Origin: Bradyrhizobium niftali
GTDB taxonomy: Bacteria; Pseudomonadota; Alphaproteobacteria; Rhizobiales; Xanthobacteraceae
Assembly (NCBI RefSeq): GCF_004571025.1
Contig: NZ_SPQT01000010.1
Span: 124,001-188,000 of the forward strand
Reading direction: 5' to 3'
Length of the DNA: 64,000 nt
Positions 1 to 64,000 of this stretch are shown here, in pieces. The notes below the pieces were generated by a model. It did no database searches. It saw nothing but the letters and a program-made list of their open reading frames with translations, and was not told the DNA's origin. Both the position numbers and the translations under genes were made by a program. The number at the start of each line of letters is the position of its first letter. Positions within the stretch are counted from its first letter, which is position 1.

Positions 1-351
1 CGGCTCGCAAGCGATGGTCGGCTTGTTGCGGCCCTGCTTCTGGTTCTGGTTCTGGAGCGCCGCGGGCGGCTTGGCGTTGCCGGTCTCGATCACCGCGGGG
101 ACCCGCAGCAGCACCGAGGTATCGGCAAGGTCGTTCAGCCGCATCGACACGGTGCGGGTGGAAACCACTCCCGGCTTGATCTCGGCGAGCCGGTCGGCCT
201 TACCGGCCCGGTTGACGTCGTGGCCGGGCTTGTCGGCGACCGCCTGCCAGCGGTCGGCCAGATCATGGCCGGAGGCCAGTTGTACCTGCACCGCGCCGAG
301 CGTTGCGACAATCGCGACGGCGCCCAAAAATACCTTTTGAATCTGTGACAT
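1..351 (-). CDS. Exported hypothetical protein, C-terminus cut by window edge
   Basis: Reading the minus strand from the ATG at 351 gives an open frame that runs off the left edge (117 codons seen). The N-terminus is MSQIQKVFLGAVAIVATLG, a short charged start followed by a hydrophobic stretch of about 17 residues, which looks like a signal peptide or membrane anchor. The rest is polar, with a Q/N-rich run (residues about 101-110) near the edge. The leader holds AGGGA about nine bases before the ATG. I do not recognise a domain. The opposite-strand frame is a shadow. Confidence is moderate because the 3' half is not visible. Confidence 0.6.
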   Translation of the reverse strand, partial: MSQIQKVFLGAVAIVATLGAVQVQLASGHDLADRWQAVADKPGHDVNRAGKADRLAEIKPGVVSTRTVSMRLNDLADTSVLLRVPAVIETGNAKPPAALQNQNQKQGRNKPTIACEP

Positions 352-552
352 GGCTGTCGATCCCTCGCCCCATGGCGATCGCGGGAACAACGCGGCCGGA
401 GGAGCGGGGGTTCTCGGCAGAAACGATCACTTAACCGTGTGCAAAAAAGTCGCGCCCCGAAAAATATTTCCGGAGCCCTGGAACGACTTTCGCGGCTGGG
501 AGTCATCTCAGCAGCCGGCTATTCCCCCCTGCCCCATAAGCCGGCGACGTAG

Positions 553-581
553 GGCGCGACTGTGGTGATGCCAGTCGCGCC
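553..581. other. Intergenic hairpin
   Basis: Perfect 10-bp arms GGCGCGACTG and CAGTCGCGCC with a 9-base loop, lying just beyond the 3' end of the SnoaL-like gene. On the plus strand it is followed by TTACTTTTG; on the minus strand, the direction of the flanking genes, there is no T-run. It may stabilise the 3' end of the upstream mRNA rather than act as a classical terminator. Confidence 0.5.
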
Positions 582-598
582 TTACTTTTGTCTGGGGT

Positions 599-1198
599 TC
601 ACTTCGCCTTCCCAGCCAGCCACGCCCGCCCCTCGCCATAGAGCTTCTCGACCTCGGCGCCGGTCAGGCCCGGCATGTCGCGCTTGACCTTGTAGCCGAT
701 CAGCTCCTGCATGTAGGCGAGATGGCGGTAGCCTTCGGGCAACGCGGCGAGCGCTGTCTGGTCGAGGCGGAGCGTCGCAGCGGGATCGACCGGGTCGATC
801 CGGTCCTTCTCGTAGATCGGCTGGCGGCGGACGATGCCCCATTTGTCCTGCCGCTTCTCCAGGAAATCGTAGAAGCGCCCGGTGCAGACGACGTCGCAGA
901 GCACATCGTGCACGAGCGCCCGCTGCGAGATCGTCATCTTGGTCTGCGCAATGGCGCGCTCGCCGGACAAATCGATGCTGGTGCCGCCGAGGAAATGCAG
1001 GATGCGGACACCCTTGGCAAAGCCCTCCTGGCTGACGCGGATGAAGTCCCGCGCCGGTCCCTGAAACCAGGTGGCGGACATCCAGCCTTCCTCGTGCCAG
1101 ACGGTCACAAAGCGCTCCCAGTCGCCGGCATCGCGCCACACCGCCCAGTTCTCGACGAGATCGCGGATGGCGAGACGATCGAGCAGCGCTTGGTCCAT
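599..1198 (-). CDS. SnoaL/NTF2-like domain protein
   Basis: A 199-residue protein of the NTF2-like (SnoaL_4) superfamily: the opening helix MDQALLDRLAIRDLVENWA is followed by the W-R-D-A-G-D-W segment typical of the cone-shaped fold used by scytalone dehydratase, ring-hydroxylating dioxygenase beta subunits and many unassigned proteins. The start was set at the ATG at 1198 because GGAG lies eight bases upstream; a GTG six bases earlier would leave almost no spacing. No catalytic Asp/His pair can be assigned confidently, and the neighbours (hypothetical protein and phyR) do not suggest a pathway. Function unknown. Confidence 0.75.
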   Translation of the reverse strand: MDQALLDRLAIRDLVENWAVWRDAGDWERFVTVWHEEGWMSATWFQGPARDFIRVSQEGFAKGVRILHFLGGTSIDLSGERAIAQTKMTISQRALVHDVLCDVVCTGRFYDFLEKRQDKWGIVRRQPIYEKDRIDPVDPAATLRLDQTALAALPEGYRHLAYMQELIGYKVKRDMPGLTGAEVEKLYGEGRAWLAGKAK

Positions 1199-1314
1199 GG
1201 GCACATCTCCGGTTGCGGGCCGCAGCGGGGGCCGCCGCAGAGGTATGAGCGGCGAAATCGACGGCCGTCAAGCGCGGGAAGGCGCCCCAGGAAATCGCGG
1301 CAAGAAATCGCTGT

Positions 1315-1349
1315 AAGAAAAATCCGGCGCACCTTGCGGTACGCCGGAT
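1315..1349 (-). terminator. Rho-independent terminator of phyR
   Basis: On the minus strand ATCCGGCG pairs with CGCCGGAT across a 12-base loop and is followed directly by TTTTTCTT. It lies about 40 bases past the phyR stop codon, so it should end the phyR transcript before the SnoaL-like gene. Confidence 0.7.
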
Positions 1350-1389
1350 CGGATCATCGTCAACCAATCTCAGGCCGCAGCCACCCTGA

Positions 1390-2196
1390 TTACGCCGCCG
1401 GCGCCTTCGGGGCGCGGTTGCGCGAGTTGCGCTGGAAGAACAGCGCCTGGCTCGCCACCGCCGACACCATCGCCGGCTGGAACGGCTTCGAGATCAGGAA
1501 CGCCGGCTCGGGGCGCTCGCCGGTGAGGAAGCGCTCCGGATAGGCCGTGATGAACACCACCGGCACCTCGAAGGTGCGCAGCAATTCGTTGACCGCATCG
1601 AGACCCGACGATCCGTCGGCGAGCTGGATGTCGGCGAGGATCAGGCCGGGCCGCCTGTTCTTGGCCAGCGCCACAGCATCGGCATGGGTGCGCGCGACGC
1701 CGACGACGTTGTGGCCGAGATTCTTCACCAGGCTCTCGAGATCCATGGCGATGAAGGTCTCGTCCTCGATGATCAGCACTTCGGTGGCGATCTCCGCCGC
1801 CATCTCGCGTCCCGCGGCGTCCGCGAGCCGCCGCGTCTCGGCGACATCGGTGCCGAGGATGTAGCCGACCTCCTCTTCCGAGAATCCCTCGAGCGAAAGC
1901 AGCAGGAAGGCTTGCCGCGGCAGCGGCGTGATGTTCGACAGCCGCCGCTCCGGCGGCATCGGCAGGGTCGTCACCTCGGCGTCGTCGTTGACGGAGACGG
2001 AATTCCATATCTGGGTGAACAGCCGGAACAGGCCGGCCCGTGGCCCATGGCTCTCGTCGAGCACGGCGGGATCCCCGAGCATGGCTTCCAACATGGCTGC
2101 GACATAGGCGTCGCCGGAAGCCTGGCTGCCCGTCAGGGCGCGTGCATACCGGCGCAACAACGGCAAGTGTTCAGCGACAAGCTGTGAACGGGACAT
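1390..2196 (-). CDS. phyR: General stress response regulator PhyR (sigma-like domain plus receiver)
   Basis: 268 residues. The N-terminal half (about 1-130) resembles an ECF sigma factor (regions 2 and 4: LPRQAFLLLSLEGFSEEEVG) but acts as a decoy; the C-terminal half (about 140-260) is a response-regulator receiver starting VLIIEDE, with the likely phospho-acceptor Asp189 in ILADIQL and the conserved Lys in ISKPF. In alphaproteobacteria phosphorylated PhyR binds NepR and frees the sigma factor EcfG. Its position divergent from nepR-ecfG is the classical arrangement. I chose the ATG at 2196, which has GGAG five bases upstream, over an ATG 15 bases earlier with a poor leader. No PhyK-type histidine kinase is visible in the window. 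Confidence 0.96.
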   Translation of the reverse strand: MSRSQLVAEHLPLLRRYARALTGSQASGDAYVAAMLEAMLGDPAVLDESHGPRAGLFRLFTQIWNSVSVNDDAEVTTLPMPPERRLSNITPLPRQAFLLLSLEGFSEEEVGYILGTDVAETRRLADAAGREMAAEIATEVLIIEDETFIAMDLESLVKNLGHNVVGVARTHADAVALAKNRRPGLILADIQLADGSSGLDAVNELLRTFEVPVVFITAYPERFLTGERPEPAFLISKPFQPAMVSAVASQALFFQRNSRNRAPKAPAA

Positions 2197-2280
2197 CCCC
2201 ACTCCATTCATCTTCGGACCGACCTTAGAAGACTTAGAGAGATCACGAGGGGAGGCCCGGGTTCCCCTGCTCGGGCTGAC

Positions 2281-2305
2281 TACGCCTCAGCGCAAGAAAA
2301 GTTCC
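2281..2305 (-). promoter_or_regulatory. Candidate EcfG-dependent promoter of phyR
   Basis: Minus strand GGAAC (2305-2301), a 16-base spacer, then CGTA (2284-2281). The known alphaproteobacterial general-stress consensus is GGAAC-N16/17-CGTT, so this differs by one base. It would start transcription about 75 bases upstream of phyR and give positive feedback on the stress module. The GGAAC also forms an inverted repeat with a plus-strand GGAAC at 2315-2319. Confidence 0.65.
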
Positions 2306-2421
2306 GTAGCTGGCGGAACTTTTTCTCGAACCTGGAATTGAGCCTATCCAGGGAACGGCTCCCGGTTGAGAAAACTTCTCGAATTTACAGTCACTTAACT
2401 CGGGGAAACGTGGAACAGGTC

Positions 2422-2655
2422 ATGAAAGATCTCAAGTCTCAAGCCAGCAAAAGCACGACCCCCGGCAAGGGAGGGCTCACTCCGGAGATCCAATCCCGGA
2501 TCGGGCATCAGCTCCGCGCCATGTACGACGACGTCGTCCGGCAGGGGGTTCCGGATCGGTTCGCGGAACTGATCAAGAAGCTTGATGCGCCGGGAGCGAC
2601 ACCCCACGTGGAAAATGAGGGCGGATCCAACGACAACAACAATGGGAGGGATTAA
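2422..2655 (+). CDS. nepR: Anti-sigma factor NepR
   Basis: About 77 residues, MKDLKSQASKS to the stop that overlaps ecfG. The core GLTPEIQSRIGHQLRAMYDD followed by VVRQGVPDRFAELIKKLD is the NepR helix-pair that clamps the sigma factor and, on stress, PhyR. The tail is Asn/Gly-rich and disordered. The start is uncertain: ATG at 2422 is chosen; a GTG at 2410 with GGGGA upstream would add four residues. A longer in-frame extension to 2338 lacks family resemblance and lies in the promoter region. The TAATG junction with ecfG implies translational coupling, keeping anti-sigma and sigma stoichiometric. Confidence 0.92.
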   Translation: MKDLKSQASKSTTPGKGGLTPEIQSRIGHQLRAMYDDVVRQGVPDRFAELIKKLDAPGATPHVENEGGSNDNNNGRD

Positions 2656-3203
2656 TGCCTCTCACGGACTCCCTGCGTAACGACATCCTCGCGGCCGTGC
2701 CAAGTCTGCGCGCGTTCGCGATCTCGCTCAGCGGCAACGCCGACCGCGCCGACGATCTGGTGCAGGAAACGCTGTTGCGTGCGCTGGCCAACATCGACTC
2801 ATTCCAGCCCGGCTCCAACCTGCCGGCCTGGCTGTTCACGATCCTGCGCAACCTGTTCCGCTCCGACTATCGCAAGCGGCGGCGCGAGGTCGAGGACGCC
2901 GAGGGCAATTATGCGAAGACGCTGAAGACACAGCCCTCGCAGAACGCGCATCTCGAGTTCGAGGAGTTTCGCACCGCGCTCGAAAAGCTCCCGCAGGACC
3001 AGCGCGAAGCGCTGATCCTGGTCGGCGCCTCCGGCTTCTCCTATGAGGACGCAGCGTCGATCTGCGGCTGTGCGGTCGGCACGATCAAGAGCCGGGTCAA
3101 CCGTGCACGATCGAAACTCGCCGCGCTGCTCTATGTCGACGGCGCCGAGGATTTCGGGCCCGACGAGACCGTGCGCGCCGTGATCGGCGGCAGCGGCGGA
3201 TAA
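2655..3203 (+). CDS. ecfG: ECF sigma factor EcfG, general stress response
   Basis: 182 residues, an ECF15-type sigma factor. Region 2 (about 15-85) holds ADDLVQETLLRALANIDSF and the WLFTILRN segment; region 4 (about 110-165) holds LPQDQREALILVGASGFSYE and the recognition helix GCAVGTIKSRVNRARSKL. It directs RNA polymerase to GGAAC-N16/17-CGTT promoters for stress, desiccation and stationary-phase genes. NepR holds it inactive; PhyR releases it. It is the last gene of the nepR-ecfG operon, followed 33 bases later by a strong hairpin. Confidence 0.96.
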   Translation: MPLTDSLRNDILAAVPSLRAFAISLSGNADRADDLVQETLLRALANIDSFQPGSNLPAWLFTILRNLFRSDYRKRRREVEDAEGNYAKTLKTQPSQNAHLEFEEFRTALEKLPQDQREALILVGASGFSYEDAASICGCAVGTIKSRVNRARSKLAALLYVDGAEDFGPDETVRAVIGGSGG

Positions 3204-3235
3204 CGGCAGGCCGTCATCGGACTGAGGCGACAAAT

Positions 3236-3267
3236 GGAAAGGCGGCCGTTCACGCGGCCGCCTTTCC
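3236..3267 (+). terminator. Hairpin after ecfG, probable bidirectional terminator
   Basis: Perfect 13-bp arms GGAAAGGCGGCCG and CGGCCGCCTTTCC around a six-base loop. It sits between the convergent ecfG and nitroreductase genes. There is no clean T-run outside the stem, so termination efficiency is inferred from stem strength and position only. Confidence 0.6.
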
Positions 3268-3299
3268 GTGCGTCTGATGGCGCTGCTTGAGCCGCTAGA

Positions 3300-4001
3300 T
3301 CACTCGTCCGCGAAGGTCACGGTCTCGGCGACGCTCGCCCGCGAGGTGCGGTAGCTGTTGACCTTGTGGGCGTGGTCGGCATAGCCGAACGAGATGCCGC
3401 AAACGACGCGGCGGTCATCGGGCAGATTGAAGTGACGGCGGATCAGGCCGGAGTGCCGCGCCAGCGCCGCCTGCGGAATGGTGCCGAGCCCGAGCGCCTG
3501 GGCGGCCAGCATGAAATTGGAGACATAGGCGCCGCAATCGATCGCGCCGTAGATGCCGAGCGGTTCGTTGGTGTGGATGACAGCGACATGCGGCGCGCCG
3601 AAGAAATTGTAGTTCTCCAGCGCCTGCTTGGCGTAGCCGCTTCTGTCGCCGCGGGGGATCCCGAGCGTGTTGTAGAGCTGAAACCCGCTTTCGCGGCGGC
3701 GATCGAGATAGACGCCGACATATTCGCGCGGCGGGATGAAATCGTAATCGTCGCCGAGTCCGCCGGAGGCTTCCTTGTAGATCAGCTGGCGAAAGCGCTC
3801 CTTGGCCTCGCCGCTGGCGATGATGACCTGCCAGGGCTGGCTATTACACCAGGACGCGGTGCGCTGCGCGGTCTTCAGCACATGCTCGATGGTGGCGCGA
3901 TCGACCTCCCTGGGCAGGAAGGCGCGCACCGAGTAGCGCTCGCTGAGGAGCTCTTCGAGCACGCCGATGCGGTCTTGGGTTTGGCTCACTTTTGCATCCA
4001 T
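3300..4001 (-). CDS. Nitroreductase-family FMN oxidoreductase
   Basis: 233 residues. The N-terminal LLSERYSVRAFLPREV contains the family's R-Y/R-S-x-R FMN-phosphate contact, ASWCNSQPWQVIIASG is the flavin and substrate loop, and the C-terminal VVCGISFGYADH is the typical closing strand. Members reduce nitroaromatics, quinones or flavins with NAD(P)H, or have specialised dehydrogenase roles; substrate cannot be told. Cytoplasmic, probably a homodimer. The leader before the ATG at 4001 is weak (GCGAG). It stands alone, facing ecfG across a hairpin and followed upstream by an intergenic palindrome. Confidence 0.88.
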   Translation of the reverse strand: MDAKVSQTQDRIGVLEELLSERYSVRAFLPREVDRATIEHVLKTAQRTASWCNSQPWQVIIASGEAKERFRQLIYKEASGGLGDDYDFIPPREYVGVYLDRRRESGFQLYNTLGIPRGDRSGYAKQALENYNFFGAPHVAVIHTNEPLGIYGAIDCGAYVSNFMLAAQALGLGTIPQAALARHSGLIRRHFNLPDDRRVVCGISFGYADHAHKVNSYRTSRASVAETVTFADE

Positions 4002-4024
4002 GTTTAGCTCGCGCTCTTTGCTTC

Positions 4025-4112
4025 GTAGGGTGGGTTAGCCGAAGGCGTAACCCACCTCTTCTGTCTCCACGGAAATTAAAGAGGTGGGTTACGCTTCGCT
4101 AACCCACCCTAC
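4025..4112. repeat. Four-fold palindromic intergenic repeat, family R1 (copy 1)
   Basis: Begins GTAGGGTGGGTTAGC and ends with its reverse complement GCTAACCCACCCTAC. Each half is also a hairpin (TGGGTTA paired with GTAACCCA around GCCGAAGGC), so the 88-bp unit can fold as one long stem or as a pair of hairpins. A second copy lies at 15643-15731. It sits in the intergenic gap upstream of the nitroreductase. Confidence 0.85.
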
Positions 4113-4121
4113 AATCTGAGA

Positions 4122-5366
4122 TCAGCGCCCCTTGGTCGGGATCTTGTTATACGGCACGTCCTTGTCGACGCGGATGTCGCCCGGCAGGCCCAGCACGCGC
4201 TCCGCGATGATGTTGCGCAGGATCTCGTCGGTGCCGCCGGCGATGCGCATCGAGGGCGAGGACAGCAGCATCTGCTGGAACTGGCCCTGCACCGTCTCCT
4301 CGTCGCTGCCGGTGAGAACGCCGGCCGCGCCCTGGAGGTCCATGGCGTAGCTCGCGATGTCCTGGAGCATCATGCCCGAGACCAGCTTGCCGATCGAGTT
4401 CTCCGGGCCCGGCCGCTCGCCTTTCGACAGCGCCGAGATCGCGCGGTAGCTGGTATATTTCAGCCCGCTCGACTTCACCGCCCAGCTCGCAAGCTTGGAG
4501 CGCACCGCGGGATCGTCGATGGCGAGCCCGTCCTCGAGCGTCAGATTGGAGCAGAACTCGAACATTTCAGGGACGCCGGTCGCAAGCCGCGAACCGATCG
4601 ACATCCGCTCGTTCATCAGTGTCGTCAGCGAGACGCTCCAGCCCTCGCCGACGGCGCCGAGGCGCTGGCTGTCCGGGATCACCACGTCGGTGAAATAGAC
4701 CTCGTTGAACTCCTGCATGCCGTTGGCCTGCTTGATCGGCCGCACCTCGACGCCCGGGCTCTTCATGTCCAGGAAGAACATGGTGAGGCCCTTGTGCTTG
4801 GGCACGTTCGGATCGGTGCGCGCGATCAGAAGGCCGAAGTCGGAATAATGCGCGCCCGAGGTCCAGATCTTCTGGCCGTTGACGACCCAATTGTCGCCCT
4901 TCTTCTCCGCGCGCGTGCGCAAGCCCGCGACATCAGAGCCGGCCGAGGGTTCGGAGAACAGCTGGCACCAGATCTCCTCGCCCGAAGCGAGCTTCGGCAA
5001 GTACCGGCGCTTGGCGTCCTCGCTGCCGAAGGCCATCACGGTCGGGCCGCACATGCCTTCGCCGATCTGGAACGGCTGCGTCAGCTTGCCGTAGACGCCC
5101 TCCTCCTGCTGCCAGATCACGCGCTCGATCGGCGTGGCGCCGCGGCCGCCATATTCCTTCGGCCAGTGCAGGCAGGCCCAGCCGCCCTCCGCCTTCTTCT
5201 TCTGCCAGGCCTTGCCGACATCGACGATGTCGTGCTGGGCGAGCCGGATGCGGCCGAGCGAGGATTTGGACAGCTCCGCTAAAAACTCCTTCGGCGCGTT
5301 GGCCTCGACCCATTTGCGCGCGGTCTCGCGGAATGCGGCTTCCTGCGGGGTGTCGTCGAAGTTCAT
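4122..5366 (-). CDS. Acyl-CoA dehydrogenase, large type (copy A)
   Basis: 414 residues from ATG at 5366, which has GGAG nine bases upstream. Opens MNFDDTPQEAAFRETARKW; the FAD/substrate region is WCQLFSEPSAGSDVAGLRTR and the C-terminal signature is GGTDEILRNIIAERVLGLPG. It should introduce an alpha,beta double bond into an acyl-CoA, passing electrons to ETF. It is visibly a tandem duplicate of the next gene upstream (same start, same motifs throughout). It is the last gene of a minus-strand cluster with ligase, crotonase and SDR genes, so the substrate is probably a CoA-activated side-chain acid. An in-frame upstream extension lacks similarity and is rejected. Confidence 0.93.
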   Translation of the reverse strand: MNFDDTPQEAAFRETARKWVEANAPKEFLAELSKSSLGRIRLAQHDIVDVGKAWQKKKAEGGWACLHWPKEYGGRGATPIERVIWQQEEGVYGKLTQPFQIGEGMCGPTVMAFGSEDAKRRYLPKLASGEEIWCQLFSEPSAGSDVAGLRTRAEKKGDNWVVNGQKIWTSGAHYSDFGLLIARTDPNVPKHKGLTMFFLDMKSPGVEVRPIKQANGMQEFNEVYFTDVVIPDSQRLGAVGEGWSVSLTTLMNERMSIGSRLATGVPEMFEFCSNLTLEDGLAIDDPAVRSKLASWAVKSSGLKYTSYRAISALSKGERPGPENSIGKLVSGMMLQDIASYAMDLQGAAGVLTGSDEETVQGQFQQMLLSSPSMRIAGGTDEILRNIIAERVLGLPGDIRVDKDVPYNKIPTKGR

Positions 5367-5385
5367 TTTCGAGCTCTCCTCTCTC

Positions 5386-5505
5386 GTGCCCCGGCTCTGC
5401 AGCGCAGCGCCTAAGCGGTGCGCTGCAGAGCCGGGGCCCATTGTGGCTTTCTGGGTCCCGGCTCTGCGAAGCAGCGCGGCGCGCTGCATCGCGTCCGGGA
5501 CACGA
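5386..5505. repeat. Palindromic intergenic repeat, family R2 (copy 1)
   Basis: Two nested hairpins fill the gap between the tandem acyl-CoA dehydrogenases: GCCCCGGCTCTGCAGCGCA pairs with TGCGCTGCAGAGCCGGGGC, and GGTCCCGGCTCTGCG pairs loosely with CGCGTCCGGGACAC. The same type occurs in the next gap upstream (6773-6879) and at 50046-50177. Confidence 0.75.
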
Positions 5506-6753
5506 TCAGTTTCTTCCCTTCGTCGGGATCTTGTTGAACGGCACGTCCTTGTCGACGCGGATGTCGCCGGGCAGGCCCAGCACCCGCTCGGCGATGATGT
5601 TGCGCATGATCTCGTCGGTGCCGCCTTCGACACGGGTGCCCGGCGCACGCAGCAGCATGGCCTGGAAACGGCCGGCGACTTCGGCATCCTCGGGGCCGCT
5701 GATGACACCGCTCGCGCCCTGCAAGTCCAGCGCATAGGTCGCAACGTCCTGGATCATCGACCCCGCAACGAGCTTGCCGATGGAGTTCTCCGGCCCCGGC
5801 CGCTCGCCCTTCGACAGTGCCGAGATCGCGCGCATGCTGGTGTAGCGCAGGCCGCTCGCCTTCACCGCCCAGTTCGCCAGCTTCGAGCGCACCGCCCGAT
5901 CCTCGATCGCCGGACCGTCCTCCAACATCAGGCTGGAGCAATAGTCGAACAGTTCGGGGAAACCGGTCGAGACGCCCGCGCCGATCGACATGCGCTCGTT
6001 CATCAGCGTGGTCAGCGAGACGTTCCAGCCGTCACCGACCTCGCCGAGACGCTGATGGTCGGGGATACGCACGTTGGTGAAATAGACCTCGTTGAAATCG
6101 GAGGCGCCGCTCGCCTGCTTGATCGGCCGCACCTCGACCCCCTCGCTCTTCATGTCCAGGAAGAACATGGTGAGGCCCTTATGCTTGGGCACGGTTGGAT
6201 CGGTGCGGGTGAGCAGGATGCCGTAATCGGAATAATGCGCGCCCGATGTCCAGATCTTCTGGCCGTTGATGACCCATTCATCGCCGTCCTTCTCCGCCCG
6301 CGTGCGCAAGCCCGCAACGTCGGAGCCGCCGGCCGGCTCGGAGAACAGCTGGCACCAGACCTTTTCGCCTGATGCGAGCGGCGGCAGATAGGTGCGCTTA
6401 TGCTCCTCCCGCGCGAACGCCATCACGGTCGGCCCGCACATGCCGTGGCCGATGATGAACATATGGGAGAGTTTGCCGAACGGCCCCTCTTCCTGCTGCC
6501 AGATCACGCGCTCGATCGGCGACGATCCACGGCCGCCATATTCCTTCGGCCAGTGCAGGCAGGCCCAGCCGGCATCGGCCTTCTTCTTCTGCCAGGCCTT
6601 TGCGACCTCGAGAATGTCAGCGTTCTTGAGCTGGGTGCGGCCGAGCGAGGATTTGCGCAGCTCGTCCTCGTACTGCCTGGGCGCGTTCGCTGCGATCCAG
6701 GCGCGTGCGGTGGCGCGGAATTCGGCTTCTTGCGGGGTGTCGTCGAAGTTCAT
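5506..6753 (-). CDS. Acyl-CoA dehydrogenase, large type (copy B)
   Basis: 415 residues, opening MNFDDTPQEAEFRATARAW and ending in PFNKIPTKGRN. Motifs: WCQLFSEPAGGSDVAGLRTR, INGQKIWTSGAHYSDYG, and the C-terminal GGTDEIMRNIIAERVLGLPG. Same enzyme type as copy A, including shared inserts, so the two arose by tandem duplication and may have diverged in chain or ring preference or form a heteromer. Leader GAGAG is modest. Flanked on both sides by family R2 repeats, which may process or stabilise the polycistronic mRNA. Confidence 0.93.
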   Translation of the reverse strand: MNFDDTPQEAEFRATARAWIAANAPRQYEDELRKSSLGRTQLKNADILEVAKAWQKKKADAGWACLHWPKEYGGRGSSPIERVIWQQEEGPFGKLSHMFIIGHGMCGPTVMAFAREEHKRTYLPPLASGEKVWCQLFSEPAGGSDVAGLRTRAEKDGDEWVINGQKIWTSGAHYSDYGILLTRTDPTVPKHKGLTMFFLDMKSEGVEVRPIKQASGASDFNEVYFTNVRIPDHQRLGEVGDGWNVSLTTLMNERMSIGAGVSTGFPELFDYCSSLMLEDGPAIEDRAVRSKLANWAVKASGLRYTSMRAISALSKGERPGPENSIGKLVAGSMIQDVATYALDLQGASGVISGPEDAEVAGRFQAMLLRAPGTRVEGGTDEIMRNIIAERVLGLPGDIRVDKDVPFNKIPTKGRN

Positions 6754-6772
6754 GGTCTTGTCTCTCGGTTCG

Positions 6773-6879
6773 TTCCCCGGACGCTGCGCAGCACGAAGTG
6801 ATGCGCTGCAGATCCGGGGTCCATTGCGGCCCCTGGGTCCCGGCTCTGCGGCGCTTCGCGCCGCGTCCGGGACACGATC
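6773..6879. repeat. Palindromic intergenic repeat, family R2 (copy 2)
   Basis: Contains CCCCGGACGCTGCGCAGCAC facing GTGATGCGCTGCAGATCCGG, then GGTCCCGGCTCTGCGGCGC facing GCGCCGCGTCCGGGACAC. Same composition and layout as the repeat 1.3 kb away, in the equivalent position between acyl-CoA dehydrogenase genes. Confidence 0.75.
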
Positions 6880-6883
6880 AACA

Positions 6884-8011
6884 TCAAGCCGCGTTCTTCT
6901 TCCGCATGCGGTCGATCAGCTGATCTTCCCAATAGGACAGGCTGCCGAGGGCCAGCGCCATCGCATTCGCCCGGCGGTAGTACATGTGACAGTCGAACTC
7001 CCAGGTGAAACCCATGCCGCCGTGCACCTGGATGTTGTTCTTGGCGCAGTGCTGGAACGCCTGCGTCGCGCTGATGCGCGCGGCGGCGGCGGCTTCCGGC
7101 AATTCGGATGCGTTGGTCGAAAGCGCCCAGGCGCCGTAATAGCTGTTGGAGCGCGCCAGCGTCGCCGACACGTACATGTCGGCCAGCATGTGCTTCACCG
7201 CCTGGAACGAGCCGATCTGGCGGCCGAAGGCGATGCGGTCGAGCGCGTAATCGCGGCCCATCTCCAGCGCGCGGTCGGAGCCGCCAACCTGCTCGAAGGC
7301 GCACAGCACCGCGGCGCGGTCGAGCACCTGGGTGAGGATGCTCCAGCCCTCGCCGGCCGCGCCCAGCGGCTCGGCCTTGCAGTCCTTGAAAGTGATCTCC
7401 GCCTGGCCACGCGTAGGATCAAGGTTGGTCAGGCTTTTCACCTCGACGCCGCCGCCCTTGAGATCGACCAGGAACAGCGAGATGTCGCTCTCACGCCCGC
7501 TCGACCCCGTGCGCGCTGCAACGACGGCGAAGTCGGCGATCGCGCCATCGGCCACGGGCTTCTTGACGCCATTGAGCGCGCCATTCGCAGCAGTCAGCTT
7601 GATGGACTTCGGCGACGGATTGCCCTTGCCCTCGAACAACGCCAGCGTCCCGATCGCCTCGCCCGAGGCAATCGCCGGCAGCCACTTCTTCTTCTGCGCG
7701 TCGCTGCCGGCGATCAGCAGCGCTTCCGCGGCAAGATAAACGGTCGAGGAGAACGGCACCGGCGCATTGGCCCGGCCCATCTCTTCCGCGATCACGCAAA
7801 GCTCGAGATGGCCGGCGCCCGCGCCGCCGAATTCTTCGGGGATTGCGACGCCGAGGAAGCCCATCTCGGCGAGGCCCTTCCAGAGTTCCTTGTCGTAGGG
7901 TGCCTTGCCGTCGAGCACGACGCGCACCGCCTTGGGCGAGCATTTTTCGGTGAGGAATTTGCGCGCCTGGTCGCGGAGCTGCTTCTGGTCGTCGGAGAAG
8001 TCGAAGTTCAT
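6884..8011 (-). CDS. Acyl-CoA dehydrogenase, small type
   Basis: 375 residues, opening MNFDFSDDQKQLRDQARKFL, with EEFGGAGAGHLELCVIAEEM in the N-terminal helical domain and QVHGGMGFTWEFDCHMYYRR in the C-terminal domain. It is shorter and more divergent than the two downstream dehydrogenases. In many bacteria a small and a large dehydrogenase act as a heteromeric pair (for example pimC/pimD or the steroid ACADs), and that pairing is plausible here. It lies downstream of the CoA ligase, separated by an R3 repeat. Confidence 0.92.
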   Translation of the reverse strand: MNFDFSDDQKQLRDQARKFLTEKCSPKAVRVVLDGKAPYDKELWKGLAEMGFLGVAIPEEFGGAGAGHLELCVIAEEMGRANAPVPFSSTVYLAAEALLIAGSDAQKKKWLPAIASGEAIGTLALFEGKGNPSPKSIKLTAANGALNGVKKPVADGAIADFAVVAARTGSSGRESDISLFLVDLKGGGVEVKSLTNLDPTRGQAEITFKDCKAEPLGAAGEGWSILTQVLDRAAVLCAFEQVGGSDRALEMGRDYALDRIAFGRQIGSFQAVKHMLADMYVSATLARSNSYYGAWALSTNASELPEAAAAARISATQAFQHCAKNNIQVHGGMGFTWEFDCHMYYRRANAMALALGSLSYWEDQLIDRMRKKNAA

Positions 8012-8052
8012 GGCGGGCTACCCTTGTTTATTCGTCTTCATTTGTTGATGCC

Positions 8053-8148
8053 GTCATTCCGGGGGCGCAGAGCGCGAGCCCGGAATCCATAACCACGAGC
8101 CGGGGTTATGGATTCCGGGCCTGCGCCTTCGGCGCATCCCGGAATGAC
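8053..8148. repeat. Palindromic intergenic repeat, family R3 (copy 1)
   Basis: Begins GTCATTCCGGG and ends CCCGGAATGAC; inner arms GCCCGGAATCCATAACC and GGTTATGGATTCCGGGC are exact reverse complements. A long double hairpin fills the gap between ligase and dehydrogenase genes. Confidence 0.8.
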
Positions 8149-8168
8149 GAGGTGAGAGAGTTGCGCAC

Positions 8169-10040
8169 TCATCGCAGCACGATCACATCCTGATCCGGTT
8201 TGTCCGCATAGAGCCGCTCCACCAGCCCAGCCCGACGCTCCAGGCCGGCGCGCTGGTTGATGTAGCCTTTGTCGGTCAGCTCATTGCCGTCGATCGAGGG
8301 CGGCTCGACCATCAGCATGGCGCGCGCGATGATGCGGCTGCTGGCGCCTTCGCACTCCCTGTTGTGCGCTTCCAGACCGTGCCTGAAGCAGGCGATTACC
8401 TCGGGATGTTTCACGGCCTGCTCAAAGCTGAGATCGGGATTACCGACGAGCTGGCGGCAGGCATGCAGGTTCGGCCAGGCGAGCAGGCCGATGAAGGCGC
8501 GATCCTGCCCCGCGACCAGCGCGTCATGCACGACGGGCGTTGCGGCTGCGATGGTGTCGGTGCGGAGCGAGCCGACATGGACGAACGTGCCGGTGGTCAG
8601 CTTGAAGTCTTCGACGACGCGCCCGGCGAAGATGATGCCCTTCACCGGATCGGCGTCATCGACGAAGATGCCGGCATCGCCGATGCAGTAGAAGCCTTCC
8701 TCGTCGAACATCTTCCTGGTCAGCTCCGGCTGGCCGAAATAGCCGGGCGTGACGTTGACGCCGCGCAGGCGCAGCTCGTATTTCGAGCCGCACGGCACCA
8801 TCTTCAATTCGACGCCGGGAAACGGCAGGCCGATCAGGCCGACGCGCTCGGTGTCCCAATAGGTGCCGGTCGAGGTCGGCGCCGTCTCGGTGGAGCCCCA
8901 GCCGGTGTAGAACACGATGCGCTCGCCGGTGGTCTTCACCGCGAGGGCCTGCATGCGGTCGTAGAGATCGTCCGGCAGCCGTGCGCCGCCATAGGCCATG
9001 ATCGACAGGTTCTTGAAGAAGGAGCGGCACAGCGCATCGTCCTTCTCCATGGCAGCGGCGAGCGCGGCATAGCCGGCGGGCACGTTGGCGTAATAGGTCG
9101 GCGAGATCTCGCGCAGATTGCGCAGCGTCTCCTCGAACTGGCCCGGCATCGGCCGGCCGTCGTCGATATAGAGCGTGCCGCCATCGACCAGGATAGGATG
9201 GAACGCGGCATTACCGCCCATCGTGTGGTTCCACGGCATCCAGTCCAGCATGGTCGAGATCGGACCGCCCGGATCGCGTGGCCGCACCTGCATCATCATC
9301 GCGGCATTGGCGCACATCATCGCTTGCGTGTTGATGACGGCTTTTGGCATGCCGGTCGAACCGGAGGTGAAGAGCAGCTTGCCGACGGTGTCGGGCGTGA
9401 TCTTGGCAATCGACTCCGCGACGGCGGCGGTCACCGGCGTTGCCGCAAGCTCAGCAAAGCTGACGCTCTTGATGCCGTCGCAGGGACGCAAGACGTGGAC
9501 CACGGTGACGCCGGTAAGATCGAGCGCTTTGAGTGCCTTCTCGAAGGTCGGCCCGTCCTGCACCATCACCACGGCCGGCTTGATCAGGTCGAACAGGTAT
9601 TTCAGCTTGACGTGATCGTGGCTCATCAACGAGTAGGCCGGCGACACGGGAGCCGCCGGAACGCGCGCCTGCATCGCGGCCTGCGTCAGCAGCGCATGCT
9701 CGATCGAGTTGCCGGACAGGATCGTGACCGGGCGGCCATCGAGGCCGAGATTGAGCAGGCCTTGCGTCAGCGAATCCACGGTGCGCTTGGCGTCGCCGTA
9801 AGAGACCTTCCGCCATTCGCGGTTCGGGCCGCCGCGCTGGGCGAGCCAGACGCGCTCGGGTGCTTCCTTCGCCCATTTGGCGAGCGAGGCCGGTATGTTC
9901 CTCTCGTGAGGTTGCAGCGGAATGCGCGACTTCAGCACCACCGTGCCGTCGCCGCGGCGCTCGACGTCGATGTCGCGTGCCAGCCACTCGACCTTGCGAA
10001 AGGCGGGCTTCGTCATCACCGCCGCCGCGCTGCCACTCAT
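8169..10040 (-). CDS. Feruloyl-CoA-synthase-like acyl-CoA ligase
   Basis: 623 residues, an ANL-superfamily AMP-forming ligase of the feruloyl-CoA synthase type. ATP-binding motif [18 protein letters not shown], the A5-like GWGSTETAPTSTGTYWD, and the C-terminal GNELTDKGYINQRAGLERR, which resembles the family's end segment. It should activate a hydroxycinnamic or related acid with ATP and CoA. Start chosen at ATG 10040 with GGGAG six bases upstream; a longer frame has no similarity. A second, clearly related ligase lies at 57493. It follows a crotonase gene by 43 bases and probably shares its transcript. Confidence 0.88.
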   Translation of the reverse strand: MSGSAAAVMTKPAFRKVEWLARDIDVERRGDGTVVLKSRIPLQPHERNIPASLAKWAKEAPERVWLAQRGGPNREWRKVSYGDAKRTVDSLTQGLLNLGLDGRPVTILSGNSIEHALLTQAAMQARVPAAPVSPAYSLMSHDHVKLKYLFDLIKPAVVMVQDGPTFEKALKALDLTGVTVVHVLRPCDGIKSVSFAELAATPVTAAVAESIAKITPDTVGKLLFTSGSTGMPKAVINTQAMMCANAAMMMQVRPRDPGGPISTMLDWMPWNHTMGGNAAFHPILVDGGTLYIDDGRPMPGQFEETLRNLREISPTYYANVPAGYAALAAAMEKDDALCRSFFKNLSIMAYGGARLPDDLYDRMQALAVKTTGERIVFYTGWGSTETAPTSTGTYWDTERVGLIGLPFPGVELKMVPCGSKYELRLRGVNVTPGYFGQPELTRKMFDEEGFYCIGDAGIFVDDADPVKGIIFAGRVVEDFKLTTGTFVHVGSLRTDTIAAATPVVHDALVAGQDRAFIGLLAWPNLHACRQLVGNPDLSFEQAVKHPEVIACFRHGLEAHNRECEGASSRIIARAMLMVEPPSIDGNELTDKGYINQRAGLERRAGLVERLYADKPDQDVIVLR

Positions 10041-10083
10041 TTTGCGTCTCCCGGAATTACTGTCCTTTGCGGATCTTCGTCGT

Positions 10084-10890
10084 TCAGCGCCTGATATAGA
10101 CAGGCTTTCGCTTCTCAAGGAAGGCCCTGATGCCTTCCGAAAATTCCTCGGAGCGGCTGCACAGGACCTGGTTGCGGTCTTCCATCGCGATAACAGCTTC
10201 CAGCGATCCGGCATCGACGCTCATGTTGAGGCACTCTTTCGAGAGGCGCAGACCTACCGGCGAGGCCGTGATCATCGCATCGATGTAAGGCTCGGCCGCG
10301 TCATCGAGCTTGTCTTCGTCGACGACCTCGGAGACGAGACCGACCGCTAGCGCCCGCTCGGCGCCGATGAAACGCCCCGTGAGGATCAGCTCGGAGGCGA
10401 CGGAGACACCGACGAGGCGCGGCAGAAAATAGCTGGTGCCGATATCGCAGCCGCCAAGGCCGAGCTTGATGAAGGCGCAGTTCATCCGCGCCGACTTCGT
10501 CGCGATGCGGATGTCGGCCGCAAGCGCCAGCGCAAAGCCGCCGCCGGCCGCCGCGCCCTGCACCAGCGCCAGGATCGGTTGCGGACAGCGCCGCATCAGC
10601 ATCACGATGTCGGCGATGCGCCGCTGCGAGTCCAGGGATTCGGTGACGCCGGGCGGCTCCTGCTGCCCGGCCCGGCGCGCCATCGCGGCCTTGAGATCGA
10701 GGCCCGCGCAAAAATTCTTGCCGGCGCCCTTCAGCACCACCACGCGCGTCTCGCGGTTGCGCTGCAGCCCCTGGAAATAGGTGTTGAGCGCATCGATCAG
10801 CGCGGGATCGAGCGCGTTGAGGCTGTCGGGACGATTGAGCGTCACCCGGTCGACGCCGTCGTCATGCTCGATCAGCAGCGGTTGGGACAT
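10084..10890 (-). CDS. Crotonase-fold protein lacking both catalytic glutamates
   Basis: 268 residues of the crotonase superfamily: oxyanion-hole segments GKNFCAGLDLKAA and GAAAGGGFALALAADIRIA, then CAFIKLGLGGCDIGTSYFLP. In enoyl-CoA hydratases the two acid residues sit in GGGxE and PE, 20 residues apart. Here those positions are Ala120 and Phe140. An Asp (149) remains in GGCDIG, reminiscent of dienoyl-CoA isomerases, though their other acids are absent too. Automatic annotation as enoyl-CoA hydratase is therefore doubtful; isomerase, lyase or thioesterase-like activity is possible. Upstream GGAAG gives the ATG at 10890. It lies between SDR and ligase genes. Confidence 0.88.
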   Translation of the reverse strand: MSQPLLIEHDDGVDRVTLNRPDSLNALDPALIDALNTYFQGLQRNRETRVVVLKGAGKNFCAGLDLKAAMARRAGQQEPPGVTESLDSQRRIADIVMLMRRCPQPILALVQGAAAGGGFALALAADIRIATKSARMNCAFIKLGLGGCDIGTSYFLPRLVGVSVASELILTGRFIGAERALAVGLVSEVVDEDKLDDAAEPYIDAMITASPVGLRLSKECLNMSVDAGSLEAVIAMEDRNQVLCSRSEEFSEGIRAFLEKRKPVYIRR

Positions 10891-10930
10891 GCGCGACTTC
10901 CTTCATCCGCAACAATGGTGCCGATTGGTG

Positions 10931-11077
10931 CGCCCTCTCCCCTTGTGGGAGAGGGCATGTACGTCGCTCGCCGCGCATTCACTCGGGTGAGGGGTCTGCC
11001 TCCACAGGTGAGATCGCGGAGAGAACCCATCATCCGGCGCGCTGCGCGCGCCACCTTCTCCCACAGGGGGAGAAGGG
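10931..11077. repeat. Palindromic intergenic repeat, family R4 (copy 1)
   Basis: CCCTCTCCCCTTGTGGGAGA with its partner CACCTTCTCCCACAGGGGGA at the far end, and CTCGGGTGAGGGG in between. Fills the gap between the SDR and crotonase genes of the same strand. Confidence 0.7.
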
Positions 11078-11086
11078 AAGAGAGCT

Positions 11087-11845
11087 TTACCGCGGCGCCA
11101 TGCGGATGGCGCCGTCGAGGCGGATGGTCTCGCCGTTCAGCATCGGGTTCTCGACGATGTGCACCGCGAGCATGCCGTATTCGTTGGCGTCGCCGAGCCG
11201 CGCGGGATGCGGCACCTGGGCGCCAAGGCTCTTGCGGGCCTCTTCGTTCAGGCCCATCAGCAGCGGCGTCAGGAACAGGCCGGGCGCGATGGTGTTGACG
11301 CGGATCTTCTGGCTCGCGAAGTCGCGCGCGGCCGGCAGCGTGAGGCCGACGACGCCACCCTTCGACGCCGCATAGGCGATCTGGCCGATCTGGCCTTCAT
11401 AGGCCGCCACCGACGCGGTGTTGATGATGACACCGCGCTCCTCGCCAATCGGCTCGACGGTGACCAGGCGCTCCGCGAACAGCCGCAGGCAGTTGAAGGT
11501 GCCGATCAGGTTGACGTTGATGATGCGCGCGAACTTCTCCAGCGGATAGACGCCGTCGCGGCCGACGATGCGCTGCGAGCCGCCGATGCCGGCGCAGTTC
11601 ATCAACACGCGAGCGACGCCATGCGCGGCTTCCGCCTTGGCGATCGCCGCCTTGATCTGCTCCTCGCTGGTGACGTCGGCATGCAGCGCGACGCCCTTCA
11701 CTTCGGCCGCGACCTTCTCGGCGTTTTCCTTGCTCTGGTCGATCACGCCGATCCTGGCGCCCTTGGCGGCCATGGCGCGGGCGGTCGCGGCACCAAGGCC
11801 CGAACCACCGCCGGTGATGAGAACGGCTACGTCTTTCAACTGCAT
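11087..11845 (-). CDS. SDR-family 3-hydroxyacyl-CoA dehydrogenase
   Basis: 252 residues, a classical short-chain dehydrogenase close to the type II 3-hydroxyacyl-CoA dehydrogenase (HSD17B10-like) group: cofactor motif [21 protein letters not shown], active-site Ser in [11 protein letters not shown], and YAASKGG. It should oxidise a 3-hydroxyacyl-CoA to the 3-ketoacyl-CoA with NAD, the step before the thiolase encoded divergently at 12728. A paralogue with the same layout is at 59402, in the other ligase cluster. It is 66 bases from the TetR gene and probably the second gene of that transcript. Confidence 0.92.
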   Translation of the reverse strand: MQLKDVAVLITGGGSGLGAATARAMAAKGARIGVIDQSKENAEKVAAEVKGVALHADVTSEEQIKAAIAKAEAAHGVARVLMNCAGIGGSQRIVGRDGVYPLEKFARIINVNLIGTFNCLRLFAERLVTVEPIGEERGVIINTASVAAYEGQIGQIAYAASKGGVVGLTLPAARDFASQKIRVNTIAPGLFLTPLLMGLNEEARKSLGAQVPHPARLGDANEYGMLAVHIVENPMLNGETIRLDGAIRMAPR

Positions 11846-11911
11846 CGCTTGTACCTTTCCTCTACCTTTTCCTTGGGCGTTTCTTCTCTGGACTTGAAGA
11901 GTTCGGCCGGA

Positions 11912-12571
11912 TCATCCGGCCGCGGCAGCTTCCTCGACGTTGGTGAGGATGCCGCCGCAGATCAGCGTTTCCATGTGCTTGATGTATTGCCGGCAGACTT
12001 CGTCGGTGACCGGGCCGACGCCGGTCGCGCGGGACATCGCGTGCCGGCCGAAGAACAGATGATCGCAGGCCCCGATCAGGCTGGTGTAGAACAGCACCGG
12101 ATCGGTCTGGCGGAATTCGCCGCTGCTGACGCCTTCGGCGAGCAGGCGGCGATGAAAATCCAGCAGCGGCGCGACGAAGAATTTCGAGACTTCGTCGGCA
12201 GAACCCGCATTGGTTTCGTGCAGGAGATAGTGGATCAGCCGGTTCATATAGGGGAACCGGTGATAGGCCCGGATGATGCCGCCAATATGCAGCTTCAGCT
12301 TCGCGGTCGGCGTGATCGGCTGGGCCAGCAGATATTCGAGGTTGGAGAGCTCCGTCCCCGCGTCGCGCTCGAGCAGCGCCAACAGCAGGCCGTCCTTGTT
12401 GCCGAAGTGATATTTGACCAGCGCGGCGTTGGCGCCCGACTTCTGGGCGATGTCGGAGAGCGAAATCTCGATCGAGGAACGTTCGATCATCAGCTCACTT
12501 GCGGCCACGAGCAATTTCTCTGCCGTGGAATTCTTTCCGCTGGGGAGCTTGGTCGGTACGCTGGTAGCCAC
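11912..12571 (-). CDS. TetR-family transcriptional regulator
   Basis: 219 residues. The helix-turn-helix is at about 20-65 (AEKLLVAASELMIERSSIEI, then SDIAQKSGANAALVKYHFGNK), followed by a ligand domain typical of acyl-CoA-sensing TetR regulators. Start set at a GTG (12571) with AGGGA five to six bases upstream; the frame continues open far upstream only as antisense of the thiolase gene. Placed first in the minus-strand degradation cluster and divergent from the thiolase, it is the obvious repressor of both, with an acyl-CoA intermediate as likely inducer. Confidence 0.9.
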   Translation of the reverse strand: MATSVPTKLPSGKNSTAEKLLVAASELMIERSSIEISLSDIAQKSGANAALVKYHFGNKDGLLLALLERDAGTELSNLEYLLAQPITPTAKLKLHIGGIIRAYHRFPYMNRLIHYLLHETNAGSADEVSKFFVAPLLDFHRRLLAEGVSSGEFRQTDPVLFYTSLIGACDHLFFGRHAMSRATGVGPVTDEVCRQYIKHMETLICGGILTNVEEAAAAG

Positions 12572-12638
12572 GGAGTTCCCTGTTCTCGCCGCTTGAAGCG
12601 GGGCGCAGATAAGCCCAAGCAGCGCCTCATCACAAGAG

Positions 12639-12658
12639 TTAATTGATCGATTGACTAA
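12639..12658. promoter_or_regulatory. Candidate TetR operator
   Basis: TTAATTGATCGATTGACTAA, an imperfect dyad (7 of 10 pairs match) in the 156-bp space between tetR and the thiolase gene. Similar TTGACTAA-type dyads are known for fatty-acid TetR regulators. AT-rich against a GC-rich background. Binding is inferred. Confidence 0.45.
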
Positions 12659-12727
12659 ATGATGTCGCGCCCTTTTAATCCGCCCCCGACAACCAACCCG
12701 ATCCAGAAAATTCAGGGAGAAACCGAA

Positions 12728-13900
12728 ATGGCCGAGGCTTACATCGTCGCCGCTGCGCGTACCGCCGGCGGGCGCAAGGGGGGCCGCCTCGCCGGCTGGC
12801 ATCCGGCCGATCTCGCCGCCAAGGTGCTGGACGAGCTGATCGATCGCACCAAGGTCGATCCGGCCTTGGTCGAGGACGTGATCATGGGCTGCGTGATGCA
12901 GGTCGGCGAACAATCCAACAACGTCGCGCGCAATGCGATCATGGCCTCGAAGCTGCCGGAAAGCGTGCCGGGCACCTCGATCGACCGCCAGTGCGGCTCC
13001 TCGCAGCAGGCGTTGCACTTCGCCGCGCAAGCCGTGATGTCCGGCGCGATGGACGTCGTGATCGCCGCCGGCGTGGAGTCGATGACGCGCGTGCCGATGG
13101 GCCTGTCCTCGCAGCTTCCGGCCAAGAACGGCTTTGGCAATTACAAGAGCCCGGGCATCGAGGCGAAGTACCCCAACATCGTGTTCAGCCAGTTCACCGG
13201 CGCGGAGATGATGGCCGAGAAGTACGGCCTCTCCAAGGATGAGCTCGACGAATATTCCTACAACAGCCATCAGCGCGCGATCGCGGCGACGCAAGCCGGT
13301 CACTTCAAGAAGGAGATCGTCCCGCTCGAGATCACCCGCGCCGACGGCAGCAAGGATACCCACCACATCGACGAGGGCATCCGCTTCGACGCCACGCTCG
13401 ACGGCATCAAGGGCGTCAAGCTGATCGCCGAGAACGGCAAGCTCAGCGCGGCCAGCGCCAGCCAGATCTGCGACGGCGCTTCCGGCGTCATGGTGGTGAA
13501 CGAGCGCGGGTTGAAGCAGCTCGGCGTCAAGCCGCTCGCACGCGTCCATCACATGACCATGATGGGCGGCGATCCCGTGATCATGCTGGACGCGCCGCTG
13601 CACGCCACCAGGCGCGCGCTGGAGAAGGCCGGCATGACGATCGGCGACATCGACCTGTTCGAGGTCAACGAGGCCTTCGCCTCGGTGCCGACCGCCTGGC
13701 TCAAGACCACCGGCGCCGATCCGGAGCGGCTCAACGTCAATGGCGGCGCCATCGCGCTCGGCCATCCGCTCGGCGGCTCCGGCACCAAGCTGATGACGAC
13801 GCTGGTCCACGCGCTGCACCAGCGTGGCAAGCGTTATGGCCTGCAGACCATGTGCGAAGGCGGCGGCATGGCGAATGTGACGATCGTGGAGCGGCTGTAA
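12728..13900 (+). CDS. Thiolase (acetyl-CoA C-acyltransferase)
   Basis: 390 residues. Nucleophile Cys89 in TSIDRQCGSSQQALHFAA, then EVNEAFA, GGAIALGHPLGGSG (His), and the terminal second cysteine in MCEGGGMANV: all thiolase catalytic elements are present. It should cleave a 3-ketoacyl-CoA with CoA. Start at ATG 12728 with CAGGGAGA upstream; an ATG 69 bases earlier has no leader. Divergent from tetR and the SDR, so it completes the beta-oxidation set for the module (dehydrogenases, SDR, thiolase). Confidence 0.95.
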   Translation: MAEAYIVAAARTAGGRKGGRLAGWHPADLAAKVLDELIDRTKVDPALVEDVIMGCVMQVGEQSNNVARNAIMASKLPESVPGTSIDRQCGSSQQALHFAAQAVMSGAMDVVIAAGVESMTRVPMGLSSQLPAKNGFGNYKSPGIEAKYPNIVFSQFTGAEMMAEKYGLSKDELDEYSYNSHQRAIAATQAGHFKKEIVPLEITRADGSKDTHHIDEGIRFDATLDGIKGVKLIAENGKLSAASASQICDGASGVMVVNERGLKQLGVKPLARVHHMTMMGGDPVIMLDAPLHATRRALEKAGMTIGDIDLFEVNEAFASVPTAWLKTTGADPERLNVNGGAIALGHPLGGSGTKLMTTLVHALHQRGKRYGLQTMCEGGGMANVTIVERL

Positions 13901-13921
13901 GCTGTCTTCCACACAGATGGT

Positions 13922-14063
13922 GTCGTCCCGGACAAGCGCGCCTCAAGCGCGCGCCGATCCGGGACCCATAACCCCAGGAGTCTGTGGTTATGCCGCGCTG
14001 GAGCTCCATCTCGTTTCAAAAGTCGAGGCCTGTGGTTATGGATCCCGGCCTTCCCGGGATGAC
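13922..14063. repeat. Palindromic intergenic repeat, family R3 (copy 2)
   Basis: Starts GTCGTCCCGGACAAGCGCGC and ends TTCCCGGGATGAC; inner arms GGGACCCATAACC and GGTTATGGATCCC pair. Occupies nearly all of the gap between thiolase and acyl-CoA synthetase genes. Confidence 0.75.
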
Positions 14064-14089
14064 ACCTTTTTTGTTGCGAGACCTTCCCG

Positions 14090-15634
14090 ATGACTCACCC
14101 CTCAATCCACGCGCGCACGAATCCCGACAAGATCGCCTACCAGATGGCCGGCACCGGCAAGGCGATCACCTATCGCGAGCTCGACGAGCTCTCGAACCAG
14201 GGCGCACACCTGTTCCGCTCGCTCGGCCTGAAGGCCGGCGACCACATCGCGCTGTTGATGGAGAACCGGCTCGCCTTCATGGAGATCTGCTGGGCCGCGC
14301 AGCGCAGCGGGCTCTATTACACCGCGATCAGCCGCTATCTGAAGCAGGATGAGATCGACTACATCATCGCCGATTGCGGCGCCAAGGTCGTGATCACCAC
14401 GCCGAAATGCGCCGACCAGATCAAGGCCCTGATCAAGGGCACGCCAGGCGAGCCGATCTTCTACATGATGGACGAGCCGCTGTCCGGATTCCGTTCCTAC
14501 GACAAGGAAGCCGCAGCGCAGCCAACGACGCCGATCGCCGACGAGGTCGCCGGCTACGACATGCTGTATTCGTCGGGCACCACCGGCCGACCCAAGGGCA
14601 TCAAGAAGGCGTTCGAGGGCAACAGGATCGACGTGCCGAACGCCTTCCTGCGCGTGCTCTGCGCCGACATGTGCGGCATGAATGCGGAGAGCACGTATCT
14701 CTCGCCGGCGCCGCTCTATCACGCGGCGCCCCTGCGCTTCAACATGATGGCGATCGTGCTCGGCGGCACTTCCATCATCATGGAGCGTTTTGACGCCGAA
14801 GAGTTCTTGGAGCTGGTCGAGAAGTACAAGATCACGCAGTCGCAGCTCGTGCCGACCATGTTCGTGCGCATGCTGAAGCTGCCGGACGAGGTCCGCACGA
14901 AGTACAACGTCTCGACGCTCAAGGGCGCCATCCACGCCGCCGCCCCCTGCCCGGTCGACGTCAAAGCAGCAATGATCGAATGGTGGGGACCGATCCTGAT
15001 CGAGTACTACGCCGGCTCCGAAGGTAACGGCGTCACCGTGTGCAATTCGAAAGAATGGCTGGAGCATCGCGGCAGCGTCGGCCGCGCCGTGGTCGGCAAG
15101 ATCAAGATTCTCGACGAGAACGACGAGGAGCAGTCGCTAGGTGAGATCGGCACGGTCTATTTCGCCGACGCGCCTGCGTTCACCTATCACAATGATCCCG
15201 AGAAGACCAAGAAGGCCTACAACGCCAAGGGCTGGTCGACGCTCGGCGATGTCGGCTATCTCGACAAGGGCGGCTTTCTCTATCTCACCGATCGCAAGTC
15301 CTACATGATCATCTCGGGCGGGGTGAACATCTACCCGCAGGAGACCGAGGACGTGCTCATCACCCACCCCGATGTCGCCGACGTCGCCGTGTTCGGCGTG
15401 CCGAACGAGGAGATGGGCGAGGAGGTGAAGGCGGTGGTGCAGCCGCACGACATGACGCGTGCGGGCAAGGCGCTGGAGGCCGACCTGATCGCCTACTGCA
15501 AGGGCCGCCTCTCCGCGATCAAGTGCCCGCGCTCGATCGATTTCGAGGCCGAGCTGCCGCGCACGCCGACCGGCAAGCTGGTGAAGCGTCACCTGCGCGA
15601 CAGATATTGGCCGAAGGTAGCGGCGAAGATTTAA
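14090..15634 (+). CDS. Acyl-CoA synthetase (AMP-forming)
   Basis: 514 residues, ANL superfamily. P-loop-like motif MLYSSGTTGRPKGIKKAFEG, the A5 motif IEYYAGSEGNGVTVCNS, the A7/A8 segment GDVGYLDKGGFLYLTDRKSY, and the C-terminal catalytic Lys in RTPTGKLVKRHLRD. Resembles medium/long-chain fatty acid or FadD13-like ligases rather than the feruloyl-CoA type. Same strand as the thiolase but separated by a repeat. It probably activates the same or a related acid; chain length cannot be judged from sequence. Confidence 0.9.
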   Translation: MTHPSIHARTNPDKIAYQMAGTGKAITYRELDELSNQGAHLFRSLGLKAGDHIALLMENRLAFMEICWAAQRSGLYYTAISRYLKQDEIDYIIADCGAKVVITTPKCADQIKALIKGTPGEPIFYMMDEPLSGFRSYDKEAAAQPTTPIADEVAGYDMLYSSGTTGRPKGIKKAFEGNRIDVPNAFLRVLCADMCGMNAESTYLSPAPLYHAAPLRFNMMAIVLGGTSIIMERFDAEEFLELVEKYKITQSQLVPTMFVRMLKLPDEVRTKYNVSTLKGAIHAAAPCPVDVKAAMIEWWGPILIEYYAGSEGNGVTVCNSKEWLEHRGSVGRAVVGKIKILDENDEEQSLGEIGTVYFADAPAFTYHNDPEKTKKAYNAKGWSTLGDVGYLDKGGFLYLTDRKSYMIISGGVNIYPQETEDVLITHPDVADVAVFGVPNEEMGEEVKAVVQPHDMTRAGKALEADLIAYCKGRLSAIKCPRSIDFEAELPRTPTGKLVKRHLRDRYWPKVAAKI

Positions 15635-15642
15635 GGCGCTTC

Positions 15643-15731
15643 GTAGGGTGGATTAGCGAAGCGTAATCCACCTCTTCTGTTTCCGCAGAGACAAACAGTG
15701 GTGGGTTACGCCTTCGGCTAACCCACCCTAC
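15643..15731. repeat. Four-fold palindromic intergenic repeat, family R1 (copy 2)
   Basis: Begins GTAGGGTGGATTAGC and ends GGCTAACCCACCCTAC, with inner arms GCGTAATCCACC and GGTGGGTTACGC. Same architecture as 4025-4112 with compensating differences in the loops. Lies between convergent genes (acyl-CoA synthetase and ogt), where it may end transcription from both sides. Confidence 0.85.
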
Positions 15732-15750
15732 GATTTCGGCGCAAGCATCC

Positions 15751-16293
15751 TCAATCGAACAGACTCGGCGTGTGGTTCACCAGCGCGCCTTCGATCTCGA
15801 GCATCTTCAGCTTCGTCACCACGCCGCCATTGGCCGAGAAGCCGCCGGGCTTGTTGCCGGCCGCCAGCACCCGATGGCAGGGCACGACGATCGGACACGG
15901 GTTGCGGCCCAGCGCCTGGCCGACGTCGCGCGACAGCTCGACACCGCCAAGCTGCTTGGCGATGTCGCCATAGGTGATGGTCTTGCCGGGCGGGATGGTA
16001 CGGGCGATCTCGTAGACGCCGCGGTTGAAGTCGGGCACGCCGTCGAGATCGAGCGGGATGTCGGTGAGGTCATCCGGCTCGCCGGCGAGCAGCTTGACGA
16101 TGCGATCAATCGCCTGCTGCACCTCCGAAGTCGGTTCCGCCTCGCTGGCATCGGCATGGCGCTGGCTGATGCGGGTGCGGATCTTCTGCTCGCCGCCCAT
16201 CGGCAGCTGCGTGCCGTTGATGCCGCGCGGGCCCCAGGCGATGGCGCAGAGGCCGATCCGGGTGTCGAACAGGGCAAAATGCTGGTCGGTCAT
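15751..16293 (-). CDS. ogt: Methylated-DNA-protein-cysteine methyltransferase
   Basis: 180 residues. The suicide-cysteine motif IVVPCHRVLAAG is present, preceded by PPGKTITYGDIAKQLG (the winged-helix DNA-binding segment) and followed by GGFSANGGVVTKLKMLEIEG. It removes alkyl groups from O6 of guanine in DNA, transferring them irreversibly to its own Cys. The N-terminal part lacks Ada regulatory cysteines, so this is the stand-alone repair enzyme. Start taken at ATG 16293; an upstream in-frame start adds 13 residues without similarity. No pathway link to its neighbours. Confidence 0.94.
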   Translation of the reverse strand: MTDQHFALFDTRIGLCAIAWGPRGINGTQLPMGGEQKIRTRISQRHADASEAEPTSEVQQAIDRIVKLLAGEPDDLTDIPLDLDGVPDFNRGVYEIARTIPPGKTITYGDIAKQLGGVELSRDVGQALGRNPCPIVVPCHRVLAAGNKPGGFSANGGVVTKLKMLEIEGALVNHTPSLFD

Positions 16294-16430
16294 GGCTTGG
16301 TTCCTGGCTGCGTCCTTGTCGCATGCCCCCAATGTGATCTCTGGCCAAATCTAGGCTTGGAAATAGTTGCGATCCACCCGGTTTCCGGGAATCTTGCACA
16401 GGAGTTCCGCCCCTCTATCGCGAGCCCAGA

Positions 16431-17249
16431 ATGCAAAGCCTCCACGTCAACGGATACGACATGCCCTATCTCGACGTGGGTGAAGACAGGGGTAGACCAC
16501 CACTGGTCTGCGTGCATGGATCGCTCTCGGACTTCCGCATCTGGGGCTGCGTGCTCGGACCGATGACGCAGCGGCACCGGGTGATCGCCGTCAGCCTGCG
16601 GCACTTCTTCCCCGAGCAGTGGGACGGCCTCGGTGACACCTACTCGATCGCGCAGCATGTCGACGACGTCATCGCCTTCATCGAGAAGCTCGACCTCGGT
16701 CCGGTCGATCTGATGGGTCACTCCCGCGGCGGGCACATCTGCTTTCGTGTGGCGCAGGCGCGCCCCGACCTGTTGCGGCGGCTGATCCTGGCCGAGCCCG
16801 GCGGCGAGCTCGATGCGAGCCTCGATCCCGATTACGTCGGTGGCCCCTCGCCGCTCTTGGCGCGGTTCACGGCCTCGGCCGAGAAGATCGCGGCCGGCGA
16901 TGTCGACGGCGGCCTTGCCGTCTTTGTGGACACGCTGGAGGGCGCCGGCACCTGGCCGCGGCTGCCGGCGATGGTGAAGCAGAATCTGCGCGACAACGCC
17001 TATACGCTGATCGGGCAGGTCCGCGACAACCGCCCGCCGTTCTCGAAGGCGGATGCGGAATCGATCAAGATGCCGACGCTGTTCATCCTGGGCGCGCGGA
17101 CCAAGGGCCTGCTGCCGAAGGTGCTGCATGCGCTGGCCGCGCACGTGCCCTATTCGAAGACGGCAATCATCCCGAACGCGACGCATCCGATGTTCGAGCA
17201 GGCGCCGCAAAAATACTCCGAAGTTGTCCTGGACTTTCTGGCGGGCTGA
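16431..17249 (+). CDS. Alpha/beta hydrolase (tandem copy 1)
   Basis: 272 residues. Oxyanion segment VCVHGSLSDFRIW, nucleophile elbow LMGHSRGGHIC (Ser), later acid in the TLFILGARTKG region, and the catalytic His in NATHPMFEQAP. Typical of hydrolases acting on esters or C-C bonds of ring-cleavage products. Ends three bases before the next gene, a clear duplicate. No neighbour indicates a substrate. Upstream, divergently, is ogt. Confidence 0.88.
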   Translation: MQSLHVNGYDMPYLDVGEDRGRPPLVCVHGSLSDFRIWGCVLGPMTQRHRVIAVSLRHFFPEQWDGLGDTYSIAQHVDDVIAFIEKLDLGPVDLMGHSRGGHICFRVAQARPDLLRRLILAEPGGELDASLDPDYVGGPSPLLARFTASAEKIAAGDVDGGLAVFVDTLEGAGTWPRLPAMVKQNLRDNAYTLIGQVRDNRPPFSKADAESIKMPTLFILGARTKGLLPKVLHALAAHVPYSKTAIIPNATHPMFEQAPQKYSEVVLDFLAG

Positions 17250-17251
17250 GC

Positions 17252-18064
17252 ATGCAGACCTTTCACGTCAACGGTTACGACATGGCCTATCTCGAAGTCG
17301 GGGAAGGCCCGCCGCTGGTCTGCGTGCACGGCACGCTCGGGGATTTCCGCACCTGGTATTCGGTGCTCGGCCCGCTGTCGAAGAGCCATCGGGTGATCTC
17401 GGTCAGCCTGCGGCATTTCTTTCCCGAGCATTGGGACGCCATCGGCGACGACTACAAGATGGCGCAGCACGTCGCTGATGTGATCGCCTTCATCGAGCAG
17501 GTGAGGCCCGCACCCGTCGATCTGATGGGACATTCGCGCGGCGGCCACATCGCCTTTCGCGTGGCGCAGGCGCGGCCTGATCTGTTGCGCAAGCTGGTGC
17601 TGGCCGAGCCCGGTGGCGATCTCGACGCCAGCCTGTCGGTCCCTGAAGGCACGCCCGCGCATCCGCCGCTGGCGGCGCGCACGGCGCGCTCGGTCGAGAT
17701 GATCCGCGCCGGCGACATCGAGGGCGCGCTGCAGCACTTCTACGAGGGGATCGAAGGCGACGGCTCGTGGCGGCGCGTGCCGGCGGCGGCGAAGCAGCAA
17801 TTGCGCGACAACGCCGTCACCTTCCTCGGCCAGATCAACGAGCAGCGCAGGCCCTATACGCTCGCGGATGCGCAGGCGATCAGGACGCCGACGCTCCTGA
17901 TCGGCGGCGGCGCGACGACGGGAAGCCTGTCGGTGATGTGGCGCGTGCTGGCGGAGCACATCGCAGGAGCCAAGACGGCCGTGATCGCGAATGCCGGCCA
18001 CTGGATGTTCGAGCAGGCGCCACTGGAATATGGTGAGGTGGTGAACAGGTTTTTGGCGGAGTGA
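17252..18064 (+). CDS. Alpha/beta hydrolase (tandem copy 2)
   Basis: 270 residues, matching copy 1 over its whole length (MQTFHVNGYDMAYLEVGEGP start, LMGHSRGGHIAF nucleophile elbow, NAGHWMFEQAP His loop). The pair surely arose by tandem duplication and is co-transcribed, with a two-base gap. Retention of all catalytic residues in both suggests two active enzymes with different specificity rather than decay. Confidence 0.88.
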   Translation: MQTFHVNGYDMAYLEVGEGPPLVCVHGTLGDFRTWYSVLGPLSKSHRVISVSLRHFFPEHWDAIGDDYKMAQHVADVIAFIEQVRPAPVDLMGHSRGGHIAFRVAQARPDLLRKLVLAEPGGDLDASLSVPEGTPAHPPLAARTARSVEMIRAGDIEGALQHFYEGIEGDGSWRRVPAAAKQQLRDNAVTFLGQINEQRRPYTLADAQAIRTPTLLIGGGATTGSLSVMWRVLAEHIAGAKTAVIANAGHWMFEQAPLEYGEVVNRFLAE

Positions 18065-18094
18065 GTGCGTGTAAGGAGCGCACCGCCGTTGATC

Positions 18095-18238
18095 TCCCTC
18101 GCCCCGCTTGCGGGGAGAGGGTGCGGTGAGGGGGAGCCTCCGCGCAGACGGTGACAGCGAGTCTCGCGGAGACTCCCCCTCACCCGGAATTTGCTGCGCA
18201 AATTCCGGCCTCTCCCTGCAAGCGGGGAGAGGCGAAGG
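18095..18238. repeat. Palindromic intergenic repeat, family R4 (copy 2)
   Basis: CCCCGCTTGCGGGGAGAGGG at one end and CTCTCCCTGCAAGCGGGGAG at the other; inner arms GAGGGGGAGCCTCCGCG and CGCGGAGACTCCCCCTC pair exactly, and a small hairpin CGGAATTTG/CAAATTCCG is nested inside. Lies between convergent genes. Confidence 0.8.
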
Positions 18239-18245
18239 AAGAGCC

Positions 18246-18704
18246 TCACACCTTCCACACGCCGACCGGCATCTTGATCGTCGCGTTGAGGCGGTTCCAG
18301 ACGTTGATGGTCGCGATCGAGAGGATCAGGGTTGCGAGCTCGCGCTCGTCAAAATGCTTGGCGGCCTCGTTCCAGATCGCATCGGGCACCGGATCCTCAC
18401 GGTCGGCGATACGGGTGACCGCCTCGGTCAGAGCCAGCGCGGCGCGCTCGGCTTCGGTGAAATAGGGGGTATCGCGCCAGGCCGAGACGGCGAACAGGCG
18501 CTCGTCGGTCTCGCCGACCTTGCGGGCGATCTTCGGGTGCATGTCGACGCAGACGCTGCAGCCATTGATCTGGCTGGCGCGCAGATGCACCAGTTCCAGG
18601 AGCTTTTCCGGCAGGCCCTGCTTGGTCAAATTGCCGAGAGATTGCAGGACATTCATGGCCTCGGGCAGGACCATGACGGGGTGATTCATGCGGGCGTGCA
18701 TCAT
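18246..18704 (-). CDS. Carboxymuconolactone decarboxylase/AhpD-like protein
   Basis: 152 residues. Contains the AhpD-type redox motif: ELVHLRASQINGCSVCVDMH, that is E-x11-C-x2-C-x3-H, so it is more likely a peroxidase-type or alkylhydroperoxidase-like thiol protein than a true decarboxylase. Start at ATG 18704, with GGAG six bases upstream; an ATG 12 bases earlier lacks a leader. It is divergent from an ECF41-type sigma gene. Known ECF41 loci typically carry exactly such a COE (carboxymuconolactone decarboxylase, oxidoreductase or epimerase) gene as sole target, and a matching promoter is seen here. Confidence 0.92.
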   Translation of the reverse strand: MMHARMNHPVMVLPEAMNVLQSLGNLTKQGLPEKLLELVHLRASQINGCSVCVDMHPKIARKVGETDERLFAVSAWRDTPYFTEAERAALALTEAVTRIADREDPVPDAIWNEAAKHFDERELATLILSIATINVWNRLNATIKMPVGVWKV

Positions 18705-18737
18705 TGTCGTCTCCATCTGTCGAATTTCGAAAGTTCC

Positions 18738-18764
18738 GGTCACATTGGCCGGATTGCCTTCGTC
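18738..18764 (+). promoter_or_regulatory. ECF41-type promoter of the sigma gene
   Basis: GGTCACA (18738-18744), 16 bases, CGTC (18761-18764). The consensus reported for ECF41 sigma factors is TGTCACA with CGTC about 16 bases on. Transcription would start about 30 bases before the sigma gene ATG at 18801, giving autoregulation. It is the mirror image of the promoter at 18773-18799. Confidence 0.75.
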
Positions 18765-18772
18765 ATGGGCAT

Positions 18773-18799
18773 GACGGATCGCGATGAGGGAATGTGACC
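18773..18799 (-). promoter_or_regulatory. ECF41-type promoter of the AhpD-like gene
   Basis: On the minus strand GGTCACA (18799-18793), 16 bases, CGTC (18776-18773). Start site predicted near 18766, about 60 bases before the AhpD-like gene. The two promoters face each other, and their elements form an exact dyad centred at 18768.5, including CGTCATG-GG-CATGACG. Confidence 0.75.
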
Positions 18800-18800
18800 G

Positions 18801-19670
18801 ATGACCCCAAAAAACTTTGAAGACGATTTTCTCAGCCAACAGTTCGAGGCCAGCAGGGACCATTTGCGCGCGGTCGCCTACCGGATGCTGGGCTCCCGCG
18901 CCGAGGTCGACGATGCCGTGCAGGAGGCCTGGCTGCGGGTCAGCCGCTACGATACGTCCGATGTCGCGAACCTGCGCGGCTGGCTGACCACCGTGGTCGC
19001 GCGCATCTGCCTCGACATGCTGCGCGCGCGCAAATCGCGCCGCGAGGACCCGATGGGCCCACATGTGCCGGAGCCGGTCGACGAGACGCAGGAGCGCGAA
19101 GCGGAGATGGCCGATTCCGTCGGCGCGGCACTGCTGATCGTGCTGGAAACGTTGCAGCCGGCGGAGCGGCTCGCCTTCGTGCTGCACGACATGTTCGCGG
19201 TGCCCTTCGAGGAGATCGCGCCGATCGTCGGGCGCTCCGTCGATGCCTCGCGCCAGCTTGCTAGCCGTGCGCGGCGGCGCGTGCAGGGTGCGCCGGTGCC
19301 CGAGACGGACCTGTCGCGTCAACGCAAGATCGTCGATGCCTTCCTCAAAGCTTCGCGCGAAGGCAATTTCGAGGGGCTGCTTGCCGTGCTCGATCCCGAC
19401 GTCGTCTTTCGCGCCGACCAGGCCGCGGTGCGGCTCGGTACGCTGCCGGAGATCCGCGGCGCGGATGCGGTCGCGCGGCTCTACAAGGGCCGTGCGCAAG
19501 CTGCACGGACGGCGCTGGTCGATGGCGAGATGGGTGTTGCGGTCATCCTCGGCGGGCAATTGCGCATCGCGCTGCGCGTGAGCTTCAGCGGCGACCGGAT
19601 CGCGGCGATCGAGGCGGTGGCCGATGCAGAAGAGATCGCGGCGATCGAGGTCGAGGTGCTGGAGCGCTAG
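18801..19670 (+). CDS. ECF41-type sigma factor with SnoaL-like C-terminal domain
   Basis: 289 residues. Region 2 (about 15-80): MLGSRAEVDDAVQEAWLRVS; region 4 (about 125-175): LQPAERLAFVLHDMFAVPFE and SVDASRQLASRARRRVQG. The linker GPHVPEPVDET recalls the conserved WLPEP linker of ECF41. From about 185 a SnoaL-like domain follows (DAFLKASREGNFEGLLAVLD). In this family the C-terminal extension both inhibits and enables the sigma factor, and no anti-sigma gene is needed; none is seen here. The start ATG has GAGGGA nine bases upstream. Signal unknown. Confidence 0.93.
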   Translation: MTPKNFEDDFLSQQFEASRDHLRAVAYRMLGSRAEVDDAVQEAWLRVSRYDTSDVANLRGWLTTVVARICLDMLRARKSRREDPMGPHVPEPVDETQEREAEMADSVGAALLIVLETLQPAERLAFVLHDMFAVPFEEIAPIVGRSVDASRQLASRARRRVQGAPVPETDLSRQRKIVDAFLKASREGNFEGLLAVLDPDVVFRADQAAVRLGTLPEIRGADAVARLYKGRAQAARTALVDGEMGVAVILGGQLRIALRVSFSGDRIAAIEAVADAEEIAAIEVEVLER

Positions 19671-19757
19671 GCCGGCGTGGCATCGCACCTGTCCGGATGC
19701 TAGGCTTTCCGCACAATCGCGCGCTGCCGGCGCTCAAGACGCGAAAGGACGCAAGTC

Positions 19758-21014
19758 ATGACATCCCGCCTCATTCCCCTGCTCGCACTATCCCTGCTCG
19801 GCCTCGCTGCCGGCGCCACGACTGCGCTCGCCGCCGCCGACGAGAAGCTGAAAGCCGCCGCCGAGCAGGAGAAGGCGCCGCTGATCGAGACCTTGCGCGA
19901 CATGGTGATGATCGAGAGCGGCAGCAGCGACGCCGAAGGCCTTAAGAAGATGGCCGACTTCACGGAAGCCCGCCTGAAGGCGCTGGGCGCAACCACCGAG
20001 CGGCGCAAGACCACCGCGGGCACGCGCGCCGACATGGTGATCGCAACGTTCGAAGGCTCGGGCACGCGAAAACTGATGCTGATCGCGCATATGGACACGG
20101 TCTATCAGCGCGGCATCCTCGGCAGCGAGCCGTACCGTGTCGACGGCAACCGCATCTACGGCCCCGGCATCGCCGACGACAAGGGCGGCATCGCCGTGGT
20201 GCTGCATGCGCTCAAGATCCTGAAGGACGCCGGCTGGAAGGACTACGCGACGCTCACCGTGTCGTTCAATCCGGATGAGGAGGTCGGCTCGATCGGGTCG
20301 GGCGAGATCATCGCCGAGCTCGCCGATCAGCACGACGTCGTGCTCTCCTGCGAGCCGACGGTGGCTGCGCCCGTGGCCAAAAACGACGGGCTGCTGCTCG
20401 GGGCCAGCGGCACTGCGACGGCGAAAATGGAAGTGAAGGGCCGGGCCTCGCATGCGGGTGCCGCTCCCGATCTCGGCCGCAATGCGCTGATCGAGCTCGG
20501 GCACCAATTGGTGCAGACCAGGGATGTCGCCAAATCGATTCCCGGCACGCAGCTCAACTGGACCACTGCGCAGGCCGGCACCGTGCGCAACCAGATCCCG
20601 GAGAAGGCCGAGGCCGGCGGCGACATTCGCCTCACCATCCCCGACGGCATCGCCAAATTGCAGGCAGCGCTCGACGCCAAGCTGAAAGAGAAGCTCGTTC
20701 CCGACACCGAGACGACGGTGACGATCACGCCGGGCCGCCCGCCCTTCGTCGCCAGCGATCGCGGCCGCGCACTCGCCGAGATGGGCCAGGCGGTCTATGC
20801 CGAGATCGACCGCAAGCTCGACATCGCCGAGATGACCGGCGGGGCCACCGACGCCGGCTACGCCAATCGCAGCGGCAAGGCGGTCGTGGTCGAGAGCTTC
20901 GGCCTCGCCGGCTTCGGCTACCACGCCCGCGACGAATTCATCGACACCAACTCGATCGTGCCGCGGCTCTATCTGATGAGCCGGATGCTGATCGAGCAGG
21001 GCAAGAAAAAATAG
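19758..21014 (+). CDS. Exported M20-family metallopeptidase (glutamate carboxypeptidase-like)
   Basis: 418 residues. A Sec signal peptide of about 25 residues (ends near TTALAAADE) precedes an M20 core: metal-site AHMDTVYQRG, YGPGIADDKGG (bridging Asp), SFNPDEEVGSIGS (catalytic and metal Glu), the dimerisation-domain KGRASHAGAAPDLGRNA, and a terminal metal His in FGYHARDEFI. Resembles carboxypeptidase G2, which removes C-terminal glutamate from folates or peptides in the periplasm. Metal ligands appear complete. Monocistronic; no link to neighbours evident. Confidence 0.92.
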   Translation: MTSRLIPLLALSLLGLAAGATTALAAADEKLKAAAEQEKAPLIETLRDMVMIESGSSDAEGLKKMADFTEARLKALGATTERRKTTAGTRADMVIATFEGSGTRKLMLIAHMDTVYQRGILGSEPYRVDGNRIYGPGIADDKGGIAVVLHALKILKDAGWKDYATLTVSFNPDEEVGSIGSGEIIAELADQHDVVLSCEPTVAAPVAKNDGLLLGASGTATAKMEVKGRASHAGAAPDLGRNALIELGHQLVQTRDVAKSIPGTQLNWTTAQAGTVRNQIPEKAEAGGDIRLTIPDGIAKLQAALDAKLKEKLVPDTETTVTITPGRPPFVASDRGRALAEMGQAVYAEIDRKLDIAEMTGGATDAGYANRSGKAVVVESFGLAGFGYHARDEFIDTNSIVPRLYLMSRMLIEQGKKK

Positions 21015-21132
21015 GCGCCAAACCGGGCCAGATCATTGTCGCGAAAACAACCCCATGCACAGTAGACGGCCCTAGCGATATCAATGGCTTAGTGGACCCC
21101 CAAATAGCGCCTGTGGCGGCGTCCGGCCGTGC

Positions 21133-21161
21133 TTGACGCCATCGGCCTCCCGCAGTACGTT
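21133..21161 (+). promoter_or_regulatory. Probable sigma-70 promoter of the gntR gene
   Basis: TTGACG (21133-21138), 17-base spacer, TACGTT (21156-21161). The start site would fall inside the palindrome at 21166-21179, and the GTG start at 21208 lies about 40 bases downstream. This argues against a TTG start at 21133. Confidence 0.45.
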
Positions 21162-21165
21162 CGAT

Positions 21166-21179
21166 TACGGAATTCCGTA
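21166..21179. promoter_or_regulatory. Palindromic operator, probable GntR site
   Basis: TACGGAATTCCGTA, a perfect 14-bp palindrome at the predicted start site of the gntR transcript. FCD-type GntR proteins bind short perfect dyads of this kind, so autorepression is likely. Confidence 0.6.
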
Positions 21180-21207
21180 TTCCCTCTCAAGTTTCGGAGT
21201 CGCCGGC

Positions 21208-21885
21208 GTGATCCCCCTCGACCCGCTCCCGAACCTGATCGACCAGGTCTATGTGCGCATCCTGGAGGCGATCTCCGATCGCACGCTGCGGCCGGGCCAG
21301 CGCATCCGGCAGAACGAGCTCGCCGACAAGCTCGGCGTGTCGCGCCAGCCGGTGTCGCACGCGTTGCATCTGCTGCATCGGCAGGGTCTCGTCGCCGAAA
21401 GCGGCCGGCGCGGCTTTGAGGTCACCCAGCTCGATCCCGCGCGCATCCGCCAGCTCTACGAGGTGCGCGGCGCCCTCGATGCACTCGCCGCCAGGCTCGC
21501 CGCGACGCGCGCCGCAAGCGACGCGGCAGGACGCACGCGGCTTGAGGCGGCGCTCGCCGCCGGGCGCCGCATCGATCGCAACACGTCGCTTGCCGAGCTC
21601 ATCACCCTCGACGTCGATTTTCATCGCGCGATCTACCAGCTCGCCGGCAATCCCGTGATCGAGGAGACGATCGCGCCGCAATGGCCGCATATGCGCCGCT
21701 CGATGGCGACGGTGCTGTCGGAGCTCGACTATCGCGGCAGCGCCTGGGCCGAGCATGCGACGATCGCCGGACACATTCTCGCGGGCGAGGCGAATGCCGC
21801 CGAACGCGCGGCACTCGCGCATGCGCAGACGGCGGGACGGATGACCGAGGAGAGATTGAGGGCGACGGACGAGGCGGCGGCGTAG
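21208..21885 (+). CDS. GntR-family regulator, FCD subfamily
   Basis: 225 residues from a GTG with CGGAG eight bases upstream. Winged helix-turn-helix at about 10-75 (YVRILEAISDRTLRPGQRIR, then NELADKLGVSRQPVSHALHL) and an FCD all-helical ligand domain (ARIRQLYEVRGALDALAARL, LDVDFHRAIYQLAGN). FCD domains bind small organic acids, often with a metal held by Asp/His residues such as those in DVDFHRAI. The downstream genes (dioxygenase, SAF-domain oxidoreductase, TRAP binding protein) are probable targets, making it a local catabolic regulator. Confidence 0.88.
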   Translation: MIPLDPLPNLIDQVYVRILEAISDRTLRPGQRIRQNELADKLGVSRQPVSHALHLLHRQGLVAESGRRGFEVTQLDPARIRQLYEVRGALDALAARLAATRAASDAAGRTRLEAALAAGRRIDRNTSLAELITLDVDFHRAIYQLAGNPVIEETIAPQWPHMRRSMATVLSELDYRGSAWAEHATIAGHILAGEANAAERAALAHAQTAGRMTEERLRATDEAAA

Positions 21886-21896
21886 CCGTTTGCGCC

Positions 21897-21971
21897 GTCA
21901 TTCCGGACGCGCGAAGCGCGATCCGGAATCTCGAGGTTCCGGGTTCGGTCCTGCGACCGCCCCGGAACGAC
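21897..21971. repeat. Palindromic intergenic repeat, family R3 (copy 3)
   Basis: GTCATTCCGGACGCGCGAAG with facing CGATCCGGAATCTCGAGG, and outer CCCCGGAACGAC. A short, somewhat degenerate member between gntR and the dioxygenase gene. Confidence 0.65.
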
Positions 21972-22001
21972 AACAAAAACAAAACAACAGGAGGACGACC
22001 C

Positions 22002-22802
22002 ATGAAACTGTCGCAGGAGCAATTGGAGTTCTTCCACCGCGAGGGCTGGCTGTTTTTGCCCGAATTGTTCAGCCAGGAGGAGGTCGATCTGCTCGCGCGC
22101 GAGGCGGTCGGCATCTACGATGCCAACCGGCCGGAGGTCTGGCGCGAGAAGAGCGGCGCGCCGCGCACGGCGTTTGCCGCGCATCTCTACAACGAGGCCT
22201 TCCGCATCCTGGGCGCGCATCCGCGCATGATCGACCCGGTCGAGCAATTGTTCGGCGAGCCTGTCTACATGCACCAGTTCAAAATCAACGCGAAATCGGC
22301 CTTCACCGGCGACGTCTGGCAATGGCACCAGGATTACGGCACCTGGAAGCGCGACGACGGAATGCCGGAGCCGCGCGCGATGAACATCGCGATCTTCCTC
22401 GACGAGGTGATGCCGATCAACGGTCCCCTGATGCTGGTGCCGCGCAGCCAGAATGCCGGCGATCTCGAAGCCTCGCATGACCTTGCCACCACGTCCTACC
22501 CGCTGTGGACGCTGGACGAGTCAACAGTGACGCGCCTCGTCGAGCAGGGCGGCATCGTGGCGCCCACTGGCAAGCCCGGCGGCATGCTGATGTTCCACGG
22601 CAATCTCGTGCACGGCTCGGCCGGCAACATCACGCCCTACCCGCGCAAGATCGTGTACCTGACACTGAACGCGGTCTCGAACCATATCCGCACCCCGACG
22701 CGGCCCGAGTACATCGCCCACCGCGATTTCGCGCCGATCAAGACGGTGGACGACGACGCCCTGCTGCGGCTCGCACGTGCCCCGCGGCAGGCGGCGGAGT
22801 AA
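22002..22802 (+). CDS. PhyH-family Fe(II)/2-oxoglutarate dioxygenase
   Basis: 266 residues from ATG 22002, which has AGGAGG seven to eight bases upstream; an earlier in-frame extension overlaps gntR and is rejected. Facial triad: His109 and Asp111 in VWQWHQDYGTW, and His204 in HGNLVHGSAGN, with Arg215 (YPRKIVYL) for the 2-oxoglutarate carboxylate. The WHQDYGTWKRDDGMP segment is reminiscent of ectoine hydroxylase, but no ectoine genes are nearby. It should hydroxylate an unidentified small substrate. Grouped with an oxidoreductase and a TRAP binding protein, it is probably catabolic. Confidence 0.9.
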   Translation: MKLSQEQLEFFHREGWLFLPELFSQEEVDLLAREAVGIYDANRPEVWREKSGAPRTAFAAHLYNEAFRILGAHPRMIDPVEQLFGEPVYMHQFKINAKSAFTGDVWQWHQDYGTWKRDDGMPEPRAMNIAIFLDEVMPINGPLMLVPRSQNAGDLEASHDLATTSYPLWTLDESTVTRLVEQGGIVAPTGKPGGMLMFHGNLVHGSAGNITPYPRKIVYLTLNAVSNHIRTPTRPEYIAHRDFAPIKTVDDDALLRLARAPRQAAE

Positions 22803-22806
22803 GCTG

Positions 22807-22908
22807 TCATTCCGGGGCGACGCGTAGCGTCGAGCCCGGAATCCATTGAGCCGCAGAAACCGCGGATAAATGGATTCCGGGCTCGCGCTTCGCGCGCCCC
22901 GGAATGAC
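22807..22908. repeat. Palindromic intergenic repeat, family R3 (copy 4)
   Basis: GTCATTCCGGGGCGACGCG at one end and CGCGCGCCCCGGAATGAC at the other; inner GAGCCCGGAATCCATT and AATGGATTCCGGGCTC pair exactly. Fills the gap between the dioxygenase and oxidoreductase genes. Confidence 0.8.
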
Positions 22909-22954
22909 GAACGCTGATAGTTCGCATCGCCCATTACACTCTTGGACATTTCCC

Positions 22955-24268
22955 ATGAACCTCTTCCGCCTCCTCCAGGCCCGCGCGTCCGCCGGCAAGC
23001 CTGTGCGTGTCGCGCTGATCGGCGCGGGCAAATTCGGCTCTATGTTTCTGGCTCAGGTGCCGCACACGCCGGGGCTGGAGGTGCCCATCATCGTCGACAT
23101 CGACCGCGAGCGCGCGCGCGAGGCCTGCCGCACGGTCGGCTGGGATGCGGCGCGCATTGCCGCGACCGTGTTCACCGATGACGGCGCACGCGCGATTGCC
23201 GGCGGCGCAATGGACGTGGTGGTGGAAGCGACCGGCAATCCGGCCGTCGGCATCAAACACGCGCGCGCCGCGATCGCGGCGGGCAAGCATATCGTGATGG
23301 TGAATGTCGAGGCCGACGTGCTGGCAGGCCCGCTGCTCGCCGAGGAAGCGCGCAAGGCGGGCGTGGTCTATTCGCTCGCCTATGGCGACCAGCCGGCGTT
23401 GACGGCGGAGATGGTCGACTGGGCCCGCGCCACCGGCTTTCGCGTCGTCGCCGCCGGCAAGGGCACGAAATATCTGCCGGCCTATCACGACGTGACGCCG
23501 GACGGCGTCTGGCAGCATTACGGCCTGACCGCCGGCGAAGCGCAGTCCGCCGGCATGAATCCGCAGATGTTCAACTCCTTCCTCGACGGCACCAAGTCGG
23601 CGATCGAGATGGCCGCAATCGCCAATGCCTGCGGCCTCGACGTGCCGACGGAGGGACTGTTGTTTCCGCCCTGCGGCGTCGACGACCTGCCGCATATCAT
23701 GCGGCCGCGATCGCGCGGTGGCGTGCTCGAGCGCTCCGGCGTGGTCGAAGTCGTCTCCTCGCTCGAGCGCGACGGACGGCCGGTGTTTCGCGACCTGCGC
23801 TGGGGCGTCTATGTCGTGCTGGAGGCTCCGAACGACTATGCCGCGGACTGCTTCAAGCAGTACGGCCTCAAGACCGATGCGAGCGGACGCTTTGCTGCGA
23901 TGTACAAGCCCTATCATCTGATTGGGCTCGAGCTGAACATCTCGGTGCTGTCGGCCGCGTTGCGGGGCGAGCCGACCGGCCAGCCCTACGGCTTCCGCGG
24001 CGACGTCGCGGCGGTGGCAAAACGCGATCTGCGCGCCGGCGAGATGCTGGACGGCGAAGGCGGCTACACGGTGTGGGGCAAGCTGGTGCAGGCCGCCGCG
24101 AGCCTCAAGGCGGGCGCCCTGCCGATCGGCCTCGCGCATCGCTTGAAGCTGAGGCATGACGTCGCGCACGGCGCGGTCGTGCGCTGGAGCGACGTCGAAT
24201 TCGACGCCGCCAACGAGACGGTGAAGATCCGCAAGGCCATGGAGGCCGCCTTCGCAGTGCAGCATTGA
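22955..24268 (+). CDS. NAD(P)-dependent oxidoreductase with C-terminal SAF domain
   Basis: 437 residues. Rossmann domain at about 18-160 (VRVALIGAGKFGSMFLAQVP, DVVVEATGNP), resembling homoserine dehydrogenase and Gfo/Idh/MocA proteins; a central catalytic domain with AAGKGTKYLPAYHDV; and a C-terminal SAF-like segment (AKRDLRAGEMLDGEGGYTVW, ALPIGLAHRL). Such proteins are often misnamed flagellar FlgA-like. The SAF fold occurs in sugar-acid dehydratases and sialic acid synthase, so a polyhydroxy acid substrate is possible. Start at ATG 22955. Its product or substrate probably links to the adjacent dioxygenase. Confidence 0.85.
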   Translation: MNLFRLLQARASAGKPVRVALIGAGKFGSMFLAQVPHTPGLEVPIIVDIDRERAREACRTVGWDAARIAATVFTDDGARAIAGGAMDVVVEATGNPAVGIKHARAAIAAGKHIVMVNVEADVLAGPLLAEEARKAGVVYSLAYGDQPALTAEMVDWARATGFRVVAAGKGTKYLPAYHDVTPDGVWQHYGLTAGEAQSAGMNPQMFNSFLDGTKSAIEMAAIANACGLDVPTEGLLFPPCGVDDLPHIMRPRSRGGVLERSGVVEVVSSLERDGRPVFRDLRWGVYVVLEAPNDYAADCFKQYGLKTDASGRFAAMYKPYHLIGLELNISVLSAALRGEPTGQPYGFRGDVAAVAKRDLRAGEMLDGEGGYTVWGKLVQAAASLKAGALPIGLAHRLKLRHDVAHGAVVRWSDVEFDAANETVKIRKAMEAAFAVQH

Positions 24269-24451
24269 ACGGCTGCGCCGGTAGCGCAACCAAAGTGCGC
24301 TTGATTTGCGGAACCCCTTTCGTCATCCTGAATGGGATCCGGGAATACTGAATTTCGGACACCAGGAAACGTCGGCCTGCGGCGAACATCAAAGCGGCAA
24401 CAAGACCGCGATCCCTCGTCGAGGACTCGACAACACCCAGAGGGGAAACGA

Positions 24452-25540
24452 ATGGAACGTCGTAAATTCCTGACGGCAGGCGGATTGGGCCTTGCCGCGA
24501 GTGCCGTTGCTGCGCCGGCGATCGCACAATCGATGCCGGAGGTGAAGTGGCGGCTCGCCGCGAGCTGGCCCAAGGCGCTCGACACGCTCTATGGCGGCTG
24601 CGAATATTTCTGCAAGCGCGTCGCCGAAGTCACCGACAACAAATTCCAGATCCAGCCGTTCGCTGCCGGCGAGATCGTCCCGGGCCTCCAGGTGCTCGAC
24701 GCCGTGTCGAACGGCACCGTCGAGATGGGCAATACGGCGCTGTATTACTATTGGGGCAAGAACCCGGCCTTCACCTTCGGCACGTCGCTGCCGTTCGGCC
24801 TGAACACGCGCGCGCATATCTCTTGGCTGCTGTTCGGCGGCGGGCAGGACCTGCTCAACAATCTCCTCAAGGAGCATAACACGATCGGCGTTCCAACCGG
24901 CTCGACCGGCGCCCAGATGGGCGGCTGGTTCCGGAAGGAGATCAAGTCGATGGAGGATTTCAAGGGCCTCAAATTCCGCGTCGGCGGCTTCGCCGGGACC
25001 ATCATCGCCAAGGTCGGCGGCGTACCGCAGCAGATCGCGGGCGGCGACATCTATCCGGCGCTGGAGAAGGGAACGATCGACGCGGCCGAATGGGTCGGGC
25101 CCTATGACGACGAGAAGCTCGGCTTCGTGAAGGTCGCGAAATTCTACTACTATCCAGGCTGGTGGGAAGGCACCGGCCAGGGCCACAACATCATGAATCT
25201 CGACAAGTGGAACACGCTGCCCAAGCACTACCAGGCCGCGATCGAGATGGCCTCACGCGATACCTTCACGTGGGTCACCGGGAAATACGATTACGTCAAC
25301 CCGCCGGCGCTGAAGCGCCTGCTGGTGGCGGGCGCAATCCTGAAGCCGTTCCCGCAGGAGGTGCTGGAGGCCTGCTACTCCGCCGCGAACGAGATTTACG
25401 CGGATCTCTCCAAGACCAACCCGCACTTCGCCAAGATGTACGCGAGCCTGTCCGCGTTCCGGAACGAATCGCTCGCCTGGATGCAGGTCGCCGAGCTCAG
25501 CTACGACAGCTTCATGATGCGGATGCGCACGCGGACGTGA
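24452..25540 (+). CDS. TRAP-type substrate-binding protein (DctP/TakP-like), orphan
   Basis: 362 residues. The N-terminus MERRKFLTAGGLGLAASAVA, cleaved near AIAQ, is a Tat-like signal without the full twin-Arg consensus. The mature part (VKWRLAASWPKALDTLYGGC, GLKFRVGGFAGTIIAKVGGV, WEGTGQGHNIMN) matches TakP-type binding proteins, known for 2-oxo acids and other carboxylates; the Arg in KFRVGG should hold the carboxylate. No dctQ/dctM genes adjoin it, so it must share a membrane pair elsewhere. Start at ATG 24452 with GGGGAAACGA upstream. A terminator follows. Confidence 0.88.
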   Translation: MERRKFLTAGGLGLAASAVAAPAIAQSMPEVKWRLAASWPKALDTLYGGCEYFCKRVAEVTDNKFQIQPFAAGEIVPGLQVLDAVSNGTVEMGNTALYYYWGKNPAFTFGTSLPFGLNTRAHISWLLFGGGQDLLNNLLKEHNTIGVPTGSTGAQMGGWFRKEIKSMEDFKGLKFRVGGFAGTIIAKVGGVPQQIAGGDIYPALEKGTIDAAEWVGPYDDEKLGFVKVAKFYYYPGWWEGTGQGHNIMNLDKWNTLPKHYQAAIEMASRDTFTWVTGKYDYVNPPALKRLLVAGAILKPFPQEVLEACYSAANEIYADLSKTNPHFAKMYASLSAFRNESLAWMQVAELSYDSFMMRMRTRT

Positions 25541-25579
25541 GGCAGTGAGCCGATAGGTCGAACCACGCTGAAGGTGTCA

Positions 25580-25600
25580 TCGCCCGGCTCGACCGGGCGA
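25580..25600. repeat. Short intergenic hairpin
   Basis: TCGCCCGG, five bases, CCGGGCGA: perfect 8-bp arms just downstream of the TRAP binding protein gene. Sequence style resembles a small dispersed repeat of this genus. Confidence 0.45.
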
Positions 25601-25643
25601 TCCGGTATCTCAGAGACTGTGGTGGAACGGCAAGATCAAAACG

Positions 25644-25675
25644 ACGAAAGCCCCGGAGATCTCTCCGGGGCTTTC
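25644..25675. terminator. Bidirectional terminator
   Basis: 15-bp perfect arms CGAAAGCCCCGGAGA and TCTCCGGGGCTTTCG with a two-base loop, between convergent genes. Minus-strand reading ends TTTCGTCGTTTT; plus-strand reading ends CTTTCGCTTTGG, so it should serve both the TRAP binding protein gene and the pim operon. Confidence 0.75.
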
Positions 25676-25713
25676 GCTTTGGTCTATCAATGCGTCCACG
25701 CGCGAGGCGGCGA

Positions 25714-26856
25714 CTAGATCAACCCGCCCGCGTCGGCGACGCGGCGCTGGTGATAGTCGGTGTCGCCGAACGTGTTCTCGATCATGGTCAGGCGCTTGAA
25801 GTAGTGGCCGATCTTCGCCTCCATGGTCATGCCGATGCCGCCGTGGAGCTGGATCGACTGCTGGCCGACGAATTTCAGTGACTTGCCGATCTGCACCTTG
25901 GCCGCGGCGACCGCGTTGGAGCGTTCCTTGGCGTTCTCGAAGTCGTTCGCCATGGTTGCGAACATCGACATCGAGCGCGCCTGCTCGGCCGCGACGAACA
26001 TGTCGGAGGCACGATGCTGGAGCGACTGGAACGAGCCGATCGCGACGCCGAACTGCTTGCGCGTCTTGATGTACTCGACCGTGGTCTTGAGCGACTCGTC
26101 CATCAGGCCGACCGCTTCGGCGCAAAGCGCGACGCGGGCTTCGTCGACGACGCGTTCGATCAGCGCGAGCGAATCCTCGGGATTGCCGATCGCGGCATCC
26201 GCGCCCACCTCGACACCGGTGAAGGTGATATCGGCGGCGTGCAGGCCGTCCTGGGTCGGGTAGGATTTCCTGGTGACGCCCTTGGCATTCGCGGGCACCA
26301 GAAACACGCCGATCCCGGCCTTGTCGCGGCGGTCACCCCTGGTGCGGGCGGTCACGATGAGCGTGGCGGCGTTCTCGCCGTTGAGCACGACGAATTTTTC
26401 GCCGTCGATGATCCAGCCGTCGCCCTTCTTCTTCGCGGTCGTCGACACATCGAACAGATCGTAGCGGGAGTTCTTCTCGAGCTGGGCAAACGCAAGCGTC
26501 TTGCTGCCGTCGATGATCCCGGGCACATGCGCAGCCTTCTGCGCATCGCTGCCGGCGTGGCGCAGGAAGCCGCCGCCGATCACGACGGTTGCGAGATAGG
26601 GCTCGAGCACCAGCGCTTTGCCGAGCGCTTCCATCACGATCATGGTCTCGACACCGCCGCCGCCGAAGCCGCCATCGGCCTCCGCGAACGGCAGGCCGAG
26701 CAGGCCCTGCTCGGCGAGCTTGCCCCAGACGGCCTGGCTCCAGCCGCCCTTCTCCTTCATGTACTTCTTGCGGCTCTCGAAATCGTAGGAATCGGTCAGC
26801 AGGCCGTCGATGCTTTCCTTGAGAAGCCGCTGCTCCTCGGACAGATCAAAATCCAT
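25714..26856 (-). CDS. pimD: Pimeloyl-CoA dehydrogenase, small subunit
   Basis: 380 residues, acyl-CoA dehydrogenase fold: MDFDLSEEQRLLKESIDGLL, FAEADGGFGGGGVETMIVME, and IQLHGGIGMTMEAKIGHYFK. In R. palustris pimC and pimD encode the large and small subunits of the dehydrogenase acting on dicarboxyl-CoA esters; gene order and sizes here match. Start ATG 26856 has GGAGAGAAAA upstream. Last gene of the pimFABCD operon, closed by a bidirectional terminator. The family's pimE (hydratase) is not found downstream. Confidence 0.88.
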   Translation of the reverse strand: MDFDLSEEQRLLKESIDGLLTDSYDFESRKKYMKEKGGWSQAVWGKLAEQGLLGLPFAEADGGFGGGGVETMIVMEALGKALVLEPYLATVVIGGGFLRHAGSDAQKAAHVPGIIDGSKTLAFAQLEKNSRYDLFDVSTTAKKKGDGWIIDGEKFVVLNGENAATLIVTARTRGDRRDKAGIGVFLVPANAKGVTRKSYPTQDGLHAADITFTGVEVGADAAIGNPEDSLALIERVVDEARVALCAEAVGLMDESLKTTVEYIKTRKQFGVAIGSFQSLQHRASDMFVAAEQARSMSMFATMANDFENAKERSNAVAAAKVQIGKSLKFVGQQSIQLHGGIGMTMEAKIGHYFKRLTMIENTFGDTDYHQRRVADAGGLI

Positions 26857-26907
26857 TTTTCTCTCCAAATCGGCGGGAATTGCCCTGCCGTCGCCTCACC
26901 CTCAGAC

Positions 26908-27004
26908 GTCATCCCCGCGAAGGCGGGGATCCAGTAAACGCAGCCGCCTGCCGTACTCACGACCGCCGCGGCGTACTGGGTCCCCCGCCTTCGCGGGGGA
27001 CGAC
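26908..27004. repeat. Palindromic intergenic repeat, family R3-like (copy 5)
   Basis: GTCATCCCCGCGAAGGCGGG pairs with CCCGCCTTCGCGGGGGACGA across about 60 bases. It fills the pimC-pimD gap inside an otherwise continuous operon. Confidence 0.8.
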
Positions 27005-27019
27005 ACCGTCATTGTTGAC

Positions 27020-28210
27020 TCACAGCCCCAGCACCGCCTTGGCGATGATGTTGCGCTGGATCTCGTTGGAGCCGCCGTAGATCGAGACCTTGCGGTTGTT
27101 GAAGTAGCTCGGCGCGATCTGGGCGGTCCACTCCATGGCTTCGTTGGAGCCGTCGTCGCCGTGCACGTCGTAAGGCGCGGCGAACGGGCCGATCACTTCC
27201 ATCAAGAGCTCGGTGGTGGTCTGCTGGATCTCGGAGCCCTTGATCTTCAGCACGGACGAGGCCGGATTGGGCTTGCCCTTGCCGTGCTTGCCTTCGTCGG
27301 CGACGACGCGGAGCTGCGTCAGCTCGAGCGCCTTCAGCTCGATCTCGCACGCGGCCAGCTTCTCGCGGAAGGCGGCGTCCTGGATGATCGGCTTGCCGCC
27401 GGATTCGACCTTGGAGGCCAGATCGCGGATGCGGCGCAGCCGCTCCTTGGAGACGCCGACCCGCGCGATGCCGGTGCGCTCATTGCCGAGCAGGAATTTG
27501 GCGTAATCCCAGCCCTTGTTCTCCTCGCCGATGAGGTTCTCGTACGGCACTTCGACGTCGTCGAAGAACACCTCGTTGACCTCGACGCCGCCGTCGATGG
27601 TCTGGATCGGGCGCACGGTGACGCCCTTCGACTTCATCGAGAACACGATGAAGGAGATGCCCATCTGCTTCTTGGCGCCGGGATCGGTGCGGCAGAGGCA
27701 GAAGATCATGTCGGCGTGCTGGGCCAGCGTCGTCCAGGTCTTCTGGCCGTTGATGATCCACTTGTCGCCCTTGCGCTCGGCTTTCGTCTTCAGCGAGGCG
27801 AGATCGGAGCCGGAGCCGGGCTCGGAGAAGCCCTGGCACCACCAATCGTCAACGTTGGCAATGCGCGGCAGATACTTCTTCTTCTGCTCCTCGTTGCCGA
27901 AGGTGTAGATGACGGGGCCGACCATGCTGACGCCGAAGGCGAGCGGCTGCGGCGCCGGATAGGACTGCAGCTCCTCGTTGAAGATGTAGTGCTGCACGGA
28001 TGTCCAGCCGGTGCCGCCATATTGCTTGGGCCAGTGGCTGACGCCCCAGCCCTTCTTGTTGAGGATGCGCCACCACGTCACCATCTCGTCCTTCGAGAGG
28101 TGACGGCCCTCGACCAGCTTGCGCCGCGTATCCGGCGGCACGTTGTCGCGGAAGAATGACCGTACTTCCTCGCGAAACGCCTGCTCTTCTTTCGTGAATG
28201 CGAGATCCAT
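27020..28210 (-). CDS. pimC: Pimeloyl-CoA dehydrogenase, large subunit
   Basis: 396 residues, larger acyl-CoA dehydrogenase type: MDLAFTKEEQAFREEVRSFF, WWCQGFSEPGSGSDLASLKT, INGQKTWTTLAQHADMIFCL, and C-terminal SIYGGSNEIQRNIIAKAVLG. With the small subunit it should desaturate pimeloyl-CoA and other dicarboxyl-CoA esters, donating electrons to ETF. Excellent leader (AGGAGG, five bases before the ATG). Separated from pimB and pimD by R3-type palindromes that interrupt an otherwise tight operon. Confidence 0.9.
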   Translation of the reverse strand: MDLAFTKEEQAFREEVRSFFRDNVPPDTRRKLVEGRHLSKDEMVTWWRILNKKGWGVSHWPKQYGGTGWTSVQHYIFNEELQSYPAPQPLAFGVSMVGPVIYTFGNEEQKKKYLPRIANVDDWWCQGFSEPGSGSDLASLKTKAERKGDKWIINGQKTWTTLAQHADMIFCLCRTDPGAKKQMGISFIVFSMKSKGVTVRPIQTIDGGVEVNEVFFDDVEVPYENLIGEENKGWDYAKFLLGNERTGIARVGVSKERLRRIRDLASKVESGGKPIIQDAAFREKLAACEIELKALELTQLRVVADEGKHGKGKPNPASSVLKIKGSEIQQTTTELLMEVIGPFAAPYDVHGDDGSNEAMEWTAQIAPSYFNNRKVSIYGGSNEIQRNIIAKAVLGL

Positions 28211-28234
28211 CGGATCCTCCTGTGAGCTTCTTTT

Positions 28235-28373
28235 GTCGTCCCGGCGAAGGCCGGGACCCATAACCACAACTCTTCATTGTCCTGCACAGGCCATTATCGT
28301 CTGTGCCCCATACTCCTGCCGCGGAGTATGGGTCCCGGCTCCCGTGCGCAATTGCGCACTAGGCCGGGACGAC
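28235..28373. repeat. Palindromic intergenic repeat, family R3-like (copy 6)
   Basis: GTCGTCCCGGCGAAGGCCGG at one end and AGGCCGGGACGAC at the other; inner arms CCCCATACTCC and GGAGTATGGG(T). Fills the pimB-pimC gap. Confidence 0.75.
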
Positions 28374-28375
28374 AA

Positions 28376-29563
28376 CTACTGCAGCACCTCGAACAATCCC
28401 GCCGCGCCCATGCCGCCGCCGACGCACATGGTGACGACCGCGTACTTGGCCTTGCGGCGGCGGCCTTCGATCAGGGCGTGGCCGGTCAGGCGCGCGCCGG
28501 ACATGCCGTAGGGATGGCCGACCGAGATCGCACCGCCGTCGACATTGATCTTCTCGGGATCGATGCCGAGCTTGTCGCGGCAATACAGCACCTGCACCGC
28601 GAAGGCTTCGTTCAGCTCCCAGAGGCCAATGTCGTCGACGGTGAGGCCGTGGCGCTTGAGCAGGCGCGGCACGGCGAAGACCGGGCCGATGCCCATCTCG
28701 TCCGGCTCGCAGCCGGCGGAGACGAAGCCGCGGAAGATGCCGAGCGGCTGCAGGCCGCGCTTCGCCGCTTCCTTGTCGCTCATGATGACGGAGGCGCTGG
28801 CGCCGTCCGAGAGCTGGCTGGCGTTGCCGGCGGTGATCGAAAAACCTTCGCCGCGCACGGGCTTGAGGCCGGCGAGGCCCTCGGCGGTGGTCTCGGGGCG
28901 CGGACCCTCGTCCTGCGAGAGCGTGACGTCCTTGAAGGAGACCTCGCCGGTCGCCTTGTCCGTGACCGCCATTTTGGTGGTGATCGGCGCGAGCTCGTCC
29001 TTGAACTTGCCGCCCTGCTGGGCTGCCGCGGTGCGGCGCTGGCTCTCCAGCGAATATTCGTCCTGCTTCTCGCGCGAGATGCCGTAGCGCTTGGCGACGA
29101 TTTCGGCCGTGTCGATCATGGGCATGTAGACCTCGCCCTTGATCTTGAGCAGTGCCGGGTCCTGGGCGTGGAAGCCGTTCATCTTGTCGTTCTGCACCAG
29201 CGAGATCGACTCGCCGCCGCCGCCGACCGCGATCTCGACGCCGTCGAAGATCACCGAGCGCGCGGCGAGCGCGATGGCCTGGAGGCCCGAGGCGCATTGC
29301 CGGTCGATGGTGGTGCCGGCGACGGTGACGGGAAGGCCGGCCCGGAGCAGCGCCTTGCGCGCGATGTTGCCGCCGGTCGCCCCCTGCTGGAGGGCGGCGC
29401 CCATCACGACGTCCTCGACCTCCTTCGGATCGACCTTGGCGCGGGCGACGGCTTCGCCGATGGCGTGGCCGAGCAGCGTGGCGCCCTCGGTGGCGTTGAG
29501 CATGCCGCGATAGGCCTTGCCGATCGGCGTGCGGGCGGTGGAAACGATGACGGCGTCGGTCAA
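28376..29563 (-). CDS. pimB: Thiolase of dicarboxyl-CoA degradation
   Basis: 395 residues. Nucleophile Cys90 in [58 protein letters not shown] (His), and the second cysteine in [12 protein letters not shown]. Cleaves 3-ketodicarboxyl-CoA with CoA to release acetyl-CoA. The start is a TTG preceded by AGGAGG seven bases upstream, and it overlaps the pimA stop codon (TTGA), implying coupled translation. Position between ligase and dehydrogenases matches the R. palustris pim operon. Confidence 0.9.
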
Positions 29564-31242
29564 GAGCGACCTCCTGATACGGTTTTGGTGGATTGTGACG
29601 ATTTCTGCTGCTGGCGCAATTCGTGACGCGACAGCTTTCCGACCGGTGTGCGCGGCAAATCGTCGACGAAGGCGACCTCGGCCGGCAATTCGTGCTTACC
29701 GAGCTTGCCGGCGAGCTGGGTGCGCAGCTCCTCGAGCGAGAACGGTTTGGCGTCGGGCCTCAGCTTGATGAAGGCCTTGGCGGCCTCGCCGCGATACTGG
29801 TCGGGAATGCCGAGCACGATCACCTCGTGCACGCCGGGAATGGTGTAGATCGCCTGCTCGATCATCTGCGGATAGACGTTGAAGCCGCCGGAGATGATCA
29901 TGTCCTTCTTGCGGTCGACCAGGAAGAAATAGCCGTCGGTATCGACATAGCCGATGTCGCCGGTGAGGAAGCGGCCGTCGATGAAAGCCTCCGCGGATCC
30001 CGCTGGCTTGTTCCAGTACCCCTTGGTGACGTTCGGGCCCTTGATGCGGATCTCGCCGACTTCGCCAGGCGGCAGCACTTTTGTCGGATCGTCCAGCGAC
30101 ACCACGTCGAGCTCGATGCCGGGCAGCATCAGGCCGATCGAGCCGGGCTTGTCCGGTCCTGTCGGCGGATGGCCGGTGCCGGGCGAGCAGGTCTCGGTCA
30201 TGCCCCAGCCGCTGCGCAGCTTCTTGCCGACCTTGCGCTCGAAGAAGCTGGCGATCTCCACCGGCAGCGGCGCGCCGCCGGAGCCGATCGTGGCGAGCGA
30301 GGAGAAATCGCGCTTGTCGAGATCCGGCAACGCCGCGATCGCGATCCACATCGTCGGCACGCCCGGAAAGTATGTCGCGCGCTTGACCTCGATGTCGCGC
30401 ATCACGGCCTCGACGTCGAAACGCTGGTGCAGCGAGATCAGGTTGCCGCGGTGGAGCGAGGACAGCAGCACGACGGTGAGCGCATAGATGTGAAACAGCG
30501 GCAGCACGCAGATCACGCGCTCGATGACGTCGCCGCGCGTCGCGCGCGACGGCTTGCCCCAGACGTCGTAGATCGACACCGCCGAGGTGAGGTTGCCGTG
30601 CGTGAGCATCGCGCCCTTGGGCAGGCCGGTGGTGCCGCCGGTATATTGCAGCAGGGCGACGTCGTCGGCTGTCACTTTCGGCCATTCTGCCGGCGCGGCC
30701 GCGCCCTCGACGAAGGCTTTGAACGTGACGATGCGGGGATCGTCGGGGATCGCCGCCTGCGGCGTGCCGACCTTGCCCCAATTGTCGTCCTCGCAGACGA
30801 CGAGGCGGTCGATCAGGCCCTTCTCCAGGAATTTCAGCGCGGTCGGCAGCAGCGCGGCGAGGTTGGAGGTGACCAGAACGCGCGAGCCGGAGTCGGACAC
30901 CTTGTGCGTCAGCGCGATCTCGCCGTCGAGCGGAGAAAGGTGCGCGACGCGGCTGCCTGCCTTCAGCGCACCGAAGAAATTGACGGGGTGATCAGGCGTG
31001 TTGCCGAGGAACAGCGCGACGGAGGTGTTCTTGCCGCAGCCGGCGCGGAGGAACGCCGCCGCTGCGCGCTCGGCCATCGCGGCGAGCTCGGTGTAGGTGA
31101 TCGGACGGTCGCGGAATTCCAGCGCCGTGCGCGGGCCGTAATCGGCGGCGGCTTTCGACAAGAGGTCAGGCAGCGAGCCCTGGACGATGGTGTCGTCCCA
31201 ACGCACGCCCTCGGGATAAAACTGTTCGCCGGGATGGGTCAT
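29560..31242 (-). CDS. pimA: Dicarboxylic acid/long-chain acid CoA ligase
   Basis: 560 residues, ANL superfamily. [20 protein letters not shown] (ATP motif), [37 protein letters not shown], and the catalytic Lys in [14 protein letters not shown]. In R. palustris PimA is an acyl-CoA ligase for C7-C14 dicarboxylates and fatty acids; gene order here supports the same role. The leader before the ATG at 31242 is weak, and an R4 repeat separates it from pimF, so expression relative to pimF may be tuned at the RNA level. Confidence 0.87.
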
Positions 31243-31305
31243 TTCAGTTCGTTACTCTGCGACGCTAGCAGCGATTCCAAGTGAGGTGAGCACACTGCCC
31301 GAGCT

Positions 31306-31413
31306 CCCTTCCCCCTTGCGGGGAAGGGTTGGGGAAGGGGGTAGCCACAAACTCTGACCTCGCCCGGGGCTACCCCCCTCCCTGCCCCTCCCCCGCAAGG
31401 GGGGAGGGAACGG
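31306..31413. repeat. Palindromic intergenic repeat, family R4 (copy 3)
   Basis: CTTCCCCCTTGCGGGGAAGG with CTCCCCCGCAAGGGGGGAGG at the other end; inner GGGGTAGCC and GGCTACCCC pair. Lies between pimF and pimA in the operon. Confidence 0.75.
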
Positions 31414-31462
31414 AGAGGGAGTCGCCCGGAGCCGGATTTCGCGGCCACTGCGCCCAATTCGA

Positions 31463-33559
<2,097 letters not shown>

Positions 33560-33603
33560 GGTTTCCCTCCTTGGTGGGGATTTACTTTTGTTCGATTTCG
33601 CGG

Positions 33604-33622
33604 TGCGGAATTTAATTCCGCA
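33604..33622. promoter_or_regulatory. IclR-type operator between pimF and iclR
   Basis: TGCGGAATT-T-AATTCCGCA, a perfect palindrome with 9-base arms about a single T. IclR-family proteins bind such GCGGAAT/ATTCCGC dyads. On the minus strand TTGACA (33662-33657) and TAACCC lie upstream with 17-base spacing, so the site would sit just after the pimF start point. Direct binding is inferred. Confidence 0.65.
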
Positions 33623-33689
33623 TCTTGACGGCAGGGTTATTTTGAAGCACGCACGTTGTCAACGACTCCGCGCAAGAAGCAGATCAGGG

Positions 33690-34556
33690 ATGAAGCGTAC
33701 AGGAAAGAAGACTGCGACCGATCGGAATTTCGTCGTCGCGCTTTCCCGCGGACTTGATGTATTGCGCGCATTCCAACCCAGCGACGGCCTTCTCGGCAAC
33801 CAGGAGATCGCGGCCCGCACCAACCTGCCCAAGCCGACCGTTTCGCGCCTGACCTACACGTTGACGAAGCTCGGTTATCTGACGCCGGTTCCCCGCTTCG
33901 AGAAATATCAGCTCGCGCCGGCCGCGATGGCGCTCGGTTATGCGGCGTTGTCCAATCTCGGTGTTCGACATTTGTCCGAGCCGTTTCGCGAGGAAGTGAT
34001 GCGCGCGACCGGCGGCGCGGTCGCGATCGGGGGCCGCGACCGTCACAGCATGATCTATTTCGGGCAGAGCCGTGGCAGCGAGACGGTCGGCGTTCAACTC
34101 GACGTCGGCTCCCGCGTGCCGATCGCAACCAGCGCAATGGGCCGCGCCTATTTCTGGGCGCTGGCCGAAGAAGATCGCGCCGAGCTGTCGCGCGTCCTGC
34201 GCGAGCATTACGGCAGCCGCTGGCCGAAGATGCGCGATGGCCTCGAACGTTCCGGCGAGACCGTCGCGAAATACGGCTTTGCGATTTCCGTCGGCGACTG
34301 GCACGACGACATCGGCGCCGCCGGCGTCGCGCTCAAGCTCAACGATGGAACCGGACCTTACGCATTCAATTGCGGCGCGCCCGCATTCCGCTTCACGGAA
34401 GAGCGTTTGATCAACGACATTGGACCGCGTCTGCTTGCGATGGTAAGGAACATCGAAGCGGCACTCGGGGGTCTGATGCCGCATTCCAAAAAAGAAGTCA
34501 GCAAAAAGCTGAAATCAGGAGGAAAAGTTGCGCGTGTGGCCGAGGGGTTCAGATAG
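33690..34556 (+). CDS. IclR-family regulator of the pim operon
   Basis: 288 residues from ATG 33690 (leader CAGGGA is close, so the start is tentative). N-terminal winged helix-turn-helix (RGLDVLRAFQPSDGLLGNQE, NLPKPTVSRLTYTLTKLGYL) and C-terminal IclR effector domain (GVQLDVGSRVPIATSAMGRA, AISVGDWHDDIGAAGVAL). A Lys/Ser-rich tail of about 25 residues follows. Divergent from pimF with a perfect IclR-type dyad between them, so it probably controls dicarboxylate degradation in response to a pathway CoA ester or free acid. Confidence 0.88.
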   Translation: MKRTGKKTATDRNFVVALSRGLDVLRAFQPSDGLLGNQEIAARTNLPKPTVSRLTYTLTKLGYLTPVPRFEKYQLAPAAMALGYAALSNLGVRHLSEPFREEVMRATGGAVAIGGRDRHSMIYFGQSRGSETVGVQLDVGSRVPIATSAMGRAYFWALAEEDRAELSRVLREHYGSRWPKMRDGLERSGETVAKYGFAISVGDWHDDIGAAGVALKLNDGTGPYAFNCGAPAFRFTEERLINDIGPRLLAMVRNIEAALGGLMPHSKKEVSKKLKSGGKVARVAEGFR

Positions 34557-34622
34557 CCTTTGTCATGATCGGGAGCGGTTCGCATCGCCCCGTCGCCCAC
34601 TGAAATTCGCGGGCGAGACGAG

Positions 34623-35416
34623 ATGACGCAGGCACAGCTCGCGCAGGGGACATCGCCCCTGCTCGCGGTTCGCGACGTCAGCGTCGTGTTCGGCGGCATC
34701 ATTGCGCTCAACGGTGTGTCCTTCGACATGCACAAGGGCCAGATCCTCGGATTGATCGGCCCCAACGGCGCCGGCAAGACGACGCTCTTCAACTGCCTGT
34801 CGCGGCTCTACCAGCCGTCGTCCGGCGACATCCTGATGGAGGGCGCGAGCATCCTGTCGCGGCCGCCGCACCGGATCGCCGAGATCGGCATCGGCCGCAC
34901 CTTCCAGAACGTGGCGTTGTTTCCGAACCTGTCGGTGATGGACAACGTCCGCGTCGGCACGCATGCGCGCACCTCCAGCGACATCATCAGCGACTCGCTG
35001 CGCCTCGCCTGGATTCGCCGCAGCGAGACCGACGTCAACAAGAAGGTGCACGAGATCCTCGCCTATCTCGACCTCGAGGACGTCGCCCACACCGTGGTGT
35101 CCGGCCTGCCCTTCGGCACCCAGAAGCGCGTCGAGCTGGCGCGCGCGCTGGCGGCGGACCCGAAGATCCTGCTGCTCGACGAGCCGGCCGGCGGCCTCAA
35201 CCACGAGGAAGTCCACGTGCTCGGCGACCTGATCCGCCGCATCCGCGACGACCGCCACATGACCGTGCTGCTGGTCGAGCATCACATGGGCCTCGTGATG
35301 TCGATCGCCGACCACGTCGTCGCGCTCAATTTCGGCAAGAAGCTCGCGGAAGGCACGCCCGCGCAGGTGCAGGCGGACCCCGACGTCATCAAGGCCTATC
35401 TCGGGAGCAAGGACCA

Positions 35417-35420
<4 letters not shown>
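34623..35420 (+). CDS. livG: ABC transporter ATPase, LivG type
   Basis: 265 residues. Walker [16 protein letters not shown], the LivG-typical FQNVALFPNLSVMDNV, signature LPFGTQKRVELARALAADP (a non-canonical variant of LSGGQ seen in this subgroup), Walker B ILLLDEPAGGLNHEE, and H-loop LVEHHMG. One of two ATPases energising a hydrophobic/carboxylate importer. Stop overlaps the start of livF (ATGA). The transporter follows the pim regulator directly, so the cargo is more likely a dicarboxylate or fatty acid than an amino acid. Confidence 0.92.
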
Positions 35421-36130
<710 letters not shown>

Positions 36131-36142
36131 GGAGCCGGCACG

Positions 36143-37021
36143 ATGGAGCTGTTCACCAACCAAGTGCTGGCCGGCATCGCCACGGGCGCGATCTATGCCT
36201 GCATGGCGCTCGCGGTCGTCATGATCTACCAGGCCATCGACCATCTCAACTTCGCGCAGGGTGAGATGGCGATGTTCTCGACCTTCACCTCCTGGCAGCT
36301 GATGCAGTGGGGCATCCCCTACTGGGCCGCTTTCGTCATCACGCTGGCGCTCTCCTTCGTCGCCGGCATCGCGATCGAGCGCATTCTGTTCAAGCCTCTG
36401 GCGAAGGCGCCGGTGCTGACCAACGTCGCCGGCTTCATCGCGCTGTTCGCGATCATCAACTCCTCGGCCGGCCTGATCTGGGACTTCACCATCAAGCAAT
36501 ATCCGACCCCGTTCGGCTCATCGCCGTTCCTCGGCAGCCAGCTGATCTCGACCCACCAGGCCGGCATGATCGGCGTCACCGTGCTGCTGCTGCTCGGCCT
36601 CTACTTCTTCTTCCAGTACACGCGCATCGGCCTCGCCATGCGCGCGGCCGCCTCGGTGCCTGAATCGGCCCGCCTCGTCGGCATTAACACGTCCTGGATG
36701 ATCGCGCTCGGCTGGGGCATGGCGACCGCGATCGGCGCGATCGCCGGCATGCTGATCGCCCCCGTCGTGTTCCTGGAGCCGAACATGATGGGCGGCGTGC
36801 TGATCTACGGCTTTGCCGCCGCAGTGCTCGGCGGTCTCACCAGCCCGTTCGGCGCCGTGGTCGGCGGCTTCCTGGTCGGCATCTTCGAGAACCTCGCCGG
36901 CACCTACATCCCCGGCGTCGGCAACGAGCTGAAACTGCCGATCGCGCTCGCGCTGATCATCTCCGTCCTGGTCGTCAAACCCGCTGGCCTGTTCGGCCGG
37001 CACATCGTCAAGCGAGTTTGA
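36143..37021 (+). CDS. livH: ABC transporter permease, LivH type
   Basis: 292 residues with about eight hydrophobic segments. GIATGAIYACMALAVVMIYQ and HLNFAQGEMAMFSTF are the LivH N-terminal signature; VPESARLVGINTSWMIALGW carries the cytoplasmic coupling loop; AAVLGGLTSPFGAVVGGFLV ends the core. Inner-membrane channel half with livM. Leader AGGAG lies eight bases before the ATG. Confidence 0.93.
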   Translation: MELFTNQVLAGIATGAIYACMALAVVMIYQAIDHLNFAQGEMAMFSTFTSWQLMQWGIPYWAAFVITLALSFVAGIAIERILFKPLAKAPVLTNVAGFIALFAIINSSAGLIWDFTIKQYPTPFGSSPFLGSQLISTHQAGMIGVTVLLLLGLYFFFQYTRIGLAMRAAASVPESARLVGINTSWMIALGWGMATAIGAIAGMLIAPVVFLEPNMMGGVLIYGFAAAVLGGLTSPFGAVVGGFLVGIFENLAGTYIPGVGNELKLPIALALIISVLVVKPAGLFGRHIVKRV

Positions 37022-37023
37022 TC

Positions 37024-38043
37024 ATGAGCGCAGCAGAAGAAGTCGTCGCCGAAGGCCACCAGGCGGTCGAGGCTGTTCCGAAGCGGGCCATGACGCTGGG
37101 CACCGGCACCTCGCTGGTGGTGCTGGCGGCACTGCTGATCGCGCCCGTCTTCGTCAAGAACTTCATCATCTTCCAGATGACGATGCTCCTGATCTACGGG
37201 CTCGCGGTGCTGGCGCTGAACATCCTGACCGGCGGCTCCGGCCAGTTCTCGCTCGGCCAGAGCGCGTTCTACGCGGTCGGCGCCTATACGACCGCGGTGC
37301 TGATGGAGCACTTCAACGTCAATTACGCGCTTACGCTGCCGATCGCCGGCGTCGTCTGCTTCGGCTTCGGCTTCCTGTTCGGCCAGCCGGCGCTGCGGCT
37401 CTCCGGCGTCTACCTCGCGCTCGCGACCTTCGCGCTCGCCACGGCCATGCCGCAGCTCCTCAAGCTGAACTTCCTCGAGCACTGGACCGGCGGCGTGCAG
37501 GGCCTCGTCGTCACCAAGCCCGATGCGCCGTTCGGCCTGCCGATGTCGCAGGACATGTGGCTGTACTACTTCACGCTCGTGGTCGTGATTGCGATCTACA
37601 TCTTCTCGGTGAACCTGCTGCGCTCCCGCTCGGGCCGCGCCTTCATGGCGATCCGCGACAACGAGATCGCGGCCTCCGCCATGGGCGTCGACGTCGCGCT
37701 GTACAAGACGCTGGCCTTCGGCGTGTCCGCCGCCATCACCGGCGTCGCCGGCTCGCTCGGCGCCATCGCGGTGCAGTTCGTGGCCCCGGACAGCTACACC
37801 ATCACGCTGGCGATCTCGCTGTTCCTCGGCATGGTCGTCGGTGGCGTGGGCTGGCTGCCCGGCTCGATCGTCGGTGCCGCCTTCATCATCTTCGTGCCGA
37901 ACATCGCGGAGGGCATCTCCAAGGGCCTCTCCGGCGCCGTGTTCGGCGTGCTCCTGTTCGCCGTCATCTACCTCGTGCCGCACGGCGCAAGGCAAGTCGC
38001 AATCATGGGCCAGCAACTCGCCGGAAGGCTCAGGAAGAACTGA
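37024..38043 (+). CDS. livM: ABC transporter permease, LivM type
   Basis: 339 residues. A hydrophilic N-terminal tail of about 30 residues precedes the LivM core: LNILTGGSGQFSLGQSAFYA, the coupling loop RSRSGRAFMAIRDNEIAASA, and SLFLGMVVGGVGWLPGSIVG. The start is the ATG at 37024, two bases after the livH stop; a TTG six bases earlier overlaps that stop and is less likely. Pairs with livH in the inner membrane. Confidence 0.92.
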   Translation: MSAAEEVVAEGHQAVEAVPKRAMTLGTGTSLVVLAALLIAPVFVKNFIIFQMTMLLIYGLAVLALNILTGGSGQFSLGQSAFYAVGAYTTAVLMEHFNVNYALTLPIAGVVCFGFGFLFGQPALRLSGVYLALATFALATAMPQLLKLNFLEHWTGGVQGLVVTKPDAPFGLPMSQDMWLYYFTLVVVIAIYIFSVNLLRSRSGRAFMAIRDNEIAASAMGVDVALYKTLAFGVSAAITGVAGSLGAIAVQFVAPDSYTITLAISLFLGMVVGGVGWLPGSIVGAAFIIFVPNIAEGISKGLSGAVFGVLLFAVIYLVPHGARQVAIMGQQLAGRLRKN

Positions 38044-38069
38044 AAACCTCATTAAGGAAGGAGACTAAA

Positions 38070-39299
38070 TTGTTTCTTGGAAGAATACTGCGAACCACCG
38101 CACTCGTAACGGCGGTCGCGACCCTCGGCTCCGGCGCAGCACTCGCTCAGAAGAAATACGACACCGGCGCGTCCGATACCGAGATCAAGATCGGCAACAT
38201 CATGCCGTACAGCGGTCCGGCGTCGGCCTATGGCATCATCGGCAAGACCGAAGAAGCCTATTTCAAGATGATCAACGACAAGGGCGGCATCAACGGCCGC
38301 AAGATCAACTTCGTCACCTATGACGACGGCTATTCGCCGCCGAAGGCCGTGGAGCAGGTCCGCAAGCTGGTCGAGAGCGACGAAGTGCTGGCCGTCTTCA
38401 ACCCGCTCGGCACGCCTTCGAACAGCGCGATCCAGAAATACCTGAACGCCAAGAAGATCCCGCAGCTCTTCGTCGCCACCGGCGCCACCAAGTGGAACGA
38501 CCCGAAGAACTTCCCCTGGACCATAGGCTGGCAGCCCTCCTACCAGAGCGAAGCGCAGATCTACGCGAAATGGCTGATGAAGGAAAAGCCGGACGCCAAG
38601 GTCGCGATCCTCTACCAGAACGACGATTTCGGCAAAGACTACCTCAAGGGGACCAAGGATGGGCTCGGCGCCAAGGCGGCGTCGACCATCATCATGGAGG
38701 AGAGCTACGAGGTGTCCGAGCCGTCGATCGACGGCCACATCGTCAAGATCAAGGCCGCCAATCCCGACGTGCTGCTGATCTATGCGACCCCGAAGTTCGC
38801 GGCCCAGACCATCAAGAAGACCGCCGAGCTCAGCTGGAAGCCGCTCCAGATCCTCACCAACGTGTCGATCTCGGTCGGCAGCGTGATGAAGCCGGCCGGC
38901 TTCGAGAATGCGCAGGGCGTGCTGTCGGCAGCCTATGCCAAGGACTCGACGGATCCGCAGTGGAACAACGACCCCGGCATGAAGAAGTGGAACGAGTTCG
39001 TCGACAAGTACATGCCGGGTGCCGACAAGTCCGACACCAGCATGGTCTACGGCTATGGCGCCGCGTCGACGCTCGCCAAGGCGCTGGAAATGTGCGGTGA
39101 CGATCTCACCCGCGCCAACCTCATGAAGCAAGCCGCTTCGTTGAAGGATTTTGCACCGGACACCCTGCTCCCCGGTGTCAAGATCAACACCGGCGCCACC
39201 GATTTCGCCCCGATCGCGCAGCTCCAGATGCAGCGCTTCAAGGGCGAGAGGTGGGAACTGTTCGGCGAGATCATCAGCGGCGACGTCGCCTCCGAGTGA
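38070..39299 (+). CDS. livK: ABC transporter substrate-binding protein, paralogue 1
   Basis: 409 residues, type I periplasmic binding fold. Signal peptide of about 26 residues cleaved after AALA, giving a mature start QKKYDTGASD. Body: IKIGNIMPYSGPASAYGIIG, YQNDDFGKDYLKGTKDGLGA, KFAAQTIKKTAELSWKPLQI. The start codon is TTG with GGAG six bases upstream; no ATG is available before the signal peptide. First of three tandem paralogues fed into the livGFHM membrane complex, with a strong terminator after it. In R. palustris related proteins beside the pim genes bind dicarboxylates or fatty acids (from memory, not checked). Confidence 0.9.
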   Translation: MFLGRILRTTALVTAVATLGSGAALAQKKYDTGASDTEIKIGNIMPYSGPASAYGIIGKTEEAYFKMINDKGGINGRKINFVTYDDGYSPPKAVEQVRKLVESDEVLAVFNPLGTPSNSAIQKYLNAKKIPQLFVATGATKWNDPKNFPWTIGWQPSYQSEAQIYAKWLMKEKPDAKVAILYQNDDFGKDYLKGTKDGLGAKAASTIIMEESYEVSEPSIDGHIVKIKAANPDVLLIYATPKFAAQTIKKTAELSWKPLQILTNVSISVGSVMKPAGFENAQGVLSAAYAKDSTDPQWNNDPGMKKWNEFVDKYMPGADKSDTSMVYGYGAASTLAKALEMCGDDLTRANLMKQAASLKDFAPDTLLPGVKINTGATDFAPIAQLQMQRFKGERWELFGEIISGDVASE

Positions 39300-39328
39300 C
39301 ACGCTGACGCAATAGTCCAACCGCAAGG

Positions 39329-39359
39329 AAGCCCCCGCGATCGCTCGCGGGGGCTTTTT
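39329..39359 (+). terminator. Rho-independent terminator after livK paralogue 1
   Basis: AAGCCCCCGCGA, TCGC loop, TCGCGGGGGCTT, then TTTG. Twelve-bp perfect stem with T-run, about 30 bases past the stop. Confidence 0.85.
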
Positions 39360-39420
39360 GTTGACGTCGGGCGTCAATCTTGTTCAATGCGGCCCTGATC
39401 CAGCTCGGGGTAGGAGAACA

Positions 39421-40647
39421 ATGACTGCCGGTCGTTTTCAGGTTGCGGCCCTTTCGGCTGCACTCGCGTTGTGCACTGCGATGACTGGCCCGGTGCTGGC
39501 GCAAAAGAAATACGACAGCGGCGCTTCCGATACCGAGATCAAGATCGGCAACATCATGCCCTATAGCGGGCCGGCCTCCGCCTATGCCGCGATCGGCAGG
39601 ACCGAGGAAGCCTATTTCAACAAGATCAATGCCGAGGGCGGCGTCAACGGCCGCAAGATCAAGTTCATCTCCTACGACGACGGCTATTCGCCGCCGAAAA
39701 CGGTGGAGCAGGCGCGCAAGCTGGTCGAGAGCGACGGGGTGCTGCTCATCTTCGGCTCGCTCGGCACCTCCACCAACGGCGCGATCCGCAAATACATGAA
39801 CGAGAAGAAGGTGCCGCAATTGTTCGTGGCGAGCGGCGCCTCGAAATGGAACGATCCCAGGCAATATCCCTGGACCATGGGCTGGCAGCCGAGCTACGCG
39901 AGCGAGGCGCGCATCTATGCCAAGTACATCATGAAGGAGAAGCCGGACGCGAAGATCGGTGTGCTCTACCAGAACGACGATTTCGGCAAGGACTATCTGA
40001 AGGGGCTGAAGGCCGGCTTGAGGGCCAAGGCGTCGATGATCGTGATGGAAGAGGCCTACGACACCTCGGAGCCCGCGGTCGACGAGCACGTCGTGAAGCT
40101 GAAGGCCTCGGGCGCCGACGTCCTGATCAGCATCACCACGCCGAAATTCGCCGCGCAAGCGATCAAGAAGGCGGCCGAGATCAGCTGGCATCCGACCCAC
40201 ATCCTCTCCAACGTCTCGGCCTCGGTCGGCGGCGTGCTGGAGCCGGCGGGGCTCGAAATCTCGCAAGGCATCCTGTCGGCCAGCTACACCAAGGACGGCT
40301 CCGACCCGCAATGGAACGCCGATGAGGGCATGAAGAAGTTCTATGACTTCCTCGCGCACTACGATCCGAAGGCGAACAAGCTCGATACCGGCGTGGTGTT
40401 CGGATACGCCGCGGCCCAGACCATGGTGAAGGTGCTGCAGATGTGCGGCGACGACCTCACCCGCGAGAACGTCATGAAGCAGGCCGCCAGCCTGAAGGAT
40501 TTCGCGCCGGACACGCTGCTGCCCGGTATCAGGATCAACACCGCACCGGACAATTTCGCCCCGATCGAACAGCTCCAGATGATGCGGTTCAAGGGCAGGA
40601 AATGGGAGCTGTTCGGCGACATCATCTCGAGCGAGATGGGCAACTGA
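39421..40647 (+). CDS. livK: ABC transporter substrate-binding protein, paralogue 2
   Basis: 408 residues, clearly homologous along its length to paralogue 1: signal peptide cleaved after PVLA, mature QKKYDSGASD, IKIGNIMPYSGPASAYAAIG, YQNDDFGKDYLKGLKAGLRA. ATG at 39421 with GTAGGAG about six bases upstream. Binding-region differences (for example SLGTSTNGAIRKYMNEKK for NPLGTPSNSAIQKYLNAK) suggest altered ligand range. Its own terminators on both sides imply separate transcription from the other copies, or read-through attenuation. Confidence 0.9.
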   Translation: MTAGRFQVAALSAALALCTAMTGPVLAQKKYDSGASDTEIKIGNIMPYSGPASAYAAIGRTEEAYFNKINAEGGVNGRKIKFISYDDGYSPPKTVEQARKLVESDGVLLIFGSLGTSTNGAIRKYMNEKKVPQLFVASGASKWNDPRQYPWTMGWQPSYASEARIYAKYIMKEKPDAKIGVLYQNDDFGKDYLKGLKAGLRAKASMIVMEEAYDTSEPAVDEHVVKLKASGADVLISITTPKFAAQAIKKAAEISWHPTHILSNVSASVGGVLEPAGLEISQGILSASYTKDGSDPQWNADEGMKKFYDFLAHYDPKANKLDTGVVFGYAAAQTMVKVLQMCGDDLTRENVMKQAASLKDFAPDTLLPGIRINTAPDNFAPIEQLQMMRFKGRKWELFGDIISSEMGN

Positions 40648-40753
40648 ATCAGCTCAACTCAAAATCGCTCTGTACGAATTAAGCAACTCAAGACAGCCGT
40701 GCTGTCTCGCACTCGCACACGAGACCGCGCCCGTCCTTGACTACTAAAGAAGC

Positions 40754-40784
40754 AGCCCCTGCGACGCCGTTGCAGGGGCTTTCT
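40754..40784 (+). terminator. Terminator after livK paralogue 2
   Basis: AGCCCCTGC, nine-base loop, GCAGGGGCT, then TTCT. Nine-bp perfect stem about 105 bases after the stop codon. Confidence 0.7.
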
Positions 40785-40885
40785 GTTGAAGGCACAGGAC
40801 AAATCGTATTGAATTGCGGCCGCGTCGCCAAAAACAATCAAGACAAGAAACGGGGCGCACACACCAAGAAAATAGGGAGATAGGA

Positions 40886-42115
40886 ATGCCCGCTGTCACC
40901 GGCAAACTTGCGGCCGCGTCACTGGCGCTTGCGCTCATTGCGGCCTCGGCCTCCACTGCATCGGCCCAGAAGAAATACGATACCGGCGCGACCGACACCG
41001 AGATCAAGATCGGCAACATCATGCCCTACAGCGGACCGGCCTCCGCCTACGGCATCATCGGGCGGACCGAAGCCGCCTATTTCAAGAAGATCAACGAAGA
41101 GGGCGGCATCAACGGCCGCAAGATCAACTATATCAGCTATGACGACGCCTATTCGCCGCCGAAGACGGTCGAGCAGGCGCGCAAGCTGGTCGAGAGCGAC
41201 GAGGTCCTGTTCATCTTCAACTCGCTCGGCACGCCGCCGAACTCGGCGATCCAGAAATACATGAACTCGAAGAAGGTGCCGCAGCTGTTCGTCGCCACCG
41301 GCGCCACCAAGTGGAACGATCCGCAGAACTTCCCCTGGACGATGGGCTGGCAGCCCAACTACCAGAGCGAGACGCAGATCTATGCGAAGTGGCTCTTGAA
41401 GAACAAGCCGGATGCCAAGATCGCCGTGCTCTACCAGAACGACGATTACGGCAAGGACTATCTGAAGGGCCTGAAGGACGGCCTGGGCGCCAAGGCGGCC
41501 TCGATGATCGTGATCGAGGAGAGCTATGAGACCTCCGAGCCGACCATCGACAACCACATCGTCAAGCTGAAATCGACCGGCGCCGACGTGTTCATGAACA
41601 TCACGACGCCGAAATTCGCCGCGCAGGCGATCAAGAAGAATTCCGAGATCGGCTGGAAGCCGCTGCACTTCCTCAACAACGTCTCGGCCTCCGTCGGCAG
41701 CGTGATGAAGCCCGCCGGCTTCGAGAACGGCCAGGACATCATCTCGGCCGACTATCTGAAGGACGTGTCGGATCCTGCGTGGAACAACGATCCCGGCATG
41801 AAGGAGTTTTTGGCATTCATGACCAAATACTTCCCCGAGGGCGACAAGCTCGATAAGGGCACCATCGTCGGCTATGCCGTGGCACAGACGCTGGTCCAGG
41901 TGCTGAAGCAGTGCGGCGACAATCTCACTCGCGAGAACGTCATGAAGCAGGCGGCGAACCTGAAGGACTTCCGCACCGAGGCGCTGCTGCCGGGCGTGAA
42001 GATCAACACCTCGCCGACCGATTTCGCACCGATCAGCCAGCTGCAGCTCGAGAAGTTCAAGGGCGAGAAGTGGGAGCTGTTCGGCGACGTGATCAGCGCC
42101 GACGTCGGCGGCTAG
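40886..42115 (+). CDS. livK: ABC transporter substrate-binding protein, paralogue 3
   Basis: 409 residues. Signal peptide cleaved after ASTASA, mature QKKYDTGATD; IKIGNIMPYSGPASAYGIIG, YQNDDYGKDYLKGLKDGLGA, KFAAQAIKKNSEIGWKPLHF. Closer in feel to paralogue 1 around the hinge (NSLGTPPNSAIQKYMNSK). Leader AGGGAGATAGGA before ATG 40886. Ends the dicarboxylate-type transporter block, with a strong terminator. Three binding proteins for one membrane complex would broaden the cargo range. Confidence 0.9.
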   Translation: MPAVTGKLAAASLALALIAASASTASAQKKYDTGATDTEIKIGNIMPYSGPASAYGIIGRTEAAYFKKINEEGGINGRKINYISYDDAYSPPKTVEQARKLVESDEVLFIFNSLGTPPNSAIQKYMNSKKVPQLFVATGATKWNDPQNFPWTMGWQPNYQSETQIYAKWLLKNKPDAKIAVLYQNDDYGKDYLKGLKDGLGAKAASMIVIEESYETSEPTIDNHIVKLKSTGADVFMNITTPKFAAQAIKKNSEIGWKPLHFLNNVSASVGSVMKPAGFENGQDIISADYLKDVSDPAWNNDPGMKEFLAFMTKYFPEGDKLDKGTIVGYAVAQTLVQVLKQCGDNLTRENVMKQAANLKDFRTEALLPGVKINTSPTDFAPISQLQLEKFKGEKWELFGDVISADVGG

Positions 42116-42140
42116 CCGCCAGCAGGATCCAAATATGCGA

Positions 42141-42174
42141 AAGCCCCCTGCGAGCCTCTCGCGGGGGGCTTTTT
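42141..42174 (+). terminator. Rho-independent terminator after livK paralogue 3
   Basis: AAGCCCCCTGCGAG, CCT loop, CTCGCGGGGGGCTT, then TT. Fourteen-bp stem with one G-T pair, 25 bases past the stop. Confidence 0.85.
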
Positions 42175-42197
42175 GCTGCACGGCGATTATGATCACG

Positions 42198-42211
42198 CGA
42201 TTGCACAATCG
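42198..42211. promoter_or_regulatory. Small dyad upstream of the glycerate kinase gene
   Basis: CGATTG-CA-CAATCG, perfect 6-bp arms, about 100 bases before the ATG. Might be an operator; no regulator gene is adjacent. Weak evidence. Confidence 0.3.
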
Positions 42212-42309
42212 AATGATGGTAAACCCTGCTTACGCTTTCGCGCATGATACGGTAGGCAGGTGAACGGCGAATTCGCCACCATCGCTTCAGTCTGCTCAAG
42301 GCCATCGTC

Positions 42310-43593
42310 ATGACCGACCGACGTCCCCTGCTCCGCGCGCTCTACGACGCCGCCGTTGCCGCCGCGCATCCGAATACAATTCTGGCGCCGCATCTGCGGC
42401 CGGCCCCAAAAGGACGCGTGATCTGCCTCGCCGCCGGCAAGGGCGCCGGCGCGATGGCCGCGGCCGCCGAGCGGCATTATCTCGACGTGCTGAAGCTCGC
42501 GCCGGAGCGGCTGGTCGGCATCGCCACCACACGCCACGGCTACGGTGTGCCGACCCGCCGCATCCGCGTGGTCGAAGCCGGCCATCCCGTGCCCGATGAA
42601 GCCGGCCTCAAGGGCGCGGCCGACACGCTCGCGCTCGCGGGCGAGGCCGGGCCCGACGATCTGCTTCTGGTGCTGCTCACCGGCGGCGGATCGGCGAACT
42701 GGATCGCGCCGGTGGACGGCATCAGCTTTGTGCAGAAGCAGGCGGTCAACAGGGCGCTCTTGCGTTCGGGCGCGCCGATCGGCGAGATGAACGTCGTGCG
42801 CAAGCATCTGTCGCGGATCAAGGGCGGCCGGCTGGCGCGCGCCGGCAGCAACGCCGCCGAGATCGTGACGCTCGCGATCTCCGACGTACCGCATGACGAT
42901 CCCTCCGCGATCGCCTCCGGCCCCACCGTGCCCGATCCGACCACGCTGGCCGATGCGCGCGCGATCGTGGCCAGGTACAAGCTCGATATCGACGATGCCG
43001 TGCGCCGCGCGCTCGACGATCCCAACAACGAGAGCTGCAAGCCTGATGATGCCGCCTTCGCGCGCGCGTCGTTCGAATTGATCGCGCGGCCCAAGCAGTC
43101 GCTCGACGCCGCGGTGAAGCTCGCGAAAGAGGCCGGCTACGAGACGATCGATCTCGGCGCCGATCTCGAAGGCGAGGCGCGCGAGGTCGCGGCCAGTCAT
43201 GCCGAACTGGCGTTGCAGGCGCGCGCGCAGGGCAAGCGCATCGCGATCCTCTCCGGCGGCGAGCTTACGGTCACCGTGCGCGGCCAGGGGCGCGGCGGTC
43301 CGAACCAGGAATACGCGCTGGCTCTCGCCGCCCTGCTGAAGGACACGGCCGGCATCTCCGCGCTCGCGGGCGACACCGACGGCGCCGATGGTGGCGCCGG
43401 CCACCCCACCGACCCCGCAGGCGCGCTGATCGACGCGGCGACGTTTGCGAAGATGAAGGCGCTGGCGCTCCAGCCGCAGGCCTATCTCGACAACAACGAC
43501 GCGACGGCGTTCTTCGAGGCGACCGGCGATCTGCTGATGCCCGGCCCGACGCTGACCAACGTGAACGATATCCGGGTGATCCTGGTGGATTGA
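42310..43593 (+). CDS. Glycerate 2-kinase (MOFRL/TtuD family)
   Basis: 427 residues. Motifs of the family: ICLAAGKGAGAMAAAAERHY, GIATTRHGYGVPTRRIRVVEAGHP region (split here for length), VLLTGGGSANWIAPVDGISF, VVRKHLSRIKGGRLARAGSN, SDVPHDDPSAIASGPTVPDP, and C-terminal MOFRL segment GRGGPNQEYALALAALL with DTDGADGGAGHPTD. Phosphorylates D-glycerate (older name hydroxypyruvate reductase is misleading). Serves glyoxylate, serine or sugar-acid metabolism. Stands alone between a terminator and an R4 repeat. Confidence 0.9.
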   Translation: MTDRRPLLRALYDAAVAAAHPNTILAPHLRPAPKGRVICLAAGKGAGAMAAAAERHYLDVLKLAPERLVGIATTRHGYGVPTRRIRVVEAGHPVPDEAGLKGAADTLALAGEAGPDDLLLVLLTGGGSANWIAPVDGISFVQKQAVNRALLRSGAPIGEMNVVRKHLSRIKGGRLARAGSNAAEIVTLAISDVPHDDPSAIASGPTVPDPTTLADARAIVARYKLDIDDAVRRALDDPNNESCKPDDAAFARASFELIARPKQSLDAAVKLAKEAGYETIDLGADLEGEAREVAASHAELALQARAQGKRIAILSGGELTVTVRGQGRGGPNQEYALALAALLKDTAGISALAGDTDGADGGAGHPTDPAGALIDAATFAKMKALALQPQAYLDNNDATAFFEATGDLLMPGPTLTNVNDIRVILVD

Positions 43594-43627
43594 GAGAGCG
43601 CGCTCCGCGCTCCGCGCTCCGCTGCGT

Positions 43628-43800
43628 TCCCTCCCCCCTTGCGGGGGAGGGCTAGGGAGAGGGGTGCCACACGACGCGCTCTCTCGATGGAGTGCGCACC
43701 AAGTGTCCACCGTTGTCGGCCGCGCGCTAGACGTCGCGTACCTTTTGCTGGGCTACCCCCCCTCCCCTGCCCTCCCCCGCAAGGGGGGAGGGAGCGGAGA
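43628..43800. repeat. Palindromic intergenic repeat, family R4 (copy 4)
   Basis: TTCCCTCCCCCCTTGCGGGG at one end and CCCCGCAAGGGGGGAGGGA at the other, 100 bases apart, between convergent genes. The tandem CGCGCTCCGCGCTCCGCGCT-like triplication at 43599-43620 lies just before it. Confidence 0.75.
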
Positions 43801-43820
43801 GAGCGTGCGGTTAAGCCCCC

Positions 43821-44360
43821 TCAAAATTCGTTGGCGATCTTCGAGAGCATCTCGATCAGGGCTTCGCGATTGGCCTGGCCGAGCAGGTCGTTCAGCCGCG
43901 CCTCGTGCTTGGTGGCGACGAGCTTTTTCGCCCGCGTCAGCACGGCCTTGCCCTTGTCGGTCAGAACCAGGATATGCGAGCGGCGGTCGTTGGTGGAGCG
44001 GATCCGCGCGCAAAGGTCGCGGCTTTCGAGATTGTCGAGCAGGGCCACGAAATTCGGGCGCAGGATGCCGAGGGTGGAGGCGATCTCGGTCTGGTTACGC
44101 CCCGGGTTCTTCTCGACCAGCAGCAGCACCGAGAACTGCGCGGGCGTGAGCTGGAGCGAGGCCATGCAGCGCAGGAAGTTCTCGAACACCTTGAGCTGCG
44201 CCCGCTTCAGGACGTAGCCGAGCTGTTCGGAGAGCTCGCCGAGCTGGAGGGCTTCGGCTGCCCCCTGGGCCTCGGCCGCGTCCTTGCGGCCCTTGGCCGT
44301 GTCGGCAGGCTTTTCAGAGGACTTTTCGGCGGTTTTGTCAGCGGTTTTGGAAACGGTCAT
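43821..44360 (-). CDS. MarR-family transcriptional regulator
   Basis: 179 residues. A Lys/Ala-rich N-terminal tail of about 38 residues precedes a MarR core: LSEQLGYVLKRAQLKVFENF, LTPAQFSVLLLVEKNPGRNQ, recognition helix TEIASTLGILRPNFVALLDN, and the wing DRRSHILVLTDKGKAVL. Divergent from the livH-livMG-livF operon with a large AT-rich dyad between them. In R. palustris the MarR protein CouR controls p-coumarate genes including a liv-type transporter and binds p-coumaroyl-CoA. Context and shared operator motif suggest this is the local equivalent. Confidence 0.9.
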   Translation of the reverse strand: MTVSKTADKTAEKSSEKPADTAKGRKDAAEAQGAAEALQLGELSEQLGYVLKRAQLKVFENFLRCMASLQLTPAQFSVLLLVEKNPGRNQTEIASTLGILRPNFVALLDNLESRDLCARIRSTNDRRSHILVLTDKGKAVLTRAKKLVATKHEARLNDLLGQANREALIEMLSKIANEF

Positions 44361-44417
44361 CGCCTCGTGCTCGTAATCCCGCTAAATTCGGGACGGGTCG
44401 CCCCGCCACCCTTGAAG

Positions 44418-44454
44418 TTATATTTGATAATTGTTATGGACCATATCAAATATA
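44418..44454. promoter_or_regulatory. Double MarR operator (motif M, sites 1 and 2)
   Basis: TATATTTGATA (44419-44429) and TATCAAATATA (44444-44454) are perfect reverse complements, 14 bases apart. The left half read as a 13-mer is TTATATTTGATAA, matching 10 of 13 bases of the dyad upstream of pobA/dctP. Strongly AT-rich island between marR and livH. Confidence 0.65.
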
Positions 44455-44539
44455 GTCAGCGCATTTCAATGGCTGTGAGCGGACCGTCCACCGCAATTGC
44501 GGAGACCGGTCCTTAATCTTTGAGGGGGAGCGTCCGGTC

Positions 44540-45580
44540 TTGAACACCACTATCATGCTGTTCCTGGTGCAGGACGGCATCACCAATGGCGCGATCTATG
44601 CGCTGCTCGGCCTCGCGCTGGTGCTGGTGTTCGCCGTTACCCGCGTCATTCTCATTCCCCAGGGCGAGTTCGTCACCTATGGCGCGCTGACCTATGCCTC
44701 GCTGGCCGCGGGCCAGATGCCGGGCACGGCAAAACTCGCGCTCGCCCTCGGCATCGGCGCCTTCGCCTTCGACCTGTTCGCGGCCCGCAAGGCGCTGCAT
44801 GGCCGGCTGATCCTGCGCAGCGTCCTCACCAATATCGTGCTGCCCGGCATCGTGCTGGCGCTGACCGTCTACTTCGCCGCCCAGAAGCCGCCGGTGGCGA
44901 TCTGCATCGTGCTGTCGCTGGTGATCGTGGCGATGATTGGCCTCTATCTCTACCGCGTCGCGTTCCAGCCGCTGGCGCACACCTCCGTGCTGGTGCTGCT
45001 GATCGCGTCGGTGGGCGTTCACCTCGCGCTGCAGGGACTGGGCCTCCTGTTCTTCGGCGCCGAAGGCCAGCGCGGACCTGCCGTGCTGTCCGGCTCTTTC
45101 ACCGCCGGCGCGCTGCGCTTCACCGGCCAGAGCATCACCGTCTACGGCATCACCATCGCCTTCATCGTCGGGCTCTGGCTGTTCTTCGGCCTGACGCTCT
45201 ACGGCAAGGCGCTGCGCGCGACCGCCGTGAACCGGTTAGGGGCGCGGCTGGCCGGCATCCGCACCACGCTGTCCGGGCAGATCGCCTTCCTGCTGGCGTC
45301 CGTCATCGGCGCGCTGTCGGGCATCATGATCGTGCCGATCACGACGCTCTATTACGACAGCGGCTTCCTGATCGGGCTGAAGGGTTTCGTCGCCGCGATC
45401 ATCGGCGGCCTCGTCAGCTACCCCCTCACCGCCGTCGCGGCGCTGTTCGTCGGCATCGTCGAGGCGTTCTCGTCCTTCTACGCCTCCAACTACAAGGAAG
45501 TGATCGTCTTCATGCTGCTGATCCCCGTGCTGCTGCTGCGCTCGCTCGCCGCGCCCGCGGTCGAGGAAGAGAAGGACTGA
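44540..45580 (+). CDS. livH: ABC transporter permease, LivH type (aromatic-acid locus)
   Basis: 346 residues, hydrophobic throughout. QDGITNGAIYALLGLALVLV and ILIPQGEFVTYGALTYASLA are the LivH signature, and FIVGLWLFFGLTLYGKALRA with RLGARLAGIRTTLSGQ forms the coupling loop. It has an extra pair of membrane segments (about residues 85-140) relative to the LivH at 36143. Start taken as TTG 44540 with GGGGGAG nine bases upstream; the ATG 15 bases on is an alternative. First gene of a liv operon with no binding protein. Confidence 0.88.
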   Translation: MNTTIMLFLVQDGITNGAIYALLGLALVLVFAVTRVILIPQGEFVTYGALTYASLAAGQMPGTAKLALALGIGAFAFDLFAARKALHGRLILRSVLTNIVLPGIVLALTVYFAAQKPPVAICIVLSLVIVAMIGLYLYRVAFQPLAHTSVLVLLIASVGVHLALQGLGLLFFGAEGQRGPAVLSGSFTAGALRFTGQSITVYGITIAFIVGLWLFFGLTLYGKALRATAVNRLGARLAGIRTTLSGQIAFLLASVIGALSGIMIVPITTLYYDSGFLIGLKGFVAAIIGGLVSYPLTAVAALFVGIVEAFSSFYASNYKEVIVFMLLIPVLLLRSLAAPAVEEEKD

Positions 45581-45587
45581 CGCCAAG

Positions 45588-47357
45588 ATGCAGAGCCGGC
45601 TTCCCATCCTCCTCTTCGCGCTTGTCATGGCGGCGATCCCGTTTGTCCCTGGCATGCCTCCGTTCTGGATCGTACTGCTCGACAATATCGGCCTTGCCGC
45701 CCTGGTCGCGATGGGCCTCGTGCTGCTGACCGGCGTCGGCGGCCTCACCTCGTTCGGCCAAGCCGCCTTCGTCGGCTTCGGCGCCTACACCACCGCGGTG
45801 CTGTCGACGAGCTACGGCCTGTCGCCCTGGCTGACGCTGCCGTTGTCGCTCGTGGTCAGCGGATCGCTGGCGGTGCTGCTTGGCCTCGTCACCGTCCGCC
45901 TCTCCGGCCACTATCTGCCGCTCGGCACGCTCGCCTGGGGGCTCGGCCTGTTCTATCTCTTCAGCAAGCTAGAGTTTTTGGGCCGCAACGACGGCATCTC
46001 GGCGATCCCGCCGCTGTCGATCGGCGCGTACAAGATGCTCTCGCCCGGCTCGATCTATTACGCGATCTGGGTCGCCGTGATCCTCTCGGCCCTGCTCACG
46101 ATGAACCTGCTGGACTCCCGCACCGGCCGCGCCATCCGTGCGCTGCGGCGCGGCCATGTCGCCGCCGAGGCGTTCGGCGTGCACACGCCGCGGGCAAAGC
46201 TGCTGGTGTTCATCCATGCCGCGGTGCTGGCCGGCCTCTCCGGCTGGCTCTACGCGCACCTCCAGCGCGCGGTGAACCCGACACCATTCGGCGCGCAGGC
46301 CGGCATCGAATATCTCTTCATCGCGGTGGTCGGCGGCGCCGGCTATGTCTGGGGCGGCGTGCTGGGCGCGGCGATCGTCGTGGTCCTTAAGGAGGTGCTG
46401 CAAAGCTATCTGCCGCTGCTCCTTCCGGGTTCCGGCCAGGTCGAGACCATCGTGTTCGGCATCATGCTGGTGGCATTGCTCCAGCTCGCGCCAGGCGGCG
46501 TCTGGCCCTGGCTGATGTCGTTCCTGCCCGAGCGCACCGGTGGCAGGAAGCCGGACACCTCGCTGAAACTGGAGCAGCGCACCCGCGCGCCCGGCGAGGC
46601 CAGCGTCCTGCTCCAGGTCGAGAAGGCGCGCAAGCAATTCGGCGGCGTGATCGCGGTCAACAACGTCTCCTTCGACGTCCAGGCCCGCGAGATCGTCGCG
46701 CTGATCGGGCCGAACGGCGCCGGCAAGAGCACGACGTTCAACCTGATCACCGGCGTGCTGTCGGCGACATCAGGCTCGATCTCGGTGCTCGGCAAGAAGC
46801 TCGACAACGCGCCGCCGCAGGAGATCGTCAAGCTCGGCATCTCCCGCACCTTCCAGCACGTGAAGCTGGTCCCCGACATGACCGTGCTGGAGAACGTCGC
46901 GATCGGCGCGCATCTGCGCGGCCATTCGGGCCCGATCGCCTCGATGCTGCGGCTCGACCGCGCCGATGAGGCAAAGCTTCTGGCGGAAGCCGCCCGTCAG
47001 ATCGAGCGCGTCGGCCTCGCCGACCAGATGCACCAGCTCGCAGGTTCGCTCTCGCTCGGCCAGCAGCGCATCGTCGAGATCGCGCGCGCGCTCTGCGTCG
47101 ATCCGATGCTGCTGCTGCTCGACGAGCCCGCCGCGGGCCTCCGCCACATGGAGAAGCAACAGCTTGCCAGGCTGCTGCGCGACTTGCGCGACGGCGGCAT
47201 GAGCGTGCTGCTAGTCGAGCACGACATGGGCTTTGTCATGAACCTCGCCGACCGCATCGTCGTGCTCGATTTCGGCACCAAGATCGCGGAGGGCACGCCC
47301 GCCACGATCAAGACCAATCCCGAAGTGATCAAGGCCTATCTCGGAGTGGCGGCATGA
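45588..47357 (+). CDS. livMG: Fused ABC permease-ATPase (LivM-LivG fusion)
   Basis: 589 residues, two transporter parts in one chain. Residues about 1-320: LivM permease ([40 protein letters not shown] coupling loop, [20 protein letters not shown]). A charged linker ([20 protein letters not shown]) leads to a complete LivG ATPase from about 340: [74 protein letters not shown]. There is no stop or frameshift between them. Start ATG 45588 follows livH by seven bases. Confidence 0.9.
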
Positions 47358-48085
47358 GCGCGCTGTTGTCCGTCACCGACGCGCATGTCGCCTATGGCAA
47401 GGTCGAGGCCGTGCGCTCGGTCTCGCTCGAGGTCGGGGCGAACCAGATCGTCACCATCGTCGGCGCCAACGGCGCCGGCAAGACCACGCTGCTGTCCGCC
47501 ATCATGGGCATTTTGCCGCTGAAGGGCCGCGTTGTCTTTGCCGGCCAGGATCTCGCGCGGCTCGACATCGAGGACCGCGTCGCCATGGGCCTCGGCCTCG
47601 TCCCGGAGCACCGCGAATTGTTCGTGACCATGAATGTCGAGGACAATCTCGAGCTCGGGGCCTTCCGCATCGAGCGGGGCAAGGCGAAAGCCTCGATGGA
47701 GCGGGTCTACACGCTGTTCCCGCGGCTGAAGGAGCGGCGCAAGCAGCTCGCCGGCACGCTCTCCGGCGGCGAGCAGCAGATGCTCGCGATGGGCCGCGCG
47801 CTGATGGGCGAGCCGAAGCTCCTGATGCTGGACGAACCGAGCCTCGGCCTCGCGCCGATCATCGTCGCCGACATTTTCCGCATCGTCACCGAGCTGCGCG
47901 CCAGCGGCGTCTCGGTGCTGCTGGTCGAGCAGAACGCGCAGGCCGCGCTCAAGATCGCGGACCAGGCCTATGTGATGGAGCTCGGCGAGTTCGTGCTCAG
48001 CGGCAAGGCCAGCGACATCGCCGCGAACGAACGCGTTGCGGCAAGCTATCTCGGCTTCCAGCACGAAGGCGCGAGCGTGTTGTAG
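47354..48085 (+). CDS. livF: ABC transporter ATPase, LivF type (aromatic-acid locus)
   Basis: 243 residues. IVGANGAGKTTLLSAIMG, GLVPEHRELFVTMNVEDNLE, LSGGEQQMLAMGRALMGEPK, LLMLDEPSLGLAP, VEQNAQAALKIADQAYVMEL: all ATPase motifs present. Coupled to the fusion gene through an ATGA overlap. It ends the operon; the cognate binding protein is probably the one at 60674. Confidence 0.92.
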   Translation: MSALLSVTDAHVAYGKVEAVRSVSLEVGANQIVTIVGANGAGKTTLLSAIMGILPLKGRVVFAGQDLARLDIEDRVAMGLGLVPEHRELFVTMNVEDNLELGAFRIERGKAKASMERVYTLFPRLKERRKQLAGTLSGGEQQMLAMGRALMGEPKLLMLDEPSLGLAPIIVADIFRIVTELRASGVSVLLVEQNAQAALKIADQAYVMELGEFVLSGKASDIAANERVAASYLGFQHEGASVL

Positions 48086-48091
48086 GTCTCT

Positions 48092-48178
48092 CCTCTCCCT
48101 CTCCCCGTTCTTACGGGGCCGCGACGAGTTTCGCTCGCGCTGAGAGGGTTGGGGTGATGGGCCGCATCCGCGAATACG
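48092..48178. repeat. Palindromic intergenic repeat, family R4 (copy 5)
   Basis: CTCTCCCTCTCCCCGTTCTT with loosely facing GCTGAGAGGGTTGGGGTGAT. A degenerate copy opening the 326-base non-coding stretch between livF and the PNPOx-like gene; the rest of that stretch is another two repeats. Confidence 0.6.
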
Positions 48179-48209
48179 ATGAGAGTCGGACTCACAACCC
48201 TTCCTCCTC

Positions 48210-48287
48210 GTCATTGCGAGCGTAGCGAAGCAATCCAGAATCATTCCGCGGAGACACTCTGGATTGCTTCGCTGCGCTCGCAATGAC
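48210..48287. repeat. Long palindromic repeat, family R5 (copy 1)
   Basis: GTCATTGCGAGCG...AGCGAAGCAATCCAGA at the left and TCTGGATTGCTTCGCT...CGCTCGCAATGAC at the right; arms of about 30 bp with one bulge and a loop of about 17 bases. A second copy is at 50710-50794. Confidence 0.85.
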
Positions 48288-48336
48288 GGTGTGGACGGAG
48301 CAGGTGCTATATCGACCAGATCGATTCGCGGAGAGT

Positions 48337-48404
48337 CCCCCTCACCCGGAATCCGCGCTGCGCGCGAATTCCGGCCTCTCCCCGCAAGCGGGGAGAGGCG
48401 AAGA
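48337..48404. repeat. Palindromic intergenic repeat, family R4 (copy 6)
   Basis: CCCCTCACCCGGAATCCGCG and GCGCGAATTCCGGCC form one hairpin, and CTCTCCCCGCAAGCGGGGAG a second perfect one. Nearly the same unit ends the repeats at 18238 and 53445. Confidence 0.75.
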
Positions 48405-48411
48405 CCGTCGC

Positions 48412-49035
48412 CTAGCCCGCCACCTTCTCACCCTTCAACGCCGCCACCTCCGCTTCCAGCTCGGCGATCCGCTGATCCCTCGCCGCCAGCGCGGCCGCGA
48501 CATCGGCCGCGTCGAATTTCTGCGGAATGTGCTGCGGGCAGTTGGTGTCCCAGGCCGCGATCTTGAACAGGATCACCTGCTCGGGCCGCGCGCGGTATCC
48601 CCTGGGCATCAGCGACGTCGTCAGCGCATCGTCGTCCTCGACGACGCGCGCCTCGCCCCAGATCTTCACCCGGCGGCGATGGGCGTAATCCATCACGAAG
48701 ATGTAGGCCTTGGGATTTTCGGACAGGTTGCCTTGCGTGATGTATTGCCGGTTGCCGGCATAGTCCGTGAAAGCCAGCGTCTGCTTGTCCAGCACCTTCA
48801 AAAAGCCCTTCGGGCCGCCGCGGTGCTGGATGTAAGGCTGGCCGTCCGCCGAGGCGGTGGCGAAATAGAGGCTGTTGGCTTCAGCGAGGAACGTTGCGAG
48901 GTTCTCGTCGACCTCGGTGCGCCAGCCGCGCTGCTCGGCCTGCGCATAGCCTTCGCGTGATCCCTTTCGGGTCTGGATCGATTTCACCGCCGGCGTGAAC
49001 GCCACATCGCTGGCGTAGGTGTGAGTTGCCGTCAT
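48412..49035 (-). CDS. PNPOx-like flavin-binding protein
   Basis: 207 residues. The split-barrel core includes FLAEANSLYFATASADGQPY, IQHRGGPKGFLKVLDKQTLA and AYIFVMDYAHRRRVKIWGEA, typical of pyridoxamine 5'-phosphate-oxidase-like proteins that bind FMN or F420. An acidic/Ala-rich coiled-coil tail (AALAARDQRIAELEAEVAAL) ends the protein, suggesting oligomerisation. True PdxH function is unlikely. ATG 49035 has GGAG eight bases upstream. Divergent from a LysR gene, its probable regulator. Confidence 0.85.
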   Translation of the reverse strand: MTATHTYASDVAFTPAVKSIQTRKGSREGYAQAEQRGWRTEVDENLATFLAEANSLYFATASADGQPYIQHRGGPKGFLKVLDKQTLAFTDYAGNRQYITQGNLSENPKAYIFVMDYAHRRRVKIWGEARVVEDDDALTTSLMPRGYRARPEQVILFKIAAWDTNCPQHIPQKFDAADVAAALAARDQRIAELEAEVAALKGEKVAG

Positions 49036-49121
49036 CGGAAGTTCTCCTGGAATTCCGGCGCAAATCTGCGTCTTTCGACCGCTAAGGTGGCAACCTTCGG
49101 CTTCTAAAACAATCAGCCGGC

Positions 49122-49149
49122 TTGACACTTCATCATTGCAGTTTATGCA
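49122..49149 (+). promoter_or_regulatory. Probable sigma-70 promoter of lysR
   Basis: TTGACA (49122-49127), 16 bases, TATGCA (49144-49149). A start near 49156 would put the 5' end three bases before the ATG at 49159 and beyond the ATG at 49153. Confidence 0.5.
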
Positions 49150-49151
49150 AT
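49135..49151. promoter_or_regulatory. LysR-type box
   Basis: ATTGCA-GTTTA-TGCAAT, a perfect 6-bp dyad, 17 bases in all with the T-N11-A pattern. It overlaps the presumed -10 of lysR, fitting autorepression, and lies 100 bases from the divergent PNPOx-like gene. Confidence 0.65.
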
Positions 49152-49158
49152 AATGTCC

Positions 49159-50043
49159 ATGGACCGCCTGGACGCCATGCACGTCTTCGTCACCGTCGCC
49201 GACCTGCGCGGCTTTGCGCCGGCGGCGCGCAAGCTGCGCCTGTCGCCCTCGGCGGTGACGCGGCTGATCGCGGCGCTGGAAGAGCATCTCGGCGCCCGGC
49301 TGTTGCAGCGAACCACGCGGCAGGTGAGATTGACCGACGTCGGCACGCGCTACCTGGAACGCGCCCGGCGCATCCTCGCCGACGTCGAGGAGGCTGACGG
49401 CTCGGCGCGGGAGGAGCGCAACCGGCCGAGCGGGCGGCTGGTGGTGTCGGCGCCGGTCGGCTTCGGCCGGCTGCATGTCGGGCCGGTCATGACCGCCTAT
49501 CTCAAACGCTATCCCGAGGTTGCCGGCGAATTGCGGCTGTCCGACAATCTCGTCAATCTCGTGGAAGACGCCGTCGACGTGGCGGTGCGGATCGGCCATC
49601 TCGCCGATTCCACGCTGGTGGCCCGCCAGGTCGGCGAGATGCGGCGGATCGTGGTGGCCGCGCCGAGCTATCTGAAGCGCCATGGCGAGCCGAAGACGCC
49701 GGAAGCGCTCGCCTCGCACCAGACCATCCAGTTCGGCCCGGCGACCGAATGGCGTTTCCCGCATGACGGCCGCGACATCGAGGTGACGCCGTCTCCCCGC
49801 TTCATCAGCAACAGTGCGGACGCAGCGCTGCAATATGCCGAGGCCGGCGGTGGCGTGACGCGGGTGCTGGCGTATCAGGCCGCCGAGGGGCTGAAGCGCG
49901 GACGGCTGAAAATCGTGCTGGCGAAATACGAGCAGCCGGCACTGCCGATCCATGTCGTCTATCCGACCTCGCGCCTGCTCTCGGCCAAGGTGCGCGCTTT
50001 CATCGATCTCGTGGGGGAGACGGCGGAGTGGCGGTTCGGGTGA
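49159..50043 (+). CDS. LysR-family transcriptional regulator
   Basis: 294 residues. N-terminal winged helix-turn-helix (LDAMHVFVTVADLRGFAPAA, LRLSPSAVTRLIAALEEHLG, TRQVRLTDVGTRYLERARRI) and a substrate-binding domain (GRLVVSAPVGFGRLHVGPVM). The start is set at the second ATG because the predicted transcription start lies between the two ATGs and MDRLDAM is the usual LysR opening; this leaves a nearly leaderless message without a Shine-Dalgarno. Divergent from the PNPOx-like gene, which it likely controls. Confidence 0.9.
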   Translation: MDRLDAMHVFVTVADLRGFAPAARKLRLSPSAVTRLIAALEEHLGARLLQRTTRQVRLTDVGTRYLERARRILADVEEADGSAREERNRPSGRLVVSAPVGFGRLHVGPVMTAYLKRYPEVAGELRLSDNLVNLVEDAVDVAVRIGHLADSTLVARQVGEMRRIVVAAPSYLKRHGEPKTPEALASHQTIQFGPATEWRFPHDGRDIEVTPSPRFISNSADAALQYAEAGGGVTRVLAYQAAEGLKRGRLKIVLAKYEQPALPIHVVYPTSRLLSAKVRAFIDLVGETAEWRFG

Positions 50044-50045
50044 GC

Positions 50046-50177
50046 GCTCGCGTCCCGGACGCGCCGCGAAGCGGCGCAGAGCCGGGACCCAGAAGCCAGA
50101 GAGTCATTTGCGGATGGATGGGCTCCGGCTCTGCAGCGCACCGCTGAAGACGCGCTACGCTGCGTCCGGGGCACGAG
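50046..50177. repeat. Palindromic intergenic repeat, family R2 (copy 3)
   Basis: GTCCCGGACGCGCCGCGAAG, GCGGCGCAGAGCCGGGACCC, then GGCTCCGGCTCTGCAGCGCA and GACGCGCTACGCTGCGTCCG. Matches the two copies between the acyl-CoA dehydrogenases. Lies between convergent lysR and thioesterase genes. Confidence 0.75.
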
Positions 50178-50180
50178 ACA

Positions 50181-50600
50181 TCACCCCTTCTTCGGCACCA
50201 CACGAAACGTCCCGCTGGCGCGCGCGATCACGGTGTCGTCGGCCTTGACCAGGCTCTGCGCGAAACAGATCGTGCTGCCGGTCTTGATCGCCTCGCCCTC
50301 GACCGCGAGCCATTGGCCGATCTCGGCGGCCCCGACGAAGTCGACCGACAATGAGATCGTCACGAAGGACGTCGTCCAGCCGGTTGCCTGTGCGCAGCTG
50401 TAACCCATGGCGGCATCGGCGAGCGCCGCGATCAGCCCGCCATGGATCAACCCGCGCGCGTTGGTGTGCGGCTTGACCAGCCGCAGGCCGATGATCACGG
50501 CCTTGTCGGTTTTCTTCGAATAGAGCGGCTCCCAGGGATCGGTGAGCGGGGCTTTGCGGAAATGCGGCTCGAAGCCGGCGGGAATGTCGGTGGCGGTCAT
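50181..50600 (-). CDS. PaaI-like hotdog-fold thioesterase
   Basis: 139 residues. NARGLIHGGLIAALADAAMG is the PaaI-type segment (HGG followed by the long hotdog helix with Asp), then TVSLSVDFVG-like TISLSVDFVGAAEIGQ, and ARASGTFRVVPK at the end. Hydrolyses acyl-CoA or aryl-CoA thioesters; in aromatic loci such enzymes release CoA from dead-end intermediates. Lies between lysR and pobA, on the same strand as pobA but separated by an R5 repeat. Confidence 0.86.
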   Translation of the reverse strand: MTATDIPAGFEPHFRKAPLTDPWEPLYSKKTDKAVIIGLRLVKPHTNARGLIHGGLIAALADAAMGYSCAQATGWTTSFVTISLSVDFVGAAEIGQWLAVEGEAIKTGSTICFAQSLVKADDTVIARASGTFRVVPKKG

Positions 50601-50709
50601 GGCTGTCTCGCGTTGCTGGTTGGCGCCATTGAACGCGATGTCGATGACGGTTTCACCGCCTACAAAGTTTTAAACGGAATTTGCGCGGGTGTTTGAAATG
50701 GCCTCCTCT

Positions 50710-50794
50710 GTCATTGCGAGGAGCTCTTGCGACGAAGCAATCCAGACTGCCTCCTCGGAAGGACTCTGGATTGCTTCGCTACGCTCGCAATGAC
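50710..50794. repeat. Long palindromic repeat, family R5 (copy 2)
   Basis: GTCATTGCGAGGAGCTCTTG, then GACGAAGCAATCCAGA, facing TCTGGATTGCTTCGC and ACGCTCGCAATGAC. Same unit as 48210-48287, 2.5 kb away, placed after the 3' end of pobA. Confidence 0.85.
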
Positions 50795-50814
50795 GATGTG
50801 GCAACAGCGTGCCT

Positions 50815-53261
<2,447 letters not shown>

Positions 53262-53290
53262 CGCCAAGCTGCGGCCGCGGCCGGCTCTCT

Positions 53291-53445
53291 TCTTCCCCCT
53301 CCGTTCTTACGGGGAGAGGGTCGGGGTGAGGGGCCGCTTCCGCAAAAGTTGGTGACAGCTGGACTCGCGGAGAATCCCCCTCACCCGGAATCCGTGCTTG
53401 CGCGCGCATTCCGGCCTCTCCCGGCAAGCGGGGAGAGGCGAACGA
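53291..53445. repeat. Palindromic intergenic repeat, family R4 (copy 7)
   Basis: CCCCTCCGTTCTTACGGGGA, GGGGTGAGGGGCCGCTTCCG, then CGCGGAGAATCCCCCTCACC and CTCTCCCGGCAAGCGGGGAG. Sits between dctP and dctQ. Such hairpins can protect the upstream message, favouring abundant binding protein over membrane subunits. Confidence 0.75.
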
Positions 53446-53492
53446 CCGCCTTCTGAGCCGAGAGCGAGAATGAGATCACGTAGGACACACCC

Positions 53493-54002
53493 ATGAAGCG
53501 CGCCTGGATGGATCGCTTTATCGACACGATCGAATGGATCGCGGCCGGCTTCGTCGGCCTCGTTGCGCTCGACATCTTCCTGTCGGTGCTGCTGCGCAAC
53601 ACGCTGAACTATTCGATCCCCGACAGTTTCGATATCGGCCGCATGCTGCTCGGCATCCTGATCTTCTGGGGCATCGCCGCGACCTCCTATCGCGGCACCC
53701 ACATCACGGTCGACCTGGTCTGGGGCAATGTCGGGCCGCGCTACCAGCGCTGGATCGACGTGTTCGCGACCCTGGTGCTGCTGTTCGTCGTCACCGTGCA
53801 GACCTGGACCTTGTTCGACAAGGTGCGCGGCACCTACAACGACAACGTCCAGACCTTCGACATGCACATGCCGACCTGGCCGTTCTTCGCGGTCGCCTGG
53901 ATCGGCGACGTCTCGGCCGTGCTGCTGATCGCGATCCGCACCTACCGGCTGATCTTCCATCCCGAAGAAATGCACGATCCCAAGCTGAAGGCGACGGAGT
54001 AA
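53493..54002 (+). CDS. dctQ: TRAP transporter small membrane subunit
   Basis: 169 residues with four hydrophobic segments. DTIEWIAAGFVGLVALDIFL, FDIGRMLLGILIFWGIAATS, YRGTHITVDLVW (the DctQ signature E/R-x-HI-x-VD), and WPFFAVAWIGDVSAVLLIAI. Pairs with DctM in the inner membrane to import the acid delivered by DctP, driven by Na+ or H+. Stop lies two bases before the dctM start. Confidence 0.92.
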   Translation: MKRAWMDRFIDTIEWIAAGFVGLVALDIFLSVLLRNTLNYSIPDSFDIGRMLLGILIFWGIAATSYRGTHITVDLVWGNVGPRYQRWIDVFATLVLLFVVTVQTWTLFDKVRGTYNDNVQTFDMHMPTWPFFAVAWIGDVSAVLLIAIRTYRLIFHPEEMHDPKLKATE

Positions 54003-54004
54003 TC

Positions 54005-55324
54005 ATGAGCACCGATGCCGTCGCCGTAATCGGCTTCGTTTCCCTGTTTGCGCTGATGCTGCTGCGCGTGCCCGTCGGCATGGCCATGGGCCTCGTCGGC
54101 GTCTCCGGCTTCTCCTATCTGGTCGGCGCCACGCCGGCGCTGAAGCTGGTCGGCCAGACCTCGATGCGCACGGTCACCGACTACACGTTCGGCGTCATTC
54201 CGATGTTCCTGCTGATGGGCTCCTTCGTCAGCAATTCCGGCATGAGCCGCGAGCTGTTCCGCGCCGCCAACGGCTTTGTCGGGCATTTGCGCGGCGGGCT
54301 CGGCATCGCCACCGTCGGCGCCTGCGGCGGCTTTGCCGCGATCTGCGGCTCCTCGGTCGCAACCGCCGCGACCTTCTCCGCCGTCGCCTACCCCGAGATG
54401 CGCCGCTTCGGCTATCCGCAGTCGTTCGCTACCGGCGTGATCGCGGCCGGCGGCACGCTCGGCGCGATGCTGCCGCCCTCCACCGTGCTGGCGGTCTACG
54501 GTATCATCACCGAGCAGGACATCGGAAAGCTCTTCATCGCCGGCATCATTCCGGGCCTGCTGGCGATGACCATGTACATGATCACGATCGCCCTGATCGG
54601 ATACTTCCGGCCGGACTTCCTGCCCAAGGGCAAGGTGCTGCCGTGGCGCGAGCGCTTTGCCGGGCTGAAGGAGATCTGGGCGCCGGTCCTGCTGTTCGTC
54701 TTCGTCATCGGCGGCCTCTACGGCCTGCCCTTCCTGCCGCGCTTCACGCCGACGGAAGCCGGCGGCGTCGGCGCCACCGGTGCCTTCATCATCGGCGTGC
54801 TGACCGGCCGGCTCGACCGCGAGAAGATTCTGGCCTCGCTGCTCCAGGCGACGCGGACCGCGGCCGCCGTGTTCACCGTGCTGATCGGCGCGCTGATCTT
54901 CGGCTATTTCCTCACGGTGACGCAGACCCCGCAGAAGGTGACTGAATTCCTCACCGGCCTCGGCCTCGGCCCCTACGGCGTGCTGGCGCTGATCATGGTG
55001 ATGTATCTCGTGCTCGGCTGCCTGATGGACGCCATGGCGATGATCATCCTGACCGTGCCGATCATCTTCCCCGTCATCATGCATCTCGGATTCGACCCGA
55101 TCTGGTTCGGCGTCATCATCGTGATGACGGTCGAACTCGGCCTGATCCATCCGCCGGTCGGCATGAACGTCTTTGTCATCAAGAGCGTGGTGAAGGACGT
55201 CTCCTTCTCCACCATCTTCAAGGGCGTAATCCCGTTCGTGGCGACGGATCTGGTGCGGCTGGTGATCCTGATCGCCTTCCCGCTGCTGGCGACGTGGCTG
55301 CCGACGCGGATGATGGCGCATTGA
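54005..55324 (+). CDS. dctM: TRAP transporter large membrane subunit
   Basis: 439 residues, about 12 membrane segments. LRVPVGMAMGLVGVSGFSYL, IPMFLLMGSFVSNSGMSREL, GGFAAICGSSVATAATFSAV, AAGGTLGAMLPPSTVLAVYG (PPS motif), and LIHPPVGMNVFVIKSVVKDV are the ion-transporter signatures. It forms the transport channel of the TRAP system and completes dctPQM, an importer probably for hydroxycinnamates or related aromatic acids. Confidence 0.94.
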   Translation: MSTDAVAVIGFVSLFALMLLRVPVGMAMGLVGVSGFSYLVGATPALKLVGQTSMRTVTDYTFGVIPMFLLMGSFVSNSGMSRELFRAANGFVGHLRGGLGIATVGACGGFAAICGSSVATAATFSAVAYPEMRRFGYPQSFATGVIAAGGTLGAMLPPSTVLAVYGIITEQDIGKLFIAGIIPGLLAMTMYMITIALIGYFRPDFLPKGKVLPWRERFAGLKEIWAPVLLFVFVIGGLYGLPFLPRFTPTEAGGVGATGAFIIGVLTGRLDREKILASLLQATRTAAAVFTVLIGALIFGYFLTVTQTPQKVTEFLTGLGLGPYGVLALIMVMYLVLGCLMDAMAMIILTVPIIFPVIMHLGFDPIWFGVIIVMTVELGLIHPPVGMNVFVIKSVVKDVSFSTIFKGVIPFVATDLVRLVILIAFPLLATWLPTRMMAH

Positions 55325-55336
55325 CGAGGTGAAGCG

Positions 55337-55798
55337 ATGACCACGCCGACGTTAGAGACGAAGTACGCCTTCACCATCACCGCGCGCATCGGCGACGTCG
55401 TCACCGCCGGCGAGACCGGCATCGGCGTGCGCCGCATCATCCCGATCGTCGGCGGCGAGGTGAAGGGCGCTGTCAACGGCAAGGTTCTGCCCTTCGGCGC
55501 CGACTTCCAGACCATCCGCCCCAACGAGCTGATCGACCTTGAAGCGAAATACGCCTTCGAGACCGGCGACGGCGCCGTCGTCTATGTCGAGAACAAGGGC
55601 ATGCGCTTCGGCCCGGTCGAGCTGTTGCAGAAGCTCAAGCGCGGCGAGGCAGTCGACCCGAAACTGATCTATTTCCGCACCGTGCCGAGATTCGAGACCG
55701 GGCATGAAAACTATCGCTGGCTGATGCAGCACATCTTCGTCGCGTCAGCCGCGCGGCATGCGGACCGCGTGGTGATCGACGTCCACCAGGTGATGTGA
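55337..55798 (+). CDS. DUF3237 protein
   Basis: 153 residues. LETKYAFTITARIGDVVTAG, IPIVGGEVKGAVNGKVLPFG, DFQTIRPNELIDLEAKYAFE and LIYFRTVPRFETGHENYRWL match the DUF3237 beta-barrel family. Function unknown. Members recur next to transport and degradation genes for aromatic or organic acids, and this one follows dctM by 12 bases, so it probably works on the imported compound or a derivative. No signal peptide. Confidence 0.82.
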   Translation: MTTPTLETKYAFTITARIGDVVTAGETGIGVRRIIPIVGGEVKGAVNGKVLPFGADFQTIRPNELIDLEAKYAFETGDGAVVYVENKGMRFGPVELLQKLKRGEAVDPKLIYFRTVPRFETGHENYRWLMQHIFVASAARHADRVVIDVHQVM

Positions 55799-55877
55799 GG
55801 AATCTGTCTATGCCCGGGGGCGGACCTGGTTCAGGATGTGATCTGCGCAAAGTTGTGCAGACCACGGGAGTCCCACC

Positions 55878-56558
55878 ATGTCTCTTATGGCTTCCAGCGA
55901 ACCAAGCCCCCAACATACCTTCGATTCCGCCGAAATGGGCGCCATCGCCCATCTCTACCGCGGCGAGGTCTATCGCTCGACGATCTGGCGAACGCGGCTC
56001 GACAACACGACCAATTGGTCGATCGTCACGATGGGCATCGCGCTATCGACGACCTTTTCGAGCCCGGAGGCTTCGCCTCTGCCACTCGTACTCGTCGGAC
56101 TGCTCCTTGCCGTGTTCCTCGGGATGGAGGCGCGGCGTTATCGCTATTTCAATGTCTGGCGTGCCCGGGCTCGTTGGCTGGAGAAGAATTTCTATGCGCC
56201 AATTTTCACCGGTGAAGCGCACGACGACAGCTGGAAGGCTATCCTGGCGCGCGACTACACTGCACCCCGCCACCACATTTCGTTTGTCCGCGCCGCAGGA
56301 CGGCGGTTGCGTCGCAACTACGTCTGGATTCTCGCCATCCAGGCGACCGCCTATTACGGCAAGATTGCCATCCATCCGACGCCTGCAGCGACCTTGACGG
56401 AACTTATCGATCGCGCCGCCGTCGGACCGATTCCCGGCTGGGTCGTTCTGATCGTGGGCTTTGCCTACAATTTCGGGTGGCTGGCGTTTGCACTCGGCAC
56501 GATGTGGCTCGACCAACGTGAGCACGGGACCAAGGGCGACCAAGTGGCGATGGGCTGA
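55878..56558 (+). CDS. DUF2270-type integral membrane protein
   Basis: 226 residues. GAIAHLYRGEVYRSTIWRTR and LDNTTNWSIVTMGIALSTTF, then LPLVLVGLLLAVFLGMEARR (a membrane hairpin), KNFYAPIFTGEAHDDSWKAI, and a C-terminal segment GWVVLIVGFAYNFGWLAFAL. Resembles the predicted membrane family DUF2270; role unknown. Leader GGGAGTCCC before the ATG. Codon use is slightly less GC-biased than its neighbours. No link to the aromatic pathway can be argued beyond position. Confidence 0.75.
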   Translation: MSLMASSEPSPQHTFDSAEMGAIAHLYRGEVYRSTIWRTRLDNTTNWSIVTMGIALSTTFSSPEASPLPLVLVGLLLAVFLGMEARRYRYFNVWRARARWLEKNFYAPIFTGEAHDDSWKAILARDYTAPRHHISFVRAAGRRLRRNYVWILAIQATAYYGKIAIHPTPAATLTELIDRAAVGPIPGWVVLIVGFAYNFGWLAFALGTMWLDQREHGTKGDQVAMG

Positions 56559-56652
56559 CGACAGCGAGCGGTTACCCGTTCCCGGGGAGGCGAGGCGAGC
56601 GTAGCTGCCCCGCCGCCTAGGAGGGCTCCCCTCCTTGACTCCTCCCAAATTC

Positions 56653-56667
56653 GTTATACAACATAAC
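56653..56667. promoter_or_regulatory. Candidate MarR operator upstream of the crotonase operon (motif M, site 4)
   Basis: GTTAT-ACAAC-ATAAC, perfect 5-bp dyad, 20 bases before the crotonase ATG at 56687 and so likely overlapping the promoter or start site. Core TTATACAACATAA matches the pobA-side site in 10 of 13 bases. Confidence 0.6.
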
Positions 56668-56686
56668 TATTCTGATAAGGACGCAA

Positions 56687-57496
56687 ATGACACAGGGAAA
56701 CGCCGAGACCGCTGACGCGGGCGCCTCCGGGCTTTTGAGGATCGAGCGGGCGGACCGGGTTCTGACCGTGGGTCTGAACCGGCCGGCCAAGCGCAATGCG
56801 CTGAACGACGGCATCATCCTGGAAATCGGCGAGTGCTTTGCGTCCCTGCCCGAGGACATCGGCGCGGTCGTCATCCACGGCATCGGCGATCATTTCTCCT
56901 CCGGCCTCGACCTGTCCGAACTCCAGGATCATGACGCGACCGGCGGGCTGCTGCATTCGCAGATGTGGCACCGGGTATTCGACCGCATCCAGTACAGCCG
57001 CGTGCCGGTCATTGCGGCGCTGAAGGGCGCCGTGATCGGCGGCGGGCTGGAGCTCGCCTGCGCCGCCCATATCCGCGTCGCCGAGCCCTCGACCTATTTC
57101 GCGCTGCCGGAGGGGCAGCGCGGCATCTTCGTCGGCGGCGGCGGCTCGGTGCGGCTGCCGCGGTTGATCGGCGTTGCCAGGATGATGGACATGATGCTGA
57201 CCGGCCGCGTCTATAGCGCGACCGAAGGCGCCTCCTACGGCTTTGCGCAATATGTGACGGAGGCCGGCAACGGGCTCGGCAAGGCGCTGGAGCTTGCAAC
57301 CAAGGTCGCCTCCAACGCGCCGCTGACGAACTTCGCCGTGCTCCAGGCGCTACCGATGATCGCGGAGGCCAATCCGCAGGCCGGCCTGTTGATGGAATCG
57401 CTAATGGCGACGGTGGCGCAGAGCGACAAAGAGGCAAAACGCAGGATCCGCGAATTCCTCGAACACAAGACCGCCAAGGTGAAGCCAAAGTCATGA
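56687..57496 (+). CDS. Enoyl-CoA hydratase-like crotonase of the hydroxycinnamate operon
   Basis: 269 residues. Oxyanion segment GIGDHFSSGLDLSELQDHDA, then both acids: Glu122 in GGGLELACAA and Glu142 in ALPEGQRGIF, 20 residues apart as in true hydratases. Probably hydrates the side-chain double bond of p-coumaroyl- or feruloyl-CoA (and may or may not then cleave it). First gene of a tight operon with ligase (ATGA overlap), SDR and thioesterase. AAGGA lies before the ATG. Contrast with the crotonase at 10084, which lacks both acids. Confidence 0.9.
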   Translation: MTQGNAETADAGASGLLRIERADRVLTVGLNRPAKRNALNDGIILEIGECFASLPEDIGAVVIHGIGDHFSSGLDLSELQDHDATGGLLHSQMWHRVFDRIQYSRVPVIAALKGAVIGGGLELACAAHIRVAEPSTYFALPEGQRGIFVGGGGSVRLPRLIGVARMMDMMLTGRVYSATEGASYGFAQYVTEAGNGLGKALELATKVASNAPLTNFAVLQALPMIAEANPQAGLLMESLMATVAQSDKEAKRRIREFLEHKTAKVKPKS

Positions 57497-59376
57497 GTGC
57501 ACAGCCGTCCTCTTCCAGCACGGAGCGCGGCGCAAGCACTTTCCCGCTGCGACCCATTTCGTTCGGCGATCCCGTCGTCAACATCGAACGGCGCGAGGAC
57601 GGGACGATCTACCTGCGGCCAAAGCAGCCGCTCGGCGACTATCCCGTCCGCATCACCGACCGCCTGCATCATTGGGCGGCGACGACGCCGGACCGCGTCT
57701 TCATGGCGGAGCGCGAAGGCGGCCGCGGCTGGCGCAAGATCACCTATGCCGAGCTGCTCACCGCGAGCCGGCACATCGCCTCCGGGCTGATCCAGCGCGG
57801 CCTGTCGGCGGAGCGGCCGGTGGTCATCCTCTCCGGCAATTCGATCGACCATGCGCTATTGGCTTTCGGCGCGTTCTATGCCGGCGTTCCGTTCTGCCCG
57901 GTGTCGCCGGCCTATTCGCTGGTGTCGAAGGATTACGGCAAGCTGTCCTATCTGATGAAGCTCTTGACGCCCGGCCTCGTCTTCGCCGAGGACGCCGACA
58001 AGTTCGCGGATGCGCTCGCCGCCAATGTTTCGCTCGGCACCGAGATCGCCGCGTCCTGGGGCACCGTGCCGGGCCGCGACGTCACCCTGCTCGCCGACCT
58101 CATGGCGACGCCGATCCGCGGCGATCTCGACCAGGTCCACGGCAAGATCGGCCCCGACACGATCGCGAAATTCCTGCTGACGTCGGGCTCTACCGGCAAT
58201 CCCAAGGCCGTCATCAACACCCAGCGCATGATCTGCGCCAACCAGGTGATGCTGCGCGAGACGCTCGCCTTCCTCAAGGACGAGCCGCCCGTCATCATCG
58301 ACTGGCTGCCCTGGAACCACACCTTCGGCGGCAACCACAATATCGGGCTGACGCTCTACAATGGCGGCTCGATGTATCTGGACGCCGGCAAGCCGATGCC
58401 GGGCGGCATCGAGGAGACGGTGCGCAATCTCCAGGAGATTTCGCCGACCGTCTATTTCAACGTGCCCAAGGGCTACGAGTCCCTGCTGCCATACCTGCGC
58501 GACGACCAGGGCCTGCGCGCAAAATTCTTCGACCGGCTGCATGCGATGTTCTTTTCGGGCGCGGCGCTGTCGCCGTTCGTCTGGAACAGCCTCGACGAGC
58601 TCGCGGTGAAGGAAAAAGGCTATCGCGTGCCGATGCTGACCGGCCTTGGAGCCACCGAGACCGCGCCGTTCTTCATGTCGGTCAATCCGCGCACCAGCCG
58701 CTCCGGCCATGTCGGGTTGCCGGTCTCAGGCAATGACGCCAAGCTGGTGCCGAACAACGGCAAGCTCGAGGTCCGCGCCAAGGGGCCGAACGTGATGCCC
58801 GGCTACTGGCGCCAGGCGGACATCACCGCAAAATCCTTCGACGAGGAAGGATTTTACATGATGGGCGATGCGCTCAAGCCCGCCGATCCCGATGATCTCA
58901 ACGCCGGCTTCGATTTCGACGGCCGCGTCAGCGAGGATTTCAAGCTCGGCAGCGGCACCTGGGTCAGCGTCGGCCCCTTGCGCGCGCGCTTCGTCGCGGC
59001 CTGCGCACCGCTGGTGCGCGACGTCGTCATTGCCGGCATCAACCGCGACGAGGTCTCCGCGCTGGTCGTGCTCGACCTCGACGGCTGCCGGCTGATCAAC
59101 CCGACGCTGCCGGCCGACGATCTCGTCGTCGCGACGCGCGACCGGCTGGTGCGCGAGGCCTTTCGCGAGCGCCTGACCCGTTTCCTCGGCTCGGCCACCG
59201 GCTCCTCGACTCGGATCACGCGCGCGATCCTGATGGACACGCCGCTCTCGATCGACAAGGGCGAGGTCACCGACAAGGGCTCGATCAACCAGCGCGCGGT
59301 GCTGGAGCATCGCGGCGCCCTAATCGAGGAGCTCTATGCTGCCAATCCGTCGGACCGTGTGATATCGGTCGGCTAA
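57493..59376 (+). CDS. Feruloyl/p-coumaroyl-CoA synthetase
   Basis: 627 residues. [23 protein letters not shown] motif [80 protein letters not shown], and terminal [19 protein letters not shown]: feruloyl-CoA synthase type. Activates a hydroxycinnamic acid with ATP and CoA. Clearly paralogous to the ligase at 8169. Start overlaps the crotonase stop (ATGA), implying coupled translation. Equivalent to CouB of R. palustris by role, though I cannot confirm orthology. Confidence 0.9.
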
Positions 59377-59401
59377 GAAACCATCGCTACAGGAGAACGC
59401 C

Positions 59402-60163
59402 ATGTTGTTGAAGGATCAGGCAGCCATCGTTACCGGCGGCGCATCGGGGCTGGGCGCGGCGACCGCGCGAAAACTGGCGGCGCAGGGCGCCAAGGTCGCG
59501 GTGTTCGACCTCAATGCCAAGCTCGCAGAAACCGTTGCCGCCGAGATCAAGGGCGTGGCCGTAACTTGCGACGTCTCCGATGCCGCCTCCGCTGAGGCTG
59601 CGATCGCGCAGGCGACCAAGGCCCACGGCCCTGCGCGCGTGCTGGTCAATTGCGCCGGCATCGGCGTTGCCAAGCGCGTGGTGGGCCGCGACGGCCCGAT
59701 GGCGCTCGCCGATTTCGACAAGGTGATCAAGGTCAATTTGATCGGCACCTTCAACATGCTGCGCCTCGCCGCAACCGAGATGTCCAAGCTCGAGCCGCAG
59801 GCGACCGGCGAGCGCGGCGTCATCATCAACACCGCCTCCGTCGCCGCCTATGACGGCCAGATCGGGCAGTCGGCCTATTCGGCCTCAAAGGGCGGCATCG
59901 TCGGCATGACGCTGCCGATCGCGCGCGAGCTCGCACAGTTCGGCGTCCGCGTGCTGACGATCGCCCCCGGCCTGTTCCTCACCCCGCTGCTCGCCAACCT
60001 GCCGCAGGAAGCCCAGGATTCGCTCGCGGCCGCGATCCCCTTCCCGCGCCGGCTCGGCAACGCCGACGAGTTCGCCGCGCTCGCGCTGCACATGGTCGAG
60101 AATTCGTACCTGAACGGCGAAGTGGTGCGCCTCGACGGCTCGCTGCGCATGGCGCCGAAGTAA
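59402..60163 (+). CDS. SDR-family 3-hydroxyacyl-CoA dehydrogenase
   Basis: 253 residues. [20 protein letters not shown] (NAD site), [40 protein letters not shown] with the catalytic Tyr and Lys (YSASKGG), and [17 protein letters not shown]. Would oxidise the 3-hydroxy-CoA from the crotonase to a 3-keto-CoA, pointing to a beta-oxidative (not aldolase) shortening of the side chain. Paralogue of the SDR at 11087. Leader CAGGAGA before the ATG. A thiolase is not in this operon. Confidence 0.92.
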
Positions 60164-60172
60164 GGCCGCTCC

Positions 60173-60592
60173 ATGTTCGTGAACCGGCGCGACGTACAGA
60201 TCCAGTGGGGCGATTGCGACCCCGCCAACATCGTCTACTACCCGCGCTATTTCGCGATGTTCGACGATTCGACCTCGACCCTGTTCGAGGTCGCCGGCTT
60301 CTCGAAACAGGACCTGGTCCACAAATACGGCCTGGTCGGTATCCCCATGGTCGACACGCGGGCCAAATTCTACATCCCCTCGACCTATGGCGACTGGATC
60401 ACCATCGAGACGAAGATCGAAAGCATCAAGCGCTCGAGCTTCGAGGTGAAGCACAACGTCTACAAGGCCGCCGATCTCGCCATCGAGGCATTCGAGACCC
60501 GCGTCCTGGTCGGCCGCGACCCGGCCAATCCGGAGAAGCTGAAATCGGCACCGTTTCCGGCGGAAATGGTGACGAAGTTCACGGGGAGCTAA
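60173..60592 (+). CDS. 4-Hydroxybenzoyl-CoA thioesterase-like protein
   Basis: 139 residues, hotdog fold. QIQWGDCDPANIVYYPRYFA carries the catalytic Asp (Asp16) of the Pseudomonas-type 4-hydroxybenzoyl-CoA thioesterase, and IETKIESIKRSSFEVKHNV follows the family pattern. It should release 4-hydroxybenzoate (or vanillate) from its CoA ester. That product is the substrate of PobA, which links this operon with the pobA/TRAP segment. Nine bases after the SDR. Confidence 0.9.
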   Translation: MFVNRRDVQIQWGDCDPANIVYYPRYFAMFDDSTSTLFEVAGFSKQDLVHKYGLVGIPMVDTRAKFYIPSTYGDWITIETKIESIKRSSFEVKHNVYKAADLAIEAFETRVLVGRDPANPEKLKSAPFPAEMVTKFTGS

Positions 60593-60673
60593 ATCGCCGC
60601 ATCACCAAAAGAGGGGGCTGAATTACCCCCCGATTTCTGCTTTCAAAGACACACGTCAAGGGAGAAATAATAG

Positions 60674-61825
60674 ATGAAACGCTTTTACCTGACCGCCGCC
60701 ATCGCCGCGGCGACGCTTGCCCTGCCGGCCCTGCCCGTACTGGCGCAGACCAGCGAAATCACCATCGGCATCACCACCACCACGACCGGCCCGGGCGCCG
60801 CCCTCGGCATTCCCGAGCGCAACGCGCTGGAATTCGTGCCGAAGGAGATCGGCGGCGTGCCGCTGAAGGTGATCGTGCTCGACGACGGCGGCGATCCCAC
60901 CACCGCAACCACCAATGCCCGCCGCTTCGTGACGGAATCCAAGGCCGACATCATCATGGGCTCGGCACTGACGCCCCCGACCATCGCGGTCTCCAACGTC
61001 GCCAATGAAGCCGGCATCCCGCATTTCGGTCTCGCGCCGTTTCCGATCACGCCGGAACGCATGAAGTGGTCGGTGGCGATGCCGCAGCCGATCCCGATCG
61101 TGGGCAAGGTGCTGTACGATCACATGAAGTCGAAGGGTGTGAAGACCCTCGGCTATATCGGCTACTCCGATTCCTACGGCGACCTCTGGTTCAACGACCT
61201 GAAGGCGCAGGCCGTGCCGATGGGCATGACCATCGCGGACGAGGAGCGCTTCGCCCGTCCCGATACGTCGGTGACCGGACAGGTGCTCAAGCTCGTCGCC
61301 GCCAATCCCGACGCGATCCTGGTCGGCGCCTCCGGCACCGCAGCCGCGCTGCCGCAGACCGAGCTGCGCGAGCGCGGCTATCAGGGCCTGATCTACCAGA
61401 CGCATGGCGCGGCCAGCATGGACTTCATCCGCATCGCCGGCAAAGCGGCCGAAGGCGTGCTGATGGCCTCGGGCCCCGTGATGGATCCCGAGGACCAGCC
61501 GGACGAAGCCGCAACCAAGAAGCCGGGCCTTGCGCTCAACTCGGCCTATGAGGCCAAGTACGGCCCGAACAGCCGCAGCCAGTTCGCCGGTCACTCCTAC
61601 GATGCGTTCGAGATCCTCAAGCGCGTCATTCCGACGGCGCTGAAAACCGCAAAACCCGGCACGCCGGAATTCCGCGAAGCCATCCGCCAGGCGCTGCTGT
61701 CGGAGAAGGAGCTGGCGGCGAGCCAGGGCGTCTACAACTTCACCGAAAAGGACCGCTACGGCCTCGACGAGCGCTCGCGCATCCTGCTCACCGTGAAGAA
61801 CGGCAAGTACACGCTGGTGAAGTAA
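60674..61825 (+). CDS. ABC transporter substrate-binding protein, aromatic-acid type
   Basis: 383 residues. Signal peptide MKRFYLTAAIAAATLALPAL, cleaved after PVLA before QTSEI. Type I binding fold: ITIGITTTTTGPGAALGIPE, GIPHFGLAPFPITPERMKWS, LGYIGYSDSYGDLWFNDLKA. Resembles R. palustris CouP-like proteins that bind p-coumarate and related phenylpropenoates. It has no permease next to it, and the liv operon at 44540 has no binding protein, so the two are probable partners. GGGAGAAATAATAG precedes the ATG. A strong terminator follows. Confidence 0.9.
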   Translation: MKRFYLTAAIAAATLALPALPVLAQTSEITIGITTTTTGPGAALGIPERNALEFVPKEIGGVPLKVIVLDDGGDPTTATTNARRFVTESKADIIMGSALTPPTIAVSNVANEAGIPHFGLAPFPITPERMKWSVAMPQPIPIVGKVLYDHMKSKGVKTLGYIGYSDSYGDLWFNDLKAQAVPMGMTIADEERFARPDTSVTGQVLKLVAANPDAILVGASGTAAALPQTELRERGYQGLIYQTHGAASMDFIRIAGKAAEGVLMASGPVMDPEDQPDEAATKKPGLALNSAYEAKYGPNSRSQFAGHSYDAFEILKRVIPTALKTAKPGTPEFREAIRQALLSEKELAASQGVYNFTEKDRYGLDERSRILLTVKNGKYTLVK

Positions 61826-61850
61826 GCGCGGCGAGGGTTTTAAGACGGCG

Positions 61851-61885
61851 AGAGCCGGCCCAACGGGCCGGCTCTTTTCTTTTTC
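61851..61885 (+). terminator. Rho-independent terminator of the hydroxycinnamate operon
   Basis: AGAGCCGGCCC, AAC loop, GGGCCGGCTCT, then TTTCTTTTTC. Eleven-bp perfect stem and a clear T-run, 26 bases after the stop codon. Confidence 0.9.
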
Positions 61886-61925
61886 GTTCCAGACTCTCGG
61901 GTCGTCATGGCCGGTCTTGTGAGCG

Positions 61926-62654
61926 CTAGGCCGCCTGCCGCAGCGGCGTCCAGGCGAACTCCGGATAGTAATCGTCCATCATGCGGTCGACATAGGCGGT
62001 GAGGTTCGGGAAGCCCTCGGCCCGCTGCCGCAAGCCGGATTCGAAGAACGGCGTCAGCATTCCGGCGAGCATACCAAAGGCGGTGGCATCGACACCGCAG
62101 GGCTTGTTGCCCATCAGATAGGCCTTGTCGCCGAGCTGCACCGAAAGCGCGAACAGCGAGCGCACGGCGAGATCGACGTCGTCGTCGGGCGCGTGACGGC
62201 CAAGGCCGGAAAGCAGATAGTTCTCGGCGACACGGAATTGCGCATCCTCGCGCAATTTTTCGCGATTGTGTTCGGGCGCCCCGTCGAAGAAATGCGACGG
62301 GCCCTTGGCGAAGTTGACCGGATCGACCCAGCGCGCGCCGACCACCGCCCAATAGAGGTGATGCTCGATCATGCGCTCGAACGCCCAGGCCTGCGCGCGC
62401 TCGGCCAGTGACAGGCCGGCGTCGAAATCGAAGCCGTAGCGGCGCTCGATATGGGCGCGGATGAAGGTGGAATCGGCCACCGCCTCGCCGCCGTCGTCGA
62501 TGAACGGCAGCTGCCCCTTGGGGGAGGCGGGCGGCATCGCGCGCTCCTTCCGGTAGGGCAGTCCCGCCATCTTGAGCTGCACCTCCGTCTTGGTGACGAA
62601 GGGGCTGATTTCCGGCAGGCCGAAGCCGGTGCCAAAGCCGTAAAGCGTGATCAT
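61926..62654 (-). CDS. Glutathione S-transferase-like protein
   Basis: 242 residues. Thioredoxin-like N-terminal domain (MITLYGFGTGFGLPEISPFV, LPFIDDGGEAVADSTFIRAH with the glutathione-binding D/E-S pair) and a helical C-terminal domain (FERMIEHHLYWAVVGARWVD, LMGNKPCGVDATAFGMLAGM). Close in style to metaxin/Fax-type GSTs. Reaction unknown; detoxification or an accessory role is possible. ATG 62654 has GGAG seven bases upstream. Convergent with the binding protein gene. Confidence 0.88.
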   Translation of the reverse strand: MITLYGFGTGFGLPEISPFVTKTEVQLKMAGLPYRKERAMPPASPKGQLPFIDDGGEAVADSTFIRAHIERRYGFDFDAGLSLAERAQAWAFERMIEHHLYWAVVGARWVDPVNFAKGPSHFFDGAPEHNREKLREDAQFRVAENYLLSGLGRHAPDDDVDLAVRSLFALSVQLGDKAYLMGNKPCGVDATAFGMLAGMLTPFFESGLRQRAEGFPNLTAYVDRMMDDYYPEFAWTPLRQAA

Positions 62655-62689
62655 GCGAGCTCTCCTGAACCTGCGAAAGTCGACGGAAC

Positions 62690-62953
62690 CTAATGACGGG
62701 CTGCTGCCACCATGGTGGCAGCAGCCGTGATATCTTCTGCGAAACGGGCCCCTCGCCAGGCGCGGCCCATGACGTGGCGGACCAGCGCGTCCGCAGCCTG
62801 GATCAGCGAGCGTGTCACCATGGTCGCGAACGCAACGCGGAGGTCGACGACGGTGAGATCGAAAAACATGAGCCGGCTGAAGGCCAAAGCGTGCAGCACG
62901 GCCTGCGCCCGCCACAGCGGACCGGCCGGGCCGAAATGGGTTGGGACGATCAT
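62690..62953 (-). CDS. Small protein of unknown function, divergent from a WYL regulator
   Basis: 87 residues: MIVPTHFGPAGPLWRAQAVL, then ALAFSRLMFFDLTVVDLRVA, ending AAATMVAAARH. Moderately hydrophobic, no clear domain. ATG 62953 has AGAGGA about seven bases upstream; a TTG six bases earlier is less likely. It ends 36 bases before the GST-like gene and probably shares its transcript. A regulator gene and an operator lie just upstream, so it looks regulated and real. The last codons form a 28-bp perfect palindrome. Confidence 0.65.
   Translation of the reverse strand: MIVPTHFGPAGPLWRAQAVLHALAFSRLMFFDLTVVDLRVAFATMVTRSLIQAADALVRHVMGRAWRGARFAEDITAAATMVAAARH
62699..62726. repeat. 28-bp perfect palindrome overlapping a gene end
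   Basis: GGCTGCTGCCACCA and its exact reverse complement TGGTGGCAGCAGCC with no loop bases between. It covers the last codons of the 87-residue protein and could attenuate transcription into the GST-like gene. No T-run follows on the minus strand. Confidence 0.6.
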
Positions 62954-63000
62954 GGACAAATCCTCTTCAGTCGATGTGTTGTCCCGGTATAGAACCCCCC

Positions 63001-63022
63001 TGCTGCCAACATCCTGTCAGCA
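63001..63022. promoter_or_regulatory. Candidate WYL-regulator operator
   Basis: TGCTGCCA, six bases, TGTCAGCA: 7 of 8 pairs match. Lies between the small-protein gene and the WYL regulator, beside a minus-strand TATACC (62991-62986). TGCTGNCA/TGNCAGCA dyads are a recurrent site for YafY-type repressors as far as I recall. Confidence 0.6.
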
Positions 63023-63077
63023 TCCACGCGCCGGATTTTGAGCGGGCTGCGGTCAGGAACTTGGAAAGAGAATTGTC

Positions 63078-63776
63078 ATGAGACGCGCCGACCGGCTGTT
63101 TCAGATCATCCAGGTGCTGAGGCGCACGCGTAAGCCGCTGACGGCGGATGCGATCGCGGCCGAGCTCGAGACCTCGAAGCGCACCATCTATCGCGACATC
63201 GCGACGCTGATCGGCCAGCGCGTGCCGATCCGCGGCGAGGCCGGCATGGGCTACATCCTGGAAAAGGGTTTTGACCTGCCGCCCCTCATGCTGACACCCG
63301 ACGAGATCGAGGCGGCGGTGCTGGGTGCGCAATGGGTCGCGGGCCATGCCGATTCCACACTGGCGCGCGCGGCCGAAGATCTGATGGCCAAGATCGCCGA
63401 CACCGTGCCCGAGCGCCTGCGCCCGTTCGTGCTGGAGCCCGCGAGCCGCGCGCGGCCGAGCTGGAACAGGGAGCCGGACCGCCTCGACATGGCGCGCACG
63501 CGCACCCAGATCCACGAAGGCAAGAAGATCATGCTGCGCTATCGCGACGAGCAGGGCCGCCCCAGCGAGCGCATGATCTGGCCGATCTCGGTCGGTTATC
63601 TCGAAGCCGTGCGCCTGCTCGCGGCTTGGTGCGAGCTGCGCAGCGACTTCCGCAGCTTTCGCACCGACCGCGTCGTGGACGCGACCTATCTCGACGAGAG
63701 ATATCCGGAGCGGCGCGACGTGCTGCGCGCAAAATGGCGGCAGAGCCTGGTCTGGGGCCCGCCAAAGGACACATGA
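63078..63776 (+). CDS. YafY-like HTH and WYL-domain regulator
   Basis: 232 residues. N-terminal HTH_11 winged helix (RADRLFQIIQVLRRTRKPLT, IAAELETSKRTIYRDIATLI) and a WYL-type ligand domain (about 135-200: IHEGKKIMLRYRDEQGRPSE, MIWPISVGYLEAVRLLAAWC; W-P-I-S in place of a strict W-Y-L). Regulators of this type usually control a divergent gene, here the 87-residue protein and probably the GST-like gene. GAAAGAGA precedes the ATG. Overlaps the next gene by four bases (ATGA). Confidence 0.9.
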   Translation: MRRADRLFQIIQVLRRTRKPLTADAIAAELETSKRTIYRDIATLIGQRVPIRGEAGMGYILEKGFDLPPLMLTPDEIEAAVLGAQWVAGHADSTLARAAEDLMAKIADTVPERLRPFVLEPASRARPSWNREPDRLDMARTRTQIHEGKKIMLRYRDEQGRPSERMIWPISVGYLEAVRLLAAWCELRSDFRSFRTDRVVDATYLDERYPERRDVLRAKWRQSLVWGPPKDT

Positions 63777-64000
63777 CGACGATGGACGAGACATCCCCCA
63801 TCGACCTGTCGAGCTGCTGCCAGAGCTGCGGTGCCTGCTGCGGCTATTCGGAGAACTGGCCGCGCTTCTCGATCGAGAGCGACGAGGAGCTTGCGGCGAT
63901 CCCGGAGGCGCTCGTCAATGCGCGGCAGTCCGGCATGCGCTGCGAAGGCGACCGCTGCTCGGCGTTGCGTGGGGAGATCGGGAAAGAGACCGCCTGCGGC
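63773..64000 (+). CDS. YkgJ-type cysteine-cluster protein, cut by window edge
   Basis: 76 codons are visible and open to the right edge. Begins MTTMDETSPIDLSSCCQSCG then ACCGYSENW: the C-C-x2-C-x2-CC cluster is typical of the YkgJ (UPF0153) family of putative zinc- or iron-chelating proteins; further Cys residues (RCEGDRC-like, MRCEGDRCSAL) follow. The start overlaps the regulator's stop (ATGA), suggesting co-translation; a second ATG three codons on is also possible. Function unknown. Confidence 0.78.
   Translation, partial: MTTMDETSPIDLSSCCQSCGACCGYSENWPRFSIESDEELAAIPEALVNARQSGMRCEGDRCSALRGEIGKETACG

Follow-up and report, generated by a model that had tools for sequence, protein, structure and literature searches.

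The 62 bp element lying between an ECF sigma factor gene and a divergent gene of the AhpD/carboxymuconolactone decarboxylase (CMD) family in Bradyrhizobium niftali is very likely a bidirectional promoter of the adjoining sigma factor, with a putative function in either/or control of the two genes. The conserved property of this element is the 8 bp register between its two opposed −10 boxes, not extra symmetry. The same geometry occurs in several phyla and, as predicted from sequence, is probably a conserved regulatory device. The features of the locus are given below in coordinates of the window, i.e., the whole 64,000 nt stretch of DNA that was analysed.

18246–18704, minus strand: AhpD/carboxymuconolactone decarboxylase (CMD)-family protein, 152 aa, presumed target (Pfam CMD, ahpD_dom)
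18738–18764, plus strand: sigma-ward promoter, GGTCACA-N16-CGTC (pattern search of the window)
18738–18744, plus strand: sigma-ward −35, GGTCACA (from the sequence; identical to the published ECF41 motif except for the first base)
18761–18765, plus strand: sigma-ward −10, CGTC plus A (from the sequence; the fifth-position A is present in 86% of 65 relatives)
18764, minus strand: predicted +1 (G) of the CMD transcript, placed by analogy with S. meliloti SMb20029-rpoE9
18765–18772, no strand: 8 bp gap between the opposed −10 elements, putative positions −8 to −1 of both promoters
18773, plus strand: predicted +1 (G) of the sigma transcript, the ninth base after CGTC, placed by the same analogy with S. 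meliloti SMb20029-rpoE9
18773–18776, minus strand: CMD-ward −10, CGTC (from the sequence)
18799–18773, minus strand: CMD-ward promoter, GGTCACA-N16-CGTC (pattern search of the window)
18787–18791, plus strand: Shine-Dalgarno-like AGGGA of the sigma gene, inside the CMD-ward spacer (from the sequence)
18793–18799, minus strand: CMD-ward −35, GGTCACA, between the Shine-Dalgarno-like sequence and the ATG of the sigma gene
18801–19670, plus strand: ECF sigma factor, ECF41/SigJ-like, 289 aa, with a weak C-terminal SnoaL_2 match (Pfam, NF007214, PDB 5xe7)

Two facing promoter copies in the window

The original prediction placed GGTCACA-N16-CGTC on both strands, mirrored about position 18768.5, and this was confirmed by pattern search of the window; the central sequence CGTCATG-GG-CATGACG was found at 18761–18776, and the minus-strand −35 stops one base short of the sigma ATG (ending at 18799, with the ATG at 18801), also as predicted. 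With spacers of 14–18 allowed, GGTCACA-N14-18-CGTC has just two matches in the window against 0.12 expected, a number reached in 1 of 100 shuffles, and no face-to-face pair was seen in 200 Markov-1 windows. The TGTCACA form of the motif has no match in the window: the first base of the sigma-ward −35 is G here, and T in 63% of 65 non-redundant relatives. Across the 65 relatives, the Shine-Dalgarno region has the consensus GGGAATGTGAC.

A polymerase moving towards the sigma gene would traverse the CMD-ward promoter, and the reverse would apply to one moving towards the CMD gene. The two promoters had been predicted to overlap and compete; the overlap is borne out, and from the geometry we infer that both could hardly be occupied at once.

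A long, GC-rich inverted repeat, reminiscent of a dispersed intergenic repeat, was noted by eye at 18090–18240, between the CMD gene and the preceding gene in window coordinates. Two adjacent, similar ORFs lie in tandem at 16431–17249 and 17252–18064; they are alpha/beta hydrolase-like by eye and probably the result of a duplication.

Symmetry outside the promoter boxes

The mirror symmetry of the four elements exists because two equal-spacer copies of one promoter face each other. It had been suggested that the symmetry is more exact than the two promoters alone require, but this did not hold up: beyond these elements, self-complementarity extends to 14 of 40 positions, where 10 would be expected (7 of 20 mirror pairs, with 5 expected), and the inner mirror pairs of the gap (2-7, 3-6 and 4-5) show no coupling in the 65 relatives (p 0.77, 0.95 and 0.92, respectively). 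The six inner gap positions show little conservation in the same set. The outermost positions of the gap are A in 86% (first base) and T in 88% (the mirror partner) of the 65 non-redundant relatives, and this pairing slightly exceeds that of shuffles (55 of 65 against 49.9, p 0.01). A functional role for the extra ATG/CAT symmetry was rejected, the self-complementarity being near chance and no symmetry of gap positions 2–7 being conserved in the relatives; the inner ATG/CAT of the window is therefore lineage-specific or due to chance.

Conservation within Bradyrhizobium

Same-genus loci were picked by sigma match alone, with motif and gap left unfiltered. From 73 full-length matches in the genus at 74% or above, 70 were taken (G138, G143 and G081 were left out), and fragments (G121, G070, G077, G028, G073 and G042) were excluded. 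In all 70 loci the −10 boxes are 8 bp apart, both spacers are 16 and both promoter copies pass, i.e., have at most 1 mismatch in 11. G081, which is outside this set, has gap 8 in the family pattern search, and the sigma factor of L121 (B. japonicum) is 93% identical. No loss of the motif was seen in close relatives keeping the gene pair, since all 70 examined loci retain it, and the predicted arrangement, in which an ECF41-like sigma gene diverges from an AhpD/CMD gene and both have an ECF41-type promoter in front, is conserved across the genus.

Counted from where TGTGAC ends, the sigma start codon lies 2 nt away in 66 of the 70 loci and 3 nt away in the other 4. On the CMD side, the interval between the gene start and the sigma-ward −35 ranges from 32 to 69 nt, with 15 different values among the 69 loci in which it was measured. 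If only one direction were a real promoter, the other copy might be held by translation or other constraints, e.g., those of the Shine-Dalgarno and start region of the sigma gene. The overlap of the minus-strand −35 with the interval between the sigma Shine-Dalgarno sequence and ATG would agree with this, as would the single good promoter copy found in some relatives (e.g., L372 and L344). Such an explanation is nevertheless very unlikely: nothing of this kind overlaps the sigma-ward copy, yet both copies pass in each of the 70 loci that were selected by their sigma alone, and the two −10 boxes are situated outside both genes.

One sigma orthologue in the set (L042, in genome G020) has an in-frame TAG; its two-way promoter motifs are intact and the locus was retained. 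Loci with the more divergent same-genus sigmas (L039–L072) carry, in 33 of 34 cases, a GACG located 15–17 nt upstream of the sigma-ward −35, mostly TTTTGACG, which could provide basal expression of the sigma as a housekeeping −35, or could belong to a third promoter directed leftward. The 33 negative-gap pairs (−46 to −48) of the genus set were rejected, as they consist of this upstream GACG read backwards with a one-mismatch −35.

Conservation across genera and phyla

A scan of GTDB contigs, with gaps of 0–30 allowed, returned at least 119 loci; 12 of them were discarded for want of a detectable sigma, and among the loci listed, 97 of the remaining 107 sigma-linked loci have gap 8. Because the scan accepted only loci with GTCACA and CGTC intact on either side and with one spacer of 16 bp, it says nothing on how well these letters and spacers are conserved, and neither do the alignment columns of the 65 relatives. 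Genera or MAG groups with gap 8 number at least 51 and cover six named phyla, with at least 27 groups of Actinomycetota, 13 of Pseudomonadota, 4 of Chloroflexota, 3 of Acidobacteriota, 2 of Myxococcota, 1 of Dormibacterota and 1 with no phylum given. Among the loci listed, the other face-to-face gaps are 9 (three loci), 10, 11 (three loci), 21, 24 and 43, spread over 10 groups that all belong to Actinomycetota. These ten rows require ten changes on the sigma tree, and departures from gap 8 therefore look like separate late events.

A pattern search with the same gap range (0–30) matched 85 of 391 genomes of the family, with 60 nt (gap 8) matches in further genera among those listed, and 17 of 398 genomes from other families of the phylum, again including the 60 nt (gap 8) type. 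The listed matches of other lengths (53–79 nt, including a recurrent one of 53 nt) are without GTCACA/TGTGAC ends and look like coding DNA.

In a relaxed scan, two actinobacterial loci (L358 and L349) were found to have both opposed −35 boxes altered, to GGTTACC and TGTTACC, at gap 9. A paired change of this kind is expected if one sigma reads both promoters. It also bears on the possibility that the dyad serves some other symmetric regulator as its operator and does not consist of two sigma promoters, which the symmetry and intergenic position of the element would allow. This can be given almost no weight, given that both −35 elements are altered alike in L358 and L349, that the conserved positions are those of the −35 and −10 of the published ECF41 promoter, and that the inner gap positions carry little information.

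The replacement of KGTCACA by KGTTACC at L358 and L349 suggests a shifted sigma specificity. Their neighbour in the tree, L350, shows no promoter pair in the relaxed scan.

The sigma factor and its clade

The window sigma has Pfam matches to Sigma70_r2 and Sigma70_r4_2, and matches SigJ (PDB 5xe7) at 1.5e-44 in an alignment that reaches residue 245 of 289. Its C-terminal SnoaL_2 match (22.0 bits) is below the cut-off of 27, and so are its scores with the SigJ model NF007214 (242.9 bits, cut-off 271) and with TIGR02957 (220, cut-off 323). In its promoter and its neighbour the locus resembles ECF41: GGTCACA-N16-CGTC is present on both sides, one base off the TGTCACA consensus, and a COE gene (CMD, 1.2e-20) adjoins the sigma gene. 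Two protein motifs are described for ECF41, WLPEP in the sigma2–sigma4 linker (PMC3426412) and a C-terminal NPDKL (PMC7730460). The linker of the window sigma does not carry WLPEP and reads MGPHVPEP, though a loose pattern, [WHLFYV][LVIM]PEP, accepts it; NPDKL is also absent. Other SnoaL groups (ECF205, ECF294 and ECF295) are named in parts of PMC8999054 and PMC7730460.

A sigma tree was reconstructed with FastTree and midpoint rooted (212 rows, with at most 2 per genus from the scan and the scan's Bradyrhizobium rows omitted). The gap-8 rows, 78 in number, are all placed in a single clade with 110 members (support 99); the other 102 rows form a second group next to it, and part of the constancy of the gap is therefore explained by common descent. 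The loose linker pattern occurs in 15 of the 110 members of the gap-8 clade against 91 of the 102 in the rest of the tree, and NP[DE]KL in none of the 110 against 78 of the 102. Given its scores below cut-off in both models, and a gap-8 clade mostly without the hallmarks, the sigma factor is called ECF41-like and not canonical ECF41. Of the original assignment to ECF41, the likeness and the ECF41-type promoters stand; canonical membership does not. The gap-8 clade thus lies near ECF41 and is mostly without the motifs thought to mediate ECF41 self-inhibition.

The target gene and its replacement

The product of the presumed target gene matches Pfam CMD (1.2e-20) and ahpD_dom (1.4e-16). Partners at other loci were called by profile searches covering some 900 nt on the left side. 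Among the 106 scan loci listed with a face-to-face pair, the partner on the left is CMD at 62 and a glyoxalase-like protein at 7; MFS, SDR and PNPOx-like proteins account for 4 each, and ABC and FAD-binding proteins for 2 each; 17 have no assigned partner and 4 are at contig ends. This search replaced partner calling by longest ORF, in which some of the frames were wrong and the CMD count came out too low (49 of 98). Thirteen non-CMD seeds stem from the longest-ORF picks, and 8 of these 13 were examined with Pfam (the Pfam names come from 10 examples); the partner proteins of L213 and L203 were polyketide cyclase-like and TrmO-like by Pfam. Partner type changes at least 8 times among the 45 gap-8 tree rows with an assigned partner, a count made without shuffle control and one that errors of FastTree would inflate. 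The target gene has changed several times while the geometry was retained.

Two ordinary, autonomous promoters of the same sigma might have come to face each other by chance, and the 8 bp spacing would then be inherited and without function. In keeping with this, the gap-8 tree rows all belong to one sigma clade, and gaps of 9, 10, 11, 21, 24 and 43 exist beside such sigmas and may work. The retention of gap 8 in six named phyla, the freedom of the CMD-side distance to vary within the genus and the changes of partner type (at least eight) all argue against it, making it an unlikely explanation.

Loci without the strict element

The strict gap-8 test is failed by 22 of the 39 sigma-anchored clade members in the tree; among the 17 others are six same-genus representatives, together with members of genomes chosen for having the element. 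Weaker pairs at gap 8 or 9 are present in six of the 22, scoring 17–18 of 22 (best of the shuffles, 13–17), and L332, L354 and L352 score 18–19 at gaps of 26, 30 and 1; nothing recognisable was found by the relaxed scan in others. An actinobacterial sample has the strict element at 4 of 99 sigmas, two of them in the centre genome, which was chosen for having one, and at 2 of 91 sigmas when that genome is left out; these sigmas were collected with NF007214 at E 1e-60, a model and cut-off that disfavour the gap-8 clade. The strict element was found at none of the 18 other same-genus ECF41-type loci, L372 having a degraded version.

A large regulon in the B. niftali genome was considered and rejected. 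KGTCACAY-N14-16-CGTC has 5 sites in the genome, two of which are the window locus, against 4 for the reversed-pattern control, and TGTCACA-N15-17-CGTC has 2 sites against 6; there is no evidence of further targets.

Predicted transcription starts and a proposed mechanism

The start positions in the window, and recognition of the element by the window sigma, are predicted from the literature by analogy. The start of SMb20029-rpoE9 in S. meliloti is reported 9 nt downstream of TGTCACA-N16-CGTC in the accessible text of PMC3616915, and its promoter sequence as printed in the corresponding part of PMC6180224 ends CGTCATGGTGTCG, the start being the last base printed in the two-method entries of that source; these data come from a one-directional operon whose sigma is outside the tree. 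In the relevant table of Wecke et al. (PMC3426412), a G start is followed by a leader of 22/23 bp and 31/32 nt are listed for the same genes, a 9 nt difference that, on our reading of the table, fits a start 9 nt after CGTC. A set of 46 unpaired ECF41-type matches, several of them one-mismatch matches and some of which will be chance, has G or A at position 9 after CGTC in 36 (79%) and C or T at position 8 in 76%. Positions 10–13 are also purine-rich (65–72%), so the start-like step at positions 8/9 gives weak support. GACG is found at positions 9–12 in 1 of the 46 and is thus not a general part of such promoters. At a gap of 8, the ninth base after each CGTC is the G that pairs with the final C of the facing CGTC, usually with a T before it, and a start at 9 nt would fall on the final base of the other promoter's −10.

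Read as a bidirectional promoter, the element would allow the sigma–RNA polymerase to dock on the same DNA in either of two opposite orientations, to melt largely the same few bases, and to transcribe either to the right, through the sigma gene, or to the left, through the AhpD/CMD gene. At gap 8, the +1 G of each promoter, with the T at −1, would be the complement of the −10 element of the other: CGTCA is TGACG on the other strand, which would supply T at −1 and G at +1. The extended −10, read on the other strand, would then be the initiator of the other promoter, and both open complexes would involve approximately the same bubble. Every initiation would therefore go in one direction or the other, and positive autoregulation of the sigma would be tied to expression of the neighbouring target. 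The shared bubble, the mutual exclusion and the physiological effect are all putative.

A wider form of this proposal has, in our judgement, about an even chance of being correct. A SnoaL-type branch of ECF sigma factors, spanning at least six phyla, would use a self-complementary 60 bp promoter with a single bubble, in which each −10 is the initiator of the other; it would act as an obligate either/or divider between sigma and target, and the module would be kept while the target is swapped (CMD, glyoxalase-like, SDR, MFS, ABC, PNPOx-like). If true, a strongly conserved two-way geometry, tied to one sigma clade, would sit inside a positive feedback loop, and the circuit would include competition between the two orientations of polymerase. 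The element is small (62 bp), so the register, the exclusion and the noise effects are directly testable.

Comparison with known systems

The ECF41 promoter TGTCACA-N16-CGTC was described by Wecke et al. in 2012, and the accessible text of that study (PMC3426412) reports 55 divergent <ECF< >COE> loci, with the motif before the ECF gene in 36 and before the COE gene in 41, often both; the dual promoter was therefore already known. The window locus is like these in having an ECF41-type promoter, and the neighbours given there are CMD/AhpD, oxidoreductase or epimerase; it differs in that its sigma is without WLPEP and NPDKL. In its passages on these loci, PMC3426412 states neither a distance nor an interlock between the two promoters, and the word 'overlapping' does not occur in them. 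No fixed interlocking register of an ECF sigma turned up in the literature search, which covered the main text of open-access papers. The S. meliloti RpoE9 (ECF41) system, SMb20029-rpoE9, shares the −35/−10 and a CMD target according to the parts of PMC6180224 and PMC3616915 that deal with it, but has a one-directional operon promoter, unlike the window.

Bidirectional bacterial promoters have recently been described as a by-product of −10 symmetry. In the sigma70 promoters studied by Warman, Grainger and colleagues, one element binds polymerase in two orientations, and, as described in the available portions of PMC12825309 and PMC10268837, starts on opposite strands are mostly 18 bp apart, commonly 10 or 23 too, and lie either side of or within the shared −10, with competition when one direction is strongly activated. 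The definition used there is of opposite-strand starts 7–25 bp apart with key promoter positions overlapping; the predicted starts in the window are 9 bp apart, each within the −10 of the other. The sigma70 cases, as far as those portions go, depend on the near-symmetry of one −10 element and use several distances. Unlike them, the window has two complete ECF promoters with −35 boxes in one dominant interlocked register, and the element adjoins the sigma gene that it is predicted to serve. Divergent ECF41–target pairs with two promoters were published in 2012, and a conserved two-way promoter of fixed register is the best reading of the window element.
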